From Immundisolibacter sp. (GTDB lineage: Bacteria > Pseudomonadota > Gammaproteobacteria > Immundisolibacterales > Immundisolibacteraceae): 64,000 nt of DNA. The stretch spans positions 1 to 64,000 of the forward strand of contig NZ_JACIZD010000012.1 in NCBI RefSeq assembly GCF_014359565.1, in the 5' to 3' direction. The notes below the pieces were generated by a model that was not told the origin of the DNA, ran no database searches, and saw nothing but the letters and a program-made list of their open reading frames with translations. Within the stretch, counting starts at the first letter, position 1; the number at the start of each line of letters is the position of its first letter. The position numbers and the translations under genes were made by a program. Positions 1 through 64,000 of the stretch are shown here, piece by piece.

Positions 1-131
1 GCCGCTACGCCAATCCCAACGAAGCCATCGCCGACGTCACCCACTACATCGTCGGCTTCTACAACACCCACCGGCTGCACTCCACCCTCGGCTACCGTTC
101 CCCGGCCGACTACGAGAAAGCCACCACCTGA
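1..131 (+). CDS. IS3-family transposase OrfB, C-terminal end (partial)
   Basis: Only the last 42 codons are in the window; the gene begins before base 1. The frame opens at base 3 and stops with TGA at 129-131. The motif YNTHRLHSTLGYRSP followed by ADYE is the characteristic C-terminal signature of the DDE integrase (OrfB) of IS3-type elements, just after the catalytic glutamate region. It would catalyse cut-and-copy transposition of the element. Family is seen directly; subgroup cannot be settled from this fragment. Confidence 0.85.
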   Translation, partial: RYANPNEAIADVTHYIVGFYNTHRLHSTLGYRSPADYEKATT

Positions 132-166
132 AATCCCCTATCCCGGTGTCCACTGAAACTTGACCA
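1..166 (+). mobile_element. Right end of an IS3-family insertion sequence
   Basis: The transposase fragment is followed by about 35 non-coding bases ending in TGTCCACTGAAACTTGACC (about 148-166), a sequence typical of IS3-group terminal inverted repeats. The REP-like palindrome block begins directly afterwards, so this element also appears to lie beside or inside REP sequence. The exact terminal base and the target duplication cannot be fixed without the left end. Confidence 0.6.
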
Positions 167-440
167 TGACACGAGGCGGGCCTCCCACAGGGGCTCGACT
201 GTGGGAGCGGCGCCCTCGCCGCGAAATGTTCGTGCGAGACATTCGGCCCGAGGGCGGGCCTCCCACACGGACTGGACTGTGGGAGCGGCGCCCCCGCCGC
301 GAATCGTCGTGGCGACCCGTTCGGCCCGAGGCGGGCCTCCCACAGGGGCTCGACTGTGGGAGCGGCGCCCTCGCCGCGAAATGTCGTGGCGAGACATTCG
401 GCCCGAGGCGGGCCTCCCACACCGGCGCCCCCCCGCGAAT
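167..440. repeat. Three REP-like palindromic units (BIME-like block)
   Basis: Three copies spaced about 78 bp apart, with GTGGGAGCGG starting near 201, 279 and 356. Each unit holds two hairpins: GCGGCG/CGCCGC with a 4-base loop, and GGCCCG/CGGGCC with a 4-base loop, bracketed by GTGGGAG and its complement CTCCCAC. The same arms recur near 13140-13380, 24085-24320, 25503-25545 and 27540-28200. The open reading frames predicted here on both strands are products of the repeat, not genes. Bases 441-549 hold nothing else I recognise. Confidence 0.85.
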
Positions 441-549
441 CTGATGCGCCGCGCTGTCACAAATGTTTCGGGACCTGTAAAGGTCTCGTCATGCACCGCC
501 ATCAGACTGCGCGGCCTCCGGCTGCAGTAAAAACACGCACTTTTGCAGC

Positions 550-577
550 TTGGCGGTGCGCGATCCGCTTGTATAGT
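550..577 (+). promoter_or_regulatory. Putative sigma-70 promoter of the eps operon
   Basis: TTGGCG at 550-555 and TATAGT at 572-577 are separated by 16 bases. Transcription would start near 584, which rules out the TTG at 543 and favours a start codon at 636 or 672 for the first eps gene. Seen in sequence; activity is inferred. Confidence 0.45.
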
Positions 578-635
578 CCCCATGCTCCATAAGCACCCAC
601 AAGCATCTGGCTCATTTTTTGCTCAACCAATACAC

Positions 636-1658
636 ATGAAACACCGCACCACAGCAGCACCCGGTAGACACATGGGCGATGCCCGTTCGCAAGTCGGCAT
701 TGCGTTGTTGAAGCGCCTCGTCGTGACCGGCGCGCTGATCGCCGGGCTCACCGGGTGTGGCGGCGGGCAGGATGAGATCGCCGACAAGGCCGGGCAGGCG
801 GTGGCGACGGTAAACGGTGAGGATGTCACCGTGCATCAGCTCAACTACCTCCTGGCGCGTCTGCCAGGTGCTGCCCAGGCGCCGGATCCTGTGGCGCTCA
901 AGCGCCAGGCGGCGGATCAACTGGTGACCCGTCAGCTGCTGCTCGAGCGCGCCCTGGCACAGAAGCTCGACCGCGATCCGGCCGTCATGCTGGCGCTGGA
1001 GGAGAGTCGTCAGCAGCTGCTGGCGCAGGCGCACCTGGAGCGCGTCATGGCTCAGGCCGTGCCACCCACCGACGACGAAATTCGCAAGTACTACGACGAG
1101 CACCCACTGAAGTACGCGCAGCGCAAGCTGTTCCTGATGCGTCAGGTGGCCACCGACAACACGGTGCCGCGGGAAGAACTCGATGCCTACGGCAAGGGCG
1201 AAGTGACCGCCGAGAGCCTGGTCAAGTGGCTGCAGGAGCGCGGCGCCAAGGTGCGCGTGTCGATTCGCACGCTGCCCTCCGAGCAGGTGCCGGAGCCGAT
1301 TCTGGAGCGCCTGCAGACCCTCAAGCCCGGCCAGGCCATCATGGTCGGTTCGGCCACCGAATCGACCGTCAGCTTCCTGGTCGAGGCGCGCGATGCCCCG
1401 ATCACCCTGGAACAGGCCAAGGACTCCATCCGCCAGACGCTGCTGAACGAGCGACGCCAGGCGCTGGGCGAACAGGAAGTCAAACACCTGCGTGAACAGG
1501 CTGACATCAAATGGCTGGGCGAGTTTGCCGATCAGCCACCGACACCGGCCGAAGGCGCCGTGCCGGCCCCGCAGACGCAGCCAGCGCCGGCCGTGGACTC
1601 CGAGCAGGAGGACAACGACGACGACGGCATTGGCCAGGGCCTGAAGGGCTTGCGTTAG
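636..1658 (+). CDS. epsD: EpsD-like peptidyl-prolyl isomerase lipoprotein
   Basis: Periplasmic SurA/parvulin-type protein of the EpsD family, first gene of XrtB-type exopolysaccharide operons; thought to help fold secretion components. From the ATG at 636 it is 340 aa. A hydrophobic stretch ends in LTGC, a good lipobox, so it is probably a lipoprotein; the mature part starts CGGGQDEIADKAG. A SurA_N-like segment (QAVATVNGEDV, then LVTRQLLLERAL) is followed by a weak isomerase-like domain and an acidic, Pro/Ala-rich tail. Neither ATG 636 nor ATG 672 has a clear ribosome site; 672 would give a shorter signal peptide. It lies just downstream of the promoter at 550-577 and leads the eps gene set. 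Confidence 0.8.
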   Translation: MKHRTTAAPGRHMGDARSQVGIALLKRLVVTGALIAGLTGCGGGQDEIADKAGQAVATVNGEDVTVHQLNYLLARLPGAAQAPDPVALKRQAADQLVTRQLLLERALAQKLDRDPAVMLALEESRQQLLAQAHLERVMAQAVPPTDDEIRKYYDEHPLKYAQRKLFLMRQVATDNTVPREELDAYGKGEVTAESLVKWLQERGAKVRVSIRTLPSEQVPEPILERLQTLKPGQAIMVGSATESTVSFLVEARDAPITLEQAKDSIRQTLLNERRQALGEQEVKHLREQADIKWLGEFADQPPTPAEGAVPAPQTQPAPAVDSEQEDNDDDGIGQGLKGLR

Positions 1659-1702
1659 GCCGGCACCTGTCGCATGTCATCTGCGCGATACCCCGTCATG
1701 TC

Positions 1703-3193
1703 ATGCAATCCCGGTACGGCATTTTGAATTCGGTGGTCGACGACAAGCTGGGTAGCGCGGACCTGGCCCCGATGGCGGCCAGCCAGCACGTGCGCCTCAT
1801 TCGCACCCCGGAGATCCTCGACCAGCGGGTGGCGCTGGCCGTGTTGGTGCTGCGCCTGCTGGACCCCCTGGTGACAGTGATCATCCTGCTGCTGGGAGCG
1901 CGCTGGCTGGGTCTGGACATCACCCTCATCGAACGGGCCGCAGCAACCGCCGCCGCACTGGTGGTGTTTTCGCTGTTTCGCGACGTGGCGCATGGCCAGC
2001 CTTGGCGACGCGGCGGCGAGTGGGCGTTGGTCGGCTGCATCATCGGCTCGTGGATGTCGGTGGTCGGCCTGCTGATCATCATGGCCGTAGCCACTGGCGT
2101 GACCGAGCACTTTTCGCCGCCGTTGGCGGAACTGTGGCTGTTGGTCACCCCGGTCGTGATGATCCTGTATCACTCCGTGACCCGCGCGCTGCTGCTGTAC
2201 CTGACCCGTGGCAGCCAGCGCAGTGCCGTGGCAGTGGCGTTTACCAACGTCTCGCTGGCACTGCGTCGCGCGCTGCAGGACGCCGAAGATGGCGGCGTCG
2301 ATTTCAAGGGCTTCTTCGACGACCGCAGTGCCGCCCGGCTGGGTCTGCCCAGCTCGGATGCGCTGCTGGGTCGTCTGGCGCAGACGGCGGATTTTGTGCG
2401 CGAGCACAAGGTCGACCTGGTCTACATCGCCCTGCCCATGCGCGGCGACCCGCGCGTGGAGGCACTGCTCGATGGCCTGCGCGACACCACTGCCTCGGTC
2501 TATTTCGTGCCGGACATGCACTTCGTCGACCTGCTGCAGGCGCGGGTCGACCAGGTGGGTGGCATACCGGTCATGGGTGTATGGGAAACGCCGTATTACG
2601 GGGTCAACGCCGTAGTCAAGCGGGCCAGCGACATCGTGTTCGCCACCCTGGCGCTGCTGGCTCTGAGCCCCTTGATGATCGCCATCGCCATCGGCGTCAA
2701 GCTCGGTTCGCCGGGGCCGGTGCTGTTCAGGCAGCGTCGTTACGGCTTCGGCGGCGAGGAAATCCGCATCTACAAGTTCCGCACCATGACCGTGTGCGAA
2801 GACGGACCCAACGTTCCGCAGGCGCGCCGTGACGATGACCGCATCACGCCGCTGGGCCGCGTGCTGCGACGCACGTCCCTGGACGAGCTGCCGCAGTTCA
2901 TCAACGTCCTGCAGGGCCGCATGAGTGTGGTCGGGCCGCGTCCGCACGCCGTCGCCCACAACGAGCACTACCGGCGCCTGATCTCCGGCTACATGCACCG
3001 CCACAAGGTCAAGCCCGGCATCACCGGCTGGGCGCAGGTCAACGGCCTGCGTGGCGAAACCGACACGCTCGACAAGATGCGCTCGCGGGTCGAGTACGAC
3101 CTCGAATACCTGCGCCGCTGGTCGTTGCGTCTGGACCTGCGCATCATGCTGCGCACGGCGGCCCTGGTGTTCAGGGATGCGCATGCGTATTGA
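1703..3193 (+). CDS. epsB: Undecaprenyl-phosphate sugar phosphotransferase (WcaJ/EpsB type)
   Basis: Initiating enzyme of exopolysaccharide repeat-unit assembly: transfers a hexose-1-phosphate from a nucleotide sugar to undecaprenyl phosphate in the inner membrane. 496 aa. The N-terminal half has about four transmembrane helices (residues about 38-165) and a CoA-binding-like domain; the C-terminal bacterial sugar transferase domain runs from about residue 303, starting VVKRASDIVFATLALLA, with the family motifs GPVLFRQRRYGFGGEEI, YKFRTM and TSLDELPQFINVLQGRMS, then VKPGITGWAQVNG. Start ATG 1703 was chosen because the MQSRYGIL start precedes the membrane domain; the longer frame upstream lacks support. 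Hexose specificity (glucose or galactose) cannot be read from sequence. Confidence 0.9.
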   Translation: MQSRYGILNSVVDDKLGSADLAPMAASQHVRLIRTPEILDQRVALAVLVLRLLDPLVTVIILLLGARWLGLDITLIERAAATAAALVVFSLFRDVAHGQPWRRGGEWALVGCIIGSWMSVVGLLIIMAVATGVTEHFSPPLAELWLLVTPVVMILYHSVTRALLLYLTRGSQRSAVAVAFTNVSLALRRALQDAEDGGVDFKGFFDDRSAARLGLPSSDALLGRLAQTADFVREHKVDLVYIALPMRGDPRVEALLDGLRDTTASVYFVPDMHFVDLLQARVDQVGGIPVMGVWETPYYGVNAVVKRASDIVFATLALLALSPLMIAIAIGVKLGSPGPVLFRQRRYGFGGEEIRIYKFRTMTVCEDGPNVPQARRDDDRITPLGRVLRRTSLDELPQFINVLQGRMSVVGPRPHAVAHNEHYRRLISGYMHRHKVKPGITGWAQVNGLRGETDTLDKMRSRVEYDLEYLRRWSLRLDLRIMLRTAALVFRDAHAY

Positions 3194-4406
3194 GGTCATG
3201 CGCCGAATCGGCGGTCTGACGGGGGGTATCGGAAGCTTGCTGTTGTGTGGTCTGCTGCCGGCGTTGGCGCGGGCGGGCGAGGGCGATTTCCTGACGCCGT
3301 TCGCCGGCATCGCGTCGGCCTACGAGGACAACCTGTTTCGCCTGTCCGACGACGTGGACGAAGAACTGGCGCTCGGCGAATCGAGCCGCTCCGACTGGAT
3401 GCGCACCGCCTTCGCCGGCCTGGGACTGGACTGGCAGCCCGGCCGCCAGCAAGTCACCGCCAGCCTGCAGGCGCTCGACCAGTCCTTTCAGCGCTTCTCG
3501 TATCTGGACAACACCGGCTACGACACCCGTGCGCGCTGGAACATGGCCGCCGGCCGCAGCCTGACCGGCACCGTGGATGCGGGCTTCCAGCGCCAGCTTG
3601 GCAGCTTCGAAAACTTCCGTGAGCCGGTAAAGGACCCGGTCGATACCGCGCATGGCACGCTCGATCTTGGCTACCTGATCACGCCCGAGATCGAGCTGCG
3701 GGCCGGAACCGGCATTCGCACCACCACGCACGGACTCGAGAGTCGTGAGGCGTCCAACTTTCGCGGCAGCCACTGGCTGCTGGGCGTGTCCCGCCGCACG
3801 CCGCTCGGAAACCGGCTCGGCTTGCAGTACCGTCGGGAAGATGGCCGTTTTCCGAAGCGGGATGTCGGTCCCTTCAGCCTGACCGACGATGGCTACCTGC
3901 AGCAGGAAGGCGTCGTCACCTTCACCTGGCAGGGCGGCTTCACGTCGCTTGACGGGCGCCTGGGCTATTCCTGGCGGCGCTCCAACAACCTTGAATTCCG
4001 GGACTATTCAGGTCCTTCCGGTGATCTGAGCGCCCGCTACATGTGGTCACCCAAGCTGATGCTGGACCTGAATGCCTACCGGCGCCTGGAATCGCTGGAC
4101 GACCTGTTCTCGAGCTCCGTAACCACCACCGGTTTCTCCTTCAGGCCGGTCTGGGCGCCCACCGACCGCATCGTCCTGCGGGCCAACACTGGCTACACCC
4201 ACCGCCAGTACGAGGATTCCGGCCTGTTTGTGGGCGCCACGCAGCCGAAGGAAAACATCCTGTCCTACGGACTCAGCGCCAGCTACACGCCGCGGACGCT
4301 GGTGACGCTCAGCGCCGGTTACAGCCACAGCCAGCGCAGTTCGGACCGTCCCGGCAACGACTATGACGCCAACTCATTCAATTTCTCGGTGCAGGTCAAC
4401 CTGTAA
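3183..4406 (+). CDS. epsL: EpsL-like outer-membrane beta-barrel protein
   Basis: 407 aa with a signal peptide (GSLLLCGLLPALARAGEG, cleavage after ARA). The body alternates short hydrophobic and polar strands and ends in a C-terminal phenylalanine/leucine-rich strand (NSFNFSVQVNL), as expected for an outer-membrane barrel. It matches the EpsL family found beside exosortase-type EPS genes, probably an outer-membrane or periplasmic export component. The start overlaps the end of the sugar transferase by 11 bases; AGGGA at 3173-3177 is a good ribosome site for ATG 3183 (ATG 3198 is possible). Confidence 0.75.
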   Translation: MRIEVMRRIGGLTGGIGSLLLCGLLPALARAGEGDFLTPFAGIASAYEDNLFRLSDDVDEELALGESSRSDWMRTAFAGLGLDWQPGRQQVTASLQALDQSFQRFSYLDNTGYDTRARWNMAAGRSLTGTVDAGFQRQLGSFENFREPVKDPVDTAHGTLDLGYLITPEIELRAGTGIRTTTHGLESREASNFRGSHWLLGVSRRTPLGNRLGLQYRREDGRFPKRDVGPFSLTDDGYLQQEGVVTFTWQGGFTSLDGRLGYSWRRSNNLEFRDYSGPSGDLSARYMWSPKLMLDLNAYRRLESLDDLFSSSVTTTGFSFRPVWAPTDRIVLRANTGYTHRQYEDSGLFVGATQPKENILSYGLSASYTPRTLVTLSAGYSHSQRSSDRPGNDYDANSFNFSVQVNL

Positions 4407-4461
4407 CACGGCGCTGTCACAATCGGCGCCGGCAGACTTGGAAAACTCAGGAAAATCAACG

Positions 4462-5238
4462 ATGAAGCGATGGCTCAGGACAATCAGCGGCATGCTGCTG
4501 GCGGTAGCGGCCGGCGGCGCGCTGGCGGCCGATTACCAGATCGGCCCCGGCGACGTGCTGCAGATCACCGTGTTCGAGCACCCGGACCTGGCCGTCAAAA
4601 GCCGCGTCGGGCCGGAGGGCAAGGTCAAGGTGCCGCTGGCCGGGGCCGTGACCGTGGCCGGTCTGACCGAGCGCGAGGCCGAGGCGACCATCACCAAGGC
4701 CCTGCAGCAGGGCGATTACGTCAGCGACCCGCAAATCAGCGTGCTGGTGGATCAGTACCAGAGCCGCCTGGTATCGGTGCTGGGCTACATCAACCGGCCG
4801 GGCCGCTATCCCATGGACCGCCAACTCACGCTGGTGGAGGCCGTGGCACAGGCCGGCGGCGTGGCGCAGAGCGGCAGCGAAAAAGTGGTGCTGGTCACTG
4901 CTGATGGCCACCGGCAGGAGATCGACCTGCGCACGACCCTGGCAGACGGCGCCGGCGCCAACCCGGTGCTGCGCGGTGGCGAGGTCATCTACGTACCCAA
5001 GGCAGAGATGATCTACGTGTTCGGCGAGGTGCAGCGCCCCGGTGCCTATCCGCTGGATCGCCACATGACCGTGCAGCAGGGTCTGGCACTGGGCGGCAGC
5101 ATCTCGCCGCGCGGCACCGACCGCGGCATCCGCATCCGTCGCCAGGCGGCCGACGGCACGGTGAGCGAAATCGACGCCGATTTCGACCAGCCGCTGCAGG
5201 CCGGTGACATCATCGTCGTTCGCGAACGGCTGTTCTGA
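4462..5238 (+). CDS. epsE: Polysaccharide export protein, Wza/EpsE family
   Basis: 258 aa. A signal peptide ends at GGALAAD without a lipobox cysteine. The polysaccharide export domain follows (DYQIGPGDVLQITVFEHPDL), then two SLBB-type ligand-binding repeats (about residues 95-170 and 178-255: VLGYINRPGRYPMDRQLTL and VFGEVQRPGAYPLDRHMTV). It should form or gate the outer-membrane export channel together with EpsL. It is shorter than E. coli Wza (about 380 aa), usual for EpsE. AGGA at 4449-4452 precedes ATG 4462. Confidence 0.9.
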   Translation: MKRWLRTISGMLLAVAAGGALAADYQIGPGDVLQITVFEHPDLAVKSRVGPEGKVKVPLAGAVTVAGLTEREAEATITKALQQGDYVSDPQISVLVDQYQSRLVSVLGYINRPGRYPMDRQLTLVEAVAQAGGVAQSGSEKVVLVTADGHRQEIDLRTTLADGAGANPVLRGGEVIYVPKAEMIYVFGEVQRPGAYPLDRHMTVQQGLALGGSISPRGTDRGIRIRRQAADGTVSEIDADFDQPLQAGDIIVVRERLF

Positions 5239-5249
5239 GAAGCAGAGCC

Positions 5250-6605
5250 ATGAACATCCAGGATTTTCTGTTGATTTTGTGGGCGCGCCGATACGTGGTG
5301 CTCGGCGCCCTGGCCGCCACCGTGCTGGCGGCGCTGGGCGTTACCCTGAAGCTGCCCGACAAGTACGACGCCACCACCGCGCTGCTGATCACCTTTCGCG
5401 ACCAGCAGGCGCCGATGCTGTCGGTGCAGATGGCGCCAAGCTACATGGCCACCCAGTTCGACATCATTCAGAGTCAGAACGTGGCACTCAAGGTGGTCGA
5501 CAAGCTCAAGCTGGCGGAACAGGCAACCGCACGCGAGCTGTGGCAGGACGCCACCGACGGCAAGGGCTCCATCCGCCACTGGCTGGCGGACGTCCTGCGC
5601 AATGACCTGACCCTGAAGCCGACCCCCGACAGCCGGGTGGTTAACCTTACCTACCGCGGCACGGATCCGCGGTTCGCGGCCGCCCTGGCCAATGCCTTTG
5701 CCGACGCGTACATCGAGACCAACCTGGAACTGAGCGTCGATCCGGCCCGCCGCGACAGCGCGTGGCTGGACTCGCAACTGACCGCCCTGCGTCAGCGTCT
5801 GGAGGAGGCGCAGGCGCGGCTGTCGGCCTTCCAGCGCGAGCGCGGCATCGTGGCCAGCGACGAGCGGCTGGACATCGAAACCGCCCGCCTGAACGAGCTC
5901 AGCTCGCAACTGGTGCAGGCCGAGGGCCTGATGCACGACGCCGAGACCCGCCAGCAGGAACTGACGCGCATCCGCAAGGGCGGCGGCAGCATCGAGAGCC
6001 TGCGCGAATTCTCCACCGACAGCTACCTGCAGAGCCTCAAGGTCGACCTGGCCCGGCGCGAGGCCGATCTGGTCCAGTTGCAGAAACAGTACGGCGCCAA
6101 CCATCCGCAACTGCAGCGCGCCGAGGCCGAGGTGGCCAGCGTGCGCGGGCGGCTGGCCACGGCGCTCGACCGGCTCACGCGCAGCGTCGCCAACGAAGCC
6201 GACATCGCCCACAGCCGTGTCGAGGCACTGCGCAAGGAGCTCGACGCCCAGCGCGCCAAGGTGCTCGCCTTCAAGGAGGCGCGCGACCAGATACCGACCC
6301 TGGAGCGCGACGTGATGAGCGCACAGGCCGCCTACGACGTGGCCGCCCAGCGCTACAACGAAAGTTTGCTGCAAAGCCGCGTCTCGGATACCAACGTCGC
6401 GGTTTTGACACCGGCGGTCGTACCCACCCAGCGCAGCAGTCCCAAGCCAAAGCTGAACCTGGCAATCGGTGTGTTTCTGGGCGGACTGCTGGGCGTGGGC
6501 GCGGCCCTGCTGCTGGAACTGCTGATGCCCAAGGTGCGCGGCCCGCGCATGCTGGAGCAGCGCCTGAACCTGCCCGTGCTGGGCGTACTGGAGGGACCGG
6601 CATGA
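5250..6605 (+). CDS. epsF: Chain-length determinant protein EpsF (Wzz/GumC family)
   Basis: 451 aa polysaccharide co-polymerase. One transmembrane helix near residues 15-37 and a second near 415-440 enclose a long periplasmic region with a Wzz domain and strong coiled coil (about 170-385, e.g. LRQRLEEAQARLSAFQRERG). It sets polymer length and links export to EpsG. Starts 11 bases after epsE; its stop overlaps the epsG start in an ATGA, so translational coupling is likely. GumC-like proteins often carry a fused kinase; here the kinase-like part is the separate gene epsG. Confidence 0.9.
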   Translation: MNIQDFLLILWARRYVVLGALAATVLAALGVTLKLPDKYDATTALLITFRDQQAPMLSVQMAPSYMATQFDIIQSQNVALKVVDKLKLAEQATARELWQDATDGKGSIRHWLADVLRNDLTLKPTPDSRVVNLTYRGTDPRFAAALANAFADAYIETNLELSVDPARRDSAWLDSQLTALRQRLEEAQARLSAFQRERGIVASDERLDIETARLNELSSQLVQAEGLMHDAETRQQELTRIRKGGGSIESLREFSTDSYLQSLKVDLARREADLVQLQKQYGANHPQLQRAEAEVASVRGRLATALDRLTRSVANEADIAHSRVEALRKELDAQRAKVLAFKEARDQIPTLERDVMSAQAAYDVAAQRYNESLLQSRVSDTNVAVLTPAVVPTQRSSPKPKLNLAIGVFLGGLLGVGAALLLELLMPKVRGPRMLEQRLNLPVLGVLEGPA

Positions 6606-7477
6606 AACCGGACACGACCGCCGGACACGAGCCGGCGCCGCCGGCGGCCGATCGCATCGGCGCACTCCTGGTGCAAGAGGGCAAGCTGGCCTCAACGGAC
6701 CTGACCCGCATCGCTGAGTACCAAAAGCAACATGCCGTGCGCTTTGGTGAGGCTGCGCAGGCGCTGGGTCTGCTCAGCGGAGCCGATCTGGATTCGGCCC
6801 TCGCCGAGCAGTTCGGCTACCCATGGAAGCCCGGCAGCGCCGCCACCGACCCCACCCTGTACGCGCTGGCGCAGCCGTTCGGCCATCAGGCGGAGCAGCT
6901 GCGCGCCCTGCGCATGCGCCTGAGCCTGGCGGGGGTCGGTCGCGCCGAGGGCCACCCGGCCCTGGCCGTGCTCAGCCCGCAGGACGGCGACGGCCGCAGC
7001 ACACTGGCCGCCAACCTTGCCGTGTCCTTTGCCGAACTCGGGCTGCGCACACTGCTGGTGGATGCCGACCTGCGCCGGCCCAGCCAGCACACACTGTTTC
7101 GATCCGTCGTGGGCGGCGGCGGCCTGTCGGACCTGCTCGCCGGGCGAGGCTGTGCCGCTTTCATCACGCCGCTACCCGGTTTCAGCGGCCTGGCCGTGTT
7201 GCCGTCCGGCCCGGTGCCGCCCAATGCCACGGAACTGCTGGCCCGTCCGGCCCTGCAGACCTTCCTGAGCGACGTGGCGGACCGCTTCGATCTGGTGATT
7301 CTGGACACCCCGCCGACCGGACCCGGCGGCGATGCGTACTACATCGCCGCCGCGGCCCGCGCCGCACTGCTGGTGGCCCGCCGCAACCACACCAGCCTAA
7401 CCGGCCTCGACACCCTCACGCAGACCCTGGCCGCCACGGGCATTCCGGTGCTGGGTGTGGTCATGAACCGGGGTTGA
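6602..7477 (+). CDS. epsG: EpsG, BY-kinase-like ATPase with altered Walker A
   Basis: 291 aa cytoplasmic partner of EpsF. The N-terminal 75 residues form a small GspE-N/MshEN-like domain (RIGALLVQEGKLASTDLTR). The C-terminal P-loop domain resembles CpsD/Etk kinases: SPQDGDGRSTLAANLAV as Walker A, LLVDADLRRPS as Walker A' and LVILDTPP as Walker B. Two features differ from a true BY-kinase: the Walker A lysine is arginine (GDGRS), and there is no C-terminal tyrosine cluster. The arginine form is, as I recall, common in EpsG proteins, so it may regulate chain length through nucleotide binding rather than tyrosine phosphorylation. The start overlaps epsF by 4 bases. Confidence 0.85.
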   Translation: MKPDTTAGHEPAPPAADRIGALLVQEGKLASTDLTRIAEYQKQHAVRFGEAAQALGLLSGADLDSALAEQFGYPWKPGSAATDPTLYALAQPFGHQAEQLRALRMRLSLAGVGRAEGHPALAVLSPQDGDGRSTLAANLAVSFAELGLRTLLVDADLRRPSQHTLFRSVVGGGGLSDLLAGRGCAAFITPLPGFSGLAVLPSGPVPPNATELLARPALQTFLSDVADRFDLVILDTPPTGPGGDAYYIAAAARAALLVARRNHTSLTGLDTLTQTLAATGIPVLGVVMNRG

Positions 7478-7482
7478 ACCAC

Positions 7483-8364
7483 ATGGCAGCCGTGCATCCC
7501 ACGTCAATTGCGCATTCCGGACCGCGCTGGCTCGCCGCCTGGCCGGTGCTGCTCGGCCTGGCCGTGCTGTATGGGCCGACCGTGTATGGCCTGGCCACCG
7601 GCCTGTGGCAGTCCGAGGATCAGGCCCATGGGCCGCTGATACTGGCCGTGGTGCTGTGGCTGGCATGGTCCTGCCGCGATGCCTTCTCGGCGGCGACGCA
7701 ACCCCGCCCGCTCGCCGGCTGGCTGTGGCTGCTGCCCGGCCTGTTGCTGTACGCCGTCGGCCGCTCGCAGGACATCCTGATCTTCGAAATCGGCTCGGCC
7801 ATACCGGTGCTGATCGGCTGCCTGCTGGCGCTGGTGGGCCCGGCTGCGGTGCGGCGCCTGTGGTTTCCGCTGTTTTTTCTGATTTTTCTGATCCCGCTGC
7901 CGGGCTTTCTGGTGGACGCCGTCACCGGGCCGCTGAAGCAGCACGCCTCGGCACTGGCCGCGCAGATACTGTTCGCGGCCGGCTATCCCATCGCGCGGGC
8001 CGGCGTGGTGCTGCATCTGGGGCCGTACCAACTGCTGGTGGCGGATGCCTGTTCCGGCATGCATTCAATCTATTCGCTGGCCGCCGTCGGCCTGTTCTAC
8101 CTGTACCTGATGGGCTACAAGAACCGCCTGCGGCTGGGCCTGCTGGTGCTCGCCATCGTGCCGATCGCCTTCCTGGCCAACACGCTGCGCGTGGTGACCC
8201 TGGCGCTGATCACCTTCCACATGGGCGATGCCGCCGCCCAGGGTTACCTGCACGGCCTGGCCGGCATCTCGCTGTACCTGTTCGCGCTGGCGATGTTGCT
8301 GGCGCTGGACGCGCTGCTGGGTCTGCTGCCCGGACTGCGCGAGCCGCGGCGCGTCAAAGGCTAG
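7483..8364 (+). CDS. xrtB: Exosortase (XrtB type)
   Basis: 293 aa multi-pass inner-membrane cysteine protease/transpeptidase that cleaves PEP-CTERM tails and anchors or processes the protein. About eight transmembrane helices. The catalytic residues of the family are visible: Cys190 in VADACSGMHSIYSL, Arg236 in NTLRVV and His257 in YLHGLAG. The ADACSGMHS context and the order epsF-epsG-exosortase-epsI point to the XrtB subtype rather than XrtA. Begins 5 bases after epsG, so in the same operon. A PEP-CTERM protein is encoded 19 kb downstream at 26873. Subtype is inference. Confidence 0.88.
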   Translation: MAAVHPTSIAHSGPRWLAAWPVLLGLAVLYGPTVYGLATGLWQSEDQAHGPLILAVVLWLAWSCRDAFSAATQPRPLAGWLWLLPGLLLYAVGRSQDILIFEIGSAIPVLIGCLLALVGPAAVRRLWFPLFFLIFLIPLPGFLVDAVTGPLKQHASALAAQILFAAGYPIARAGVVLHLGPYQLLVADACSGMHSIYSLAAVGLFYLYLMGYKNRLRLGLLVLAIVPIAFLANTLRVVTLALITFHMGDAAAQGYLHGLAGISLYLFALAMLLALDALLGLLPGLREPRRVKG

Positions 8365-8368
8365 CCCC

Positions 8369-8680
8369 ATGCGTCTTAGCCACGCCCAGGTTCGTCGGCT
8401 CAAAGACACCGTGCGGCAGTGTTTTGGTGCCGATGCGCGGGTGTGGCTGTTCGGGTCGCGGGTCGACGATGAGCAGCGTGGAGGCGATTACGATGTCTAC
8501 GTCGAGACCAACCTTGCCGATGCCGCCCTGATCGTGGATCGCAAGCTGGATGCGCTGGTGGCCCTCACGGAAAGTCCGGAATTCGAGGACGAAAAAATCG
8601 ACCTCGTGGTGCGCCCGGTCAACGCCGGCATCGAGCTACCCATTTACCAGGTCGCCCGCCAAAGTGGGGTGCAGCTATGA
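8369..8680 (+). CDS. Minimal nucleotidyltransferase (MNT fold), orphan
   Basis: 103 aa. Pol-beta-type nucleotidyltransferase with FGSR (residues 28-31), then DYD (40-42) and a third acidic position in EKIDLVV (about 74). In HepT-MntA type modules such proteins AMPylate a HEPN ribonuclease partner. Here the partner is reduced to a short frameshifted remnant (see 8677-8814). The gene sits between the exosortase and epsI, two genes normally adjacent, and begins 4 bases after the exosortase stop, so it probably arrived by insertion and is now cotranscribed. Confidence 0.75.
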   Translation: MRLSHAQVRRLKDTVRQCFGADARVWLFGSRVDDEQRGGDYDVYVETNLADAALIVDRKLDALVALTESPEFEDEKIDLVVRPVNAGIELPIYQVARQSGVQL

Positions 8681-8814
8681 GTCTTCACGCAACGTTGCCG
8701 GCCGCGCTGGCGAACTGCTGGCCGTTTGGGGCCGGGTCCAGGAATTTGCCCATGCGCAGCCAGCGACCAATCCCTGACACCGGCAGCATCCCCGAATTCC
8801 CCCTATCGTCATGA
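8677..8814 (+). pseudogene. Decayed HEPN-like partner of the nucleotidyltransferase
   Basis: An ATG at 8677 overlaps the stop of the upstream gene in the usual ATGA arrangement, but only 45 codons follow (MSLHATLPAALANCWPF...), ending at 8812-8814. The other frame continues GRVQEFAHAQPATNP to a stop at 8775-8777, so a single shift after NCWPF would give one continuous short HEPN-like start. I infer a truncated, frameshifted substrate-binding/HEPN gene. No catalytic R-x4-H motif remains. Confidence 0.45.
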
Positions 8815-9491
8815 CAACAGCCAACCCTAACCTGCGTACCGTACTGATCGGCATCTGCATGCTGGCCGCCGCCGGCCTGGCCTACGCCATGAAGCCGACG
8901 CGCATGGTCGCCGGCGCCGACACGTTCCAACTGGAAAGCGCCATCCCGCGCCAGTTCGGCGCCTGGACGGAACAGAAGCAGCAAGTCCAGATCGTCGATC
9001 CACGCCAGCAGGAAACCATCGACCGCATCTACAGCCAGGTCCTCATGCGCAGTTACGTGAACGGGGAAGGCGTGCGCGTCATGCTGTCCATCGCCTACGG
9101 CGACAACCAGGAAGACGACCTGCAAGTGCACCGGCCGGAAGTCTGCTACCCGGCGCAGGGCGCGCAGCTTCTGAGCACGGTAAACGCCAGCCTGCCGACC
9201 CCGTGGGGCGAAATTCCCATCCGCCGGCTCACGACCCAGTTCGGGCCGCGCCACGAACCGGTGACCTACTGGGTCATGGTCGGCGACCGCGCCATCATCG
9301 GCAGCCTGCAGGGCAAGCTGGCACAGATGCGCTACGGATTCCGCGGCCAGATACCGGACGGCATGCTGGTGCGGGCCTCGACCATTGACCCCGACGACGA
9401 GCGCGCATTCGCCCAGCAGGCACGGTTCCTGCAGGACCTGCTCGCGGCCGTGCCGCCCGAAACCCGCAAGCGCCTGTCCGGCCTGCAATAG
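8811..9491 (+). CDS. epsI: EpsI, exosortase-associated protein
   Basis: 226 aa. An N-terminal signal anchor (VLIGICMLAAAGLAYAM) is followed by the EpsI (DUF3485) domain with its hallmark VHRPEVCYPAQG near residues 105-116. EpsI accompanies exosortases in EPS loci; its biochemical role is unsettled. Here it stands as a separate gene after the inserted nucleotidyltransferase rather than fused to the exosortase, as in type-B loci. The ATG overlaps the remnant ORF stop. Confidence 0.88.
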   Translation: MTTANPNLRTVLIGICMLAAAGLAYAMKPTRMVAGADTFQLESAIPRQFGAWTEQKQQVQIVDPRQQETIDRIYSQVLMRSYVNGEGVRVMLSIAYGDNQEDDLQVHRPEVCYPAQGAQLLSTVNASLPTPWGEIPIRRLTTQFGPRHEPVTYWVMVGDRAIIGSLQGKLAQMRYGFRGQIPDGMLVRASTIDPDDERAFAQQARFLQDLLAAVPPETRKRLSGLQ

Positions 9492-9563
9492 GCACGCGGC
9501 AGGGCTGCACACCCCCCCACCCCCGGCAATGCCGGAATCGACCGACCAGAAGGCCGCAACACC

Positions 9564-10655
9564 ATGTCAAAAAAAATCGCCCTCATCACCGGCATCACCG
9601 GCCAGGACGGCGCCTACCTCGCCGAATTCCTGCTCAAGAAGGGCTACATCGTGCACGGCATCAAGCGCCGCACGTCCCTGTTCAACACCGACCGCATCGA
9701 CCACCTGTACCAGGACCCGCACGTCGACAACCGCCACTTCGTCCTGCACTACGGGGACATGACTGACTCGTCCAGCCTGGTGCGCATCATCCAGCAGGTG
9801 CAGCCGGACGAAATCTACAACCTGGCCGCGCAAAGCCACGTCGCGGTCAGCTTCGAGGAGCCCGAATACACCGCCAACTCCGACGCCATCGGCGTGCTGC
9901 GCCTGCTGGAAGCCATCCGCATCCTGGGCCTGGAGAAGAAAACCCGCTTCTACCAGGCCTCCACCTCCGAGCTGTACGGCCTGGTGCAGGAAACACCCCA
10001 GAAGGAGACCACCCCCTTCTACCCGCGCAGCCCCTACGCCGTCGCCAAGCTGTACGGCTACTGGATCGTCGTGAACTACCGCGAGGCCTACGGCATGTAC
10101 GCCTGCAACGGCATCCTGTTCAACCACGAAAGCCCGCTGCGCGGCGAGACCTTCGTCACGCGCAAGATCACCCGCGCCCTGGCGCGCATCAAGCTCGGGC
10201 TTCAGGACTGCCTGTACCTAGGCAACCTGGATGCCAAGCGCGACTGGGGCCACGCCCGCGACTACGTGGAAATGCAGTGGCTCATGTTGCAGCAGCAGCA
10301 GGCGGAGGATTTCGTCATCGCCACCGGCGTGCAATACAGCGTGCGCGACTTCGTCAACGCCGCCGCCGGCGAACTGGGCATGCATATCCGCTGGGAAGGG
10401 CAGGGTGTCCACGAGAAGGGTTACCTCGAACCTACGGGCCGCTGCATCGTCGCCGTCGACCCGCGCTATTTCCGGCCCACCGAAGTGGAAACCCTGCTCG
10501 GAGACGCCAGCAAGGCCCGGCAGAAACTGGGCTGGACGCCACAGACCAGCTTTGTCGACCTGGTTGCCGAAATGGTGCGCGAGGACCTGAAAGCCGCCGA
10601 GCGCGACGAACTGGTCAAACGGCACGGTTACAAGGCCATGGACTACCATGAGTAA
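9564..10655 (+). CDS. gmd: GDP-mannose 4,6-dehydratase
   Basis: 363 aa cytoplasmic short-chain dehydrogenase that converts GDP-D-mannose to GDP-4-keto-6-deoxymannose. The Rossmann motif [16 protein letters not shown] is near the N-terminus; the active site shows STSELYG and [13 protein letters not shown] (Tyr-x3-Lys); [16 protein letters not shown] is typical of Gmd. Full family length. With the GDP-fucose synthase at 11629 it supplies GDP-L-fucose, so fucose or a related 6-deoxysugar is likely in the polymer. Confidence 0.95.
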
Positions 10656-10826
10656 ATCCGCGTTGCCTGAAAACTCGGCGGCCAACCGCAACTGGCCGAT
10701 ACGCGGATGCACGGCCACAAGAAATGACCGCCTGACGCATCCGAACTTCCTGCGCACGCTGGTCTGGTCGGCCGGGGAAGCGCGGATTTATTCGGCGTTT
10801 CCCCAGGCATGCAGGTGGGAGGACGC

Positions 10827-11216
10827 ATGGATTTGAATGATCATATTGGACAGGTATTGATGCAGCACGGAGATATCCGTCTGGCGATTCTGTTCGGATC
10901 GCTGGCCGTGGGACGCGCGACGCCGGCGAGCGATCTTGACTTGGCCGTACTGATGCAGGCGCCGCTGTCCGCTGAAACCAAAATGGCCTTGATTGGCGAT
11001 CTGTCACTGGCAACCGGACGCCCCGTAGACCTGATCGATCTGCGTACGACGGGTGAACCGGTACTCGGGCAAATTCTCAAACATGGCGTTCGCCTCTTTG
11101 GTAGCGATAGCGACTATGCTGAGCTGATCAAGCGGCATCTGTTTGAAGAAGCCGATTTCATGCCCTATCGCAGAAGAATCCTGACCGAGCGGAGAAAGGC
11201 GTGGATCGGGACGTAA
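10827..11216 (+). CDS. mntA: MntA-type nucleotidyltransferase antitoxin
   Basis: 129 aa. The MNT motif GS-x10-D-x-D is complete: Gly24-Ser25, Asp36 and Asp38 (FGSLAVGRATPASDLDLAVL), with a further acidic site in GRPVDLIDL. Proteins of this family neutralise HepT by AMPylating a tyrosine near its RNase site. GGAGG at 10817-10821 precedes ATG 10827. It overlaps the HepT-like gene by 16 bases, as usual for this module, and splits gmd from the GDP-fucose synthase gene. Confidence 0.85.
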   Translation: MDLNDHIGQVLMQHGDIRLAILFGSLAVGRATPASDLDLAVLMQAPLSAETKMALIGDLSLATGRPVDLIDLRTTGEPVLGQILKHGVRLFGSDSDYAELIKRHLFEEADFMPYRRRILTERRKAWIGT

Positions 11217-11617
11217 TCGAGCAAAAACTCGAATCGCTGCGCCGCTGTGTGGCGCGGGTTCGCCAGAAGTGTCCGGCAACTGCCGAAATCCTGGCAAAGG
11301 ATGTCGATGCCCAGGATATTCTCACCCTGAACCTGACCCGTGCGGTCCAGCTTTGTGTGGACATCGGTGCGCATCTGATTGCCGCACGAGACAACCCCGC
11401 CCCGGATACGATGGGGCAAACGTTCGATGTGCTGGCAGACCTTGGCACCATCCCCCCTGAACTTGCCGCGCGCATGAAAAAAGCCGTCGGTTTTCGGAAC
11501 ATCGCGGTCCATAACTATGAAGCCATAGACTGGCAGATTGCTCACGCGATCGCCACGCGGCATATGGAAGACTTCACCGCCTTCGCAGCCGCCGTTGCCG
11601 ATGCGGCCGGAATTTGA
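11201..11617 (+). CDS. hepT: HepT-like HEPN ribonuclease toxin
   Basis: 138 aa, all-helical HEPN domain (DUF86 type). The RNase motif R-x4-H-x-Y is intact: Arg99, His104 and Tyr106 in [11 protein letters not shown]; the tyrosine is the residue modified by MntA in characterised systems. GTG 11201 is the start, placed behind GGAGAAAGG. With the upstream gene it forms a HepT-MntA toxin-antitoxin pair embedded between two sugar-nucleotide genes. Function is inferred from motif and arrangement. Confidence 0.85.
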
Positions 11618-11628
11618 GTCCTGCCGAA

Positions 11629-12609
11629 ATGAAACCCTCGGACAAAATCTACATCGCCGGCCACCGCGGCCTCGTCGGCTCCGCGCTGATGAGGAAGCTG
11701 CGCGAACGCGGCTACACGAATCTGCTCATCCGTACCCACGCCGAACTCGACCTAACCGACCAGGCCGCCGTCGAAGCCTTTTTTGCCGCCGAGAAGCCCG
11801 ACTACGTCTTCCTGGCGGCGGCCAGGGTCGGCGGAATTCACGCCAACAACACCTACCCAGCCGAATTCATCCGCGACAACCTCGCCATCCAGACCAACAT
11901 CATTCACGCAGCGTACCAAAGCAACGTCAGGCGCCTGCTGTTCCTGGGCTCCAGCTGCATCTATCCGAAGCTGGCCCCGCAGCCGCTGAAAGAGGAACAC
12001 CTCCTCACCGGCCCGCTGGAACCCACCAACCGGCCCTACGCGCTGGCCAAGATTGCCGGCATCGAGATGTGCTGGAGTTACAACCGCCAGTACGGCACCC
12101 AGTACCTGGCCGCCATGCCCACCAACCTGTACGGCCCCGGCGACAACTACCATTCGGAAAACTCGCACGTCATTCCGGCCCTGATACGTCGCTTTCACGA
12201 AGCCAAGGTGACCAATGCGCCGAGCGTCACCGTGTGGGGCACTGGCACCCCCAGACGCGAGTTCATGTACAGCGAAGACATGGCCGACGCCTGCGTCTAC
12301 CTGATGACCCTGCCGGACAAACAGTTCGTGCCACTGCTGGGCCAGGACCGCAACGACGGCCTGGCGCCCCTGGTCAACATCGGCGTCGGCCACGACCTGA
12401 CCATCCGCGAACTGGCCGAAACCGTGGCTGCCACCGTGGGCTATCAGGGCGCGATCGAATTCGACGCCACCAAACCCGACGGCACGCCGCGCAAGCTGAT
12501 GGACGTGGGGCGGCTGAACGCGATGGGGTGGAAGGCCGGGACAAGCTTGAAAGCGGGCCTGAACACCGCCTATGCTGATTTCCTGGCTTATCGACCAACG
12601 GAGAGATAG
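11629..12609 (+). CDS. fcl: GDP-L-fucose synthase
   Basis: 326 aa NADPH-dependent epimerase/reductase that turns GDP-4-keto-6-deoxymannose into GDP-L-fucose. Rossmann motif [18 protein letters not shown]; catalytic SSCIYPKLA and the Tyr-x3-Lys motif [31 protein letters not shown] and MADACVYLM are family signatures. ATG 11629 follows the hepT stop by 12 bases. Product of gmd is its substrate; the two genes are separated by the MntA-HepT insertion. Confidence 0.95.
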
Positions 12610-12614
12610 CCGAA

Positions 12615-12884
12615 ATGCCGACTATCAGCATGTTCTACGGCATCGTCATCTATCTCTACTTCTTCGATGACGAGCGACACAAACTTCCTCATATCCATGC
12701 ACGGTATCAGGGGCAGGAAGCTTCTTTTGCTATTGGGGACGGGGCGGTGCTCAGTGGAGAAATACCCCGATCCAAGACCCGGCTGGTGCAGGCATGGATT
12801 GAAATCCACAGAGACGCGCTTCTTGCGGATTGGGCACTTGCCGTCAATGGCGAGCCGCCCTTCCAGATCGACCCATTGAGATAA
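12615..12884 (+). CDS. DUF4160 domain protein
   Basis: 89 aa. The motif ISMFYGIVIYLYFFDDERHK then LPHIHARYQG is the DUF4160 signature. Biochemical function is unknown; such genes almost always precede a DUF2442 gene, as here, and the pair is often listed among putative toxin-antitoxin modules. It starts 5 bases after fcl. The reading frame is complete with no sign of decay. Confidence 0.85.
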   Translation: MPTISMFYGIVIYLYFFDDERHKLPHIHARYQGQEASFAIGDGAVLSGEIPRSKTRLVQAWIEIHRDALLADWALAVNGEPPFQIDPLR

Positions 12885-12898
12885 GGAGACCCCGAAAC

Positions 12899-13132
12899 AT
12901 GGAAACCGTCACCCAAGTCCGCGTTCGCGATAACTACCTGCTGGAGATCGATTTCAGCACCGGCGAAACGCGGGTTTTCGATGCGCGCCCCTATTTGGAA
13001 AAAGGCGTGTTCACTCGCCTGAAAGACCCGGCAATATTCAGGCAGGCTTACGTCGCTTACGACACCGTATGCTGGCCGGGCAACCTCGATATCGCCCCTG
13101 AAACCCTCTATGACCGATCGCAGCCCGCGTGA
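12899..13132 (+). CDS. DUF2442 domain protein
   Basis: 77 aa. VRVRDNYLLEIDFSTGETRV, FDARPYLEKGVFTRLKD and CWPGNLDIAPETLY are DUF2442 hallmarks. AAGGAGA at 12883-12889 is its ribosome site. It is the usual partner of DUF4160; some family members have a HigA-like DNA-binding extension, which is absent here. A role as antitoxin is only a possibility. REP-like palindromes begin immediately after the stop. Confidence 0.85.
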   Translation: METVTQVRVRDNYLLEIDFSTGETRVFDARPYLEKGVFTRLKDPAIFRQAYVAYDTVCWPGNLDIAPETLYDRSQPA

Positions 13133-13136
13133 TGCT

Positions 13137-13378
13137 TAACGCCCCCGCCGCGAATCCGCAGAGCCCGGCACAGCATTCGGCCCGAGGGCGGGCCTCCCAC
13201 CGGGGTGGTCCTGTGGGAGCGGCGCGCACCATTCGGCCCGAGGGCGGGCCTCCCACAGCGTTTTCCTGTGGGAGCGGCGCCCCCGCCGCGAATCTCCCGT
13301 CGCCGGCGCAGCATTCGGCCCGAGGGCGGGTCTCCCGTCGGGTCGTCCTGTGGGAGCGGTCCCCCCGCCGCGAAAAAA
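13137..13378. repeat. REP-like palindromic block
   Basis: About three units of the REP family: hairpin cores GGCCCG/CGGGCC near 13170-13190, 13231-13246 and 13316-13330, alternating with GTGGGAGCGG arms. It separates the DUF4160-DUF2442 pair from the flippase gene. Several reading frames across it on both strands are repeat artefacts. Confidence 0.85.
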
Positions 13379-13400
13379 CTGGCCGATCGGCTTGTTCGCC

Positions 13401-14939
13401 ATGACCTCGCCCACTCAAGCAGGCTTGGCTGCGCGCAGCATCACGGCATTCCTGTGGGGCAGCGGCGGTGCATTCCTGCGCTTGTTCATGCAGATAAGCG
13501 TTCAGATTGTGCTGGCGCGCCTGCTTGGCCCGGCGCAGTACGGCCTGTTCGCCATGAGCGTGGTAGTGATGACTTTCTCCGCCTTTTTCTCGGACATCGG
13601 CTTGGCCTATGGTTTGATCCAGCGCAAGCATCTGGACAGCACCGACATACGTTTTGTATTTACCCTGCAGGTCTTGCTCGGTTTGATCATCACTGTCGCG
13701 CTAGCGGCCCTGTCCGGGCCGCTTGCCGGCTTCTTCCGCGAGCCGCGTCTGCAGGCAATCATTCTGGCGCTGGCGCCGTTGGCCCTGTTGCAGGCAATCA
13801 GCGCGGTATCGCTCAACCTGCTCAAGCGAGAACTCGATTTCAAGGCACTGCAAATTGCGCAGACCGTCGCCTACTTCTTTGCATACGTCTGCCTCGGTAT
13901 ACCGCTGGGGTTGGCCGGCGCCGGTGTGTGGACCCTGGTGGTGGCCTGGGCGGCACAAAGTCTTTTGTCGCTGCTGTTGATGTATCGGGTTGTACGCCAT
14001 CCGCTTGCGCCGCTGCTTCGACACCCCGATGCGTTCAGCATGGGGCACTTTGGTGGCACCGTGCTGCTTACGAACCTCATCAATTGGATCATCGGCAACA
14101 TCGATCGCACCGTGATCGCACGTACCCTCGACAGCACATCAGTTGGTCTCTACGCCAACGCATACAACCTCGTCAACACGCCGTCCGGCACCATCCTCGG
14201 CTTCATGCAACCGGTGCTGTTTTCCGCATGCGCCAAGGTGCAGCACGAGCCGCAGCGCATCCGCAAGGCCTATCTCACGCTCATGGCCGGCATCACGCTG
14301 GCGATAATGCCCGTGTTTTTTGCAATTTCCGCCGTCGCGAGCACCTTGGTGCTGGCCCTGTACGGGCAACGCTGGGCGCCTGCCGCCGCAGTGTTGCAGC
14401 CGATCGCATTGGCCATGCCTATGGCCTTGCTGTGGGGCATCACCACCCCGGTACTGTGGAACACTGGCCGCGCCACACTGGAATTCAAGGTGCAGCTTCC
14501 GCTTGCCGGACTGTGGCTGCTGGGTGCGCTGTGGGCTGCGGAGCATTCGCTGGCCACGATGGCGTGGACGGTGTTGGGTCTGATTTGCCTGCGCACACTG
14601 CTTTTCACTGTGTTGGCGACGCGCCAGATCAATGTATCCCTTTGCGAATGCGCCCGCGCGCTGCGTGGCGGCGTGATCTTGAGCTTGCTCACCGCGTTGG
14701 CGGCATGGGCCGCTGACCATGTTCTCGTGGATAGCGCGCTGGGCATGCAAGCGCGGCTCGCCATCATCATCATCACATGTGGCTTCAGCGTGATGCTGGC
14801 TTTGCGCAGTTTTTCGGGCCTGCTCGGCCCTGATCTATCCGGTCTGCTGGCAAGCGCGATCGGACGCCTGCCCGGCCATGGCAGGCAGGTAGCCAGCTGG
14901 CTGCTGGCACCGCAACTGCAGCGTGTGCGCGGTACATGA
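13401..14939 (+). CDS. Polysaccharide flippase, WzxC-like
   Basis: 512 aa, about 12-14 transmembrane helices. MOP-superfamily lipopolysaccharide/EPS exporter resembling WzxC: FLWGSGGAFLRLFMQISVQI, LLGPAQYGLFAMSVVV and GLAYGLIQRKHLDSTDIRF are typical of the group. It should flip the undecaprenyl-linked repeat unit to the periplasm. ATG 13401 was chosen because upstream codons of the open frame read through REP sequence. No strong ribosome site is visible. Confidence 0.88.
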   Translation: MTSPTQAGLAARSITAFLWGSGGAFLRLFMQISVQIVLARLLGPAQYGLFAMSVVVMTFSAFFSDIGLAYGLIQRKHLDSTDIRFVFTLQVLLGLIITVALAALSGPLAGFFREPRLQAIILALAPLALLQAISAVSLNLLKRELDFKALQIAQTVAYFFAYVCLGIPLGLAGAGVWTLVVAWAAQSLLSLLLMYRVVRHPLAPLLRHPDAFSMGHFGGTVLLTNLINWIIGNIDRTVIARTLDSTSVGLYANAYNLVNTPSGTILGFMQPVLFSACAKVQHEPQRIRKAYLTLMAGITLAIMPVFFAISAVASTLVLALYGQRWAPAAAVLQPIALAMPMALLWGITTPVLWNTGRATLEFKVQLPLAGLWLLGALWAAEHSLATMAWTVLGLICLRTLLFTVLATRQINVSLCECARALRGGVILSLLTALAAWAADHVLVDSALGMQARLAIIIITCGFSVMLALRSFSGLLGPDLSGLLASAIGRLPGHGRQVASWLLAPQLQRVRGT

Positions 14940-15242
14940 TTTCATGATGGATACCTTGCAGCAGATTTCGTTGGTTATACCGCCCTCTAGTTCTGGCCTG
15001 AAAGAGCCTGCGAATACCTCGATCGTCTATGTGAAATGTAGCCACAGTATCTTTTTATCTTTCCTCGACATGATGCCCAAGATGTTCATAGGGACGCCGG
15101 TGGGCGAGATCCTCGCCATGATGCTGTTGGGGCTAATTTCCGCACTTCCATTTTTGGAAGCACACATGACAAAACGCAGCAGGGTTAATTCAATGGAATT
15201 TATGCGGAAAGCGGTTCCGACCGATGCAAAATTGGCCGGCGC
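14940..15242. other. AT-richer intergenic gap without a convincing gene
   Basis: About 300 bp of lower GC than its surroundings. A 109-codon frame (14923-15252) crosses it, but codon use is poor, it overlaps both neighbours and I recognise no family. A small inverted repeat (CTTCCATTTTTGGAAG, 15146-15161) lies inside. Probably remnant sequence from rearrangement between flippase and glycosyltransferase. Confidence 0.4.
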
Positions 15243-16010
15243 ATGCGCATGAAATTCTCGATAGTGACTGTATGCTGGAACAGCGCGGCGGTGCTGCCGC
15301 GTGCACGCGATTCGCTGAGTTCACAGACGTGCCGGGATTACGAATGGGTGGTGGTCGACGGCGCATCGACGGACGGTACGATGGAGATCGTGCGCGACTT
15401 CGATGCGGCGCCGGTAGCGAGCGTGAGCGAGCCGGACAAGGGTATTTACGATGCGATGAACAAGGGCGTGCGCATGGCGCGCGGGGAGTATGTATTCTTC
15501 CTCAATTCGGACGATGCCCTACATGATCCTAATGTGCTGGCGGATGTGGCGCGGATACTGGAGACGCAGCCGGCGGCTGATCTTCTGTATGGCAATGTGG
15601 TCTACGCATACCCGTCCCGCAAGGTGCTGCGAACGTTTGCGCATATCAACAGACTCACCTTGCCGTTCGAGAGCTTGTGCCATCAGGCGGTGTTTGCGCG
15701 GCGTGTGCTGTTCGACAGTGTGGGGACATTCGACACGCGCTTTCGCCTGTCTGCGGATTACGACTGGCTGATTCGCGTATTCCGCAGCGGGGCGCGCACG
15801 CGTTGGATCGACCGCCGCGTCGCGCAGTTCACTGCGGGGGGCGTGCACGCGCAGGATGCCCGCAAGCTGGCGGACGAAAACCGCCAGGTGCGCCTGCAAT
15901 ATTTGTCGCCGCTTGCCATGCGACTCGGCAATCTGGCACGGCGGCTTCGGCATCGCTACCACCGGCACTTCCGGGCGCATCCGCTGGGCCAACTGCCCAT
16001 CGAATCATGA
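15243..16010 (+). CDS. Family 2 glycosyltransferase (WcaE-like)
   Basis: 255 aa GT-A fold enzyme. MKFSIVTVCWNSAAVLPRA starts the nucleotide-binding domain; WVVVDGASTDGTMEIV and SEPDKGIYDAMNKG are characteristic; FLNSDDALHDP holds the metal-binding acidic motif. Resembles colanic-acid WcaE and others that add a sugar to a lipid-linked acceptor on the cytoplasmic face. Donor sugar cannot be told from sequence. Followed within a few bases by a remnant frame. Confidence 0.88.
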   Translation: MRMKFSIVTVCWNSAAVLPRARDSLSSQTCRDYEWVVVDGASTDGTMEIVRDFDAAPVASVSEPDKGIYDAMNKGVRMARGEYVFFLNSDDALHDPNVLADVARILETQPAADLLYGNVVYAYPSRKVLRTFAHINRLTLPFESLCHQAVFARRVLFDSVGTFDTRFRLSADYDWLIRVFRSGARTRWIDRRVAQFTAGGVHAQDARKLADENRQVRLQYLSPLAMRLGNLARRLRHRYHRHFRAHPLGQLPIES

Positions 16011-16187
16011 TGACTAACCAGTCCATTCCGCTGGATCACGGTTTCCAGCCTGAATACGAGGCCGGTTTTGCTATCGGTCTGGGGCGCAACTGCTGGACGG
16101 TCGTCTCTGCTGGCAGCACGTGCATGCTGGTGTTGATTCGGTGGTGCTTTCCTGCTGCATTTTTCACGCCGCGCTGGCTGCGTTGAC
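16007..16187 (+). pseudogene. Glycosyltransferase N-terminal remnant
   Basis: A short frame reads MTNQSIPLDHGFQPEYEAG then FAIGLGRNC. HGFQPEYEAGFAIGL closely parallels NGFQPNYEKAFANGL, the start of the next gene at 16188. In another frame further on, HAGVDSVVLSCC parallels GVDVVLVSS. So a frameshifted, truncated copy of a related glycosyltransferase start lies just before the intact gene. Seen by direct comparison; interpretation as a decayed duplicate is inference. Confidence 0.55.
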
Positions 16188-17324
16188 ATGAAGGTTTTGC
16201 TGGTTTCCAATGGCTTTCAGCCCAATTACGAGAAAGCCTTCGCCAATGGATTGGCTGCCAACGGCGTGGACGTCGTACTCGTCAGTTCGGATCGTACGTT
16301 GATCGCCGAACTCGCACACGGGGTTGAAGCCGTCAATTTGCGTGGCAGTCAGGATCCGCATCGCGTCGCATGGAAGAAAGCCGCCAATATTCTGCGCTAT
16401 GCTGGCGCGCTCGTCCGGCATATACGGGGTGGCCGATACGATGTAGTTCATCTCACGGGTTTGTACATGACCCGCAATGTATTCGCAGGCTGCCTGGAAT
16501 GGTTGATATATCGGCTTAGTGCGAAGCACTTTTTCATGACGGTGCATAACATCCTGCCACACGGTCGACATGGTGCGTGGTACCGCGCCTTGCATCACGT
16601 TATTTACAGATTGCCGCATCGGCTGGTGGTGCATACCGCAAAAATGCGAACGGACCTCGCGGAAGACTTCGGCATTCCGGAAAGCCGCATCGTGGTGATG
16701 CCACATGGAGTCGATGCCGTGCCGGAGAATTTCGCCGTGCCGGCGTCGTCGGAAACATTTCGCATTTTGCTGTTTGGCGGCCTTGTCCGATACAAGGGGG
16801 CCGATTTATTGCTGTCCGCTCTGGCATATTGTCCAGAGCTGCCAATAGAGGTGACCATTGCCGGCGAGGCACGCGACGCGGCCTACGCGCATGAACTCGA
16901 AGAGTTGATCGGGGCGCTTGGCGAAAATCACAAGGTGATCTGGGAGCGCGGATTCATACCTGAATCTGAAGTTTCTGGTTATTTCGAGTCCTGCGATGCG
17001 GTGGCCTTGCCCTATCGTCACATCGACCAGAGTGGCGTGTTGTTCACGGCCTTTCGCTTTGGTTGCCCAGTAATCGCCACGGATGTGGGCGCCTTTCGTG
17101 ACAGCCTGCCCAACTTCGCCGGCTGGATCGTCGAGCGAATCGATCCACAGGGGCTGGCCGGCGCACTGCGCGAGTTTTATCGGCACCGGCGAGCGTTCGA
17201 CCGGGCGCGTATACGTGAACACGCGCAGTCGCTGGGTTGGCAATACTGCGTGCGGCCGCTGGTTGCGGCCTATGAGGAGCATAGCGTGGGATGCCACGCC
17301 AAACCGCTGAGTATGGACGACTAG
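16188..17324 (+). CDS. Family 4 glycosyltransferase
   Basis: 378 aa GT-B enzyme. The N-terminal domain begins MKVLLVSNGFQPNYEKAFA; the C-terminal domain has FRILLFGGLVRYKGADLLLSA and the donor-site region YRHIDQSGVLFTAFRFGCPV, where the usual E-x7-E is altered. MTVHNILPHGRHG is acceptor-side. Cytoplasmic or membrane-associated, adding a sugar to the repeat unit. Follows the remnant described above. Confidence 0.85.
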   Translation: MKVLLVSNGFQPNYEKAFANGLAANGVDVVLVSSDRTLIAELAHGVEAVNLRGSQDPHRVAWKKAANILRYAGALVRHIRGGRYDVVHLTGLYMTRNVFAGCLEWLIYRLSAKHFFMTVHNILPHGRHGAWYRALHHVIYRLPHRLVVHTAKMRTDLAEDFGIPESRIVVMPHGVDAVPENFAVPASSETFRILLFGGLVRYKGADLLLSALAYCPELPIEVTIAGEARDAAYAHELEELIGALGENHKVIWERGFIPESEVSGYFESCDAVALPYRHIDQSGVLFTAFRFGCPVIATDVGAFRDSLPNFAGWIVERIDPQGLAGALREFYRHRRAFDRARIREHAQSLGWQYCVRPLVAAYEEHSVGCHAKPLSMDD

Positions 17325-17441
17325 CAGAAATATGCGCACGCCACGTTGCCGCGAGATTGGACAAAATACCGACATGCCAGGCAGAAAAGGCAGTGCGTGG
17401 AGCTTGACCGCACTCCTACCTGAGTCGATTAGGTAGGCGAA

Positions 17442-18596
17442 ATGACCATGAACAGCGCCGAACACATGGCCGATTACAAGAAACCTGCTTCGTTTGGCGA
17501 CTTGCGCCTGGATGAAGTATTCGGCTACGTTGTTTTCTTTCTGATGATTGCGAGCGTTGCTATAACACCATTTAGATATTTTAATTACTCATTCCCTTTA
17601 GTGGCGGTGCTGGTAATATTGGCCAACCGTCACATGCGTACAACGGAGTTGGCGCGTCCATATCTTGTTGTAGTGTTAGCAGGCATTGCGCTTATTCCTT
17701 TAGCAAACCGTCAGGGAATACAGGACATCTATCTCGTTCTGACCGGCCTGTCGCTAACACTTGTTGGTCATAGGAGATTGTGGTCATGGAACACGATTTT
17801 CTTGGCATCGATTCTCGGGCTGATAACAAACGTCGCTGCGAGGGTCGCATCCGACGGTGCAGGTGCTGTGCTGTCGCATGTCACATTCGATGTGGCGGCG
17901 TCGAAATCCACCTTCGAGTCAGGGTTTTCATATGTGTTTGGATTATTGGCGGTGTGGGCGGCATATACCCGGCGTTGGCGTAGCTTTGCCTTGGCTTTCA
18001 TGTTCGCGCTGCTGACTCTGAAGCGCATTGTGATTTTGGGTATTTTTCTTTGCTTCGTGCTGCAGTTTTTTCCCAGGCCGATGGTGCGAAGCATATTGCA
18101 GCCGCTGCCGATGCTGCTGGCGAATGCCCTGTTCATTGTCTTGATTCTGTCATACGGTTCTGGCAGTTTGAATTTTCTTATTCATGAGCTGACCGGCCAA
18201 AGCGCCGATCAGTTCGGAATGGGCAGGCAAGGATTGTATGGCCATGTGGTGGTTGACATTTTTCGGGATCCCGGGCGGTTCCTGTTGATGGGGATGGGGC
18301 CGGGGCAGGTCTATGATGCCCTGGAGGGAGGCATGGCGTGGGTAGGCAAGGGGAATCTTCATGCCGATACGCTGAAGATTTTTTATGAGTACGGTGGCGT
18401 AGTGTTGACGATGTTCGTATGGGCGCTTTATTCGTCGCGGCGACTGGGTGTCCTGCTGGTTGCTCTTTACACCAATGTTCTTTTGCTGACCGACAACACT
18501 TTGATCTATCCCTTTTATATTTTCTTCGCGACTCTGGTGGCCGCTTCTTTACAGGAATCCGATGATGCCAATGCAACATCCAAGGCTGTCAATTGA
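17442..18596 (+). CDS. Wzy-like polysaccharide polymerase (membrane protein)
   Basis: 384 aa, about ten predicted transmembrane helices with a large loop near residues 240-300 (GQSADQFGMGRQGLYGHVVV). Position between glycosyltransferases, size and topology suit the O-antigen/EPS polymerase, the only candidate in the locus; sequence similarity in this family is always weak. Base composition is clearly lower in GC than the export genes, as often for polymerase genes exchanged between strains. Preceded by AGG at 17431-17433. Confidence 0.65.
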   Translation: MTMNSAEHMADYKKPASFGDLRLDEVFGYVVFFLMIASVAITPFRYFNYSFPLVAVLVILANRHMRTTELARPYLVVVLAGIALIPLANRQGIQDIYLVLTGLSLTLVGHRRLWSWNTIFLASILGLITNVAARVASDGAGAVLSHVTFDVAASKSTFESGFSYVFGLLAVWAAYTRRWRSFALAFMFALLTLKRIVILGIFLCFVLQFFPRPMVRSILQPLPMLLANALFIVLILSYGSGSLNFLIHELTGQSADQFGMGRQGLYGHVVVDIFRDPGRFLLMGMGPGQVYDALEGGMAWVGKGNLHADTLKIFYEYGGVVLTMFVWALYSSRRLGVLLVALYTNVLLLTDNTLIYPFYIFFATLVAASLQESDDANATSKAVN

Positions 18597-19806
18597 GATG
18601 ATCGTGTACAGGCTCGGCGTTGGCTTGCTCATGCTTGCAGGCGCCTCCGTATGCGGCGCGGCGGAAATAGACCAGCTCACGCCGCCGGCCGCGCCGGTAC
18701 CGCCATTCTATTTTGGAATTCACAACCATCGTTTTCACGATCAGGCCATGCGTCCGATGATCGACTTCGGCACGTGGCGATTATGGGGTGCCGGAGTGGA
18801 GTGGACTCTGCTTCAACCAAAGGAAAATGAGTGGAATTTCAGGCGGCTCGACTTTGCTCTGTCGGTGGCCAATTCATCTGATTACGACGTTTTGCTGACG
18901 TTTGGCCGCACGCCTCGCTGGGCCTCGGCACAGCCGGATAGGCGCTCTTTTTACGGGCCAGGGGAGGCCGCGCCGCCGCGCAACATGAACGATTTCGCCA
19001 GGTTCGTTCGGCGGGTGGCGAGCCGCTACAAAGGCAGGATCAAGTCGTATGAAGTATGGAACGAGCCGGCATCGAGCGGGTTTTTTTCCGGTACGGTAGA
19101 GCAAATGGTCGAAATGACGCGAATCGTCGACCAAGAAGTCGCGCGCGCGGACCCAACGGCACGCATTGTTTGTCCATCCCCGGCAAAATACGAGAGCCTG
19201 AACTGGTTTGGCCGCTTCGTAGCGGCTGGTGGTGCCAATTACTGCGACATCATCGGATATCATTTTTATACGGACAGCGAATTTCCCGAAGAAAGATTGA
19301 ACCTTATCAGGAAGGTATTCGATGTGCTCAAAGCGCATGATCTGACCACGAAGCCTGTCTGGGATACGGAATCGGGGCTGAGCATAGGCAATAAAAATGC
19401 AGACTCTCCCGCAGCCTCGGCGCGCGGTCATATCGCGCGCTGGTTGATTCTGACGTGGGCGAGCGGGGTCGAGCGTTTTTATTGGTACGCGTGGGATCAC
19501 GATCGCCTGGGTTTTGTAAATCCTTCAGGCGATATGCGCGAGCCCGAATTGGCGGCCTACCAAATTGTCCAGAAATGGATGCTGGGTAGCAGTTTTCAGG
19601 AGTGCGCGCGAGTCGATCAGCGTTGGAACTGCCATCTGACGTTGAAAAACGGCAAGTCCGCCATACTTTTCTGGACTCAGGATAACTCGAAACAAGCCGT
19701 TGATGTTACGCCTCCCGTGTGGCTTGAAGATTTGCATGGTTTTGCAGGAAGTATTCAAGGAGGTTTAGTGTCGATTACTGGCGATCCTGTGTTGGTTGTT
19801 CAGTGA
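18562..19806 (+). CDS. Secreted GH39-like glycoside hydrolase
   Basis: 414 aa. Signal peptide (VYRLGVGLLMLAGASVCGAA) and a clan GH-A TIM barrel. Catalytic acid/base Glu168 in YEVWNEPAS and probable nucleophile Glu270 in KPVWDTESG are both present. Such hydrolases in EPS loci trim or release the polymer in the periplasm. Start 18562 is preferred because AGGA at 18553-18556 is well placed; ATG 18598 would give a shorter signal peptide. It overlaps the polymerase gene by 35 bases. Its last 48 bases recur at 21196-21243. Confidence 0.8.
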   Translation: MMPMQHPRLSIEMIVYRLGVGLLMLAGASVCGAAEIDQLTPPAAPVPPFYFGIHNHRFHDQAMRPMIDFGTWRLWGAGVEWTLLQPKENEWNFRRLDFALSVANSSDYDVLLTFGRTPRWASAQPDRRSFYGPGEAAPPRNMNDFARFVRRVASRYKGRIKSYEVWNEPASSGFFSGTVEQMVEMTRIVDQEVARADPTARIVCPSPAKYESLNWFGRFVAAGGANYCDIIGYHFYTDSEFPEERLNLIRKVFDVLKAHDLTTKPVWDTESGLSIGNKNADSPAASARGHIARWLILTWASGVERFYWYAWDHDRLGFVNPSGDMREPELAAYQIVQKWMLGSSFQECARVDQRWNCHLTLKNGKSAILFWTQDNSKQAVDVTPPVWLEDLHGFAGSIQGGLVSITGDPVLVVQ

Positions 19807-20029
19807 AATTAATTGTTCCCCAAGGCGACGCGCAGGTGCGCCGTTCGAGGGCATGGTGCGCCCAGAACAGGAACAGCCTGGAAAATCGGAGCGAATCAGC
19901 TTTGAATGAGTGGAATCGTGCCAAAAATCGCTCTTCATGAAGTAAAATATGGGGTAGGCTACGCTTCGTGCAGAGGTTCCCTAGATATACATTTGGCAAG
20001 GTGTATATCGCACGTTCGCTGAGGAAAAT
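19807..20029. other. AT-rich intergenic gap
   Basis: 223 bp of lower GC than average. I see no gene, terminator or repeat here; the AT-rich stretch 19935-20015 could carry the promoter of the downstream methyltransferase gene, but no clear boxes stand out. Confidence 0.35.
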
Positions 20030-20725
20030 ATGAATATCCACGCAATACACGCCCAAATCTTCAAAGTGTGGCGACAGAAGAGAATGGTCAAGTTTGAAGC
20101 CATCATACAACCGCGGGCCGAGGATTTGGTGCTAGACGTTGGTGGCTATCCGGGAACTTGGACGACAAGGCCCCAACTTGCGAAGAGAATTGATTGCCTG
20201 AACCTTCATAAAGTGGAATTCGATGGAGGCCGATACCCGAAACATCACATCACAACATCAGTTGGAGACGGATGCTCTCTCACATACGATAAAAACTCCT
20301 ACGACATATTGTTTTCTAATTCGGTTATCGAACACGTCGGGGATTGGGAAAAACAAAAGGCATTTGCTCGGGAGGTGAGACGAGTTGGAAAAAGGCTATG
20401 GATACAAACCCCCGCGATTGAGTGCCCAATCGAACCTCACTTTTTAGCGCTGTTCGTTCATTGGCTACCCGTTTTTGTCCGGCGACGACTTTTGAGATGG
20501 TTAACTCCTTGGGGATGGATTCAAAGGCCTTCGCAGGAAAAGATTGACGAGACGATTGCTTTTACCCGGCTACTCAGCAAGAAGCAGGTTAAGGAACTGT
20601 TTCCAGATTGCGTGGTCGTCACGGAGAGGTTGCTGTGGGTAATTCCAAAATCCTACATCGCTTACCGAATCAACAGCGAACAAGCGGATGCAGTCAACGC
20701 GCTACCGCGCGTGACTGATCCATGA
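20030..20725 (+). CDS. SAM-dependent methyltransferase (class I)
   Basis: 231 aa. VLDVGGYPGTWTTRP is the SAM-binding glycine motif, VGDGCSLTYDKNSYDILFSN the acidic and post-II motifs, and SVIEHVGDWEKQ the methyltransferase-11 signature. Likely methylates a sugar or lipid-linked glycan. GC is much lower than neighbouring genes and rare codons are frequent, suggesting recent transfer. Confidence 0.8.
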   Translation: MNIHAIHAQIFKVWRQKRMVKFEAIIQPRAEDLVLDVGGYPGTWTTRPQLAKRIDCLNLHKVEFDGGRYPKHHITTSVGDGCSLTYDKNSYDILFSNSVIEHVGDWEKQKAFAREVRRVGKRLWIQTPAIECPIEPHFLALFVHWLPVFVRRRLLRWLTPWGWIQRPSQEKIDETIAFTRLLSKKQVKELFPDCVVVTERLLWVIPKSYIAYRINSEQADAVNALPRVTDP

Positions 20726-20793
20726 CGTTCTGGAACCCCTGCATGAATCCTCTTCGTTGATAAAATTCTAACTCCGCACTTCGAGTCACCGCC

Positions 20794-21177
20794 ATGCATG
20801 CATCCGGGCAACTGAGTTTCAGCGACGCCGAGTTTGACGGCAAGAAAAAAGTCACCCGTCGCGAGCGTTTGCTGGGCCAACTGGAATCGCTTTTGCCTTG
20901 GCCGGACCTCATCGCGCTGATCGAGCCGCATTACCCCAACAGCGGACGCCCCGGCCAGCAGCCGCTGCCCTTGGCGAGCATGCTGCGCGTGCATGTTGCG
21001 CAGATCGCTTACAACTGCTGCGACCCGGGCATGGAAGACGCGCTGTACGAGGTGGCCAGCCTGCGCCGGTTTTTTCGCGTCGAACTGGCCGGCGTGCCGG
21101 ACGAGAGCACCCTTTTGCGCTTTCGCCGCACGCTGGAAGAAGACGGCCTGGGCCGGCCGTGTTTGCCGCGATCAACT
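20794..21177 (+). pseudogene. IS5-family transposase, 5' fragment
   Basis: The first about 128 codons of an IS5-type transposase: [40 protein letters not shown] and [19 protein letters not shown] are family motifs. The DDE catalytic domain is missing. At about 21178 the frame passes into a sequence nearly identical to the end of the GH39-like gene. Not functional by itself. Confidence 0.85.
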
Positions 21178-21243
21178 GGCGCTTGGGCGATTCAAGGAAG
21201 TTCAGTGTCGATTACTGGCGATCCTTTCTTGGTTGTTCAGTGA
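21178..21243 (+). pseudogene. Second copy of the GH39-like gene tail
   Basis: The codons for [15 protein letters not shown] and the following CAGTGAAAT match GGLVSITGDPVLVVQ and its stop at 19762-19806 almost base for base. They are fused in frame to the IS5 fragment. This shows that another copy of the hydrolase gene (or its 3' end) once lay here and was removed by the insertion sequence. Confidence 0.7.
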
Positions 21244-21244
21244 A

Positions 21245-21754
21245 ATGATTTATTGCTTTCAGGACTGGCCGGCCAATAGCGGTAATGTAAAGGGTAGGTT
21301 GGTGCTGGTTTTTTTTCGCATTGCACAGCTTATTCGACGCGCGCCTAAGCCGATTATGATTATGGGGCTTCCGGTGCTTGTGCTTTACCGAATTGGGGTG
21401 GAATGGCTGCTTGGAATCGAGTTGCCATGGGGGCTTCAAGTCGGTGCAGGCTTGCGCTTGTTTCATGGAATGGGCCTCGTTATAAATGACAAAACCGTGA
21501 TTGGATCTAATGTCGTGTTGAGACATAACACCACTATTGGTGTAAAGGAGACGCTTCCATTTGGCACGAGGGCTTCCCCAACGATTGGCGACAACGTCGA
21601 TATCGGGGCCAACGTGGTTATTGTGGGTCCCATCAAAGTGGGCAGTGGAGCGCGTATCGGCGCTGGTGCTGTGGTTGTGAAGGACGTACCGGAGGGCGCA
21701 ACGGTCGTCGGAAATCCAGCACGTGTGGTCGTTATCGACGGTGTTGACAGGTAA
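21245..21754 (+). CDS. Left-handed beta-helix acyltransferase (CysE/WcaF-like)
   Basis: 169 aa. Hexapeptide repeats fill the C-terminal half ([20 protein letters not shown], then [19 protein letters not shown] and GNPARVV), after an N-terminal part like serine acetyltransferases. In EPS loci such enzymes O-acetylate a sugar. ATG 21245 lies just after the remnant hydrolase stop. Substrate is unknown; a role in cysteine synthesis is unlikely here. Confidence 0.82.
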
Positions 21755-21757
21755 TAA

Positions 21758-22900
21758 ATGAATAAGCGAGTTGTTGTGGTTCAGCGCCGCATGACACATT
21801 ATCGTGTCGCTTTTTTTGAAAGCCTGCGTGCTGAGCTGGAGCTACGCAATCTGGAGCTGGTTCTTGGCTATGGCGAAGGTACGCCCAAAGAAAGCCGCAA
21901 AAATGACGGAGCGGAAGTTTCCTGGGGGCAAAAGCTGCCCACCCGATATTTTGCAGGCGGCCGCATTTGTTATCAGCCTGTTAAAGGACTGCTCAGCGGC
22001 GCGGCTATGTTGGTGGTGGCCCTTGAGAATAAGTTGATTTGCAATCTCTGGCATCAATTCTGGCCCACGCCTTACCAGGTTGGCTTATGGGGGCATGGCG
22101 CCAACCTGCAAGGCCGGGCGGATTCATGGCGCGAAAAGTTCAAGACCCATGTGGCGCGGCGTGCGGATTGGTGGTTTGGTTACACGGAACTTAGCCGCCC
22201 GCTGATAGCACGTACCGGTTTTCCCGATGCACGGATTACGGTGATCAACAATTCGATAGATACCAGACAAATGCGGGCGCAGTTCGAAGCAGTCGACGCG
22301 CTGGCTATTGCCGAATGGCGGCGGACGCAGGGTATTCAAACCGGACCTATCGGTATGTTTCTGGGGTCACTTTATGAGGAAAAAAGAATTGATTTTCTGT
22401 TGCAGGCGGCAACCGAGGTGCGTGCCCGTGTCCCCGATTTTGAACTCGTTGTGGTCGGTGCGGGGCCACAACGTGCGCTGGTGGAGAGTTTTTGCGGGGC
22501 CAATTCCTGGGCGCATTATGTCGGCATGCTCAAAGACATGGACAAGGTCACCGCCCTTGCCTCGGCGACGGTGATGCTCAACCCCGGCTTGGTGGGGCTG
22601 GGTATTCTGGATTCGTTCGTGTGTGAGGTGCCGATGCTGACCACGGACTGCGGCATACACAGCCCGGAGATCGCCTATCTGCAATCCGGCGTAAACGGTG
22701 TCATGACTGAAAATACCTTGCCGGATTATGTACAAGGTGTCGTGTCACTTCTGGAAGACTCGGCGCGGCGCGACAGGGTCAAGGCCGGTTGCAAGGCGAG
22801 TGCCACGGAGTACACGGTTGAAAACATGGCGCGCAATTTTGCCGAGGGCGTCGAGCGTTGCCTGAATAGCAATGGGTGTGGCCGAAGAATGCGGCCATGA
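21758..22900 (+). CDS. Family 4 glycosyltransferase
   Basis: 380 aa. MNKRVVVVQRRMTHYRVAFF is a typical GT4 start of the group acting on EPS repeat units; the C-terminal nucleotide-binding domain has GMFLGSLYEEKRIDFLLQA and LELVVVGAG-like FELVVVGAGPQ; the donor site is LNPGLVGLGILDSFVCEVPM. Starts 3 bases after the acyltransferase and overlaps the next gene by 4 bases, so these genes form one transcription unit. Confidence 0.87.
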   Translation: MNKRVVVVQRRMTHYRVAFFESLRAELELRNLELVLGYGEGTPKESRKNDGAEVSWGQKLPTRYFAGGRICYQPVKGLLSGAAMLVVALENKLICNLWHQFWPTPYQVGLWGHGANLQGRADSWREKFKTHVARRADWWFGYTELSRPLIARTGFPDARITVINNSIDTRQMRAQFEAVDALAIAEWRRTQGIQTGPIGMFLGSLYEEKRIDFLLQAATEVRARVPDFELVVVGAGPQRALVESFCGANSWAHYVGMLKDMDKVTALASATVMLNPGLVGLGILDSFVCEVPMLTTDCGIHSPEIAYLQSGVNGVMTENTLPDYVQGVVSLLEDSARRDRVKAGCKASATEYTVENMARNFAEGVERCLNSNGCGRRMRP

Positions 22901-24072
22901 GGGTACTGCTGGCGCACAACGCCTACCAGCACCGCGGCGGCGAGGACTCGGTGGTGGAGTCGGAGCTGGCGCTGCTGCGCTCGCACGGCCATGTGGTGGA
23001 AACCTTTTTCCGCAGCAATGACGACGTGGCCGGGATGCCTACGTTGTCGCTGGCGCGCCAGACGTTGTGGTCCGGTCGTACCTCCCGTGATCTGGCGGTG
23101 CTGGTGCGCCGCTTTCAGCCGGATCTGATCCATGCCCACAACACCTTTCCGCTGATTTCGCCCTCGCTTTATTGGGCGGCGGCGCGCGCCGGGGTGCCGG
23201 TGGTGCAGACGCTGCACAACTTTCGGCTGATGTGTCTGAATGCCCTGTTCCTGCGCCAGGGCCGGGTGTGCGAGGACTGCATGGGACATCTGCCCTGGCG
23301 GGGCGTGGCGCGCGGGTGCTATCGGGACTCGCGCGCGGCGTCGGGCGTGTTGGCTGGGATGTTGACGCTGCACCGGGGGCTGGGGACGTATCGGCACAAG
23401 GTGGCGCGCTATATCGCGCTGAACGAGTTTTGCCGGGGCAAGTTCATCGAGGGCGGTTTGCCGGCTGAGCGGGTGGTGGTGAAGCCGAATTTCGTTGATT
23501 GGGCTGAAACGCAGTCTCACACCGACCCTCTCCCGGAGGGGGACGGAGAAAGACAAGGTTTGCTGTGCGTGGGGCGGCTGTCGACTGAAAAGGGCGTTGC
23601 GGTGCTGGTCGGGGCCATGGCGCTGTCGCCCAGTGCGCAACTGCGGGTGGCGGGCGAGGGTCCGCAAGCCGGGTTGCTGGACGGCGTGGCGGGTGTGACG
23701 CGGCTTGGCAGTCTGCCGGGCGAGGCGGTACGGCAGGAAATGCACCGGGCGCAGGCGCTGGTGATGCCGAGCATCTGGTACGAGAACTTTCCGCGCACGA
23801 TTGTGGAGGCGTTTGCGTGTGGCCTGCCGGTGATCGCCAGCCGCATCGGCGCGCTGGCGGACATTGTTCGCGACGGTCAGACCGGCCTGCTGTTCGAGCC
23901 GGGCAACGCGCGCGATCTGGCCGACCGGGTGGCGTGGGCGCGGGCAAATCCGCAGCGGATGGCGGCGATGGGGGCCGCGGCGCGCGCGCAGTACGAGGCC
24001 GAGTTTTCGCCGGAGGTGAATTACCGGCGGTTGATGGAGATTTATGAGGGGGTGATGGCGGAGGGGCGATGA
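22897..24072 (+). CDS. Family 4 glycosyltransferase
   Basis: 391 aa GT-B enzyme. MRVLLAHNAYQHRGGEDSV and VQTLHNFRLMCLNALFLR mark the N-terminal domain; LLCVGRLSTEKGVAVLVGAM and YENFPRTIVEAFACGLPVIA give the C-terminal domain with an intact E-x7-E. An unusual insert, SHTDPLPEGDGERQ (23516-23557), lies in the interdomain region and comes from a palindromic CTCTCCCGGAGGGGG element in frame. Last gene of the EPS run; a REP element follows its stop. Confidence 0.87.
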   Translation: MRVLLAHNAYQHRGGEDSVVESELALLRSHGHVVETFFRSNDDVAGMPTLSLARQTLWSGRTSRDLAVLVRRFQPDLIHAHNTFPLISPSLYWAAARAGVPVVQTLHNFRLMCLNALFLRQGRVCEDCMGHLPWRGVARGCYRDSRAASGVLAGMLTLHRGLGTYRHKVARYIALNEFCRGKFIEGGLPAERVVVKPNFVDWAETQSHTDPLPEGDGERQGLLCVGRLSTEKGVAVLVGAMALSPSAQLRVAGEGPQAGLLDGVAGVTRLGSLPGEAVRQEMHRAQALVMPSIWYENFPRTIVEAFACGLPVIASRIGALADIVRDGQTGLLFEPGNARDLADRVAWARANPQRMAAMGAAARAQYEAEFSPEVNYRRLMEIYEGVMAEGR

Positions 24073-24082
24073 AAACTGGACA

Positions 24083-24321
24083 AGCCCTTGGGAGTGGGAG
24101 GCCCGCCCTCGGGCCGAATCTTCACTCAAGATTCAAGATTCAAGATTCAAGATTCAAGATTCAAGATTTTGCCTTGGTTGAATGCGAGGGCGGGGGGGGT
24201 TGGATAGTTGGATTATGGGTCGAGCGGCGATTACAACTGGACAACTCCGTGGGAGGCCCGCCCTCGGGCCGAATCTTCGGGTGTGGGGATCGGGCTTTGG
24301 ATTCGCGGCGGGGGCGCCGCT
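24083..24321. repeat. REP-like units interrupted by IS110, with a heptamer repeat
   Basis: Arms GTGGGAGG...GGCCGAATCTTC occur at about 24094-24122 and 24250-24280, then the opposite arm GGATTCGCGGCGGGGGCGCC ends at 24319. Between them lies the heptamer tract (24126-24167). The last unit stops at GCGCCGCT (24314-24321), where the IS110 element begins; its other half resumes at 25503. Confidence 0.85.
24126..24167. repeat. Six perfect tandem copies of TCAAGAT
   Basis: Six uninterrupted copies of the heptamer TCAAGAT, followed by TTT. It lies in non-coding sequence between two REP arms, after the last glycosyltransferase. A length-variable tract by nature; no gene spans it. Confidence 0.95.
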
Positions 24322-24329
24322 TGTATGTT

Positions 24330-24512
24330 TGGTCTTGGCAAGTCAAAAAGGGCTTGCCGGGGCGGAGGGACCAGCGCCGCATCTGGCCGCAGGCACAGAC
24401 CGTGGGAGAGCTCGTCCCGCCCCTCACCTTCAGGCGCCCATATGGAATCTATCGGCAGCGACCGACGATTAAAGGCAAGCCAGCGCAACGGTGAGCTCCC
24501 GGCAAGCACGAC
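24330..24512 (+). ncRNA. Predicted bridge RNA of the IS110 element
   Basis: Position matches the IS621 bridge RNA, upstream of the recombinase. A 5' hairpin pairs GGCAAG (24337-24342) with CTTGCC (24353-24358). A following loop is closed by GGC...GGGA (24361-24370) with TCCC-GCC (24415-24421). Within it, GCGCCGC (24374-24380) equals the left target top strand and CCGTGGGAG (24400-24408) is the exact complement of the right target CTCCCACGG. Further on, GGAATCT (24444-24450) matches the element's own right end GAATCT (25499-25504), as a left donor guide should; GGCAAG at 24474-24479 is a weaker right donor guide candidate. Ends are approximate and expression is not shown. Confidence 0.65.
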
Positions 24513-24530
24513 ACACGCTAACCGGGAGAG

Positions 24531-25487
24531 ATGACGATGGCAATGGCAGTCGAGACGCTACAACTGGGGGTTGATGTGGCCAAGGCCGAGCTGGTGCTCT
24601 GCCAAGGCTGGGATGAGCAGCTGGTGACGCTGGTCAACGAGCGGCGCGCGATCCGCTCCTATCTGAAGCACCTGTCGGGGCCGACGGCGCTGGCAGTGGA
24701 GGCGACCAACCGGTTCCATCTGGCACTGGTCGAGGAGGCACAGGCGCTGGGCCACACGGTGTATGTGGTCGACGGCTACCGACTCAACGCCTACCGCAAG
24801 AGCATTGGCGGCCGGGCCAAGACCGACGCAAGCGATGCCCGGCTTCTGCTGCGCTATCTGCGCCATGAGCAGACCTCGCTGCGGCCGTGGAGCCCGCCGC
24901 CGGCCGGCTACAACCGCCTGATCCGGCTACTGCGCCGGCGCGCCAGCCTGATCCAGGCCAAGGTGGCGCTGACCCAAAGCCTCCAGGAGCTGCCCGAGCT
25001 CAAGGCCGCCGTGCGCAGCCTGCTGCGCCAGTTCGCCCGGCTCGACCTGTTGATCCAGACGCGGCTGCGCCAGGCACTGGCCGAGCATGGCTGGGCGGCG
25101 GATGCCCAGCGCTGCCAGGCGATCGAGGGCATCGGCCCGCTCACCGCCGCCGGCCTGGTCACCGTCTTCCGCCGCGGCGCCTTCCACAGCAGCGATGCCT
25201 TTATCGCCTTCTTGGGACTCGACGTGCGCGTGCGCGATTCCGGCCAATTCACTGGCCGGCGCAAGCTCACCAAACAGGGCGATCCGGAGCTGCGCCGGCT
25301 GCTCCACAACGCAGCCATGGCCGCCTGCCGCTGCGCTACCTGGCAGCCGTTCTACCAGCGCTACCGAAACCGCGGCCTGAGCACCACCCAGTGCCTGGTC
25401 ATCCTGGCCCGCAAGCTCGCCCGTATCGCCTTCGCGCTCCTCAAAAACCAGTCGACCTATCAGCCCAACTCCACCCCGATGCCTTGA
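24531..25487 (+). CDS. IS110-family transposase (DEDD recombinase)
   Basis: 318 aa. The N-terminal RuvC-like domain has LGVDVAKAEL (Asp15), AVEATNRFH and the KTDASDARLLLRYL motif (Asp102, Asp105); a coiled region follows, then the C-terminal Tnp domain with IEGIGPLTAAGL and DSGQFTGRRKLTKQGDPEL. Ser237 in DSGQF is the probable catalytic serine. With a bridge RNA it would recombine donor and target at the CT dinucleotide. The frame is intact, so the element may be active. ATG 24537 has better spacing from the GGGAG at 24524 than ATG 24531. Confidence 0.92.
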   Translation: MTMAMAVETLQLGVDVAKAELVLCQGWDEQLVTLVNERRAIRSYLKHLSGPTALAVEATNRFHLALVEEAQALGHTVYVVDGYRLNAYRKSIGGRAKTDASDARLLLRYLRHEQTSLRPWSPPPAGYNRLIRLLRRRASLIQAKVALTQSLQELPELKAAVRSLLRQFARLDLLIQTRLRQALAEHGWAADAQRCQAIEGIGPLTAAGLVTVFRRGAFHSSDAFIAFLGLDVRVRDSGQFTGRRKLTKQGDPELRRLLHNAAMAACRCATWQPFYQRYRNRGLSTTQCLVILARKLARIAFALLKNQSTYQPNSTPMP

Positions 25488-25502
25488 CCTCGAACATAGA
25501 AT

Positions 25503-25715
25503 CTCCCACGGGGGCTTCCACAGGGGGTTTTTTCTGTGGGAGGGCCATGTCGCGCTGCGCGCTCCTCGCAACGACGGTGTGGGACGTTGTACGTCGGCGG
25601 GCAGGGCGCGCTGCGCCGCGCAGCACCAACACCCCGTTCGCAACAAAAACCGCCGTCGTCCTGAGGAGCGCAGCGACGTGAGGGCCTTGTCTTTCCGGCT
25701 GTTGCGCCCTCTGGC
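25503..25715. repeat. REP half-unit plus two dispersed repeat families
   Basis: The right half of the REP unit split by IS110 covers about 25503-25545. A 28-bp sequence at 25550-25577 recurs exactly at 26553-26580. A second family (CGTCGTCCTGAGGAGCGCAG onward, 25654-25683) recurs at 26446 and, inverted, at 27483. No gene is seen in this gap. Confidence 0.8.
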
Positions 25716-26105
25716 TCAGGCGGGCTGAACCGGCAGTGCTCTATGACGCGCAGCAGCGAGAAGGCCGGCATCCCGTGTCAGAAGTACGAGTCCTTCGACG
25801 CAGGCGGTTGCCAGCAGCACACGGTCGAATGGGTCCGGATGCTCCAGGCCGAGCGCACGGCAAGCCTCCACATGGCTGGCGGCGAGCGGCACGATCCGAA
25901 AGCCTTGGTCTTCCAGGCTGGCAGCGAGGGCAGTGTCGGGCAGCGGCAGTTTTCCGCGCGCGTTTTTGAGCACCATCTCCCACAGCGTGGCTGCACTGAC
26001 GGCGCATTGCTCGTTGGCGATCAGTTTTCTGGTGGTGCGCCCAAGGTGGGCTGCGTCGGTCATCCACCAGTAGACCAGCTGTGTGTCGAGCAGGTAAGCG
26101 GTCAT
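25716..26105 (-). CDS. vapC: VapC-like PIN-domain ribonuclease toxin
   Basis: 129 aa PIN domain. Acidic residues of the active site are present: Asp7 in YLLDTQLVYWW, Glu in SAATLWEMVLK, Asp in HPDPFDRVLLATA and Asp in LLTRDAGL. It would cleave RNA when freed from the antitoxin. The start overlaps the antitoxin stop by 4 bases (ATGA), the usual order antitoxin-toxin on the minus strand. Sits within the repeat-rich accessory island. Confidence 0.88.
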   Translation of the reverse strand: MTAYLLDTQLVYWWMTDAAHLGRTTRKLIANEQCAVSAATLWEMVLKNARGKLPLPDTALAASLEDQGFRIVPLAASHVEACRALGLEHPDPFDRVLLATACVEGLVLLTRDAGLLAAARHRALPVQPA

Positions 26106-26347
26106 TCCGGGTCGTTGCCGACCAGCCCATCGGCGAGCTCGCGGTTGGCGGCGGCATCATCCCAGTCAGGGGCCGGTGGCGGCAGGCCGCGCCACGCGCC
26201 TGGCTTTCGATGCACGCGCGGCTCCTGTGCCTTGACCAGCCGCACCACGGGCGTGCCGTTGCGCGCGATGATGACTTCTTCTCCCGCCAGGGCGGCCTTT
26301 ACCAGCTTTGAGAGCTGATTTTTCGCTTCCAGAATGTTGACTTGCAT
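26102..26347 (-). CDS. vapB: Phd/YefM-type antitoxin of the VapC-like toxin
   Basis: 81 aa. MQVNILEAKNQLSKLVKAAL with GEEVIIARNGTPVVRLV is the Phd/YefM DNA-binding fold; the C-terminal tail (RGLPPPAPDWDDAAANRELA) would wrap the PIN toxin. The longer open frame upstream runs through repeat sequence, so the ATG at 26347 is preferred. Probably autoregulates the pair. Confidence 0.87.
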   Translation of the reverse strand: MQVNILEAKNQLSKLVKAALAGEEVIIARNGTPVVRLVKAQEPRVHRKPGAWRGLPPPAPDWDDAAANRELADGLVGNDPE

Positions 26348-26872
26348 GGCTGTGTCCAGACTGTCAGGGGCAGGTGATGGTAGCAAGCGCTGGCCAGGCT
26401 GGCCAGACTGCCCCGTCGTCCTGAGTAGCGCAGCAACAACAACTCCGTCGTCCTGAGGAGCGCAGCGACGTGAGGACCTTGCCTTTCCGGCCGGTACCGC
26501 CAACCTTTCCGGCTGGTACCGTCCAGGCGCAACCAAGGGCAAGGTTGCCACGTCGCGCTGCGCGCTCCTCGCAACGACGGGGTGGGGTGGTGCCTGCGGG
26601 AGGCCCGGTCCCGGGCCGAATTTTTCAGCGAAAACCGCATGTCGTGTGGTGGGGTTGTCCTATCGTCCAATGGCCGGGACCTGCCCCTCGCCTAGACTCC
26701 GTCTCAATCCGCCACGGTACGGTGGACAGGAGGCACAGGCGTCACCCTCCGGTGCGGCAGTGGTGGATGAACGGGCGCTCATTGGCCTGTGGCAGTAATC
26801 GGGATGTCAGAATTGCAGTGCTAAAGTCGCCCCGCAAGTGCGCGGCGTCTCAGCCAACATGAGGGATTTGCA
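26348..26872. other. Repeat-rich gap upstream of the PEP-CTERM gene
   Basis: 525 bp with no gene. It holds a partial and a full copy of the CGTCGTCCTGAGGAG repeat (26412-26436 and 26446-26483), the 28-bp repeat (26553-26580) and, from about 26690 to 26770, a stretch with several short inverted repeats (CCACGGTACGGTGG; GGAGG...CCTCC) that may form a structured leader or a remnant. AT content rises towards 26800, where the promoter of the PEP-CTERM gene should lie. Confidence 0.5.
26446..26483 (+). repeat. 38-bp repeat, left copy of a perfect inverted pair
   Basis: This 38-bp sequence is found again, exactly and inverted, at 27475-27512. The two copies enclose the PEP-CTERM gene at 26873-27409. 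A third, diverged copy lies at 25654-25691. Read directly by comparing both strands. Confidence 0.9.
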
Positions 26873-27409
26873 GTGAAGAAAAATATTGGTGCTTTGTTCC
26901 TGACAGCCGCCGTGGCATATGCCGGCGCTGCTTCGGCGGACACCATCGTTTACTACGCCGAGACTGGCGCTGGTGGTATTCGACAGGATGTTGATGTGAC
27001 GTTGACGTCCCCAACTACGCGAAACATCTCCATTGCCTACGACAGTTCGCTGTGGGCCTCGATCACCTCTGCGACGCTGACCGTGTTGTTGGGCGGCGAC
27101 CGGCTTGATGTGCAGCGGGAATTCGCGGACGTGGCCACGATTGAAGGCGTTGATCCGTTTGTCGGCAATGTGGAAATTGATGGTACCGCCACGCAGGCGT
27201 TCTGGGCCATCGATGTTGCTGACAAACTTCTGGCGCCCGATCATTTCACTCCGCTTATGTTCACGCTCAAGGCCGTTAGCGGAGATTTCGACTATCGCAA
27301 CGCACGGTTGACGGTGAATTTCACCCCGGTTCCCGAGCCCGCCACGACTGCCCTGCTGGGCAGCGGCCTGCTGGTAGCGGGGCTGGCGCTGCGTCGACGC
27401 CCTTCCTGA
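26873..27409 (+). CDS. PEP-CTERM sorting-signal protein
   Basis: 178 aa. Signal peptide ALFLTAAVAYAGAASADT, a beta-rich middle part of no family I recognise, then a C-terminal tripartite PEP-CTERM signal: VPEPATT (residues 153-159), a hydrophobic helix (ALLGSGLLVAGLAL) and the basic RRRPS. It is the only exosortase substrate in the window and would be cleaved at the PEP motif by the exosortase encoded at 7483. It is not cotranscribed with the eps genes and sits between perfect 38-bp inverted repeats. GAGGG at 26860-26864 is the likely ribosome site. Confidence 0.9.
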   Translation: MKKNIGALFLTAAVAYAGAASADTIVYYAETGAGGIRQDVDVTLTSPTTRNISIAYDSSLWASITSATLTVLLGGDRLDVQREFADVATIEGVDPFVGNVEIDGTATQAFWAIDVADKLLAPDHFTPLMFTLKAVSGDFDYRNARLTVNFTPVPEPATTALLGSGLLVAGLALRRRPS

Positions 27410-27430
27410 TCGGTCGGGTCTGCGTTATGC

Positions 27431-27458
27431 GGCGCGGCGCTCATTCGGGCGCCGCGCC
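27431..27458 (+). terminator. Strong hairpin after the PEP-CTERM gene
   Basis: GGCGCGGCGC (27431-27440) pairs perfectly with GCGCCGCGCC (27449-27458) across an 8-base loop, 21 bases after the stop codon. The following tail (CTGTCTGT) is only weakly T-rich, so termination may be partial. Confidence 0.65.
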
Positions 27459-27474
27459 CTGTCTGTAGAGAGAT

Positions 27475-27512
27475 GGCAAGGTCCTCACGTCGCTGCGCTC
27501 CTCAGGACGACG
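27475..27512 (-). repeat. 38-bp repeat, right (inverted) copy
   Basis: Exact reverse complement of 26446-26483. It starts 66 bases after the PEP-CTERM stop codon and leads straight into the REP array. Confidence 0.9.
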
Positions 27513-27534
27513 GGGTGTTGGTGTGGCGCGGTGC

Positions 27535-28200
27535 GGTGCGGATTCGCGGCGGGGGCGCCGCTCCCACGGGGGGCTTCCACAGCGGCTTTTCCTGTGGGAG
27601 GCCCGCCCTCGGGCCGAATCTTCGGGTGCGGCGGGCGCGGTCCGGATTCGCGGCGGGGGCGCCGCTCCCACGGGAGGCTTCCACAGCGGCTTTTCCTGTG
27701 GGAGGCCCGCCCTCGGGCCGAATCTTCGGGTGCGGCGGGCGCGGTGCGGATTCGCGGCGGGGCGCCGATCCCACGGGAGCCTTCCACAGCGGCTTTTCCT
27801 GTGGGAGGCCCGCCCTCGGGCCGAATCTTCGGGTGCGGCGAGCGCGGTGCGGATTCGCGGCGGGGGCGCCGATCCCACGGGGGGCTTCCACAGCGGCTTT
27901 TCCTGTGGGAGGACCGCCCTCGGGCCGAATCTTCGGGTGCGGCGGGCGCGGTGCGGATTCGCGGCGGGGGCGCCGCTCCCACGGGCTCCCACGGGAGGCT
28001 TCCACGGCGGCTTTTCCTGTGGGAGGCCCGCCCTCGGGCCGAATCTTCGGGTGCGGCGGGCGCGGTGCGAATTCGCGGCGGGGGCGCCGCTCCCACGGGA
28101 GGCTTCCACAGCGGCTTTTCCTGTGGGAGGCCCGCCCTCGGGCCGAATCTTCGGGTGCGGCGGGCGCGGTCCGGATTTGCGGCGGGGGCGCCGATCCCGC
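27535..28200. repeat. Tandem array of seven 104-bp REP-type units
   Basis: Unit starts (GATTCGCGGCGGGGGCGCCG or close variants) fall at 27541, 27645, 27749, 27852, 27956, 28070 and 28174, giving spacings of 103-104 bp and one of 114 bp caused by a duplicated CTCCCACGGG. Each unit has arm 1 (GCGGCGGGGGCGCC...CCCACGGG), CTTCCACAGCGGCTTTTCC, and arm 2 (GTGGGAGGCCCGCC with GGGCCGAATC). Units alternate between CCGCTCCCACGG, the IS110 target sequence, and CCGATCCCACGG. Long frames on both strands here are artefacts. Bases 28200-28391 hold no further gene. Confidence 0.93.
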
Positions 28201-28391
28201 GGTGTCGCTCGCACAAGGGTTGAGAGCAAGCGGCTGCCGGCATCGAGGCGGCTTCCGGCGCGACGGTGCTTGCCGTAGGGCGATGCTTGGCTGACGGTGC
28301 GCCTTGTGGCGGCGGGCGGGGCGGCCGGATAATGCCGGCCCGGCCGCGCGCACCGTCGCGCTGCCAACGACCCGATCCGACTCCCGCGTAC

Positions 28392-29741
28392 ATGACACCC
28401 AGCGAACGGCGCGTTACCGGCACCCTGTCGGCCATCTACATACTGCGCATGCTGGGGCTGTTCCTGCTGCTGCCGGTGCTGGCGCTGTACGCCGAGACGC
28501 TGCCCGGCGCCACGCCGGCCATGATCGGTCTGGCACTCGGCATGTACGGCCTGACGCAGGCGGTGTTCGGCATTCCCTTCGGCAGCGCGTCGGACCGGTT
28601 CGGGCGCAAGCCGGTCATCACGGCTGGCCTGTTGCTGTTCAGCGCCGGCAGCGTGCTGGCGGCGGCTGCGCACAGCGTGACCGTCATCATCGCCGGCCGG
28701 GCGCTGCAGGGCGCAGGCGCGGTGGCGGCGCCGATCATGGCGCTGCTGGCCGATCTGCTGCGCCCGGAGCAACGCAGCAAGGGCATGGCCGCCATCGGCA
28801 TCAGCATCGGCGGGGCCTATCTGGTGTCGCTGCCGCTGGGGCCGGTGCTGGCGGCCTGGCTGACGGTGCCGGGCATTTTCCTGATGATCGCCGTGCTGGC
28901 GCTGGTCATGATCGGCCTGCTGTGGTGGCAGGTGCCAACCCCGGTGGTGTCGCGCGCGGTCAGCCGGCCGAGTGGGCAACTGCGCGTGGCGCTGAGCGAC
29001 CCGCATCTGCTGCGGCTGTACTTCAGCATCATGGCGCTGCACATCCTGATGACCGGCACGTTCGTGGTGCTGCCGCCGCTGCTGCGCGACAACCTGCACC
29101 TGCCGGCGGCGCAGCATCTGTGGCTGTATCTGCCGACCGTGCTGCTGTCGATCGCGGCCATGGTGCCGCTGATCGTCTACGCCGAGCGGCGCGCCCGCCT
29201 GAAGCAGGTGTTCGTGGCCATGGTGGGGCTGCTCACCGGCGGCCTGCTGGTGCTGCTGGAGGGCAATCACGTGCTGTGGGGCGTGGCGGCCGGGCTGCTG
29301 GCCTTCCTGATCGCGTTCAACGTGCTGGAGGCCACGCTGCCGTCCATGATGTCGCGCCTGGCACCCATGGCGGGTCGCGGGACGGCGATGGGCGTGTATT
29401 CCACGGCGCAGTTTCTGGGGGCTTTCATCGGCGGAGCAGGGGCCGGGTGGCTGCGTGGCCATCACGGCGCCACGGGTGTGCTGCTGGCCGGCCTTGCGCT
29501 GTGCGTGATCTGGCTGGCGATATCGCTTGGCCTGCAGGCACCGGCCCACCTGAAAACGCAGCTGGTCGACGTGGGTCGGTTGAGCCCCGAGCAGGCGCGC
29601 ACGCTGACCGATGAACTGTCGGCGCTGGTCGGCGTGGCCGAGGCGGTGGTGATTCCGGAGGAAGGTGTAGCCTACCTGCGGGTGGATGGGCAGCGGTTCG
29701 AGCCGGCCAGCCTGGAGCGGTTCTCGGCGGCGAAAATTTGA
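28392..29741 (+). CDS. YajR-like MFS transporter
   Basis: 449 aa, 12 transmembrane helices, major facilitator superfamily. The motif-A loop [16 protein letters not shown] and [20 protein letters not shown] (helix 4-5) are present. The last about 70 residues ([20 protein letters not shown] ...[14 protein letters not shown]) form a small soluble ferredoxin-like domain as in E. coli YajR. Inner-membrane drug/metabolite efflux is likely; substrate unknown. ATG 28392 lies outside the REP array. The transporter-ssb order is frequent in gammaproteobacteria. Confidence 0.87.
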
Positions 29742-29766
29742 TGATTTCGATATTACGGAGGCGGTC

Positions 29767-30273
29767 ATGGCGCGCGGCATCAACAAGGTAATTCTGATCG
29801 GCAACCTGGGGCGCGACCCCGAGGTGCGCTACACGGCCGGCGGCTCGGCGGTGGCCAATCTGCGCATCGCCACCACCGAGTCGTGGAAGGACAAGCAGAC
29901 CGGCGAGAAGAAGGAAGCCACCGAATGGCACAGCGTGGTGCTGTTCGGCAAGCTCGGCGAGATTGCCGGCGAGTACCTCAAGAAGGGCCGCACGGTGTAC
30001 ATCGAAGGCCGCTTGCAGACGCGCAAGTATCAGGACAAGGAAGGCGTCGAGCGCTACAGCACCGAAATCGTCGGCTCGGACATGCAGATGCTCGGTGGCG
30101 GCGGCGAGGGCCGTGGCGAAGGCGGTGGCAGTTACGGCGGCCGCCAGAGCGGTGGTGAAGAGCCGACCTGGGGCGGCGGTGCGCCGGCGGCGGCTGGTCG
30201 ACCGGGCGGCGGCGCCAGCAAGCCTGCGGCCGACGACTTCGGCGGCGATTTCGACGACGACATCCCGTTTTAG
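29767..30273 (+). CDS. ssb: Single-stranded DNA-binding protein
   Basis: 168 aa. OB fold ([53 protein letters not shown]) followed by a glycine-rich linker and the conserved acidic tip DFDDDIPF that docks partner proteins. Binds single-stranded DNA as a tetramer in replication and repair. GGAGG at 29757-29761 precedes ATG 29767. Confidence 0.97.
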
Positions 30274-30395
30274 GAATCGGTCGTGCCGGTGGCAGCCGTC
30301 CGGCGTACACGGCGGCTGAAAAGCCTTTTGTGGCTTGAAACCCCTGCCGTCGCCGACCTGCCAGAGCCTGCTGTTGCGCGCTGTATCCTGATCAC

Positions 30396-31136
30396 ATGAG
30401 CTCCACACCGTCCGCCGTCCAGGCGCCCGATCCACTGGCCGCCGCCCTCACGCAGACCCTGCACGCGCAGGTCTGCGCCTTGCTGCCGCGGGGCCTGCAG
30501 GGTCTGGTGGTGCAGGTGCCGGGGCACTGGCCGGCCGTGGACCTGGGCGGGCGCGGCGAGCGCGCCTGGTCGGTGGTCATGGCCGGGCCGGGTGCGCCGG
30601 CGGCGGGTGTCGGCCTGCGCGCCGATCCGGCCGCCTGGCCGCTGGCCAGCGACAGCGCGGCGGTGGTGATCCTGCTGCACGTGCTGGAACACGTGGCCGA
30701 TCCGGCACCGATCCTGGCCGAGGCCGAGCGGGTGCTGATGCCGTTCGGGCGGCTGCTGGTGGCCGGCTTCAACCCGTGGAGCCTGTGCGGGCTGCGTGGG
30801 CTGGCCGAGCGCTTCGGCAATCATTCCCGCGACTGGTGGCCGCAGCATTTGCGCTCGGTGGGCGAACTGCGTCAGTTGCTGGCCCGCCTGCCGATGCAGG
30901 TGGAGGACGTCACGACGGCGTTTTTCCGCCTGCCGCTGGAGCGGCAATGGGCGCTGCGCGGTACGCGCGTCATGGAGCGCATCGGCCCGCGCCTGCTGCC
31001 GCGCGGTGGCGGGCTGTATTGCCTGGCCGCCAGCAAGCGGCGCTTTGCGGTGCGCCCGCTGCGCCTGCAGTGGCAGCGCCTGCCGGTTTACGCAACACCT
31101 GCGCAGCGGCTGCCGGCCGGACGGGCGGCGGCATGA
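30396..31136 (+). CDS. SAM-dependent methyltransferase beside rnhA
   Basis: 246 aa. Class I methyltransferase-11 features: [19 protein letters not shown] and [20 protein letters not shown]; the first glycine-rich motif is weak ([12 protein letters not shown]). This protein, unnamed but conserved in gammaproteobacteria, habitually precedes rnhA and dnaQ, as here; the stop overlaps the rnhA start by 4 bases. Substrate unknown. Confidence 0.82.
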
Positions 31137-31606
31137 GCCAGCCGGTGCAAATCTTTGCCGACGGCGCCTGCCGCGGCAATCCGGGTCCGGGCGGCTGGGG
31201 CGCGCTGCTGCGCTACGGCGAGCAGGAGCGCGAGCTGTGGGGCGGCGAGGCCCACACCACCAACAATCGGATGGAACTGACGGCCGTGATTCGCGCGCTG
31301 GAGGTGCTGCAACGGCCAAGCCGGCTGCACATCGTCACCGATTCGCAGTACGTGCTGCACGGCATCACGCAGTGGCTGGCCGGCTGGAAACGGCGTGGCT
31401 GGCGCACCGCCGACGGCAAGCCGGTCAAGAACCAGGAGCTGTGGCAGCGTCTGGACGAACTGTTGGTGCCGCACCAGGCCGAGTGGACCTGGGTGCGCGG
31501 CCACACCGGGCATCCGGAAAACGAGCGCGCCGACGCCCTGGCCAATCGCGGCATCGATGAACTGCTGGGCGGCAAGGCGGCGGCGGGCGCGGGTGGCCGG
31601 CGATGA
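31133..31606 (+). CDS. rnhA: Ribonuclease HI
   Basis: 157 aa. Removes RNA from RNA-DNA hybrids. All active-site residues are at the E. coli numbers: Asp10 ([16 protein letters not shown]), Glu48 ([11 protein letters not shown]), Asp70 (VTDSQYV), His124 and Asp134 ([15 protein letters not shown]). Overlaps both neighbours by 4 bases. Confidence 0.97.
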
Positions 31607-32328
31607 GGCAGATCGTTCTGGATACCGAGACCACGGGCCTGTCGCCGTCCGAGGGCCACCGCGTGATCGAAATCGGCGCCGTCGAGCTGCTGAACCGCCG
31701 CCTGACCGGCAAGCATTTCCACCACTACCTGCAGCCGGACCGGCCGATCGACCCCGGCGCCGAGGAAGTGCACGGCATCAGCAACGAATTCCTGGCCGAC
31801 AAGCCGCGCTTTGGCGACGTGGCGGCGGAATTCCTGGAGTTCATCGCCGGTGCCGAGCTGGTGATCCACAACGCCGACTTCGACATCGGCTTTCTGAACG
31901 CCGAGCTGGCACGCCTCGACAACGGGACTCCGGATCGCATCGACGCCCTGTGCAGCGTGCTCGATACGCTGCCGATGGCGCGGCGCCTGCATCCTGGCCA
32001 GCGCAACACGCTGGACGCCCTGTGCCGCCGCTACGGCGTGGACAACTCCGGGCGCAGCCTGCACGGCGCGCTGCTGGACGCGCAGATTCTGGCGGATGTG
32101 TACCTGGCCATGACCGGCGGCCAGGTCACGCTGCTGCTGGGTGACGAGGCCAACGCCGCGCACGACGGCAATGCGGCCCAGCCGCTGCGCGTTCGCGCCG
32201 ACCGACCGGCGCTGCCGGTCACCCTGCCGACCGAGGACGAGATGCTTGCCCACATGGCGCGTCTGAAGGCCATCGACAAGGTCAGCGGCGGGCGTTGCCT
32301 GTGGCTGGCCGGCGGCGTCGATTCCTGA
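31603..32328 (+). CDS. dnaQ: DNA polymerase III epsilon subunit (proofreading exonuclease)
   Basis: 241 aa 3'-5' exonuclease of the DEDDh class. Asp7 and Glu9 ([11 protein letters not shown]), Asp in [13 protein letters not shown], and His/Asp in [15 protein letters not shown] are visible. [19 protein letters not shown] and [19 protein letters not shown] match DnaQ well. Overlaps rnhA by 4 bases, the usual rnhA-dnaQ arrangement. Confidence 0.96.
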
Positions 32329-32406
32329 CTGTCCGGCTTGGGTAAACTTGCGGACCGATTTTTTTCGCGCCACCCCCTTTCGTTCACGACCCATAAAGGT
32401 AGACCC

Positions 32407-33435
32407 ATGAGCCAGGCCTTCTCCATCCGCGTGCAGCAATCCGGCGCCGAGTACCCCTGCGCCCCGGACGATACGGTGCTGCGCGCCGGTCTGCGGGCGG
32501 GCGTTGGCCTGTCCTATGAGTGCAACGTCGGCAGCTGCGGCAGCTGCAAGTTCGAAGTGGTGGAAGGCGAGGTGCGCACCCTGTGGGAGGAAGCCCCGGG
32601 CCTGAACCCGCGCGATCGTCAGCGCGGCCGGCTGCTGGCCTGCCAGTGCGTGCCGGTGAGCGACTGCGTGATCAAGCCGATGATCATCGACGATCATTTC
32701 ATCCCGACCGACACGCCGCGCCGGTTCAAGGGCGAGTTGCTGGCCGTCCGCGATCTGACGCACGACATCCGCGAGTTCGTGTTCAAGGATAACCAGCCGG
32801 CCGGCTTTCGGCCGGGCCAGTACGCGCTGCTGCACCTGCCGGGTGTAGCCGGGCCGCGTGCCTATTCCATGTCCAACATCCGCAACGCCGACGGGCGCTG
32901 GGAGTTCATCATCCGCAAGGTGCCCAACGGCGCCGGCACCGCGGCGCTGTTCGACCTGAAGGTCGGCGACCACATCGACATCGACGGCCCGTACGGCCTG
33001 GCCTACCTGCGCACCGAGATCAAGCGCACCGTGGTGTGCATCGGCGGCGGCTCGGGCCTGGCGCCCATGCTGTCGATTGCCCGCGGGCTGGTGGCGGACC
33101 CGTCCATGGATGGCGTGAAGCTGAAGTTCTTCTATGGCGCCCGCGGGCCGCGCGACCTGTGCGGCGAGGAGGAACTCAAGGCCCTGCCGGGCTTTGGCGA
33201 TCGCATCGAGTTTTTCCCCGCGCTGTCCGATCCGGACCTGGCCAAGGCCGGCAGCTGGACCGGCCTGCTCGGCTTCATCCACGAGCAGGTCAAGGCGCAC
33301 ATCCCGGCCGACCAGCTGATGGAATGCGAGTTCTACACCTGTGGCCCGCCGGTGATGATCAATGCCGTCATGCAGATGCTGGGCGGCGAGCTGAAGGTAC
33401 CGCCGGACCGCATCCATTACGACAGCTTCGTCTGA
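32407..33435 (+). CDS. Ring-hydroxylating oxygenase-type ferredoxin reductase
   Basis: 342 aa. The N-terminal plant-type [2Fe-2S] domain has Cys39, Cys44, Cys47 and Cys79 (CNVGSCGSCKF and LLACQC). The FAD domain has RAYSMSN, and the NAD domain GGGSGLAPMLSIARG with a C-terminal CGPPVMI. Passes electrons from NAD(P)H to an oxygenase, like XylZ/BenC or NdoR types. No ferredoxin gene is in the window, so it probably reduces the nearby Rieske oxygenases directly. ATG 32407 follows AAAGGTAG (32395-32402). Confidence 0.88.
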   Translation: MSQAFSIRVQQSGAEYPCAPDDTVLRAGLRAGVGLSYECNVGSCGSCKFEVVEGEVRTLWEEAPGLNPRDRQRGRLLACQCVPVSDCVIKPMIIDDHFIPTDTPRRFKGELLAVRDLTHDIREFVFKDNQPAGFRPGQYALLHLPGVAGPRAYSMSNIRNADGRWEFIIRKVPNGAGTAALFDLKVGDHIDIDGPYGLAYLRTEIKRTVVCIGGGSGLAPMLSIARGLVADPSMDGVKLKFFYGARGPRDLCGEEELKALPGFGDRIEFFPALSDPDLAKAGSWTGLLGFIHEQVKAHIPADQLMECEFYTCGPPVMINAVMQMLGGELKVPPDRIHYDSFV

Positions 33436-33436
33436 T

Positions 33437-33676
33437 CGGTGCGCCACCCGCGCGTCCTGCTGGGCGCGCGGCGGCACTGGCTGGGCCGGCTGCGGGATCG
33501 AGGACGCCGGCCGCATTGCCGAGCAGGCCGGCGCCAGGGCGCTGGTCAGAAGCCACGTCATTTCGCACAACGCGAGCGACGATCGCCTGCGCCTGGCCAG
33601 CCGGCATTACTCCGGCCGGCTGGTGCCGGGGCACGATCTGGCGGCCATCGGCATAGGCCGCCGGCGCGCGGCCTGA
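33437..33676 (+). pseudogene. C-terminal remnant of an MBL-fold hydrolase
   Basis: From 33497 the frame reads IEDAGRIAEQAGARALVRSH then VISHNASDDRLRLASRHYSG and RLVPGHDLAAIGIG to a stop at 33674-33676. The pattern (AGxxAxxAGxxxLVxSH, about 20 residues, YSGxxVxGxDL) is that of the end of metallo-beta-lactamase-fold proteins. No start codon or zinc-binding HxHxDH motif remains. Probably a deletion relic. Confidence 0.5.
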
Positions 33677-33685
33677 CGAAGCGTC

Positions 33686-34171
33686 TCAGATGATCGGCGG
33701 CAGCAGCGGTACCAGGCCGTCGCTGTTCAGCAACGCCACTTTCTTGTGGGCGATTCGCCACTGGTCGCCGTGCCGCTGCAGGCGGTATTCGCACTGCGCC
33801 GGCAGGATCTCCAGCACCTGATCGCGGCGCTGGTCGTTCTCGCGGTACAGGTAGATCACCTGGTTGCAGGCGATGTCGGCGCTGTCGCCATCGGCGCGCT
33901 CCACAAGCACGTTGCTGACCGTGTGCACGCTGCGGATGGGCGGGTCGCCCACCCAGTAGAACGGGCTTTCGGCCCGGTCGAGGCGGTCTTCCACCATGGA
34001 CGGCGTGGCGTAGACGATGGAGCAATGCAGCTGTGGATCGCCGTCGGCGTCGCCGTTGGGCACCCAGTAGATCGCATCGTCGGTCAGCAGTTGTCGCCAG
34101 TCGCGAAACTTGCGCTGATCGAGCAGCCGCACTTCGCGGAACAGGAAGGCTTCAGCTTGGGCCTGGTTCAT
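33686..34171 (-). CDS. Ring-hydroxylating dioxygenase beta subunit (first set)
   Basis: 161 aa. SnoaL-like cone fold typical of RHO beta subunits: FLFREVRLLDQRKFRDWRQL, LTDDAIYWVP and RIAHKKVALLNSDG. Structural partner of the alpha subunit encoded just upstream at 35459-34182 (10-base gap, same strand). An alpha3beta3 hexamer is expected. Confidence 0.9.
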   Translation of the reverse strand: MNQAQAEAFLFREVRLLDQRKFRDWRQLLTDDAIYWVPNGDADGDPQLHCSIVYATPSMVEDRLDRAESPFYWVGDPPIRSVHTVSNVLVERADGDSADIACNQVIYLYRENDQRRDQVLEILPAQCEYRLQRHGDQWRIAHKKVALLNSDGLVPLLPPII

Positions 34172-34181
34172 GTGCTGCTCC

Positions 34182-35459
34182 TCAGCCTGCCGCGGCCAGG
34201 CGGATGCGGCTGGGCGCGGGCGCCTTGCCTTCCATCAATCGCCGGTATTCGTAGTAGGGCGCCCGCTGCTGGGTTTCCTGCGTGTGATGGCCGCAGCGCA
34301 GGCCCTCGGCGGTGGTTTCTTCCGATTTCAGACCCCGGTTGAACAGCACCCACGGCGCCGTCCAGGCTTCCATGCCCTGCTGGATGCGATCAAACGTGGC
34401 CAGGTCGTCCGGTCCGCCGGCCCCGCCGGGGCCGTAGAAGAACTCATGCTCGCGCACCCGACGCAGGTTCATCTCGGCCGGCGCGCCGACCATGGAGGTG
34501 TGGTACTGGCGCACTTCGGTGAGGTCGGCCGCCAGGGGCCGGATCACCCGCACGTGGTATTCCAGGATCGCCATGTTCGGGAACAGCACGATGTTGAAGC
34601 GGTGGCGCAGCGCGTTCATGGCCCGCTGGCGGCCATGGGCACTGATCAGCATGTCGATGAACTCGGCCGGCCAGCGCTCGTGCACCTGCGCGTCGGTGAG
34701 GGTGTAGTTCTCGATGATGTTGTGGCCGAAGCCCAGGTCGTAGGCCTTCATGGGCAGGTTTTGGTACTGCTTCATGATCGGCAGGAAGCGGCTCATGATG
34801 TCGATGGCCGTGCGGTGGTTGTGCCACACGTGGTAGCCCTCGACGCTGCCTTCCAGCTGCGCCTTCCAGTTGCCGCGGTAGCGGTGCTTGTAGATGCCGG
34901 TGCGCCCGACGGTGATTTCGCCGGTTGGCGACAGGTCGCAGTAGTAGTCGATGTACTTTTTGGCGGCGGCGATGTGGGTGTCGAAGTCGCGCACGTCCGG
35001 GTTCAGGCTCGCGAACACGAAGCCGCGGTAGCTGCCCACGCGCGGCGCCGCCGGCAGGCCAAGGCCGGCGTAATCGAGCTCGCCCTCGTTGTAGCCGCGC
35101 GGCAGGCCGACCGCCTCCAGGCTGCCGTCCAGGCGAAAGGTCCAGGCGTGGTAGGGGCAGGTGAAACTTTCCGCGTGACCGAACTCGCGTGCACACAGGG
35201 TCGAGCCGCGGTGCGTGCAACGGTTGGCGATGACGTGGATTTGGCCTGCCATGTCGCGCGACATGATCACCGGCACGCGGCCGATGAAGCTGGTCTTGTA
35301 GTCGCCCGGGTTGGGCACCTCGCTGGCGTGGCCCACGTACACCCAGGTGGCGTGGAAAATCTTGTCCATCTCCTCGTCGAAGATGGCCGGGTCACGGTAC
35401 AGCTCGGCGTGGTTGGCCTCGGGCCGCGACATTTCCGGTCGGTAATGGCTCTGTGACAT
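34182..35459 (-). CDS. Rieske dioxygenase alpha subunit (first set)
   Basis: 425 aa. Rieske cluster ligands Cys81/His83 (CTHRGSTLC) and Cys101/His104 (CPYHAW). The mononuclear iron ligands His210 and His215 lie in EGYHVWHNH. The residue three before His210, the bridging Asp of naphthalene dioxygenase, is Glu207 here. The C-terminal catalytic domain has full length. Would dihydroxylate an aromatic ring; the substrate cannot be deduced. Beta subunit follows on the minus strand; the reductase lies downstream in opposite orientation. Confidence 0.92.
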   Translation of the reverse strand: MSQSHYRPEMSRPEANHAELYRDPAIFDEEMDKIFHATWVYVGHASEVPNPGDYKTSFIGRVPVIMSRDMAGQIHVIANRCTHRGSTLCAREFGHAESFTCPYHAWTFRLDGSLEAVGLPRGYNEGELDYAGLGLPAAPRVGSYRGFVFASLNPDVRDFDTHIAAAKKYIDYYCDLSPTGEITVGRTGIYKHRYRGNWKAQLEGSVEGYHVWHNHRTAIDIMSRFLPIMKQYQNLPMKAYDLGFGHNIIENYTLTDAQVHERWPAEFIDMLISAHGRQRAMNALRHRFNIVLFPNMAILEYHVRVIRPLAADLTEVRQYHTSMVGAPAEMNLRRVREHEFFYGPGGAGGPDDLATFDRIQQGMEAWTAPWVLFNRGLKSEETTAEGLRCGHHTQETQQRAPYYEYRRLMEGKAPAPSRIRLAAAG

Positions 35460-35619
35460 CGTTCGTTCTCCTCGGTCTGCACTTGGCGGCAGTTGAATCG
35501 GGTGCTGCGATTATCCGACGCTTTTCGGTCGCACATGCCACGGTGCGCAGCGCTCGGTGGCCGCGCCGCAGGCCGCAGGCGCCCACCGGCGCGCCGTGCC
35601 CGGCTGACGCGCGGTGCGT

Positions 35620-35906
35620 CTATTCAGGCAGGCGGTTGGCCGCGTCGTAGCCTTTTTTTCGTGACCTCGAATATCTCCTCCGCCGTGCCGCGGGCAGCCA
35701 GCAGGCCGCCATTGACCAGCTCTTTCAGGGCCGCTTCCCAGGCCGCAGTGGCGCGCGCATCCGCGCGGTTGTCGTCCGGCAGCAGGTTCCTGTCGTTGGT
35801 GACCAGCTCGTCACCCGTGCCGTAATGCGCAAACTGCACGATACCGGCCGGATCCTTGGCGGCCTCCTTCAGGAGCCGCTGCGGGTGCAGCCCGAAACAT
35901 GGTTGC
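35620..35906 (-). pseudogene. Small hypothetical protein with a frameshift in a 7-A run
   Basis: On the minus strand the frame reads LLKEAAKDPAGIVQFAHYGT, ELVTNDRNLLPDD, WEAALKELVNGGLLAARGTA then EEIFEVTKK. At the A7 run (35653-35659) the frame goes on as RLRRGQPPA to 35624, whereas dropping one A gives GYDAANRLPE and a stop at 35620. EVTKKGYDAANRL is the sensible end, as in the winged-helix-like C-terminal domain common in small proteins. No convincing start is visible upstream. The remaining 160 bases to 35459 and those to 36125 hold nothing I recognise. Confidence 0.5.
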
Positions 35907-36125
35907 GCCAAAACCGGCCCAGAAACAGCAGCACAAGATGCCGACCTTGACCTTCTCGGAAGCGCTGGCAAGGAGACGGGCAAGATGGGCGGGCGGTCGA
36001 AGGGTGGCCCTGCACCGACCCGCTGACACCGCGCCACGCCCGCACCCGATCGTTGAACGGGTGGTGAATCGTCGGCTGTGCGACCGGTAGCCCTCGCTTG
36101 TCGGGGATTTCCAACGCCCGGTCAG

Positions 36126-36380
36126 TCACGCCTCCGCAGCCTCGAAGGCCGCCACCGGCACTATTCGATTGACCGCGATCGACTTGCGCAGCGCCTTGAT
36201 GCGTTCGATTTCGTGCAGGGTTTGCGCGGAGAAATAAGACTCGCCGCAACTCGGGCACGACCACATGGGAATGGCCTCGATGACCAGCAGGGCCGCGCCC
36301 TGGCCGAAGCTGCGCGTGACGTGTTTCAACTGCACTGCGGCGCTGCCGCAATGAGCGCAGTGTTGCTCAACAACGGTAGA
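36126..36380 (-). CDS. YgiT-type zinc-finger protein (MqsA-like N-terminal domain)
   Basis: About 80 aa. CAHCGSA and WSCPSCGESYFSA supply two CxxC zinc-binding pairs, as in the N-terminal domain of MqsA. The frame starts around VVEQHCAHCG, directly overlapping the DUF4258 gene end, but the codons there are GTT GTT GAG; no ATG, GTG or TTG lies in frame before the zinc finger unless one goes deep into the upstream gene. Either an unusual start is used or the start has mutated. No HTH domain follows, so it resembles DUF4258 partners, not full MqsA. Confidence 0.6.
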   Translation of the reverse strand, partial: STVVEQHCAHCGSAAVQLKHVTRSFGQGAALLVIEAIPMWSCPSCGESYFSAQTLHEIERIKALRKSIAVNRIVPVAAFEAAEA

Positions 36381-36648
36381 CGGTGACGACGATGAGCTTG
36401 CCGGTGATGCCGATTTTGACGACAGCTTCCGCGGCGGTGCCGTTGAGCGTGGCGCCTGTGACGACGCACTTGACTTCGCGGCTTTGGGGGTCGCGCTGGC
36501 GCGCGGTGATTTGCCCCGTGAGGATGATGTTTTCGAGGTCGAGGATGCAGAGGTGGTCATCTTCAAGCTCTTCGGCGGCGCGGGTGGAAACGACGTAGTT
36601 CAGCGTACGGATCAGGTGGCGGAACTGGCTGATCGTTGCTGGTGCCAT
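36367..36648 (-). CDS. DUF4258 domain protein (putative toxin)
   Basis: 93 aa. VVSTRAAEELEDDHLCILDL, ENIILTGQITARQRD, REVKCVVTGATLNG and KLIVVTVYRC fit the DUF4258 family. These small proteins are coupled to YgiT-type zinc-finger proteins, as here with a short overlap, and the pair is regarded as toxin-antitoxin-like (cf. BrnT/MqsR folds). Activity has not been established for this pair. Confidence 0.72.
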   Translation of the reverse strand: MAPATISQFRHLIRTLNYVVSTRAAEELEDDHLCILDLENIILTGQITARQRDPQSREVKCVVTGATLNGTAAEAVVKIGITGKLIVVTVYRC

Positions 36649-36720
36649 GAAATCCAGTGTACGGAATCTGGCACGCGAAGTAGGTCTTGGGTTCGCCTGG
36701 GTCAGGGGTTGGTTGCGAGC

Positions 36721-37209
36721 TCAAAGCGGCTTGTCGAACCGTGCATCGTGGTCCTGTGCCATCGCCAGAATGACCGACCACGCCTGCTCGGACACCGGCA
36801 TCACCGACAGCCTGTTCCCGCGCCGCACCAGCGGCATGTCGATCAGCGCCGGGTGCTCGCGCAGTTCGGCGAGCGAGATCAGGCGCGGCAGTTTGCGCAC
36901 CAGGCGCACGTCGACCATGAACCAGCGCGGCTTGTCGGGGGTGGAGGCCGGGTCGAAGTATTTGCTCTCCGGATTCCACGAACTGTGGTCCGGATACGCC
37001 TCGCGCACGACTTCCACGATGCCGACGATGCCCGGCGGGTCGCAGTTGGAGTGGTAGAAAAAGGCCTGATCGCCGACCTGCATGGCGCGCATGAAGTTGC
37101 GTGCCTGGTAGTTGCGCACGCCGTCCCAGTGCTCGGTGGCGTCGGGCTTGGCGGCCAGGTGGTCGATGCCGAACACGTCCGGTTCGGATTTGAACAGCCA
37201 GTGGTTCAT
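36721..37209 (-). CDS. EVE domain protein
   Basis: 162 aa. MNHWLFKSEPDVFGIDHLA, WDGVRNYQARNFMRAMQVGD, FFYHSNCDPPGIVGIVEV and WFMVDVRLVRKLP are signatures of the EVE (PUA-like) family, predicted to read modified bases in DNA or RNA. Full family length. The start overlaps the plsY stop by 4 bases. Confidence 0.92.
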   Translation of the reverse strand: MNHWLFKSEPDVFGIDHLAAKPDATEHWDGVRNYQARNFMRAMQVGDQAFFYHSNCDPPGIVGIVEVVREAYPDHSSWNPESKYFDPASTPDKPRWFMVDVRLVRKLPRLISLAELREHPALIDMPLVRRGNRLSVMPVSEQAWSVILAMAQDHDARFDKPL

Positions 37210-37820
37210 GGGGTGCTCGGGGTGGCTGACTTGCGGCCGATGCGGCTTTCCGTGCCGGCGCGCAGGCGGGCGATGTTCTCGCGGTGGCGCCAGGTGAGGA
37301 TGGCGGCGATCAGCAGCGTGGTCAGCACCAGCGCCGGCTGGCGCGTCCACAGCGCGGTGTAGATCGGCGTCAACCCGACGGCGACCAGGGCGGCCAGGGA
37401 CGAATAGCGCGTGATGGCGGCGGTGGCGAGCCAGGTAAGACAGGCAGCCAGGCCAACCGGCGGGCTCATGGCCAGCACCACGCCGAGGGTGGTGGCGACG
37501 CCCTTGCCGCCGGCGAAGCCAAAATAGAGCGGGTACAAATGACCGAGAAACGCCGCGAACATGACCGCCGCCAGGCCCCACGGCGGCAGGTGCAGCGCAT
37601 GCGCCGCCAGCACCGGCAGCACGCCCTTGAGCAGGTCGCCGGCCAGGGTCAGGAAGGCCGGCCACTTGCCGCCGATGCGCAGCACGTTGGTGGCGCCCGG
37701 ATTGCGGGAACCTGCGCTGCGCGGGTCCGGCAGGCGCAGCAGGCGACACACGACAATGGCCGCCGACAGCGAGCCCAGCAGGTAGGCAACGACGGTGAGA
37801 GCCAGGGACAGAATCAACAT
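37206..37820 (-). CDS. plsY: Acyl-phosphate:glycerol-3-phosphate acyltransferase
   Basis: 204 aa integral membrane enzyme making lysophosphatidic acid from acyl phosphate, the first step of phospholipid synthesis. Conserved motifs: GSRNPGATNVLRIGGKWPA (motif 1), GHLYPLYFGFAGGKGVATTL (motif 2) and RHRENIARLRAGTE (motif 3). The first usually reads GSGNIGATN; here GSRNPGATN. Five hydrophobic helices. Confidence 0.95.
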   Translation of the reverse strand: MLILSLALTVVAYLLGSLSAAIVVCRLLRLPDPRSAGSRNPGATNVLRIGGKWPAFLTLAGDLLKGVLPVLAAHALHLPPWGLAAVMFAAFLGHLYPLYFGFAGGKGVATTLGVVLAMSPPVGLAACLTWLATAAITRYSSLAALVAVGLTPIYTALWTRQPALVLTTLLIAAILTWRHRENIARLRAGTESRIGRKSATPSTP

Positions 37821-37891
37821 GCGGATGACCGGGATGGATGAAACGCGGCGGGCGACAGGCGCAGCGACGCGGATATTAACGGTGCCGGCCC

Positions 37892-39049
37892 ATGCCTGAG
37901 CTGCCGCTGCCGGATGCCCAGGCGCTGGAGCTGTCGGCGCAGCTTGCGGGCCGCATCCGCGCGGCGATTGCCGCTGGCGGCGGGCGGCTGGGTTTCGATG
38001 CCTACATGCAGCTGGCCCTGTACGAGCCGGGGCTCGGGTATTACGTCAACGGGCTGCGCAAGTTCGGGGCCGAGGGGGATTTCACCACCGCGCCTGAGCG
38101 CTCGCCGCTGTTTGCCCGCGCGCTGGCGCGGCAGGTGGCGCAGGTACTCAGCGCCGTGCCGGATGGCGAGGTGCTGGAATTCGGCCCCGGCAGCGGCGCG
38201 CTGGCGGCCGAGTTGCTGGCGGAACTCGACGCGCTCGGCTGCCTGCCGCGGCGGTATCTGATGCTGGAGCTGAGCGCCGAGCTGCAGCAGCGCCAGCGCG
38301 CGGCAATCGCCCGGCGCGTGCCGCATCTGGCCGGGCGGTTGGCGTGGCTCGCGCAGTTGCCGGAGCAATTCACGGGCGTGGTGATCGCCAACGAGGTGCT
38401 GGACGCCATGCCGGTACGGCGGTTTCGTGTGGTGGATGGCGGCATTACCGAGCTTTACGTGACCACGGCGGGGGAGGGCATGGAGCTGGTCAACGGCCCG
38501 CCGCAGGACGAGCTGCTGGCAGCCCGCGTGGCCTCGCTCGATCTGCCCACCGGTTACGAATCGGAAGTCAATTTCGCCGCCGAGGCCTGGGTCCGCACGC
38601 TGTGCGAGCGCCTGCAGCGCGGCCTGCTGCTGCTGATCGACTACGGCTACGCGCAGGCCGAGTACTACCACCCGCAACGCCACACCGGCACGCTGCAGTG
38701 CCATTACCGCCAGCGCGCGCACGCCGATGCGCTGCTGTGGCCGGGTTTGCAGGACATCACGGCGCATGTCGATTTCACCGCCATGGCGCAGGCCGGATGC
38801 GAGGCCGGGGCGAGCCTGGCCGGTTTCGCCAATCAGGCGCAGTTCCTCATCAACTGTGGTCTGCCGCAGCTGCTGGAAGCGCTCGACCCGGCCGATCCGG
38901 CATACATGGACCTGGCCCTGCAGGTGCGGCAGCTGCTGCTGCCGCAGGCCATGGGCGAGGCCTTCAAGGTGCTGGCGCTGACACGCGGGCTGGACGACGG
39001 CGACGGTCTGATCGGCTTTGCCAGTGGCGATCGGCGGCACCGGCTGTGA
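37892..39049 (+). CDS. MidA/NDUFAF7-family SAM-dependent methyltransferase
   Basis: 385 aa (COG1565). LGFDAYMQLALYEPGLGYYV, KFGAEGDFTTAPERSPLFAR and VLEFGPGSGALAAELL are diagnostic; ANEVLDAMPVRRFRVVDGG and LLLIDYGYAQAEYYHP follow. The human member methylates an arginine of complex I; bacterial roles are unclear. Divergent from plsY across a 71-base gap. Confidence 0.92.
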   Translation: MPELPLPDAQALELSAQLAGRIRAAIAAGGGRLGFDAYMQLALYEPGLGYYVNGLRKFGAEGDFTTAPERSPLFARALARQVAQVLSAVPDGEVLEFGPGSGALAAELLAELDALGCLPRRYLMLELSAELQQRQRAAIARRVPHLAGRLAWLAQLPEQFTGVVIANEVLDAMPVRRFRVVDGGITELYVTTAGEGMELVNGPPQDELLAARVASLDLPTGYESEVNFAAEAWVRTLCERLQRGLLLLIDYGYAQAEYYHPQRHTGTLQCHYRQRAHADALLWPGLQDITAHVDFTAMAQAGCEAGASLAGFANQAQFLINCGLPQLLEALDPADPAYMDLALQVRQLLLPQAMGEAFKVLALTRGLDDGDGLIGFASGDRRHRL

Positions 39050-39102
39050 GCGGGGACATGTGCCGGTATTGACGCCGGTCAGGCTGACGCCGGTGCGGAT
39101 GG

Positions 39103-39129
39103 TTGAACGAGGCTAACGACCGTTAGAAT
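39103..39129 (+). promoter_or_regulatory. Possible promoter of the second dioxygenase operon
   Basis: TTGAAC (39103-39108) and TAGAAT (39124-39129) are spaced by 15 bases, slightly short for sigma-70. It is the best candidate in the 244-base gap before the alpha-subunit gene at 39294. Confidence 0.3.
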
Positions 39130-39293
39130 GCAGTTCGGCTCTGACAAGGCGTGCGGGAGTCGGCGGCCCAGGGAAGGGTAGTAGGGTGGTGCCGGTGGCC
39201 CCGGCACGCGCGCTTTCCAATCAGGCACGGGCTTCCCGCGACAGGGTGGCCCGATCCGCCGGCCCGGTGCCGGCATTACGCAGGAGCAAGGGC

Positions 39294-40541
39294 ATGCGTA
39301 TCGAACGTCTCTCCCCGGCCAGTTACCGGGACCTGATCCAGCCGGACCGCGTCCACGGCTCGCTGTATACCGAGCCGTACGTGTTCGAGGACGAGCTGGA
39401 CAAGATTTTTTCGCGCGGCTGGGTGTTCGTGGCCCACGACAGCGAGCTGCCGAACCCGGGCGACTACATCACCCGCACCGTCGGGCGCCAGCACTACCTG
39501 GTGGTGCGCGGCCAGGATGGCGCGGTGAACGTGTTCATCAACCGCTGCCAGCATCGCGGCAATCTGGTGTGCAACACCGCCGCCGGCAACGCCAGGAACT
39601 TCACCTGCCCCTACCACGGCTGGACCTTCGGCCTGAATGGCGAGCTGCAGGACGTGCCGCACGCCGGCGGCTTCCAGAAGGACTGGAGCAAGCTTGGCCT
39701 GGAGGTGCCGCGCAGCGGCAGCTACCGCGGTTTTGTGTTTGCCAGCGCGGCGCCGGACGGCATTACGCTCGACGAGCACCTGGGCCGCGCCAAGGAGCTG
39801 ATCGACCGCGCCTGCGACCTGTCGCCCGAGGGCAGGCTGCGCCTTTCCGCCGGCTGGGTGCGCCATGAGTACGGCGCCAACTGGAAGATGCTGCCCGAGA
39901 ACGACACCGACGGTTACCACGTCGGCTTCACGCATCAGTCCTTCGTGCGGGCCATCCGCTCGCAGTACGACCAGTTCGTGGCGGACGACACCTCGGCCAA
40001 CGGCGTCATCCGCGACTGGGGCAACGGCCACACCGAGATCGACTTTGCCGGCGGCTACACCAAGCCGCTGGAGTGGCTGGGCACCAGCCCCGAAAAGGCC
40101 GCCGACTACGTGGCCGCGATGGAAAAATCGTACGGCAAGGAGCGGGCCGCCGAGCTGATGCGCCTGGGTCCGCCGCACGCCTGCATCTGGCCGAACCTGT
40201 TTCTGGCCGAGATGAACATCGTCATTTTCCAGCCGCTGGCCGTGAACAAGAGCGTGCAGTGGCACACGCCGATGTTGCTGGAAGGCGCGCCGAGCCTGGA
40301 TTTTCGGCTGTTGCGGCAAAGCGAGGGGGCGCTCGGGCCGGCCTCGTTCCTGGTGGCGGACGACGCGTCGATTGCCGAGCGGGCGCAGCAGGCACTCGAA
40401 GCCGGTGATCCGTGGTGTGATTTGAGCCGCGGCCTGAATCGCGAGGAAACCGACCCGCGCGGCGTGCGTACCTCGCACATGACCGACGAGACCTCGAACC
40501 GCGGTTTCTGGCAGCACTACCTGCACGTGATGGCCGGCTGA
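39294..40541 (+). CDS. Rieske dioxygenase alpha subunit (second set)
   Basis: 415 aa. Rieske ligands in CQHRGNLVC and CPYHGW. The catalytic iron motif ENDTDGYHVGFTH has the canonical bridging Asp three residues before the first His and the second His five later. Catalytic domain complete. Ring-hydroxylating oxygenase component; substrate unknown. GGAG at 39283-39286 is the ribosome site for ATG 39294. Beta subunit follows 10 bases later. Confidence 0.93.
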   Translation: MRIERLSPASYRDLIQPDRVHGSLYTEPYVFEDELDKIFSRGWVFVAHDSELPNPGDYITRTVGRQHYLVVRGQDGAVNVFINRCQHRGNLVCNTAAGNARNFTCPYHGWTFGLNGELQDVPHAGGFQKDWSKLGLEVPRSGSYRGFVFASAAPDGITLDEHLGRAKELIDRACDLSPEGRLRLSAGWVRHEYGANWKMLPENDTDGYHVGFTHQSFVRAIRSQYDQFVADDTSANGVIRDWGNGHTEIDFAGGYTKPLEWLGTSPEKAADYVAAMEKSYGKERAAELMRLGPPHACIWPNLFLAEMNIVIFQPLAVNKSVQWHTPMLLEGAPSLDFRLLRQSEGALGPASFLVADDASIAERAQQALEAGDPWCDLSRGLNREETDPRGVRTSHMTDETSNRGFWQHYLHVMAG

Positions 40542-40551
40542 GGGGCACGCA

Positions 40552-41061
40552 ATGAGCACTGCAACACTCGAACAAGCCGCGCTCGGCGAAGCCGAACTGC
40601 GCGAAGTGACCGGCTTCATCTATCAGGAAGCGCGCCTGGCCGACGAGTCCCGCTACGCCGACTGGGAAGCCCTGTGGACCGACGACGGCGTGTACTGGGT
40701 GCCGCGCGCCGAGGGCCACGACCCGAACACGCACGTGTCGCACATCTACGACAACCGCACCCGTATCGCCACCCGCGTGCGCCAGCTGCTGACCGGCTAT
40801 CGTTACAGCCAGGAGCCGGCCTCGCCGATGCGGCGGTTGATTTCCAATGTCGAGATCGGCCGAACGGATGACGGCTACGAGGTCGGCTCGAACTTCATGC
40901 TGATCGAGACGGTGGTCCAGTCCACACACGCCATGCGCATCTGGGCCGGGCGCACCACGCACCGGCTGCGGCGCACGGACGAAGGCCTGAAGATGGCCTA
41001 CAAGAAGGTGGTCCTGGTCAATGGCGACGAGGCGATTCCGAATCTGGCATTTCTGATTTGA
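40552..41061 (+). CDS. Ring-hydroxylating dioxygenase beta subunit (second set)
   Basis: 169 aa. EVTGFIYQEARLADESRYAD, WEALWTDDGVYWVPRAEGHD and MRRLISNVEIG are typical of RHO beta subunits. Pairs with the alpha subunit at 39294. A perfect hairpin at 41123-41150 follows. Confidence 0.92.
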   Translation: MSTATLEQAALGEAELREVTGFIYQEARLADESRYADWEALWTDDGVYWVPRAEGHDPNTHVSHIYDNRTRIATRVRQLLTGYRYSQEPASPMRRLISNVEIGRTDDGYEVGSNFMLIETVVQSTHAMRIWAGRTTHRLRRTDEGLKMAYKKVVLVNGDEAIPNLAFLI

Positions 41062-41122
41062 TGGTTTGCCGCGGCGGCAAGGAATCCGCCCCCGAAGAGC
41101 GCCCGCCGCTCGCCTGATTGTA

Positions 41123-41150
41123 GAAAGCCGGATCGGGCGATCCGGCTTTC
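41123..41150 (+). terminator. Rho-independent-type hairpin after the second dioxygenase
   Basis: GAAAGCCGGATC (41123-41134) pairs base for base with GATCCGGCTTTC (41139-41150) around a GGGC loop; the tail is TTAGG, so U-run is short. Likely ends or attenuates the alpha-beta transcript before the thiolase genes. Confidence 0.65.
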
Positions 41151-41215
41151 TTAGGTCCGAACAGTCCGGGATGGATTGCTGCGGGCCTGCCCCCACAACC
41201 TTGAGGAGAAACTGC

Positions 41216-42391
41216 ATGGCCAGCAAGAAACCGCTGGCGGCGATCCGTGGCTTTGCCATGTCGGATCTGAGCCGTCAGTACATCGGGCCGACCTGGCAAC
41301 TGGCGGTCACCGCCATCCACCGCGCCATCGCCGACGCCGGGCTGAAGAAGTCCGACATCGACGGCCTGCTCATCAACAAGAGCCCGGTCGCGACGCTGAT
41401 GGACCTGCCGATGGACCTGCTGGACTACGCGGGCCTGAAGGATCTGACCCTGTGCTCGGTGGTCGAGGCCGAGGGTTCGTCCGGCGTGCAGATGGTGCAG
41501 CAGGCCGCGCTGGCAGTGCAGGCCGGCATGGCCAAGGCGGTGGTGTGCGTGTTTTCGGACGCGCCGATCGTGCCGGGGGTCAGTACCCAACAGGCCTTTG
41601 GCATGCCGCTGCCGCTGATGGGCAAGCTCGGCAGCGAGGCGCCGACTGGCCTGTTCGGGCCGGTGGCGGCCTATGCGCTGGCGGCGCGGCGCTACATGCA
41701 CAAGAATCATCTGACCGAGGATCACCTGGGCGCGGTGGCGGTCGCCTGCCGGCAGTGGGCGCTCAAGAGTCCGCTGGCGATGATGAAAAAGCCGCTCAGC
41801 ATGCAAGACCACCACAACTCGCCGTACGTGGTGGAGCCGTTTCACCTGTTCGACTGCTCGTTCCCGGTCAACGGCGCCGTGGCCGTGGTCGTGACCAGTG
41901 CCGAGCGCGCCGCCGACGGCCCACAGCCGGCGGTGTACATCCACGGCATGGGGCAGGGGCACCGCGGTGTGACCAACCGGCGCGGCTTCGAGAACGAGAT
42001 CGAGATCGGTGCCAAGCTGGCCGGGCAGGGCGCCTACGCCATGGCCGGTGTCGGCCCCAAGGACATCGACTGCGCGCAGGTTTACGACGCGTTCACCTAT
42101 TGCATCCTGCTGCAGCTGGAGCAGTACGGCTTCGTCGAGCCGGGCGGCGCCGGTGAGTTCGTGCTGGCCGGCCAGACGGCGCCGGGCGGCAGCTTTCCGG
42201 TCAACACCGGCGGCGGCCAGTTGTCCGGCTATTACCTGCAGGGCGGCACGCCGCTGTCGGAGGGCGTGATGCAGGCCCGTGGCACGGCCGGCGAGCGCCA
42301 GGTCAAGCACGATCTGGTGCTTACCGCCGCCTACGGCGGGCGCATGATGTACCACGCCTGCATGATCACCAGCCCGCACGCCAGCCTGTAA
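41216..42391 (+). CDS. Thiolase-family protein (SCP2/BbsB-like)
   Basis: 391 aa. Thiolase fold: YIGPTWQLAVTAIHRAIADA, VVEAEGSSGVQMVQQAALAV, QVYDAFTYCILLQLEQYGFV and NTGGGQLSGYYLQGG. The usual nucleophile context (xxCxSG) is replaced by VEAEGSSGVQ, as in lipid-transfer or BbsB-like thiolases that act with an OB-fold partner. It may cleave a CoA-bound beta-keto intermediate. GAGGAGA at 41203-41209 precedes ATG 41216. The next gene is the expected DUF35 partner. Confidence 0.85.
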   Translation: MASKKPLAAIRGFAMSDLSRQYIGPTWQLAVTAIHRAIADAGLKKSDIDGLLINKSPVATLMDLPMDLLDYAGLKDLTLCSVVEAEGSSGVQMVQQAALAVQAGMAKAVVCVFSDAPIVPGVSTQQAFGMPLPLMGKLGSEAPTGLFGPVAAYALAARRYMHKNHLTEDHLGAVAVACRQWALKSPLAMMKKPLSMQDHHNSPYVVEPFHLFDCSFPVNGAVAVVVTSAERAADGPQPAVYIHGMGQGHRGVTNRRGFENEIEIGAKLAGQGAYAMAGVGPKDIDCAQVYDAFTYCILLQLEQYGFVEPGGAGEFVLAGQTAPGGSFPVNTGGGQLSGYYLQGGTPLSEGVMQARGTAGERQVKHDLVLTAAYGGRMMYHACMITSPHASL

Positions 42392-42401
42392 GGAGGTCGC
42401 C

Positions 42402-42821
42402 ATGTACGACATCACGCGCATCAAGGGCTGGCCGATGCCGGTCCTGAACGAGTTGAACCAGCCGCATTTCGACGCCATGGCCGACGGCAAGGTGTTGGTG
42501 CAGCACTGCCCGGACTGCGACACCTGGCTGGCGCCGGGCGCATTTGTGTGCGAGAACTGTGGCTCGACCGCTGTGCAGTGGCGTGAGGCTTCCGGCCGCG
42601 GCGAGATCTATAGCTACGTGGTCATGCACCGCACCTTCGACCCGGCCTTCGAGGCCATGGTCCCGTACAACGTGTGCCTGATCGAGCTCGCCGAAGGTCC
42701 GCGCCTGCTGGCCAACGTGGTCGGCGTCGCCAACAACGACCTGACCATCGGCCGCGCCGTGCAGGCCACGTTCGAGAAAGTCGGCGAAGGATTGCCGCTG
42801 CTGAAATTCAAGCCCGGCTGA
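42402..42821 (+). CDS. Zn-ribbon/OB-fold protein (DUF35), thiolase partner
   Basis: 139 aa. A rubredoxin-like zinc ribbon (HCPDCDTWLAPGAFVCENCG) is followed by an OB fold (GRGEIYSYVVMHRTFDPAFE, VPYNVCLIELAEGPRLLANV). Such proteins bind acyl-CoA and form a complex with SCP2-type thiolases, e.g. BbsA-BbsB. Starts 10 bases after the thiolase. Confidence 0.9.
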   Translation: MYDITRIKGWPMPVLNELNQPHFDAMADGKVLVQHCPDCDTWLAPGAFVCENCGSTAVQWREASGRGEIYSYVVMHRTFDPAFEAMVPYNVCLIELAEGPRLLANVVGVANNDLTIGRAVQATFEKVGEGLPLLKFKPG

Positions 42822-42870
42822 TCCTCGCCGCGTTCTGCCCCCACCAGACCTGCGACAGGAGACGGCGGCC

Positions 42871-44442
42871 ATGCTGCCACGCGATTACATTGCCCGCTGC
42901 GCGGCGCACTACCCGGACAGGATTGCCTATCACGATGGCGACCGGTCGCTGAGCTGGCAGGCGATTCACACTCGCTCGGACCGCCTCGCCGCTGCCCTGC
43001 AGGGCCTTGGCCTGAAAAAAGGCGATGTGGCCGCCATCCTCAGCCACGAGCACCTGGAGGTCTACGAGCACCTCTACGCCTGCTACAAGATCGGCCTGCT
43101 GCGCTGCGGCATCAACTGGCGCTACGCGCCGCGCGAGATGCTGCACGTCATCCGCGACAGCAACGCACGGGTGATTCTGGTGCAGGCCAACTGCGTGCCG
43201 CTGCTGGCCGAGATACTGGACGACATCCGCGCCGAGGGCCGGATCCTGATCGGCTACGGCGGCGCGCACGGCCTGCAGCATGACCTGGAGACCCTGATCG
43301 ACAGCGCGGATGCCGGGCCGCGGCCCGTGGAGCTGGCCGAGGATGACCTGATCGCGCTCAGCTACACCTCCGGCACCACCGGAATGCCCAAGGGCGTGAT
43401 GCTGAGCCAGGGCGCCATGCGTGACTCCATGCTGTACACGGTGCTGGGCATCGGGCTGCGTTACGAGGACGTGTGGTTCCCGCCCACGGCCTCGGGCTGG
43501 ATCACCTTCGTGCTGGGTTCGATGAACCTGATGAACGGCATGAGCGTGGTGCTGCCCAATGGCGACTTCGATACCGCGCGTTTCCTGCAGTTCGTCGGCC
43601 GCTATCGGGTCACGGCCACCATCATCGTGCCGCTGATGATGCAGCGCCTGCTGGACGAGTACGACCGCGGCGGCTACGACCTGTCCTCGCTGCGGCTGGT
43701 TACCTACGGCTCCTCGCCGGCGCGCCCGGCGCTGATCCGCCGCACGCTGGACACCTTCGGCTGCGAGTTGATGCAGCTGTACGGCATCACCGAAACCACC
43801 GGCGGCTGGGTGTCGTTCCTGCATCACGACGATCACCTGCGCGGGCTGTCCGAGCGCCCGGAGCTGCTGAGCTCCTGCGGCCGCTGCGGTGTGCACATGG
43901 AGCTGTCCATCCGCGACGAGCGCGGGCGGCCGCTACCGGCAGGTGAAGTCGGCGAGGTCTGGATCCGCGCCAGCACCAACATGCGCGGCTACCTGAACCT
44001 GCCGGAGCTGACCGCGCAGACGCTGGTCGACGGCTGGCTGAAAACCCACGATCTGGGCCGGCTGGACGCCGACGGTTACCTGTACCTGACCGACCGCAAG
44101 AATTTCCTGATCATCTCCGGCGCTGCGAACATTTACCCGAGCGTGGTCGAGACCGTGCTGGCCGAGCATCCGGCGGTGCGCGAGGTGGCGGTGATCGGTG
44201 CGCCGCACCCCGAATGGGGCGAGGCGGTGGTGGCGACGGTCAGCCTCAGGGAAGGCGCCCACGTGACGGCCGAGGAGCTGCTGGCCTTCTGCCGGCCGCG
44301 CCTGGCCAAGTACGAAGTGCCCAAGCACATCGAGATCGTCGACGAGCTGCCCAAGGGCCTGACCGGCAAGGTGCTCAAGAAGAATATCCAGGGCTGGTAC
44401 AGGGACAACCCGACACGGCTGCCCTGGAAACCGGTCGACTGA
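42871..44442 (+). CDS. Acyl-CoA synthetase (AMP-forming)
   Basis: 523 aa ANL-superfamily ligase. The P-loop LSYTSGTTGMPKGVMLSQ, LYGITETTGGW, the adenylate motif LKTHDLGRLDADGYLYLTDR and the catalytic lysine region LPKGLTGKVLKK are all present. Activates a carboxylic acid, likely an aromatic or alicyclic degradation intermediate, to its CoA thioester. Belongs with the preceding thiolase genes. Starts 49 bases after the OB-fold gene. Confidence 0.92.
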   Translation: MLPRDYIARCAAHYPDRIAYHDGDRSLSWQAIHTRSDRLAAALQGLGLKKGDVAAILSHEHLEVYEHLYACYKIGLLRCGINWRYAPREMLHVIRDSNARVILVQANCVPLLAEILDDIRAEGRILIGYGGAHGLQHDLETLIDSADAGPRPVELAEDDLIALSYTSGTTGMPKGVMLSQGAMRDSMLYTVLGIGLRYEDVWFPPTASGWITFVLGSMNLMNGMSVVLPNGDFDTARFLQFVGRYRVTATIIVPLMMQRLLDEYDRGGYDLSSLRLVTYGSSPARPALIRRTLDTFGCELMQLYGITETTGGWVSFLHHDDHLRGLSERPELLSSCGRCGVHMELSIRDERGRPLPAGEVGEVWIRASTNMRGYLNLPELTAQTLVDGWLKTHDLGRLDADGYLYLTDRKNFLIISGAANIYPSVVETVLAEHPAVREVAVIGAPHPEWGEAVVATVSLREGAHVTAEELLAFCRPRLAKYEVPKHIEIVDELPKGLTGKVLKKNIQGWYRDNPTRLPWKPVD

Positions 44443-44533
44443 TCGGCCGTTAATTCGCTTACCATTCGAGTTGCTGTCGCGTGGCAGCCGCATACGCGGC
44501 GGTCCGCACAACCATAAGCAGGAGAGAGACGTC

Positions 44534-45733
44534 ATGACCAAGCCGGACGAGAAATTCCATACCCAGATCACCACCCCGGCGCCCGACATGGGCACCGGCC
44601 CGCTGCCGGTCGAGCCCTACATCTCGGCCGAGTTCTTCGAGAAGGAGCGCGAAAAAATCTTCCGCCGCGCCTGGCTGGAGGTGGCGCGGGTCGAGGAACT
44701 GCCCAATCCCGGCGACTACGTGGTACGCCCGATCGAGGTGCTCAAGACCTCGATCCTGCTGGTGCGCGGCAAGGACGGCGTGGTGCGTGGTTTCCACAAC
44801 GTGTGCACGCACCGCGGCATGGCCGTGGCCATCTGCGACAAGGGCAACGCGCAGGGCTTCATCTGCAACTTCCACGGCTGGACCTTCGATCTGGACGGTC
44901 GCCTCAAGGGCCTGCCGGGCGAAGAGTATTTCGCCAATCTGGACCGCGCCGACTATGGCCTGCGGCCGGTGGCCACCGACACCTGGAACGGCTTCATCTT
45001 CGTGCACTGGGAACCCGAGCCCAAGATCGGCCTGCGCGAGTTCCTGGGCGGCATGGCCACGCAGCTGGACGACTACCCGTTCGCCCGCTTCAACCACATT
45101 GCCCGCTACAGCGCACGGGTGAAGGCCAACTGGAAGACCTTCATCGACGCCTTCCACGAGGCCTACCACGTGATGATGGTGCACCGGCACACGGTGCCGG
45201 ATGCCTGCGCCGGGCAGGAAAACCCCTACGGCCTGCTCAGCACCGCGCGCATCTACGGGCCGCACCATTCCGGTTCCGTGTGGGTCAATCCGAACCACAA
45301 GCCGACCCCGTCGGAAACGCTGGCCTGGAAATACGGCATGAGCTTCGCGCCGGGCGACATGGTCGACCTGCCGGGCCTGAACCCGGACAAGTCCGCCAAC
45401 TGGTGGTTCGACATCAACGTGTTCTTCCCGAATTTCTTCATCGACGTCGGGCCGGGCTGGTACTTCACCTACAACTTCTGGCCGGTGTCGGTGGACGAGT
45501 CGACCTGGGAGATGAACATCTACCAGCTCGACGCCGAGACGGCCGGCCAGAAATTCGCCCAGGAACACACCAAGGTGCTGCTGCGCGACATCCTGTACGA
45601 GGATCTGAGCACGCTCGAATTCGCGCAGAAGGCGATGGGCTCGGGGGTGCTCAAGCACCTGCCGGTCAGCGAGATGGAGATCGCCGTGCGCCACCAGTTG
45701 CACACGGTGCAGGAATGGGTGAACCGGCCATGA
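44534..45733 (+). CDS. Rieske oxygenase alpha subunit (third, without classical beta)
   Basis: 399 aa. Rieske ligands in CTHRGMAVAICDKGNAQGFI and CNFHGWTFD. The catalytic iron motif is DAFHEAYHVMMVH: two His present, Glu instead of the bridging Asp. No SnoaL-type beta subunit follows; instead a 109-aa protein overlaps the stop by 4 bases. Resembles the alpha subunits of SDR-linked or steroid/aromatic oxygenases acting alone; substrate unknown. GGAGAGAGA at 44521 is the ribosome site. Confidence 0.9.
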   Translation: MTKPDEKFHTQITTPAPDMGTGPLPVEPYISAEFFEKEREKIFRRAWLEVARVEELPNPGDYVVRPIEVLKTSILLVRGKDGVVRGFHNVCTHRGMAVAICDKGNAQGFICNFHGWTFDLDGRLKGLPGEEYFANLDRADYGLRPVATDTWNGFIFVHWEPEPKIGLREFLGGMATQLDDYPFARFNHIARYSARVKANWKTFIDAFHEAYHVMMVHRHTVPDACAGQENPYGLLSTARIYGPHHSGSVWVNPNHKPTPSETLAWKYGMSFAPGDMVDLPGLNPDKSANWWFDINVFFPNFFIDVGPGWYFTYNFWPVSVDESTWEMNIYQLDAETAGQKFAQEHTKVLLRDILYEDLSTLEFAQKAMGSGVLKHLPVSEMEIAVRHQLHTVQEWVNRP

Positions 45734-46059
45734 GCGAGACCGGCTTTGCCCTGCCCGAGGCTTATCGGGACCTCGCCTGGCTGGCCGACTGGGCGCTGCC
45801 GACCGAGCGCGGGCGGCACAGCAAGCGCATCGGCACGCCACTGGCCGAAATCCAGCGCGTGTACGATGCGCTGCTGCCGCGCATCGAGTCGATGATCGCG
45901 CATCTGGACCAGTTTCCGATCAATGATCTGCCGCCGGCCGAGGCCAACCTGATGCTGTTGGCCCTGGTGTTCGTGGAAGTGTCGCCGTCAGTGGAGCTGC
46001 TGCACTCGCCGACCGTGCCGGATGGCTTCGAGCCCAGTCGCTTCGAGGTGCATTTCTGA
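45730..46059 (+). CDS. Unrecognised 109-aa protein coupled to the third oxygenase
   Basis: Translationally coupled (ATGA) to the Rieske alpha subunit. Mostly helical by eye: YRDLAWLADWALPTERGRHS, IQRVYDALLPRIESMIAHLD, ANLMLLALVFVEVSPSVEL and an end PDGFEPSRFEVHF. No cofactor motif, signal peptide or membrane helix. I do not recognise the family. Context suggests an accessory or small subunit of the oxygenase. Complete frame with normal codon use. Confidence 0.7.
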   Translation: MSETGFALPEAYRDLAWLADWALPTERGRHSKRIGTPLAEIQRVYDALLPRIESMIAHLDQFPINDLPPAEANLMLLALVFVEVSPSVELLHSPTVPDGFEPSRFEVHF

Positions 46060-46120
46060 GGCGGTGCTGCCAGGCCGGTACATCGCATACACCCGTCAAT
46101 CAACCGAAGGAAGCCTATAG

Positions 46121-46738
46121 ATGGCCATCGAAATCGACGTGAAGAAGACCGCTGTCCTGTCGATGGATTTCCAGAACGACATCATCCATCCGGATGCTCC
46201 CCTGGCGCAGGCGGCCGGCTTTGCCAAGATGGTGCAGGAAACCGGCATCCTGCCGCGCAGCGCCAAGCTGCTGGATGCCGCCCGCCAGGCCGGCATGAAG
46301 GTCATCCATGTGATGGTGGAGTTCGGGCCGGATGCGGCACCGATGCCCACGCGCGGCGCCTTCTTCCGCATGCTGGGTCAGGGCGGCCCGACCCTGGTGC
46401 CGGGCAGCTGGGGCGCGCAGATTCATGATGAAGTGGCGCCCAAACCCGGCGACGAGATCGTCAAGAAGTCCATGATCAGCGCCTTCGTGGGTTCGAACCT
46501 GGACGAGGTGCTCAAGAAGAACGGCATCACCGACATTGCCATGATCGGCGTGGCCACCACTTTCGTGGTGGAAGGCACCACCTGGAGCGCCGTCGACAAG
46601 GGCTACAACTGCATCGTCATCGAAGACTGCGTCTGCGCCGGCAGCAAGGAAGCCCACGACGCGGCCATCCAGACTTCGCTGACCTACCTCGCCGATCTGT
46701 GCAAGGCCGACGAGTTCATCGCCGCCATTCAGAAGTAA
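46121..46738 (+). CDS. Isochorismatase-like protein lacking the catalytic Cys
   Basis: 205 aa, isochorismatase/cysteine-hydrolase fold. Asp16 (SMDFQND) and Lys116 (VKKSMISAF) of the triad are in place, but the nucleophile position reads GVATTFVVEGT (143-153), with Val149 where family members have Cys (GVxTxxCV). So amidase chemistry by the usual route is unlikely; true isochorismatases also work without Cys. Last gene of the unit; a strong terminator follows. Confidence 0.82.
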   Translation: MAIEIDVKKTAVLSMDFQNDIIHPDAPLAQAAGFAKMVQETGILPRSAKLLDAARQAGMKVIHVMVEFGPDAAPMPTRGAFFRMLGQGGPTLVPGSWGAQIHDEVAPKPGDEIVKKSMISAFVGSNLDEVLKKNGITDIAMIGVATTFVVEGTTWSAVDKGYNCIVIEDCVCAGSKEAHDAAIQTSLTYLADLCKADEFIAAIQK

Positions 46739-46762
46739 TCCCGGCCAGCCGGTGATTTGCGA

Positions 46763-46798
46763 GCCCCGCCGGTGCATTCGCGCCGGCGGGGCTTTTTT
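46763..46798 (+). terminator. Rho-independent terminator
   Basis: GCCCCGCCGG (46763-46772) pairs perfectly with CCGGCGGGGC (46783-46792), followed by six T (46793-46798). A textbook terminator closing the oxygenase-thiolase region. Confidence 0.93.
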
Positions 46799-46872
46799 GC
46801 GTGCTCGGTCCTGCGGTTCCGTCGCGGGCCGTGTCACAAGGCTGCCATGCGCTGGGTTTAACATGCCCGGTC

Positions 46873-48756
46873 ATGATTGAGCCGCCCCTTTCGGCCGCGG
46901 CCGGCGCGTGGGACGCGGCGACCTGTCTGGCCTTGATCGACGAGCTGCAGCAGCTGCGCGCCGCCATGCTGCAGGCGCATCAGCGTCTCAGCCCAAGGCT
47001 GGATGATGTGCAGCCGCACTGGCAGGCCAGTGCCGTCAATCTGGCGCATTACCTTGCCATGCGCCGTCATGACATCCGCCACCTGCAGGAACGTCTGGCC
47101 TGGGTCGGTGTGTCGTCGCTCGGCCGCGCCGAGACGCATGCGCTGGCCAGCGTGGACAAGGTCCTGGGCTTGCTGCACCTGGTGGTGGGGCAAACGTGGA
47201 CCGCGCGCAGCGGCGACGAACCGGTTGGCGCCCAGCGTGGCCCGGCGCTGCTGGCGCAGCACGCCGAGCGCCTGTTCGGACCCCCGCCGCAGGCGCGCGG
47301 CGTGCGCATCATGGTGACCTTGCCGAGTACGGCGGCCAGTGACGACACCCTGGTAGCGATGCTGGTACAGGGCGGCATGGACATTGCCCGCATCAACTGC
47401 GCGCACGATACCCCGGCTGCATGGGTCGCCATGGCGCGGCGGGTCCGTCGGCAGGCGCGCCGCGCCGGGCGGCCGGTGCGCATCCTGATGGATCTGGCCG
47501 GCCCCAAGCTGCGCACTGGCCCCATCGCAGGCGGACCGCCGGTGCTCAAGGTCAAGCCCGAGCGCAACGCCTGGGGCACGGTCACCGCACCGGCCCTGAT
47601 TGGATTGCATCCGCTCGGTAGCGTCGTGCCGGTCCCGGGCGCCGCGGCAAACATCGGCGTCGAGCCGGCTTGGCTGGCGCAGCTGCGGGTGGGCGACATC
47701 GTGCATTTGGTCGACGCCCGCGGCGCCAAGCGGCAGTTCGTGGTGCGTCATCGCACCGCTGCCGGGGCGTTGATGGTCGGGCAAAAGACCGCCTACCTGG
47801 TCGCCGAAACGCGGCTGGAGCTGCGCCGTCGTGGGCGCAAGGCGGCGGTGAGCGGCATCGGCGACCTGCCGCCCGCACCGGCCGGGGTGCACCTGCAGCG
47901 TGGTGATCGGCTGCTGGTGACGCCGGACGGCATCGGCCAGCCGGCAGCAATGGCAACCGGCCGCGGCCGTCCACGGCCTGCCAGGGTGCCGTGCACCCTG
48001 CCGCAGGTGCTGGGGCAGGTGCGCCGCGGCGAGCGCATCTGGTTCGACGACGGGCGCATCGGTGGCGTGGTCCGCCGCACCGGCGCCGCCGGCCTGCTGG
48101 TGGAAATCACCGACTGCCGTCCCGGCGGCGCCACGCTGCGGGCCGACAAGGGCATCAACCTGCCCGACAGCACCCTGCAACTGCCGGCGCTGACGCAAAA
48201 GGATATCGAGGACCTCGACGTGGTGGTGCGGCATGCCGACCTGGTGGGCCTGTCGTTCGCGCAGTCGGCAGCGGACGTGCGCGCCCTGCAGGGCCAACTC
48301 GCGCGCTTGGACGGCGGCGGGCTTGGCATCATCCTGAAGGTGGAAACCCGCCGCGGCTTCGAGCACTTGCCCGGCATGCTGCTGGCGGCCATGGGCAGCC
48401 GCGCCGCCGGCGTGATGATCGCCCGCGGTGACCTGGCCATCGAGTGCGGTTTCGAACGCCTGGCCGAGGTGCAGGAAGAACTGCTGTGGGCCTGCGAGGC
48501 GGCCCACATGCCGGTGGTGTGGGCGACGCAGGTGCTGGAGGGGCTGGCCAAGACCGGTCAGCCGTCGCGGGCCGAGATCACCGACGCCGCCATGGGCGGT
48601 CGCGCCGAATGCGTGATGCTGAACAAGGGGCCGTACATCGCGGAGGCGCTGCGCACGCTGGACGACATCCTGCGCCGCATGCAGACGCATCAGGTCAAAA
48701 AGCGCAGCCTGCTGCGGGCGCTTCAGGCCTGGCCGGCGGATGACGACGCGGATTGA
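46873..48756 (+). CDS. Pyruvate-kinase-like protein with N-terminal extension
   Basis: 627 aa. About 140 N-terminal residues of unknown fold precede a pyruvate kinase barrel: IMVTLPSTAASDDTLVAML, GMDIARINCAHD, ILMDLAGPKLRTG, then an enlarged B-domain region (about 235-400), GERIWFDDGRIGG, LRADKGINLPDSTLQLPAL, IILKVETRRGFEHL (catalytic Lys) and MIARGDLAIECG, WATQVLEGL. The C-terminal allosteric domain of true pyruvate kinases is absent, and NFSHG is NCAHD. It may be a divergent kinase or a regulatory relative; I would not call it the main pyruvate kinase. Stands alone after the terminator. Confidence 0.78.
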   Translation: MIEPPLSAAAGAWDAATCLALIDELQQLRAAMLQAHQRLSPRLDDVQPHWQASAVNLAHYLAMRRHDIRHLQERLAWVGVSSLGRAETHALASVDKVLGLLHLVVGQTWTARSGDEPVGAQRGPALLAQHAERLFGPPPQARGVRIMVTLPSTAASDDTLVAMLVQGGMDIARINCAHDTPAAWVAMARRVRRQARRAGRPVRILMDLAGPKLRTGPIAGGPPVLKVKPERNAWGTVTAPALIGLHPLGSVVPVPGAAANIGVEPAWLAQLRVGDIVHLVDARGAKRQFVVRHRTAAGALMVGQKTAYLVAETRLELRRRGRKAAVSGIGDLPPAPAGVHLQRGDRLLVTPDGIGQPAAMATGRGRPRPARVPCTLPQVLGQVRRGERIWFDDGRIGGVVRRTGAAGLLVEITDCRPGGATLRADKGINLPDSTLQLPALTQKDIEDLDVVVRHADLVGLSFAQSAADVRALQGQLARLDGGGLGIILKVETRRGFEHLPGMLLAAMGSRAAGVMIARGDLAIECGFERLAEVQEELLWACEAAHMPVVWATQVLEGLAKTGQPSRAEITDAAMGGRAECVMLNKGPYIAEALRTLDDILRRMQTHQVKKRSLLRALQAWPADDDAD

Positions 48757-48892
48757 AGCCCGCCACTTGCCCGGCCGGCATCCTGCTCCTGAGCGCCGAG
48801 GTCGACGGCGGCGGTCGGCTGACGATCATCATTGACCGCAACTTCGCTGGCCAGGGACCGATGGCGCTCGCCGTCAACGCGGTGCGCGCTCG

Positions 48893-51800
48893 TCACGGGC
48901 GTGCCAGTTCCTGTAGCAGGCGCGACAGGCGCGTGACCGAAACGGGCTGAGCGGTGCCCAGTTCCGGCGCGAACAGCGCGACGCGCAGTTCCTCCAGCAG
49001 CCAGCGCAGTTCAGTCCAGGCCGGGTCGTCGCTGTGGGGCGGGTAGGCGAGCCAGAACGCTTGCCACAGGGTTTGCAGCGCCTGTCGATCGGCTCGTTCG
49101 GCAATCGGATCGCGCTGCGCGCGCTCCAGGCGCGTTGCCGCGGCGTGCAGGTAGCGCGGCAGTTCGGCCAGCCACAGCGGCGGCGTGGCAGCGACGAATC
49201 CCGGCTGGATCAAACGCCCGAGCTGATCGCGCAGGTCGGCGGCCACTTCGAGCAGCGCCAGCGTGGTGGCGTGGTCGAGTCGGCGCTCGATGTCCCGCCA
49301 GGCGCGCAGGGTATCGGTCACGGCTCGCGTGAGCCGGTCCGCGATGGGCACCAGCCGGACCTGCAGCGCCGCGACCAGCACGGCGAATTCGGCGCCGTCG
49401 CGGGGGGCGTTGGGGTCATCCCAGGCGCTGTCGATGATCGCCCGCTGCAGCTCGCGCAGCAGCTGGGCAGGCGTACCCAGGCGCCGGTAAAGCGCCGACG
49501 CCGGCGCCAGCGTGGCCGGGGTCGGCAAATCGTCGGCCAGGGCGCGCGTCAGCAGGGCACGCACCCCGCCGCGGTGCGCTGCCGCGGCCGTGATCTCGTC
49601 GTCGAACAGACGCACCGCGCAGTCGTCACCCGCATCGACCAGCGCCGGCCAGCGCAGCAGCAGCGCGCCGCCCGGACCGGGCGTGGTCACCTGCCGCGGC
49701 AGGGCGCCGAAATCCCAGGCGGTGATGCCGCTGTGTTCCAGCGGGTGGGGGCGGCCGGAGGCCGCGACGGGTGTCCGGGTCTGACCGAAACGGGCCTGCA
49801 GCTGCGACCAGTCCCGGCCTGTGGCCAGCGCCGTGCCGTGCTCATCCACGATTTCGAAGCGCAGGCGCAGGTGCCGGTCCAGACGGGCGGGGTCGAAAGC
49901 CTCCGGTGGGCAGGGCTGGCCGGCCAGAGCCGACAGCGCAGCGGCCAGCGCCGGCAGCAGCGGACCCGTGCCCGGCCTCAGCCGTGCCAGGGCCCGGGCG
50001 GCGAAGTCCGGCGCCGGCACGAACTGCCGCCGCAGCGCGCCGGGCAGGCTGCGGATCAGCGCCGCGCATTTCTCGGTCAGCCAGCCGGGGATCAGCCAGT
50101 CGAAGACATCGGCGTCGATCCGCTGCAGCAGTGCGAGCGGCAGGCGCACGGTGATGCCGTCGTCGTCGTGGCCGGGCTCGAAGCGGTAACGCAGCGGCAG
50201 CAGCGCGCCGCCGGCCGCCAGGCGATCGGGAAAGTCCGCGGGCGTGATCGCATCGGCGCGGTCGGTCAACAACTGGTCGGCGGACAGGCGCAGCGCATCG
50301 GGCGCCTGCCGGCGCAACCAGTGGTCGAAGCGGTGCCCGTCCCAGACCTCGGCTGCTATGCGCGCGTCGTACAGCGCGAACAGCGCATCCTCGTCGATCA
50401 GCAAGGGCCGACGCGCCTTGGCCTGTAGCGTTTCAAGCTCCCCCAGCAGGCGGCGGTTGGCGGCCAGCGCCGGGCACGCGGCATCCAGCGCGCCGTCGAT
50501 CACGCCCTCGCGAATGAAAATGGCCCGCGCGTGGGCCGGATCGATCGGGCCATAGGCAACGCGCCGCCGGCTGGCCAAGGTCAGTCCAAACAGCGTCACC
50601 CGCTCGAAGGCGACCGGGCGCCGGCTGGCGACATCCCACTGCGGCTCGCTGTAGTCGCGGCGCAGCAAATGCGCGGCGGCGGCCTCCACCCAGTGCGGCT
50701 CGATGGCGGCCACGGTGCGCGCATACAGGCGACCGGTCTCCACCAGCTCGGCGGCCATCAGCCAGCGCGGCGGCTTCTTGGCCAGCGCAGAGCCGGGGAA
50801 CACCCACATTTGCGCGCCACGCGCGCCCTCCAGGCCGCGGGACAGGCGCGCCCGCCGGGATTCGCCGCGCGGGCCATCCTGGCGCCGGGCGATGCGTCCG
50901 AGCAGGCCCGCCAGCAACGCGCGGTGGATGGCGTCGTAGTCGGCGCCGAGGCTGGAGCCGCGCAGGCCCATGCCGTTGGCCAGTTCCGTGAGTTGCCCGG
51001 CGATGTCCCGCCACTCGCGCAGGCGCAGGTACGACAGAAAATGCTCGCGGCACCACAGGCGCAGCTTGGCCTGCGAGCGGTGGCGGGCCTCCTGCTCGAA
51101 GGCCCGGTAGATGTTGAGCAACGACAGGAAATCCGAGCGCGCGTCGGCAAACTGCCGGTGCACCTGATCGGCGTGCTCGCGGGCGTCGAGCGGGCGCTCG
51201 CGCACGTCCGGCACGGTCAGTGCGGCGGTGATGATCAGCACTTCGTGCAGCGCGCCGGTTCGGCCGGCCTCGATCAGCATGCGCCCGAGCGCCGGATCGA
51301 GCGCAAAGCGCGCCAGCTGGCGGCCGATGCCGGTCAGCACGCCGGCGCCGTCCACAGCGCCCAGTTCGAACAGGGCCTGCTGCGCGGCACGCAGGTGGCG
51401 CCGCTGCGGCGGGTCCAGGAACGGGAAATCCGCCGCCTCGCCCAACTGCAAGGCCTGCATGCGCAGCACCACGCTGGCCAGGCTGGCGCGGTGGATTTCC
51501 GGGTCGGTGTGCGGGCTGCGGTTGGCGTAGTCGTCCGGCGCGTACAGGCGGATGCACACGCCGGGGCCAAGCCGGCCGCAGCGCCCGGCGCGCTGATCGG
51601 CGGCGGCCTGGGAGATTTTCTCGATGCCCAGACGCTGCACATGGCTGCGGGCGCCATAGCGGCTGACACGCGCCAGGCCACTGTCGACCACGTAACGGAT
51701 GCCGGGCACGGTCAGCGAGGTCTCGGCCACGTTGGTGGCCAGCACCACGCGGCGCTGTTTGGAGGGCGCGAACACGCGGTCCTGCTCGGCGCGCGACAGG

Positions 51801-52810
51801 CGGGCGTACAGCGGCAACAGTTCCAGGCCGGCGGTGCCGTGCGCGCGCAGCGCCTCGGTGGCGTCGCGGATCTCCCGCTCGCCGGGCAGGAACACCAGCA
51901 CATCACCCGGGCCTTCGCCTTGCAATTCCGCGACGGCGGCCACGATGCCCTCGACCAGCGTGCGGTCGGCCTGGTCGGGGTCCGGCGTCAGCAGCGGGCG
52001 GTAGCGCACCTCGACCGGATGACCGCGGCCGGACACCTCGATGATCGGCGCGCCGCCGAAGTGCGCGGCAAAGCGCTGCGGGTCGATGGTGGCCGAGGTG
52101 ATGATCAGGCGCAGGTCCGGCCGCTGCGGCAACAGGCGATGCAGGTAGCCGAGCAGAAAATCGATGTTCAGGCTGCGCTCGTGCGCTTCGTCGATGATCA
52201 GCGTGTCGTAGGCCAGCAGCTGCGGATCGGACTGCGCGTGTGCCAGCAGCAGGCCGTCGGTCAGCACCTGGATGGCGGCGCCGTCCGCGACCGTGTCGTC
52301 GAAGCGCACGCTGTAGCCGACTGCCCGCGGCGCGCCAAGCTCGACCGCCAGACGCGCCGCCACGGCGCGGGCGGCGATGCGCCGCGGCTGGGTGTGGCCG
52401 ATGCGGCCATGCACGCCGCGGCCCAGGTGCAGGCACAGCTTGGCCAGCTGCGTGGTCTTGCCCGAGCCGGTCTCGCCGCAGACCACGATCACCTGATGCG
52501 CCTGCAGGGCGGCGGTGATTTCCGGCAGATGCGCGGTGATCGGCAATTCCGGCGGAAAGGTGACGCTTGCCGGCCGCGCGGCCCGCCGCGCGCCAACCAC
52601 CGCCGCGGAGCGGGCGAGCTGGGCGGCGACTTCGGCCTGCAGCCGATCGGCGGGCTGGCCGCTGACGAGCCGCCGCTGCAGCGCGGCGAGGCGTTTCGCA
52701 AGCGCGGGGCGGTCGGCCAGCAAGGCATCGTCGACCTGCGCTGCCAGCGCCTGCACGCCGGATGACAGCAAGGCCGAATCGGCGTCAGGCGGGAGTTCTG
52801 GGCGGTTCAC
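48893..52810 (-). CDS. hrpA: ATP-dependent RNA helicase HrpA
   Basis: 1305 aa DEAH-box helicase, full HrpA length. Walker A VVCGETGSGKTTQLAKL, DEAH in LIIDEAHERSLNIDF, ITSATIDPQRFA, and QRAGRCGRLGPGVCIRLY as motif VI; then the ratchet and OB domains and the long HrpA-specific C-terminal part (DUF3418). The start is taken as GTG 52810 (VNRPELPPDADS); the frame continues upstream without a start codon and overlaps the opposite-strand Sel1 gene. HrpA unwinds mRNA on stalled ribosomes. Confidence 0.95.
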   Translation of the reverse strand: MNRPELPPDADSALLSSGVQALAAQVDDALLADRPALAKRLAALQRRLVSGQPADRLQAEVAAQLARSAAVVGARRAARPASVTFPPELPITAHLPEITAALQAHQVIVVCGETGSGKTTQLAKLCLHLGRGVHGRIGHTQPRRIAARAVAARLAVELGAPRAVGYSVRFDDTVADGAAIQVLTDGLLLAHAQSDPQLLAYDTLIIDEAHERSLNIDFLLGYLHRLLPQRPDLRLIITSATIDPQRFAAHFGGAPIIEVSGRGHPVEVRYRPLLTPDPDQADRTLVEGIVAAVAELQGEGPGDVLVFLPGEREIRDATEALRAHGTAGLELLPLYARLSRAEQDRVFAPSKQRRVVLATNVAETSLTVPGIRYVVDSGLARVSRYGARSHVQRLGIEKISQAAADQRAGRCGRLGPGVCIRLYAPDDYANRSPHTDPEIHRASLASVVLRMQALQLGEAADFPFLDPPQRRHLRAAQQALFELGAVDGAGVLTGIGRQLARFALDPALGRMLIEAGRTGALHEVLIITAALTVPDVRERPLDAREHADQVHRQFADARSDFLSLLNIYRAFEQEARHRSQAKLRLWCREHFLSYLRLREWRDIAGQLTELANGMGLRGSSLGADYDAIHRALLAGLLGRIARRQDGPRGESRRARLSRGLEGARGAQMWVFPGSALAKKPPRWLMAAELVETGRLYARTVAAIEPHWVEAAAAHLLRRDYSEPQWDVASRRPVAFERVTLFGLTLASRRRVAYGPIDPAHARAIFIREGVIDGALDAACPALAANRRLLGELETLQAKARRPLLIDEDALFALYDARIAAEVWDGHRFDHWLRRQAPDALRLSADQLLTDRADAITPADFPDRLAAGGALLPLRYRFEPGHDDDGITVRLPLALLQRIDADVFDWLIPGWLTEKCAALIRSLPGALRRQFVPAPDFAARALARLRPGTGPLLPALAAALSALAGQPCPPEAFDPARLDRHLRLRFEIVDEHGTALATGRDWSQLQARFGQTRTPVAASGRPHPLEHSGITAWDFGALPRQVTTPGPGGALLLRWPALVDAGDDCAVRLFDDEITAAAAHRGGVRALLTRALADDLPTPATLAPASALYRRLGTPAQLLRELQRAIIDSAWDDPNAPRDGAEFAVLVAALQVRLVPIADRLTRAVTDTLRAWRDIERRLDHATTLALLEVAADLRDQLGRLIQPGFVAATPPLWLAELPRYLHAAATRLERAQRDPIAERADRQALQTLWQAFWLAYPPHSDDPAWTELRWLLEELRVALFAPELGTAQPVSVTRLSRLLQELARP

Positions 52811-52877
52811 GGGCGCGGTGACAGGTTGCCGGGGCAGCGTACCATAGCGCCCCCAAGCCCCCGATGAAGCCGCATCT

Positions 52878-53927
52878 GTGCTCCCGAACACGCCGCATTT
52901 GCTCGTTCGCCACCTGCTGCTGGCGGCCCTTTGCCTGGGTTCTACCGGCGCTGCCGCGGCCGGTCTGGAGGCCACGGCGACGCCGGCCGCGGACGGAGCG
53001 CCCGCCATTTCGATCGAGGCCCAGACCGCCGCCGCCAAGGCCGGCGACGCCACGGCGCAGTACGCGCTTGGGCTGATGTACGCGCACGGCGACGGCGTGG
53101 CACGCGACGATGCGGCGGCGGCGAAGTGGTTTGCTGCCGCCGCCGCGCAGGGCCATGCCCAGGCCGCCTACAACCTGGGCGTGCTGACGGTGAGCGGCCG
53201 CGGCGTGGCGCGCGATTACGGTGCCGCCCGCAAGCAGTTCGAGCAGGCGGCGGCCAGCGTGCCGTCAGCGGCCTACAACCTAGGCGTGCTGTACGACCAG
53301 GGCCTGGGCGTTTCGCCCGACGCGGCGCAGGCGCTGGCCTGGTACCGCAAGGCCGCCGATGCCGGTCACGCCGGCGCGCAGTACACACTCGGTCAGATGT
53401 ACTACGAGGGCATCGGTGTCGAGGCCAACGACGCGACGGCCCTGCGCTGGTTCAGCGCCGCGGCGGCGCAAGGGCACCGGGAGGCGCAGTACAACCTGGG
53501 CGTGATGGCCTATGTCGGGGCCGGCATGGCGGCCGATCCGAAGGCCGCCGCCGACTGGTACCGCAAGGCGGCCGAACAGGGCGACCCGCTGGCCGCCTTC
53601 AACCTGGGGCGCATGTACCACCTGGGCGAGGGCGTCATGCGGGACGATGTCCAGTCCGTCCACTGGTATCGCCGGGCAGCCGCCAAGGGTGATGCCTTTG
53701 CCCTGAACAACCTCGGCTTCATGGTCTACAACGGCCTGGGCGTGCCGGCCGACCCGGTGCGCGCCTATGCGCTGTTCACGCTGGCGGCGGCGCGCGACAA
53801 CGCCAATGCGAAGAAAGCGCTCGATCTGCTGCGCCCGCAGCTGGGCAACGAGGAAGTGGCCCGTGGCGAGGGCCTGGTGCGGGAATGGAACGCCGCGCTG
53901 AAGGCCGGACTGGCACCGGCCTTTTGA
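52878..53927 (+). CDS. Secreted Sel1-repeat (TPR-like) protein
   Basis: 349 aa. Signal peptide LLLAALCLGSTGAAAAG, then about seven Sel1 repeats of 36 residues (AQYALGLMYAHGDGVARDDA, AAYNLGVLTVSGRGVARDYG, AQYTLGQMYYEGIGVEANDA and so on) to about residue 310. Periplasmic scaffold or binding protein. GTG 52878 is the only start that keeps the signal peptide; an ATG at 52864 is in another frame. Divergent from hrpA. Confidence 0.85.
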   Translation: MLPNTPHLLVRHLLLAALCLGSTGAAAAGLEATATPAADGAPAISIEAQTAAAKAGDATAQYALGLMYAHGDGVARDDAAAAKWFAAAAAQGHAQAAYNLGVLTVSGRGVARDYGAARKQFEQAAASVPSAAYNLGVLYDQGLGVSPDAAQALAWYRKAADAGHAGAQYTLGQMYYEGIGVEANDATALRWFSAAAAQGHREAQYNLGVMAYVGAGMAADPKAAADWYRKAAEQGDPLAAFNLGRMYHLGEGVMRDDVQSVHWYRRAAAKGDAFALNNLGFMVYNGLGVPADPVRAYALFTLAAARDNANAKKALDLLRPQLGNEEVARGEGLVREWNAALKAGLAPAF

Positions 53928-53996
53928 TGCCCGCGCAACGGTCGGCGGGGCCGGTGCCGGGTTAAAGATAGACCCGATGACCTGTCCGGCATTGCC

Positions 53997-55280
53997 TCAG
54001 GCGGCTTTCTTGCTGGCGTGTACGCAGCGGTCCCGCCCCTGGGCCTTGGCGTCATACAGGGCCGCATCGGTGCGTTCGAAGACCGTTTCCAGTGTGTCGT
54101 CGCTGTTGAAGGTGGCTACGCCGCAGGAGATGGTGACCGGCACCCGCTCGCCACGACTGCGAAACGGCGCGGACTTGATGGTGCGGCGCAGTTTCTCGGC
54201 GATCTTCATGGCGGCATCCTCGGCGGCGCCGTTGAGGATCACCACGAATTCCTCGCCGCCGTAACGGGCCACGAAATCCGACGAGCGCAGCTGTTCCTGC
54301 AGCAGGCGCACCACTTCCTTGAGCACCTTGTCGCCGGCGGTGTGCCCGAAGGTGTCGTTGATACGTTTGAAGTGGTCGATGTCGCAGACGATCATCGACA
54401 GGTTGCCGCCATCGCTGCGCCAGCGGGCGACTTCCAGTGCCGCCCTGCGGTCGTAGGCGAGCCGGTTGTAGGCGCCGGTCAACGGATCGCGCAGGGCCTC
54501 TTCGGTGGTGACATCCAGTCGGCTGCGCAGCGTGATGGTTTCCGCACTCAATTGCGCGACCTGCTGGCTGAGCTGGCCGAGGTGATCCTCCAGTCGGCGC
54601 TGGTGGCTGTCGCCGGCCTGGTCCTGCTGACGCAGATGATCCTGCAGGTGGTCCAGGCGCTCGCGGATGAACGACTTGAGCTGGTCCAGGTCGTCGGTTT
54701 CCGACGACACGGCACGCAGCTGCAGGAATTGCGCGTCGGTGATCTGTCGCGTCTGCTGGGCCTGTGCGCCGGCCTGGCGGTTCAGGCTATTAGCTTCGTT
54801 CAGGGCCGTCTCGAGTTGCACCAGGCGGCCGACGGTGGCCTTGAGGAATTCCTGCAGCTCGGCCTGGCGCCGTTGCGCATGGGCCTTGGACTCCACCAGC
54901 AGGTGGATCAGTTGGGCGGCAAGTTTCTGGCGACCGGTCTCATCGGTCGGCCTGCCCAGCGCGCGTTCGATATCCTGCGCCAGCGGCTCCAGGGGCACCG
55001 GCACCAGCACATGCTGCAAAACGCTCCGGATCAGTTGGCCCTCGCGGGTGTTCAGCGGGGATTCATTGTGGTTTCCCGGGACCGGACCCGGCTTCACTGA
55101 CTGTGACAATTTCGAAAATGCCTCTTGCAGGAGGGTGCCGGTGTGATCGGTGGTGGCCGCGTCGCGCAGATCTGCCAGCGCTGCGACAAGGCCGGGATTG
55201 CAGGCCGCAGCCAACTCGCACAGCTGCGGCACGATTTGTCGCAGAAGCGGTTCCAGGGTGCCGCCGACGGAGTTTTTCAT
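53997..55280 (-). CDS. Diguanylate cyclase (GGDEF)
   Basis: 427 aa. The N-terminal about 260 residues form helices and coiled coil without transmembrane segments (LRQQDQAGDSHQRRLEDHLG); this part resembles soluble, coiled-coil linked cyclases. GGDEF domain: DPLTGAYNRLAYDRR, CDIDHFKRINDTFGH, RYGGEEFVVIL. RSSD nine residues before the GGEEF motif is an intact inhibitory I-site (RxxD). Makes c-di-GMP, which commonly controls EPS output; no direct link to the eps genes is shown. Confidence 0.93.
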   Translation of the reverse strand: MKNSVGGTLEPLLRQIVPQLCELAAACNPGLVAALADLRDAATTDHTGTLLQEAFSKLSQSVKPGPVPGNHNESPLNTREGQLIRSVLQHVLVPVPLEPLAQDIERALGRPTDETGRQKLAAQLIHLLVESKAHAQRRQAELQEFLKATVGRLVQLETALNEANSLNRQAGAQAQQTRQITDAQFLQLRAVSSETDDLDQLKSFIRERLDHLQDHLRQQDQAGDSHQRRLEDHLGQLSQQVAQLSAETITLRSRLDVTTEEALRDPLTGAYNRLAYDRRAALEVARWRSDGGNLSMIVCDIDHFKRINDTFGHTAGDKVLKEVVRLLQEQLRSSDFVARYGGEEFVVILNGAAEDAAMKIAEKLRRTIKSAPFRSRGERVPVTISCGVATFNSDDTLETVFERTDAALYDAKAQGRDRCVHASKKAA

Positions 55281-55467
55281 AGGCGATGACCGATGCTGTC
55301 AGCAGCGTCGTTCTGCTGCCGGATTGTGTATCGCCAGACAGGGCAGGAACTTGAGTGCGGTCAGGTGGATGCCCCTGCAATTCGCTTGCCGGGCTTGTCC
55401 CTTGGGTCAAGGTGCCGGTTCGGACTTGCCCTAGTATGGCGGCCAGTTTCCGTTGCCGAGGTACGCC

Positions 55468-56619
55468 ATGATTCTGATCTTGCAAGAGCACGTCCATGCC
55501 GGCACGCCGGCATTCGTCGCCATCATGGAGTATCTGGCCCGGAGGCCCGGCGTGAGCGTGCGCGTGCAGGAGATAAAGGGCGCGCAGCAGACCCTGACCG
55601 AGCTTTACCTGATCGGCGATACCGCCACCCTGGACCGGGAGGAAATAGCCGATTTGCCCGGTGTGGAGCAGGTGGTGCGCGTGTCGCGCGAGTACCGCAT
55701 TCTGGGGCGCCATCAGGACGACTTCCGGCCGAGCGGTTTCGAGTACAACGGCGTCGCCTTCAGCCAGGACAGCTTCGAGCTGTTTCCGGGCCTGTGCGCC
55801 GTGGACAACCGCGAGCATGTGGATCGCACCTTCGCCGCGCTGGCCGCGCAGGGCCTGCGCTGCGCGCGCATGGGGGCCTACAAGCCGCGCACCAGTCCAT
55901 ATGCCTTCCAGGGCCACGGCGCGGCCTGTCTGCCGTTCGTGTTCGAGTCGGCCGGCCGCCACGGCGTGCGGGTGATCGCCATGGAAATCACCCACGAGAA
56001 GCACATTCAGGAAATCAACGACGCACTGTCGGCGGTCGGCCAGCCGACCGGCGTCATGCTGCAGGTCGGCACGCGCAACACGCAGAACTTCGAGCTGCTC
56101 AAGGCCATCGGCCGCCAGCAGGAATTCCCGGTGTTGCTCAAGCGCGGTTTCGGCATCTCGCTGGAAGAATCGCTGAACGCCGCCGAGTACCTGGCCAGCG
56201 AAGGCAACCAGCGGGTCGTGTTCTGCCTGCGCGGGGTCAAGTCCAGCCTGGGTGACCCTCATCGCAATCTGGTCGACTTTGCGCACGTGCCTGTGGTCAA
56301 GCGCCTCACGCGCATGCCGGTGGGCGTCGACCCCTCGCATTCGGTAGGCCGGCGCGACCGGGGTCCGGACGGTATCGAGGACATCCACCACGCCGCCGCG
56401 CAGGGCGTGATTGCCGGCGCCAACCTGGTGCTGGTGGATTTCCACCCGGCGCCCGCCAAGGCGCTGGTGGATGGCCCGCAGGCGCTGACGCTGGAGGAAC
56501 TGCCGCTGTTCGTCGAGGACATGCAGATCGCCCGCGAGGCTTACCTGAAACGCCGCGCGGCCCATGAACGCGCCCGGCTGCCGGCGCAGGAAACGGCGCT
56601 CGCCGACACGGAATCCTGA
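55468..56619 (+). CDS. 3-deoxy-7-phosphoheptulonate synthase (type I-beta)
   Basis: 383 aa DAHP synthase, first enzyme of the shikimate pathway. An N-terminal ferredoxin-like regulatory domain (MILILQEHVHAGTPAFVAIM) precedes the barrel: RMGAYKPRTSPYAFQGHG, VGTRNTQNFELLKAIG, VLLKRGFGISLEESLNAAEY, DPSHSVGRRD and LVDFHPAPAKALVDGPQ. Metal ligands Cys/His/Glu/Asp appear intact except that the usual AGPC is LCAVDNRE here (FPGLCAVDNREHVDRTF). ATG 55468 chosen over an upstream TTG. Confidence 0.9.
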   Translation: MILILQEHVHAGTPAFVAIMEYLARRPGVSVRVQEIKGAQQTLTELYLIGDTATLDREEIADLPGVEQVVRVSREYRILGRHQDDFRPSGFEYNGVAFSQDSFELFPGLCAVDNREHVDRTFAALAAQGLRCARMGAYKPRTSPYAFQGHGAACLPFVFESAGRHGVRVIAMEITHEKHIQEINDALSAVGQPTGVMLQVGTRNTQNFELLKAIGRQQEFPVLLKRGFGISLEESLNAAEYLASEGNQRVVFCLRGVKSSLGDPHRNLVDFAHVPVVKRLTRMPVGVDPSHSVGRRDRGPDGIEDIHHAAAQGVIAGANLVLVDFHPAPAKALVDGPQALTLEELPLFVEDMQIAREAYLKRRAAHERARLPAQETALADTES

Positions 56620-56717
56620 GGGCGGCGCCCCTGGCGGGCGCCAATGCCCTGTTGGCTCGTCGATAATCCCGGCCGCAGTGGCGGGTGACGCCACAAACGG
56701 CGTTCTGGGGACACGGC

Positions 56718-58346
56718 ATGACGGCAGGCGAACTGGGGCTGGCGGCGCTGCGCGGGACGGCAGCTTTGCTCACGCAGGTGCGCGAGCGTCTCGTGCAGCT
56801 CACCGCCGGCGGGCGCGACATCGACGGCCATCAGGTCGCGGTGCGCCGTTATGCCAACCTTGAAGCGCGACACAAGGCCGCCCAGGCGCTGGCCGAGTGG
56901 GCCGACGAGGATCCATCGGCGCGTGAGATGGCGGATCTGTTCGCCGCCGATTTCGCACTCGAAGCGCTGCACCTGATCGAGCGGCACGGCGCCGATTTCG
57001 GGCTGCCGGCGGGCGATATCGACGCCACCTTGCCGGCCGGCGCGCGGGCGGCGTTGGCATCCGCGCTGTCCGAAAGCCGGTTTCGCGCCCTGGCCGAGCG
57101 CTCTGCCGGCCACGGCTTCGTCAACCACGGCGCCATCCACGGCGAGGACGCCGACCTCATCCTGGCGCTGCGCGATGGCGCCCGCCGCTTTGCCGTCGAG
57201 CGCGTGGCGCCGCTCGCCCAGCGCATTCATCTGGACGACCTGCTGGTGCCGGAGGAACTGATCGCCGGCATGGCCGAGCTGGGCTTCTTTGGCATGTCGA
57301 TCCCGGCCGAATACGGCGGCACCGGCATGAGCAACCTGGCCATGGTGGTGGCCACCGAGGAGCTGTCGGTGGCCTCGCTGCCGGCCGCCGGCAGCCTGAT
57401 CACGCGCCCGGAGGTGCTGGCCAAGGCGTTGCTGGCCGGTGGCACCGAAGCCCAGAAACAGCGCTGGCTGGGGCCGGTGGCGCGCGGCGAGCTGATGGTC
57501 GGCGTGGCGGTGACCGAGCCCGACACCGGATCCGACGTGGGCGCGCTGCGCTGCCGGGCGACACCGGCGGTGCAGGACGGCGTGGCCGGCTGGTCGATCG
57601 ATGGCGCCAAGGCCTGGAGCACCTTTGCTGGCCGCGCCGACGTGCTGGCGCTGCTGGCGCGCAGCGATCCCGATCCGGCCGCCGGCCACCGCGGGCTGTC
57701 GCTGTTCATCGTCGAGAAGGAGCGCTGCCTCGGGCACGATTTCGATCTTCGCCAGCCGGGCGGCGGGCGGCTCAGCGGCAAGGCCGACCGCACGCCAGGG
57801 TATCGGGGCATGCACTCGTTCACACTGCAGTTCGAGCGCTGGTTCGTGCCCGGCGACCGGTTGGTGGGGGAGGCCGGTCGCGGCTTTTATTACCAGATGG
57901 CCGGTTTCGCGGCCGGGCGCTTGCAGACTGCCGGTCGGGCCACCGGCCTTGCCCAGGCCAGTCTGCTGGCGGCCGGGCAGTACGCGCAGCAGCGGCGGCA
58001 ATTCGGCCGGCCGATCGGGCAGTTTCAGAGCACCGCCTATGAGCTCGGCTGGATGGCGCTGCGCACCGAGGCGGCGCGCCAGCTCAGCCACGCGGCGGCC
58101 CGCGCCATGGACGCCGGGCAAGCCGACGCCGGCCTGCTCGCCGCCATGGCCAAGCTGTTCGCCTGTCGGGTGGCGGTGGAGGTCTCGCAGCGCGCGCAGC
58201 TGCTGCACGGCGGCTGGGGCTACGCCGAGGAATTCCCGATCGCCCGCTTGGTGGCCGATGCGCTGGTGCTGCCGATCTTCGAGGGCGTGGAGCCGATCCT
58301 GGAGCTCAAGGTGATCGGCCGCCAGTTGCTCGGGGATCACGCGTGA
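56718..58346 (+). CDS. Methylsuccinyl-CoA-dehydrogenase-like acyl-CoA dehydrogenase
   Basis: 542 aa, longer than ordinary acyl-CoA dehydrogenases (about 380) by a 150-residue helical N-terminal domain with YANLEARHKAAQALAEWADE. That extension and GSLITRPEVLAKALLAGGTE, VTEPDTGSDVGALR, GYRGMHSFTLQFERW and RLQTAGRATGLAQASLLA resemble methylsuccinyl-CoA dehydrogenase (Mcd) of the ethylmalonyl-CoA pathway. Other genes of that pathway are not in the window, so the exact substrate is open. Stop overlaps the next start (GTGA). Confidence 0.85.
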   Translation: MTAGELGLAALRGTAALLTQVRERLVQLTAGGRDIDGHQVAVRRYANLEARHKAAQALAEWADEDPSAREMADLFAADFALEALHLIERHGADFGLPAGDIDATLPAGARAALASALSESRFRALAERSAGHGFVNHGAIHGEDADLILALRDGARRFAVERVAPLAQRIHLDDLLVPEELIAGMAELGFFGMSIPAEYGGTGMSNLAMVVATEELSVASLPAAGSLITRPEVLAKALLAGGTEAQKQRWLGPVARGELMVGVAVTEPDTGSDVGALRCRATPAVQDGVAGWSIDGAKAWSTFAGRADVLALLARSDPDPAAGHRGLSLFIVEKERCLGHDFDLRQPGGGRLSGKADRTPGYRGMHSFTLQFERWFVPGDRLVGEAGRGFYYQMAGFAAGRLQTAGRATGLAQASLLAAGQYAQQRRQFGRPIGQFQSTAYELGWMALRTEAARQLSHAAARAMDAGQADAGLLAAMAKLFACRVAVEVSQRAQLLHGGWGYAEEFPIARLVADALVLPIFEGVEPILELKVIGRQLLGDHA

Positions 58347-59524
58347 GTCCGGGAGCCCTGGCCGGGCTGCGCGTGCTGGACCTGTCGCAGGTGCTGGCTG
58401 GACCGTTCTGTACGCAGATGCTGGCCGACCACGGCGCGGAAGTCATCAAGATCGAGCCGCCGGAGGGCGATCCGGCGCGCCGCTTTGCGCCGTTTCGGGC
58501 CGATGATACGGAGCGCGCCTTCGGCGGCTATTTCCAGAGCATCAACCGCGGCAAGAAAAGCGTGGTACTGGACCTCAAAACCGATGCCGGACGCGCTGCC
58601 TTTCTGAAGCTGGTGGCCAGCGCCGACGTGTTGGTCGAGAACTACCGCGCCGGCGTCATGGAGCGCCTGGGGCTGGGCTTCGAGGCGCTGGCGAAGATCA
58701 ACCCGCGCCTGGTCTATGGCGCGATTCGCGGTTTCGGCGATCCCCGCAGCGGCGAGAGTCCGTACAACGACTGGCCGGCCTTCGACGTGGTGGCGCAGGC
58801 CATGGGCGGCATCATGGGTATCACCGGTCCCACCGCCGACCAGCCGCTGAAGATCGGCCCCGGCGTGGGCGACACGGTGCCGGCGCTGATGCTGGCCTTC
58901 GGCATCCTGGCCGCCGTGCGCCATGCCGAGCGCAGCGGGCAGGGGCAGTTCCTGGACATTTCCATGATCGATGGCGTGCTGGCCCTGTGCGAGCGGCTGG
59001 TGCACCAGTACAGCTACGCCGGCGAGGTGGCCGGCCCGGAGGGCAACGGCCACCCGCTGCTGTGCCCGTTCGGCCTGTTTCGCGCTGCCGACGGCTGGGT
59101 GGCGATCGGCTGTCCGACCGACAAGTTCTGGGTCGAACTGGCCGCTGCCATTGGCCGCCCGGAACTGGCGGTCGACTCCGGCTGGGCCACCAATGCGGCG
59201 CGTCTGGCCCGCCGCGGCGAGGTCACGACCTTGATCGAGGGCTTCACCGGCCAGCGAAGCAAGGCGCAGCTGAAGGCGCTGTTCGGCGGGCGGGTGCCGT
59301 TCGGGCCGGTGCAGAACGCGGCCGAAATCTTTGCCGACCCGCACTTCGCCGCCCGCGACATGCTGGTGCAGGTCGAACAGCCGGGCAGCGCCACGCCGGT
59401 CACCATCGCCGGCGTGCCGGTGCATCTGTCGGCCACGCCGGGCGCAGTGCGCGGCCGGGCGCCGAAGCTTGGCGAGCACACGGCGGAGGTTTTGGCCGGC
59501 TTGGGCGCGGATCGTCATTCCTGA
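58343..59524 (+). CDS. CaiB/BaiF family CoA-transferase
   Basis: 393 aa class III CoA-transferase. VLDLSQVLAGPFCTQMLADH, GAEVIKIEPPEGDPARRF and ENYRAGVMERLGLG are family motifs; the catalytic Asp is Asp177 in GPGVGDTVPALM. Transfers CoA between carboxylic acids. GTG start at 58343 overlaps the dehydrogenase stop by 4 bases, so the two act together, e.g. activation of a diacid followed by dehydrogenation. Confidence 0.9.
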   Translation: MSPGALAGLRVLDLSQVLAGPFCTQMLADHGAEVIKIEPPEGDPARRFAPFRADDTERAFGGYFQSINRGKKSVVLDLKTDAGRAAFLKLVASADVLVENYRAGVMERLGLGFEALAKINPRLVYGAIRGFGDPRSGESPYNDWPAFDVVAQAMGGIMGITGPTADQPLKIGPGVGDTVPALMLAFGILAAVRHAERSGQGQFLDISMIDGVLALCERLVHQYSYAGEVAGPEGNGHPLLCPFGLFRAADGWVAIGCPTDKFWVELAAAIGRPELAVDSGWATNAARLARRGEVTTLIEGFTGQRSKAQLKALFGGRVPFGPVQNAAEIFADPHFAARDMLVQVEQPGSATPVTIAGVPVHLSATPGAVRGRAPKLGEHTAEVLAGLGADRHS

Positions 59525-59533
59525 AGATTTATC

Positions 59534-59562
59534 TTGCGATTATTTATTCCTGAGAATATATT
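59534..59562 (+). promoter_or_regulatory. Promoter with operator for the Xre-RES module
   Basis: TTGCGA (59534-59539) and TATATT (59557-59562) are spaced by exactly 17 bases. The inverted repeat TATTC-CTGA-GAATA (59545-59558) lies in the spacer and touches the -10 box, a natural place for the antitoxin to bind. ATTCCTGA also occurs at 59518-59525 as a direct repeat. The AT-rich patch contrasts sharply with surrounding sequence. Confidence 0.75.
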
Positions 59563-59591
59563 GTCGCTCGATCTCCATTGGAGAATGCCCC

Positions 59592-59972
59592 ATGCCCCAG
59601 GCTCTCGCCGCCGCAGCGTCCAACACCGGCCGGGTACTGACCCAGGCCCTTGTCGAAACGGCCGACCGGCTCAGCGTCGGCCCGAGCGAGCTGAAGGCCA
59701 TCATCGGCGTCAGCCAGCCGACCGCCTCGCGCCTGTTGCACGGCGCCTACCAGCTGACGCCCGGCAGCAAGCCCTTCGAGCTGGCGGCCCATCTGGTGCG
59801 CCTGTACCGCTCGCTGTCGGCCATGGTCGGCGGCGACGACGCGCTGGCCGGCCGCTGGCTGCGCAGCGCCAATCTGGCCTTTGAAAATGCCCGGCCAATC
59901 GACGTCATCAAGCGCGTGGATGGCCTGCTGCATGCCTGCGAATACCTGGACGCCCACCGCGCTCGCGTCTGA
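59592..59972 (+). CDS. Xre/MbcA/ParS-type antitoxin
   Basis: 126 aa. An Xre-like helix-turn-helix (ELKAIIGVSQPTASRLLHGA) and the toxin-binding domain (FELAAHLVRLYRSLSAMVGG, AGRWLRSANLAFENARPIDV) typical of antitoxins partnered with RES toxins. Should repress its own promoter at 59534-59562. GGAGAA at 59580-59585 is the ribosome site. Overlaps the toxin gene by 41 bases. Confidence 0.9.
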   Translation: MPQALAAAASNTGRVLTQALVETADRLSVGPSELKAIIGVSQPTASRLLHGAYQLTPGSKPFELAAHLVRLYRSLSAMVGGDDALAGRWLRSANLAFENARPIDVIKRVDGLLHACEYLDAHRARV

Positions 59973-60669
59973 GGCCGGGCGCTGGGCCGGCAGCGGCTGG
60001 CGGGCGGTGGAGGCGCAGCATCAGGTGGCCACGCTGCGCCTGGCGCGCGGCAATCTGGAAGACCAGCGCCTGCTGGAGGACATCCTCGACGCCGCCAAGC
60101 CGCCGACGGCGGGCGCGACCGGCGACCTGCACTGGCTGCTGGCGACGCCGTTTCGTTACCGCCCGCCGGTTGGCGGTTCGCGTTTCCGCGGGCGCACCGA
60201 TCCTGGCGTGTTCTACGGTGCGCAGGACCGGCCGACGGCCTGCGCCGAAGCGGGTTACTGGCGACTGCGGTTTTTTCTGGACAGCGTGGGTCTGGCCGAT
60301 GTGACTGCTACGGTGTCGCTCACGCTGTTCGAATTTCATGCAGCGTCCGACCGGGCACTGGACCTGACCACGGCCGCATTCGCTGACGCGCGGGCGGCGC
60401 TGACCCATCCGGCCGACTACACCGCCAGTCAGGCGCTGGCCGCGCAGGCGCGCGAGGCGGGCATCGACCTGATCCGCTACGCCTCGGCGCGGCTGGCCGG
60501 TGGCGTGTGCCTGGCCCTGCTCACGCCGGCGCCGTTTCGTCAGGTGGCGCAGCCGTACCGCAATGCGCACCAGACCTGGCAGCTGACCCTGCTGCCACCA
60601 GCGCGCGTGGTGTGGGAGCGCGAACTGCACGCCGAGCGCTGGGAGTTTCTCTATGGAAACGCCGAATGA
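59932..60669 (+). CDS. RES-domain toxin
   Basis: 245 aa. MPANTWTPTALASEAGRWAG then WRAVEAQHQVATLRLARGN and LLEDILDAAKPP are the usual start of RES toxins that degrade NAD+ (Xre-RES systems). TPFRYRPPVGGSRFRGRTDP carries conserved Arg residues, GVFYGAQDRPTACAEAGYWR the Tyr and Glu, and DLIRYASARLAGGVC the later Ser position. Length is somewhat above the usual 150-230. Start 59932 is chosen from the family N-terminus. Confidence 0.88.
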   Translation: MPANTWTPTALASEAGRWAGSGWRAVEAQHQVATLRLARGNLEDQRLLEDILDAAKPPTAGATGDLHWLLATPFRYRPPVGGSRFRGRTDPGVFYGAQDRPTACAEAGYWRLRFFLDSVGLADVTATVSLTLFEFHAASDRALDLTTAAFADARAALTHPADYTASQALAAQAREAGIDLIRYASARLAGGVCLALLTPAPFRQVAQPYRNAHQTWQLTLLPPARVVWERELHAERWEFLYGNAE

Positions 60670-60729
60670 ATGCGGTCTGGATTTCTCGGCGCCTGCCATC
60701 GGGAAAAACCCGGGTCGGGGTGTTGTGGC

Positions 60730-60762
60730 GCGATGATCGCCCGGCGCAGCCGGGCTACAGTG
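60730..60762. repeat. Palindromic repeat CCCGGC/GCCGGG upstream of purT
   Basis: GATGATCGCCCGGCGCAGCC with GGGCTACAG. An inverted copy with TGTAGCCCGGCTGTGCCGGG lies at 62112-62142, so the two flank purT. A dispersed palindrome with CCCGG...CCGGG stem. Confidence 0.7.
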
Positions 60763-60851
60763 GTTTGCAGCCGTTGCTTCTGGCTGCGTGTCCCTATGCC
60801 GATGCCGGCTGAGACAATGCCCCGGCCCACCACCTGCCCCCGGAAATAGCC

Positions 60852-62051
60852 ATGTTGCTAGGTACCCCGCTTGCCGCCAATGCCACCCGCGTCATGCTGT
60901 TGGGCGCCGGCGAGCTCGGCAAGGAAGTCATCATCGCCCTGCAGCGCCTGGGCGTGGAGACCATCGCGGTGGACCGCTATCCGAACGCGCCCGGCCAGCA
61001 GGTGGCGCACCGCGCGCATGTGATCGACATGACCGACGGCGCCGCGCTGCGGGCGCTGGTGGAGCGCGAGCGGCCGGCCCTCATCGTGCCGGAGATCGAG
61101 GCCATAGCCACCGACACGCTGGTGCAGATCGAAGCCGACGGCCTGGCCGAGGTCATTCCCACCGCCCGCGCCGCGCAGCTGACCATGAACCGCGAAGGCA
61201 TCCGCCGCCTGGCCGCCGAGGAACTGGGCCTGCCGACCTCGCGCTACGCCTTCGTCGACAGCCTGGAGCAACTGCGCGTCGCGGCGGCCGACATCGGGTT
61301 CCCCTGTTTCGTGAAGCCGGTCATGTCCTCGTCCGGCAAGGGCCAGTCGCGGGTACAGGAGGCCGCGGAACTGGAACGGGCCTGGCAGCACGCGCTGGAC
61401 GCCGGCCGGGTGCGTCAGGCGCGCCTGATCGTCGAGGAGCAGATTGCGTTCGACTACGAAATCACGTTGCTGACGGTGCGCAGCCTGGGCGTGTACGGCG
61501 ACACCGAAACCCGCTTTTGCGAGCCCATCGGCCACCGTCAGGTGCATGGCGATTACGTGGAAAGCTGGCAGCCGCAGCTCATGAGCGACACCGCCCTGGC
61601 CCGGGCGCAGGACATCGCCGGGCGCATCACGCAGGCGCTCGGCGGGCGCGGCATTTTTGGCGTGGAGCTGTTCGTGCGCGGCGACGAGGTCTGGTTCAGC
61701 GAGGTCAGCCCGCGCCCGCACGACACCGGCCTGGTCACCCTGGCCAGCCAGCGCTTGTCGGAGTTCGAACTGCACGCGCGCGCAATTCTGGGGCTGCCGG
61801 TGGACGTGGAGATGAGCACCCCGGCGGCCAGCGCCGTCATCTACGGCCAGCTGGAGGCGGTCGGTATTGGCTATGTCGGTGTCGACGAGGCGCTGCGCAT
61901 CCCCGGCACCGACATCCGCCTGTTCGGCAAGCCCGAGTCGCACGCCCGTCGCCGCATGGGCGTGGCCCTGGCGCGCGCCGGGGACGTGGAGCTTGCCCGT
62001 CGGCGGGCACGCGATGCAGCGGCGCGGGTGCGGCCGGTGACGGCAGGGTGA
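60852..62051 (+). CDS. purT: Formate-dependent GAR transformylase
   Basis: 399 aa ATP-grasp enzyme: formate + ATP + GAR to FGAR in purine synthesis. [72 protein letters not shown] and [20 protein letters not shown] are PurT signatures. Full length. Confidence 0.96.
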
Positions 62052-62111
62052 GTCGCCGCAGCCCAGGGATGCGCTGCCAAGATTGCGATTTTGACAGCCA
62101 TTGGAGAACTG

Positions 62112-62162
62112 TAGCCCGGCTGTGCCGGGCGATCATCGCGCAGCGAAGCTGCGCTCCCACAA
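62112..62162. repeat. Inverted copy of the purT-flanking palindrome plus REP arm
   Basis: TGTAGCCCGGCTGTGCCGGG then CGATCATCGCGCAGCGAAGC and GCTCCCACAAGG. The first part is the inverse of 60730-60762, the last a degenerate CTCCCAC REP arm. The gap 62052-62335 holds no gene. Confidence 0.7.
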
Positions 62163-62296
62163 GGCTTTTGAAGTGAATGGCGGGCGCTGGAAAACCCAGG
62201 ATGGATTTATTCCGCGCTCTCGTAGGGGGTAAGCGCCTGCGGCGGGCGGGCGAACCCCGCCCCTTGCTTGCCCAGGGACGCCGCCGTTGACGGTCT

Positions 62297-62327
62297 GCTG
62301 CCCCGGCCGTCGACCGGGCGGGGCAGC
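62297..62327. terminator. Hairpin between purT and the convergent hydrolase gene
   Basis: GCTGCCCCG (62297-62305) pairs with CGGGGCAGC (62319-62327). It lies 8 bases beyond the stop of the minus-strand gene and 245 bases beyond purT; no good T-run on either side, so a weak or bidirectional terminator. Confidence 0.45.
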
Positions 62328-62335
62328 GGTTTCGT

Positions 62336-64000
62336 TCAGCCGTGCGGGGCGCCGATCGGAATCACCGGCACCAGCAGGTGCGAGGCGTGGTCCCGGTCGC
62401 GGTACAGCTTGTAGTAGGTCAGCGTCATGCTGGGCAGCGGGCCCATCACGTTCATGCGGTGGTGCCAGGGGATGTCGATCGGGTCGCAGGTGCTGATTTC
62501 CAGCTCCAGCCGCTCGCCGGGCCGGAACACGTAGGAGATCGACGGGAAGCCGATCGAGTACTCGTTGACCTCGCCCGGCACCACCGGCGTTGGGTCCACA
62601 TGCGTCTGCACCGGGTTCCAGGGCGTGGATTTTTCGGCATCCAGCGCCCGGTGCGAGGCCTTGAGCACGCCGCGGCACAGCGGGAAGCGCTCGCCGCCGG
62701 GCCCGACCGTCCACAGCTTGGCGATGAAGGTCGCATCCGGCTGATCCAGCGCCGCGTGCAGGTTCAGCACCACAGGTCCCGTGACTTCCATCGGCGCGCT
62801 CATCGGCGGCGTCGAATAGCGCACGGAATTGCGCTCGGTCGAGATGATCGGCGGGCGGTGCACCAGCGGGTCGGGATCGGCGTCGGTGGGTTCCGGCAGC
62901 GCATGCAGCCCCCCGAACGGGCGCAGATAGAGCTTGGTCCACTGCGTGCGCGCCAGCGGCCATTCATTTTCGAAACGGTACTGATTGACGCCCATCACGA
63001 ACAGGCGGATCGGCGGCTCGTCCATGATTCCGGTGTCCACGCCCTTCATCCAGTGGTCGTACCAGCGCAGCGCCTCGTACTTGAGTTCCGGCGGGCCGGG
63101 CAGGGCGGTGTGGATGTGGTGGCCGAAGATGGCGGCTTTCTTGGGCACGTTCAGGGTCGGGTCGTTCATGTCGTCCCACACGGCCTGCATGAACGGCTTG
63201 AAGAACGGAATCCAGCAGCTGGCCGTGTACACCGGCACCGTAATCTTGCCGACCTTGTCGCGCGAGCGGCGGCGGGCCCAGAAGTCGGTGTTGGTCGGGT
63301 GCAGCAGCTGGTCGAAAAAGGCCGTCTTGCGCCGTGCCAGCAGGCGCACGTAGTTGGTGTTGAGGGCGATGTCCTTGGTAGCCGCTATGGCGTTCACGCG
63401 CGCTTCGAGTTCTTCCGGCGAGTACAGCCTTTCGGACTCGGACGCCGTGGTGTGGGCCGGAATCTCGCGTTCGAGTTCCCACCAGAACGGCTGGATCACG
63501 CCGCCCTCGTAGGCCACGCCGTAAAGATCGTTGGCGGCTTCGTAGGGAAAGATCGCGGCCAGGTGCGGCGGCTGTTGGGCGGCCACGAAGCGCTGGATCA
63601 TGCCGAACCAGGAAATCCCCATCATGCCGACCTTGCCGCTGCACCACGGCTGGGCGGCGATCCACTCCACGATGTCGTGGCCGTCCTCCTGTTCCTGCAC
63701 GCTGAACGGGCCGTGCCAGGCGCCCTCGGACTTGCCGAGGCCGCGCTCGTCCGGGATCACGTACACGTAACCGCGCTTGACGAAAAACTCGATGTCGCCG
63801 GCCTCGACGTTGTGGTCGAACACCCAGGAATTGATCGGCTGGGCCGGGATGGGCGCCGACTGGCAGTCCTTGCCGTAGGCCGACAGCGCCAGCAGGCCCG
63901 GGAACTTGCCCGGCGCGTCCGGCCGGAACACGTCCGCGCGCAGCGTCACGCCGTCGCGCATCTGCAGCGGCACGTCGCGCTCGATGAGCATCCGGTACTG
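62336..64000 (-). CDS. CocE/NonD family hydrolase (5' end may lie outside)
   Basis: At least 551 aa from the ATG at 63991. Alpha/beta-hydrolase of the CocE/X-Pro dipeptidyl-peptidase group: MRDGVTLRADVFRPDAPGKF, IPDERGLGKSEGAW, catalytic Ser127 in GMMGISWFGM, then a C-terminal jelly-roll (LELEISTCDPIDIPWH). Hydrolyses esters or amides. The codons before ATG 63991 (CAG TAC CGG) stay open to the window edge and QYRMLIERDV resembles the inside of family N-termini, so the true start is probably beyond base 64000. Confidence 0.87.
   Translation of the reverse strand, partial: QYRMLIERDVPLQMRDGVTLRADVFRPDAPGKFPGLLALSAYGKDCQSAPIPAQPINSWVFDHNVEAGDIEFFVKRGYVYVIPDERGLGKSEGAWHGPFSVQEQEDGHDIVEWIAAQPWCSGKVGMMGISWFGMIQRFVAAQQPPHLAAIFPYEAANDLYGVAYEGGVIQPFWWELEREIPAHTTASESERLYSPEELEARVNAIAATKDIALNTNYVRLLARRKTAFFDQLLHPTNTDFWARRRSRDKVGKITVPVYTASCWIPFFKPFMQAVWDDMNDPTLNVPKKAAIFGHHIHTALPGPPELKYEALRWYDHWMKGVDTGIMDEPPIRLFVMGVNQYRFENEWPLARTQWTKLYLRPFGGLHALPEPTDADPDPLVHRPPIISTERNSVRYSTPPMSAPMEVTGPVVLNLHAALDQPDATFIAKLWTVGPGGERFPLCRGVLKASHRALDAEKSTPWNPVQTHVDPTPVVPGEVNEYSIGFPSISYVFRPGERLELEISTCDPIDIPWHHRMNVMGPLPSMTLTYYKLYRDRDHASHLLVPVIPIGAPHG

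What the first reader, a model, noticed from the sequence alone, without database searches (positions are those of the whole stretch)
27535..28200. Seven-unit 104-bp tandem REP array
Regular 103-104 bp spacing over seven units, each with two GC-rich hairpins, is more ordered than usual scattered REPs. Single-base variants (CCGCTCCC versus CCGATCCC) and one internal 10-bp duplication suggest expansion by recombination. It may act as transcription barrier, gyrase/IHF-type site or a landing pad for IS110.
Basis: seen in the sequence. Interest (0 to 1): 0.6.

Follow-up and report, generated by a model that had tools for sequence, protein, structure and literature searches.

The report
Tandem array of REP hairpin doublets
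A 0.66-kb stretch between two genes is a local pile-up of a common bacterial mini-element (paired hairpin repeats), of a kind already described in Pseudomonas; a nearby RNA-guided jumping gene uses the same repeat as its landing site.

Summary
The array is real: 27540-28200 holds 13 REPs, seven of type Y (GTGGGAGCGGCGCCCCCGCCGCGAATC, minus strand) alternating with six of type X (GTGGGAGGCCCGCCCTCGGGCCGAATC, plus strand). Unit spacing is 104, 104, 103, 104, 114 and 104. It is best described as one leading Y followed by six 78-bp REPINs (X-linker-Y) in tandem. The genome, an Immundisolibacter relative, has about 97 X and 79 Y copies, against 0-1 in reversed-pattern controls. It also has a REP-associated tyrosine transposase (RAYT) gene flanked on both sides by X/Y REPs, and about a dozen smaller tandem arrays with differing periods. 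Local amplification of RAYT-dispersed REPINs explains this, and Pseudomonas fluorescens SBW25 has the same arrangement. The IS110 idea is partly borne out: the only close copy of an IS110 element in the genome lies 2-3 kb upstream, inside a Y REP. A 99%-identical copy in a sister genome sits at the same base of a Y REP at an unrelated locus. The element's left end carries target-guide-like segments matching Y. No IS110 lies in the array itself. No terminator or IHF-like site was found in the array; gyrase was not tested. New member of a known kind; modest interest.

The parts
27540..28200 (.). Whole array: one leading Y REP plus six X-linker-Y REPINs in tandem (13 REPs)
27543..27567 (-). Y REP of unit 1; the others are at 27647-27671, about 27751-27774 (1-bp deletion, AT core), 27854-27878 (AT core), 27958-27982, 28072-28096, 28176-28200 (degenerate, AT core)
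27594..27618 (+). X REP of unit 1; the others start at 27698, 27801, 27905, 28019, 28123
27594..27671 (+). First complete 78-bp REPIN (X-linker-Y). Both single strands fold into a three-arm structure closed by GTGGGAG/CTCCCAC
27976..27995 (+). 10-bp duplication (GCTCCCACGG twice) that lengthens unit 5 to 114 bp
24094..24118 (+). Solitary X REP upstream of the IS110-bearing REPIN
24249..24321 (+). X REP, linker and left part of a Y REP, 87-90% identical to the array units, interrupted by IS110
24322..25502 (+). IS110-family element inserted in the Y REP; CT core on both sides (24320-24321 and 25503-25504)
24531..25487 (+). IS110 RNA-guided transposase gene (DEDD_Tnp_IS110, Transposase_20; NF033542)
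24374..24408 (+). Predicted target-binding loop of the IS110 left-end RNA: GCGCCGC (24374-24380) identical to the left target, CCGTGGGAG (24400-24408) complementary to the right target
25503..25545 (+). Right remainder of the Y REP, spacer and a truncated X, matching the array spacer at about 87%
172..421 (.). Second tandem X/Y array in the window, period 77
13224..13374 (.). Third tandem X/Y array in the window, period 82

Best explanation
The feature is an ordered tandem cluster of REPINs (a BIME-type array). A 78-bp REPIN, made of two inverted GTGG-headed REPs of classes X and Y, was at some time placed between the PEP-CTERM gene and the MFS gene, presumably by the RAYT system whose one matching copy in this genome is flanked by the same X/Y REPs. 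That step is inferred. The REPIN with 26 bp of adjoining sequence was then amplified locally to 104-bp units by replication slippage, unequal crossing-over or gene conversion. This is shown only indirectly, by array-specific periods and by variants shared between non-adjacent units. The array is most likely a neutral or weakly selected pile-up of mobile mini-elements. Its Y REPs are candidate targets for an RNA-guided IS110 element, as the interrupted sister REPIN 2-3 kb upstream shows. Any effect on transcript ends or mRNA stability would be secondary and is untested.
For: Alternating X/Y composition. REPIN fold on both strands as DNA. X and Y share head and tail and differ by compensated stems. 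RAYT at contig 4, 542-976, matches NF047646 above cutoff and has X/Y REPs on both sides, while the other RAYTs are flanked most closely by other REP classes. Arrays with differing periods elsewhere (77, 82, 133, 135, 117, 51, 78, 76, 98) and 76 in the sister genome. The 100-bp exact repeat between units 2 and 6. Y REPs found only in the genus among 37 genomes searched. Homology with the sister genome stops at the array's left edge and resumes near its right edge, so the array is lineage-specific.
Against: RAYT action on these REPs is not shown. The sister genome has nearly as many Y REPs (48 against 62 exact-pattern matches) but no close homologue of this RAYT (best 51-53%, and those are flanked by other REP classes). 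No second strain of this species was available, so copy-number change was not observed. A selected function is not excluded.
Confidence: 0.88

Rival explanations
1. The array is a functional transcription barrier or 3'-end stabiliser for the upstream PEP-CTERM transcript, shielding the downstream MFS gene.
For: It lies between two genes on the same strand (stop 27409, start 28392) and consists of 13 strong hairpins.
Against: No terminator-like site (hairpin plus T run) in 27300-28500. The sister genome has the PEP-CTERM gene without the array and the MFS gene without the array.
Confidence: 0.2
2. The array is a DNA-protein site of the E. coli BIME type, binding gyrase or IHF.
For: Analogy only: BIMEs and REPs are reported to be binding sites for several proteins (PMC2817692 abstract).
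Against: No IHF-like motif in the array even with one mismatch; the REP sequence is unlike the E. coli ones. Gyrase binding was not tested.
Confidence: 0.07
3. The regular array or its unit number is an assembly artefact.
For: Draft genome of 27 contigs; longest exact internal repeat 100 bp.
Against: Units differ by point variants, and all words of 101 bases in the array are unique. Similar arrays occur in a single-contig sister genome.
Confidence: 0.07
4. The array is a dedicated IS110 sink, kept because it diverts insertions from genes.
For: Two independent IS110 insertions into Y REPs; guide-like match.
Against: No IS110 in the array; three of seven Y REPs have AT instead of the CT core; only one close IS110 copy per genome.
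Confidence: 0.05

Closest known systems
Ordered tandem REPIN clusters of Pseudomonas fluorescens SBW25 (PMC3116915)
   Same: [quoted passage not shown] the largest there is four REPINs plus one REP, over 700 bp
   Different: Different genus and REP sequence; here six REPINs plus one REP, and the REPIN is made of two REP classes (X and Y)
BIMEs of Enterobacteriaceae and Stenotrophomonas (PMC2817692)
   Same: Regularly spaced REPs in alternating orientation, modules joined head to tail, GT(A/G)G head followed by a GC-rich palindrome, RAYT flanked by REPs
   Different: Sequence closest in form to the Pseudomonas putida GTGGGAG REPs; no IHF-like motif
IS110 elements targeting REPs: IS621, ISPpu9, ISPpu10, ISPa11 (PMC1525189, PMC11208160)
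   Same: Insertion at a fixed base in a REP with a 2-bp core (CT here, as in IS621) on both sides; left-end RNA whose guide-like segments match the target
   Different: An element with a different predicted guide; it recognises the Y REP of Immundisolibacter

Membership tests
REP | GT(A/G)G head followed by a GC-rich palindrome with a short loop | tested here: met
   GTGGGAG head, 6-bp stem, 4-nt loop in X and Y
REP | High copy number | tested here: met
   About 97 X and 79 Y copies at up to 3 mismatches
REP | Extragenic location | tested here: inconclusive
   Met for this array (between PEP-CTERM and MFS genes); not counted genome-wide
REPIN | Two inverted REPs at a fixed short distance forming one folded unit | tested here: met
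   X-linker-Y of 78 bp here, about 64 bp elsewhere; folds closed by GTGGGAG/CTCCCAC
REPIN | Cognate RAYT in the genome, flanked by the same REPs | tested here: met
   Contig 4, 542-976, X/Y REPs on both sides
REPIN | Mobilised by the RAYT | not testable with these tools
   Needs an assay of excision or transposition
BIME of the gyrase-binding type | Gyrase binding | not testable with these tools
   No binding data
BIME of the IHF-binding type | IHF site between REPs | tested here: not met
   No match in the array with one mismatch allowed
IS110 element (24322-25502) | DEDD/Transposase_20 recombinase | tested here: met
   PF01548, PF02371 and NF033542 above cutoffs
IS110 element (24322-25502) | Fixed target with a dinucleotide core | tested here: met
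   Two independent insertions at the same base of Y, CT core
IS110 element (24322-25502) | Bridge RNA with target and donor guides in the left end | tested here: inconclusive
   Left target 7 nt and right target 9 nt match (2 of 5000 shuffles reach both); left donor 8 of 9; right donor guide not found

The most novel reading that the evidence does not exclude
The CCGATCCC variants, which among the Y matches listed occur only in this array, abolish the CT core that the local IS110 needs, and have spread among units because they make array units immune to IS110 insertion: a conflict between two mobile elements fixed by copy-number change.
Probability: 0.05. Interest if true: 0.5.

Novelty: new member of a known kind. 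Interest (0 to 1): 0.27.

Why it matters
It extends ordered REPIN arrays to Immundisolibacter, a genus reported from oil-polluted soils, and links three mobile parts: X/Y REPINs, their RAYT elsewhere in the genome, and an IS110 whose predicted guide reads the Y REP. If unit numbers vary between strains, such arrays could serve as typing markers, and the IS110 gives a natural, testable guide-target pair.

Tried and rejected
Rfam search of the window: no family reached its gathering score. Intrinsic terminator: none. IHF motif: none in the array. Protein-coding array: all six frames are open across it, so the 787-aa and similar ORFs are not evidence of genes. Unit counts in other strains of the species: none held; the sister species lack the array. 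Rearrangement at REPs: own uvrA, which neighbours MFS in the sisters, is on contig 21 and shows no X/Y REP in the stretch read beside it, so REP-REP recombination was not shown. My error-tolerant scan undercounts REPs (9 of 13 in the array), so counts are taken.

Full report
Observation. The array is present at 27540-28200. Tandem Repeats Finder gives period 104, 6.5 copies, 92% match, score 1148. Unit starts are spaced 104, 104, 103, 104, 114 and 104. The seventh unit keeps only its first hairpin.

Anatomy. Each unit holds two REPs in opposite orientation. Y is GTGGGAGCGGCGCCCCCGCCGCGAATC on the minus strand; X is GTGGGAGGCCCGCCCTCGGGCCGAATC on the plus strand. Both have the GTGG head, a 6-bp stem and a 4-base loop. 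X and Y share head and tail, and their stems differ by compensated changes. Read as X-linker-Y, the unit is a 78-bp REPIN whose two strands each fold as single-stranded DNA into three arms closed by GTGGGAG/CTCCCAC (z -1.8 and -2.6). The array is therefore one leading Y and six REPINs, separated by spacers of about 26 bp (36 bp once).

Genome context. The genome is 3.09 Mb in 27 contigs. The closest named relative of the neighbouring MFS protein is from Immundisolibacter sp. STE_186, 85% identity. A single-contig genome of the same genus carries that protein at 96%; that it is I. cernigliae is my inference from its size. X occurs about 97 times and Y about 79 times at up to 3 mismatches, with 0 and 1 matches for reversed patterns. 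With a degenerate Y pattern and no mismatches, 3 of 37 genomes had matches, all in this genus.

RAYT. Four loci pass the Y1_Tnp cutoff. Of three proteins tested, two pass NF047646 (REP-associated tyrosine transposase) and one, apparently frame-shifted, does not. Each RAYT is flanked most closely by its own REP class. The copy at contig 4, 542-976, is flanked on both sides by X/Y REPs. The sister genome has Y REPs in similar number, but its nearest RAYT homologues are 51-53% identical and are flanked by other REP classes, so there the X/Y REPs look orphaned.

How the array arose. Other tandem X/Y arrays have differing periods: 77 and 82 in the window; 133, 135, 117, 51, 78, 76 and 98 elsewhere, and 76 in the sister genome. 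Differing periods point to local amplification of one REPIN with its own flank, not to repeated insertion of a standard unit. The longest exact repeat inside the array, 100 bp, joins units 2 and 6, which are not neighbours, so multi-unit duplication or gene conversion is likely. All 101-base words in the array are unique, so reads longer than that could in principle assemble it. Homology to the sister genome on the PEP-CTERM side stops at about 27536, the array's left edge. On the MFS side it resumes at about 28295. The two sides are not neighbours in the sister genome, where uvrA lies next to MFS.

IS110. An IS110 element (body 24322-25502, transposase 24531-25487) lies between the two halves of a Y REP in a REPIN that is 87-90% identical to the array units. 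A 99%-identical transposase in the sister genome sits at an unrelated locus, again directly after GCACCGCT and before CTCCCAC of a Y REP. These are two independent insertions at the same base with a CT core. The left end folds with a 5' hairpin and two further domains (z -2.5). It contains GCGCCGC, identical to the left target, and CCGTGGGAG, complementary to the right target. Only 2 of 5000 dinucleotide shuffles reach both matches. This is the strand logic described for IS621 (PMC11208160). A left donor guide matches 8 of 9; a right donor guide was not found. REP targeting by IS110 elements is established (PMC1525189). No IS110 lies in the array. Three of its Y REPs carry AT in place of the CT core.

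Function. No terminator-like site or IHF-like site was found in the array; gyrase binding cannot be tested here. The most likely reading is a pile-up of mobile mini-elements without a dedicated role. Effects on transcript ends are possible and untested.

Known or new. Ordered tandem REPIN clusters, the largest with four REPINs plus a REP, are described for P. fluorescens SBW25 (PMC3116915), and alternating REP modules joined head to tail for Stenotrophomonas (PMC2817692). This is a new member of a known kind.

Noticed in passing
window 172-421 and 13224-13374: Two further tandem X/Y REP arrays with periods 77 and 82
   Followed up: partly
window 25550-25690, 26420-26590, 27470-27520: Another palindromic repeat family (GTCCTGAGGAGCGCAGCGACGTGAGGACC type); dozens of copies in the sister genome, one directly left of the array
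   Followed up: no
window 25716-26350, minus strand: Likely toxin-antitoxin pair: PIN-domain protein and Phd/YefM antitoxin
   Followed up: no
L001, L002, L003, L129, L131: Other RAYT genes, each flanked by its own REP class (GTAGGGCGGAATAG, GTAGGAGCCCGGC with GTAGGAGCGCAGC, GTAGGAGCGGGCCATG)
   Followed up: partly
L003 (contig 20, 20456-20871): This RAYT matches in two frames and looks frame-shifted
   Followed up: no
window 27540-28203: All six reading frames are open through the array, giving spurious ORFs of up to 787 aa that could mislead annotation
   Followed up: yes
window 24126-24168: Perfect 7-bp tandem repeat TCAAGAT, 6.1 copies, right after an X REP
   Followed up: no
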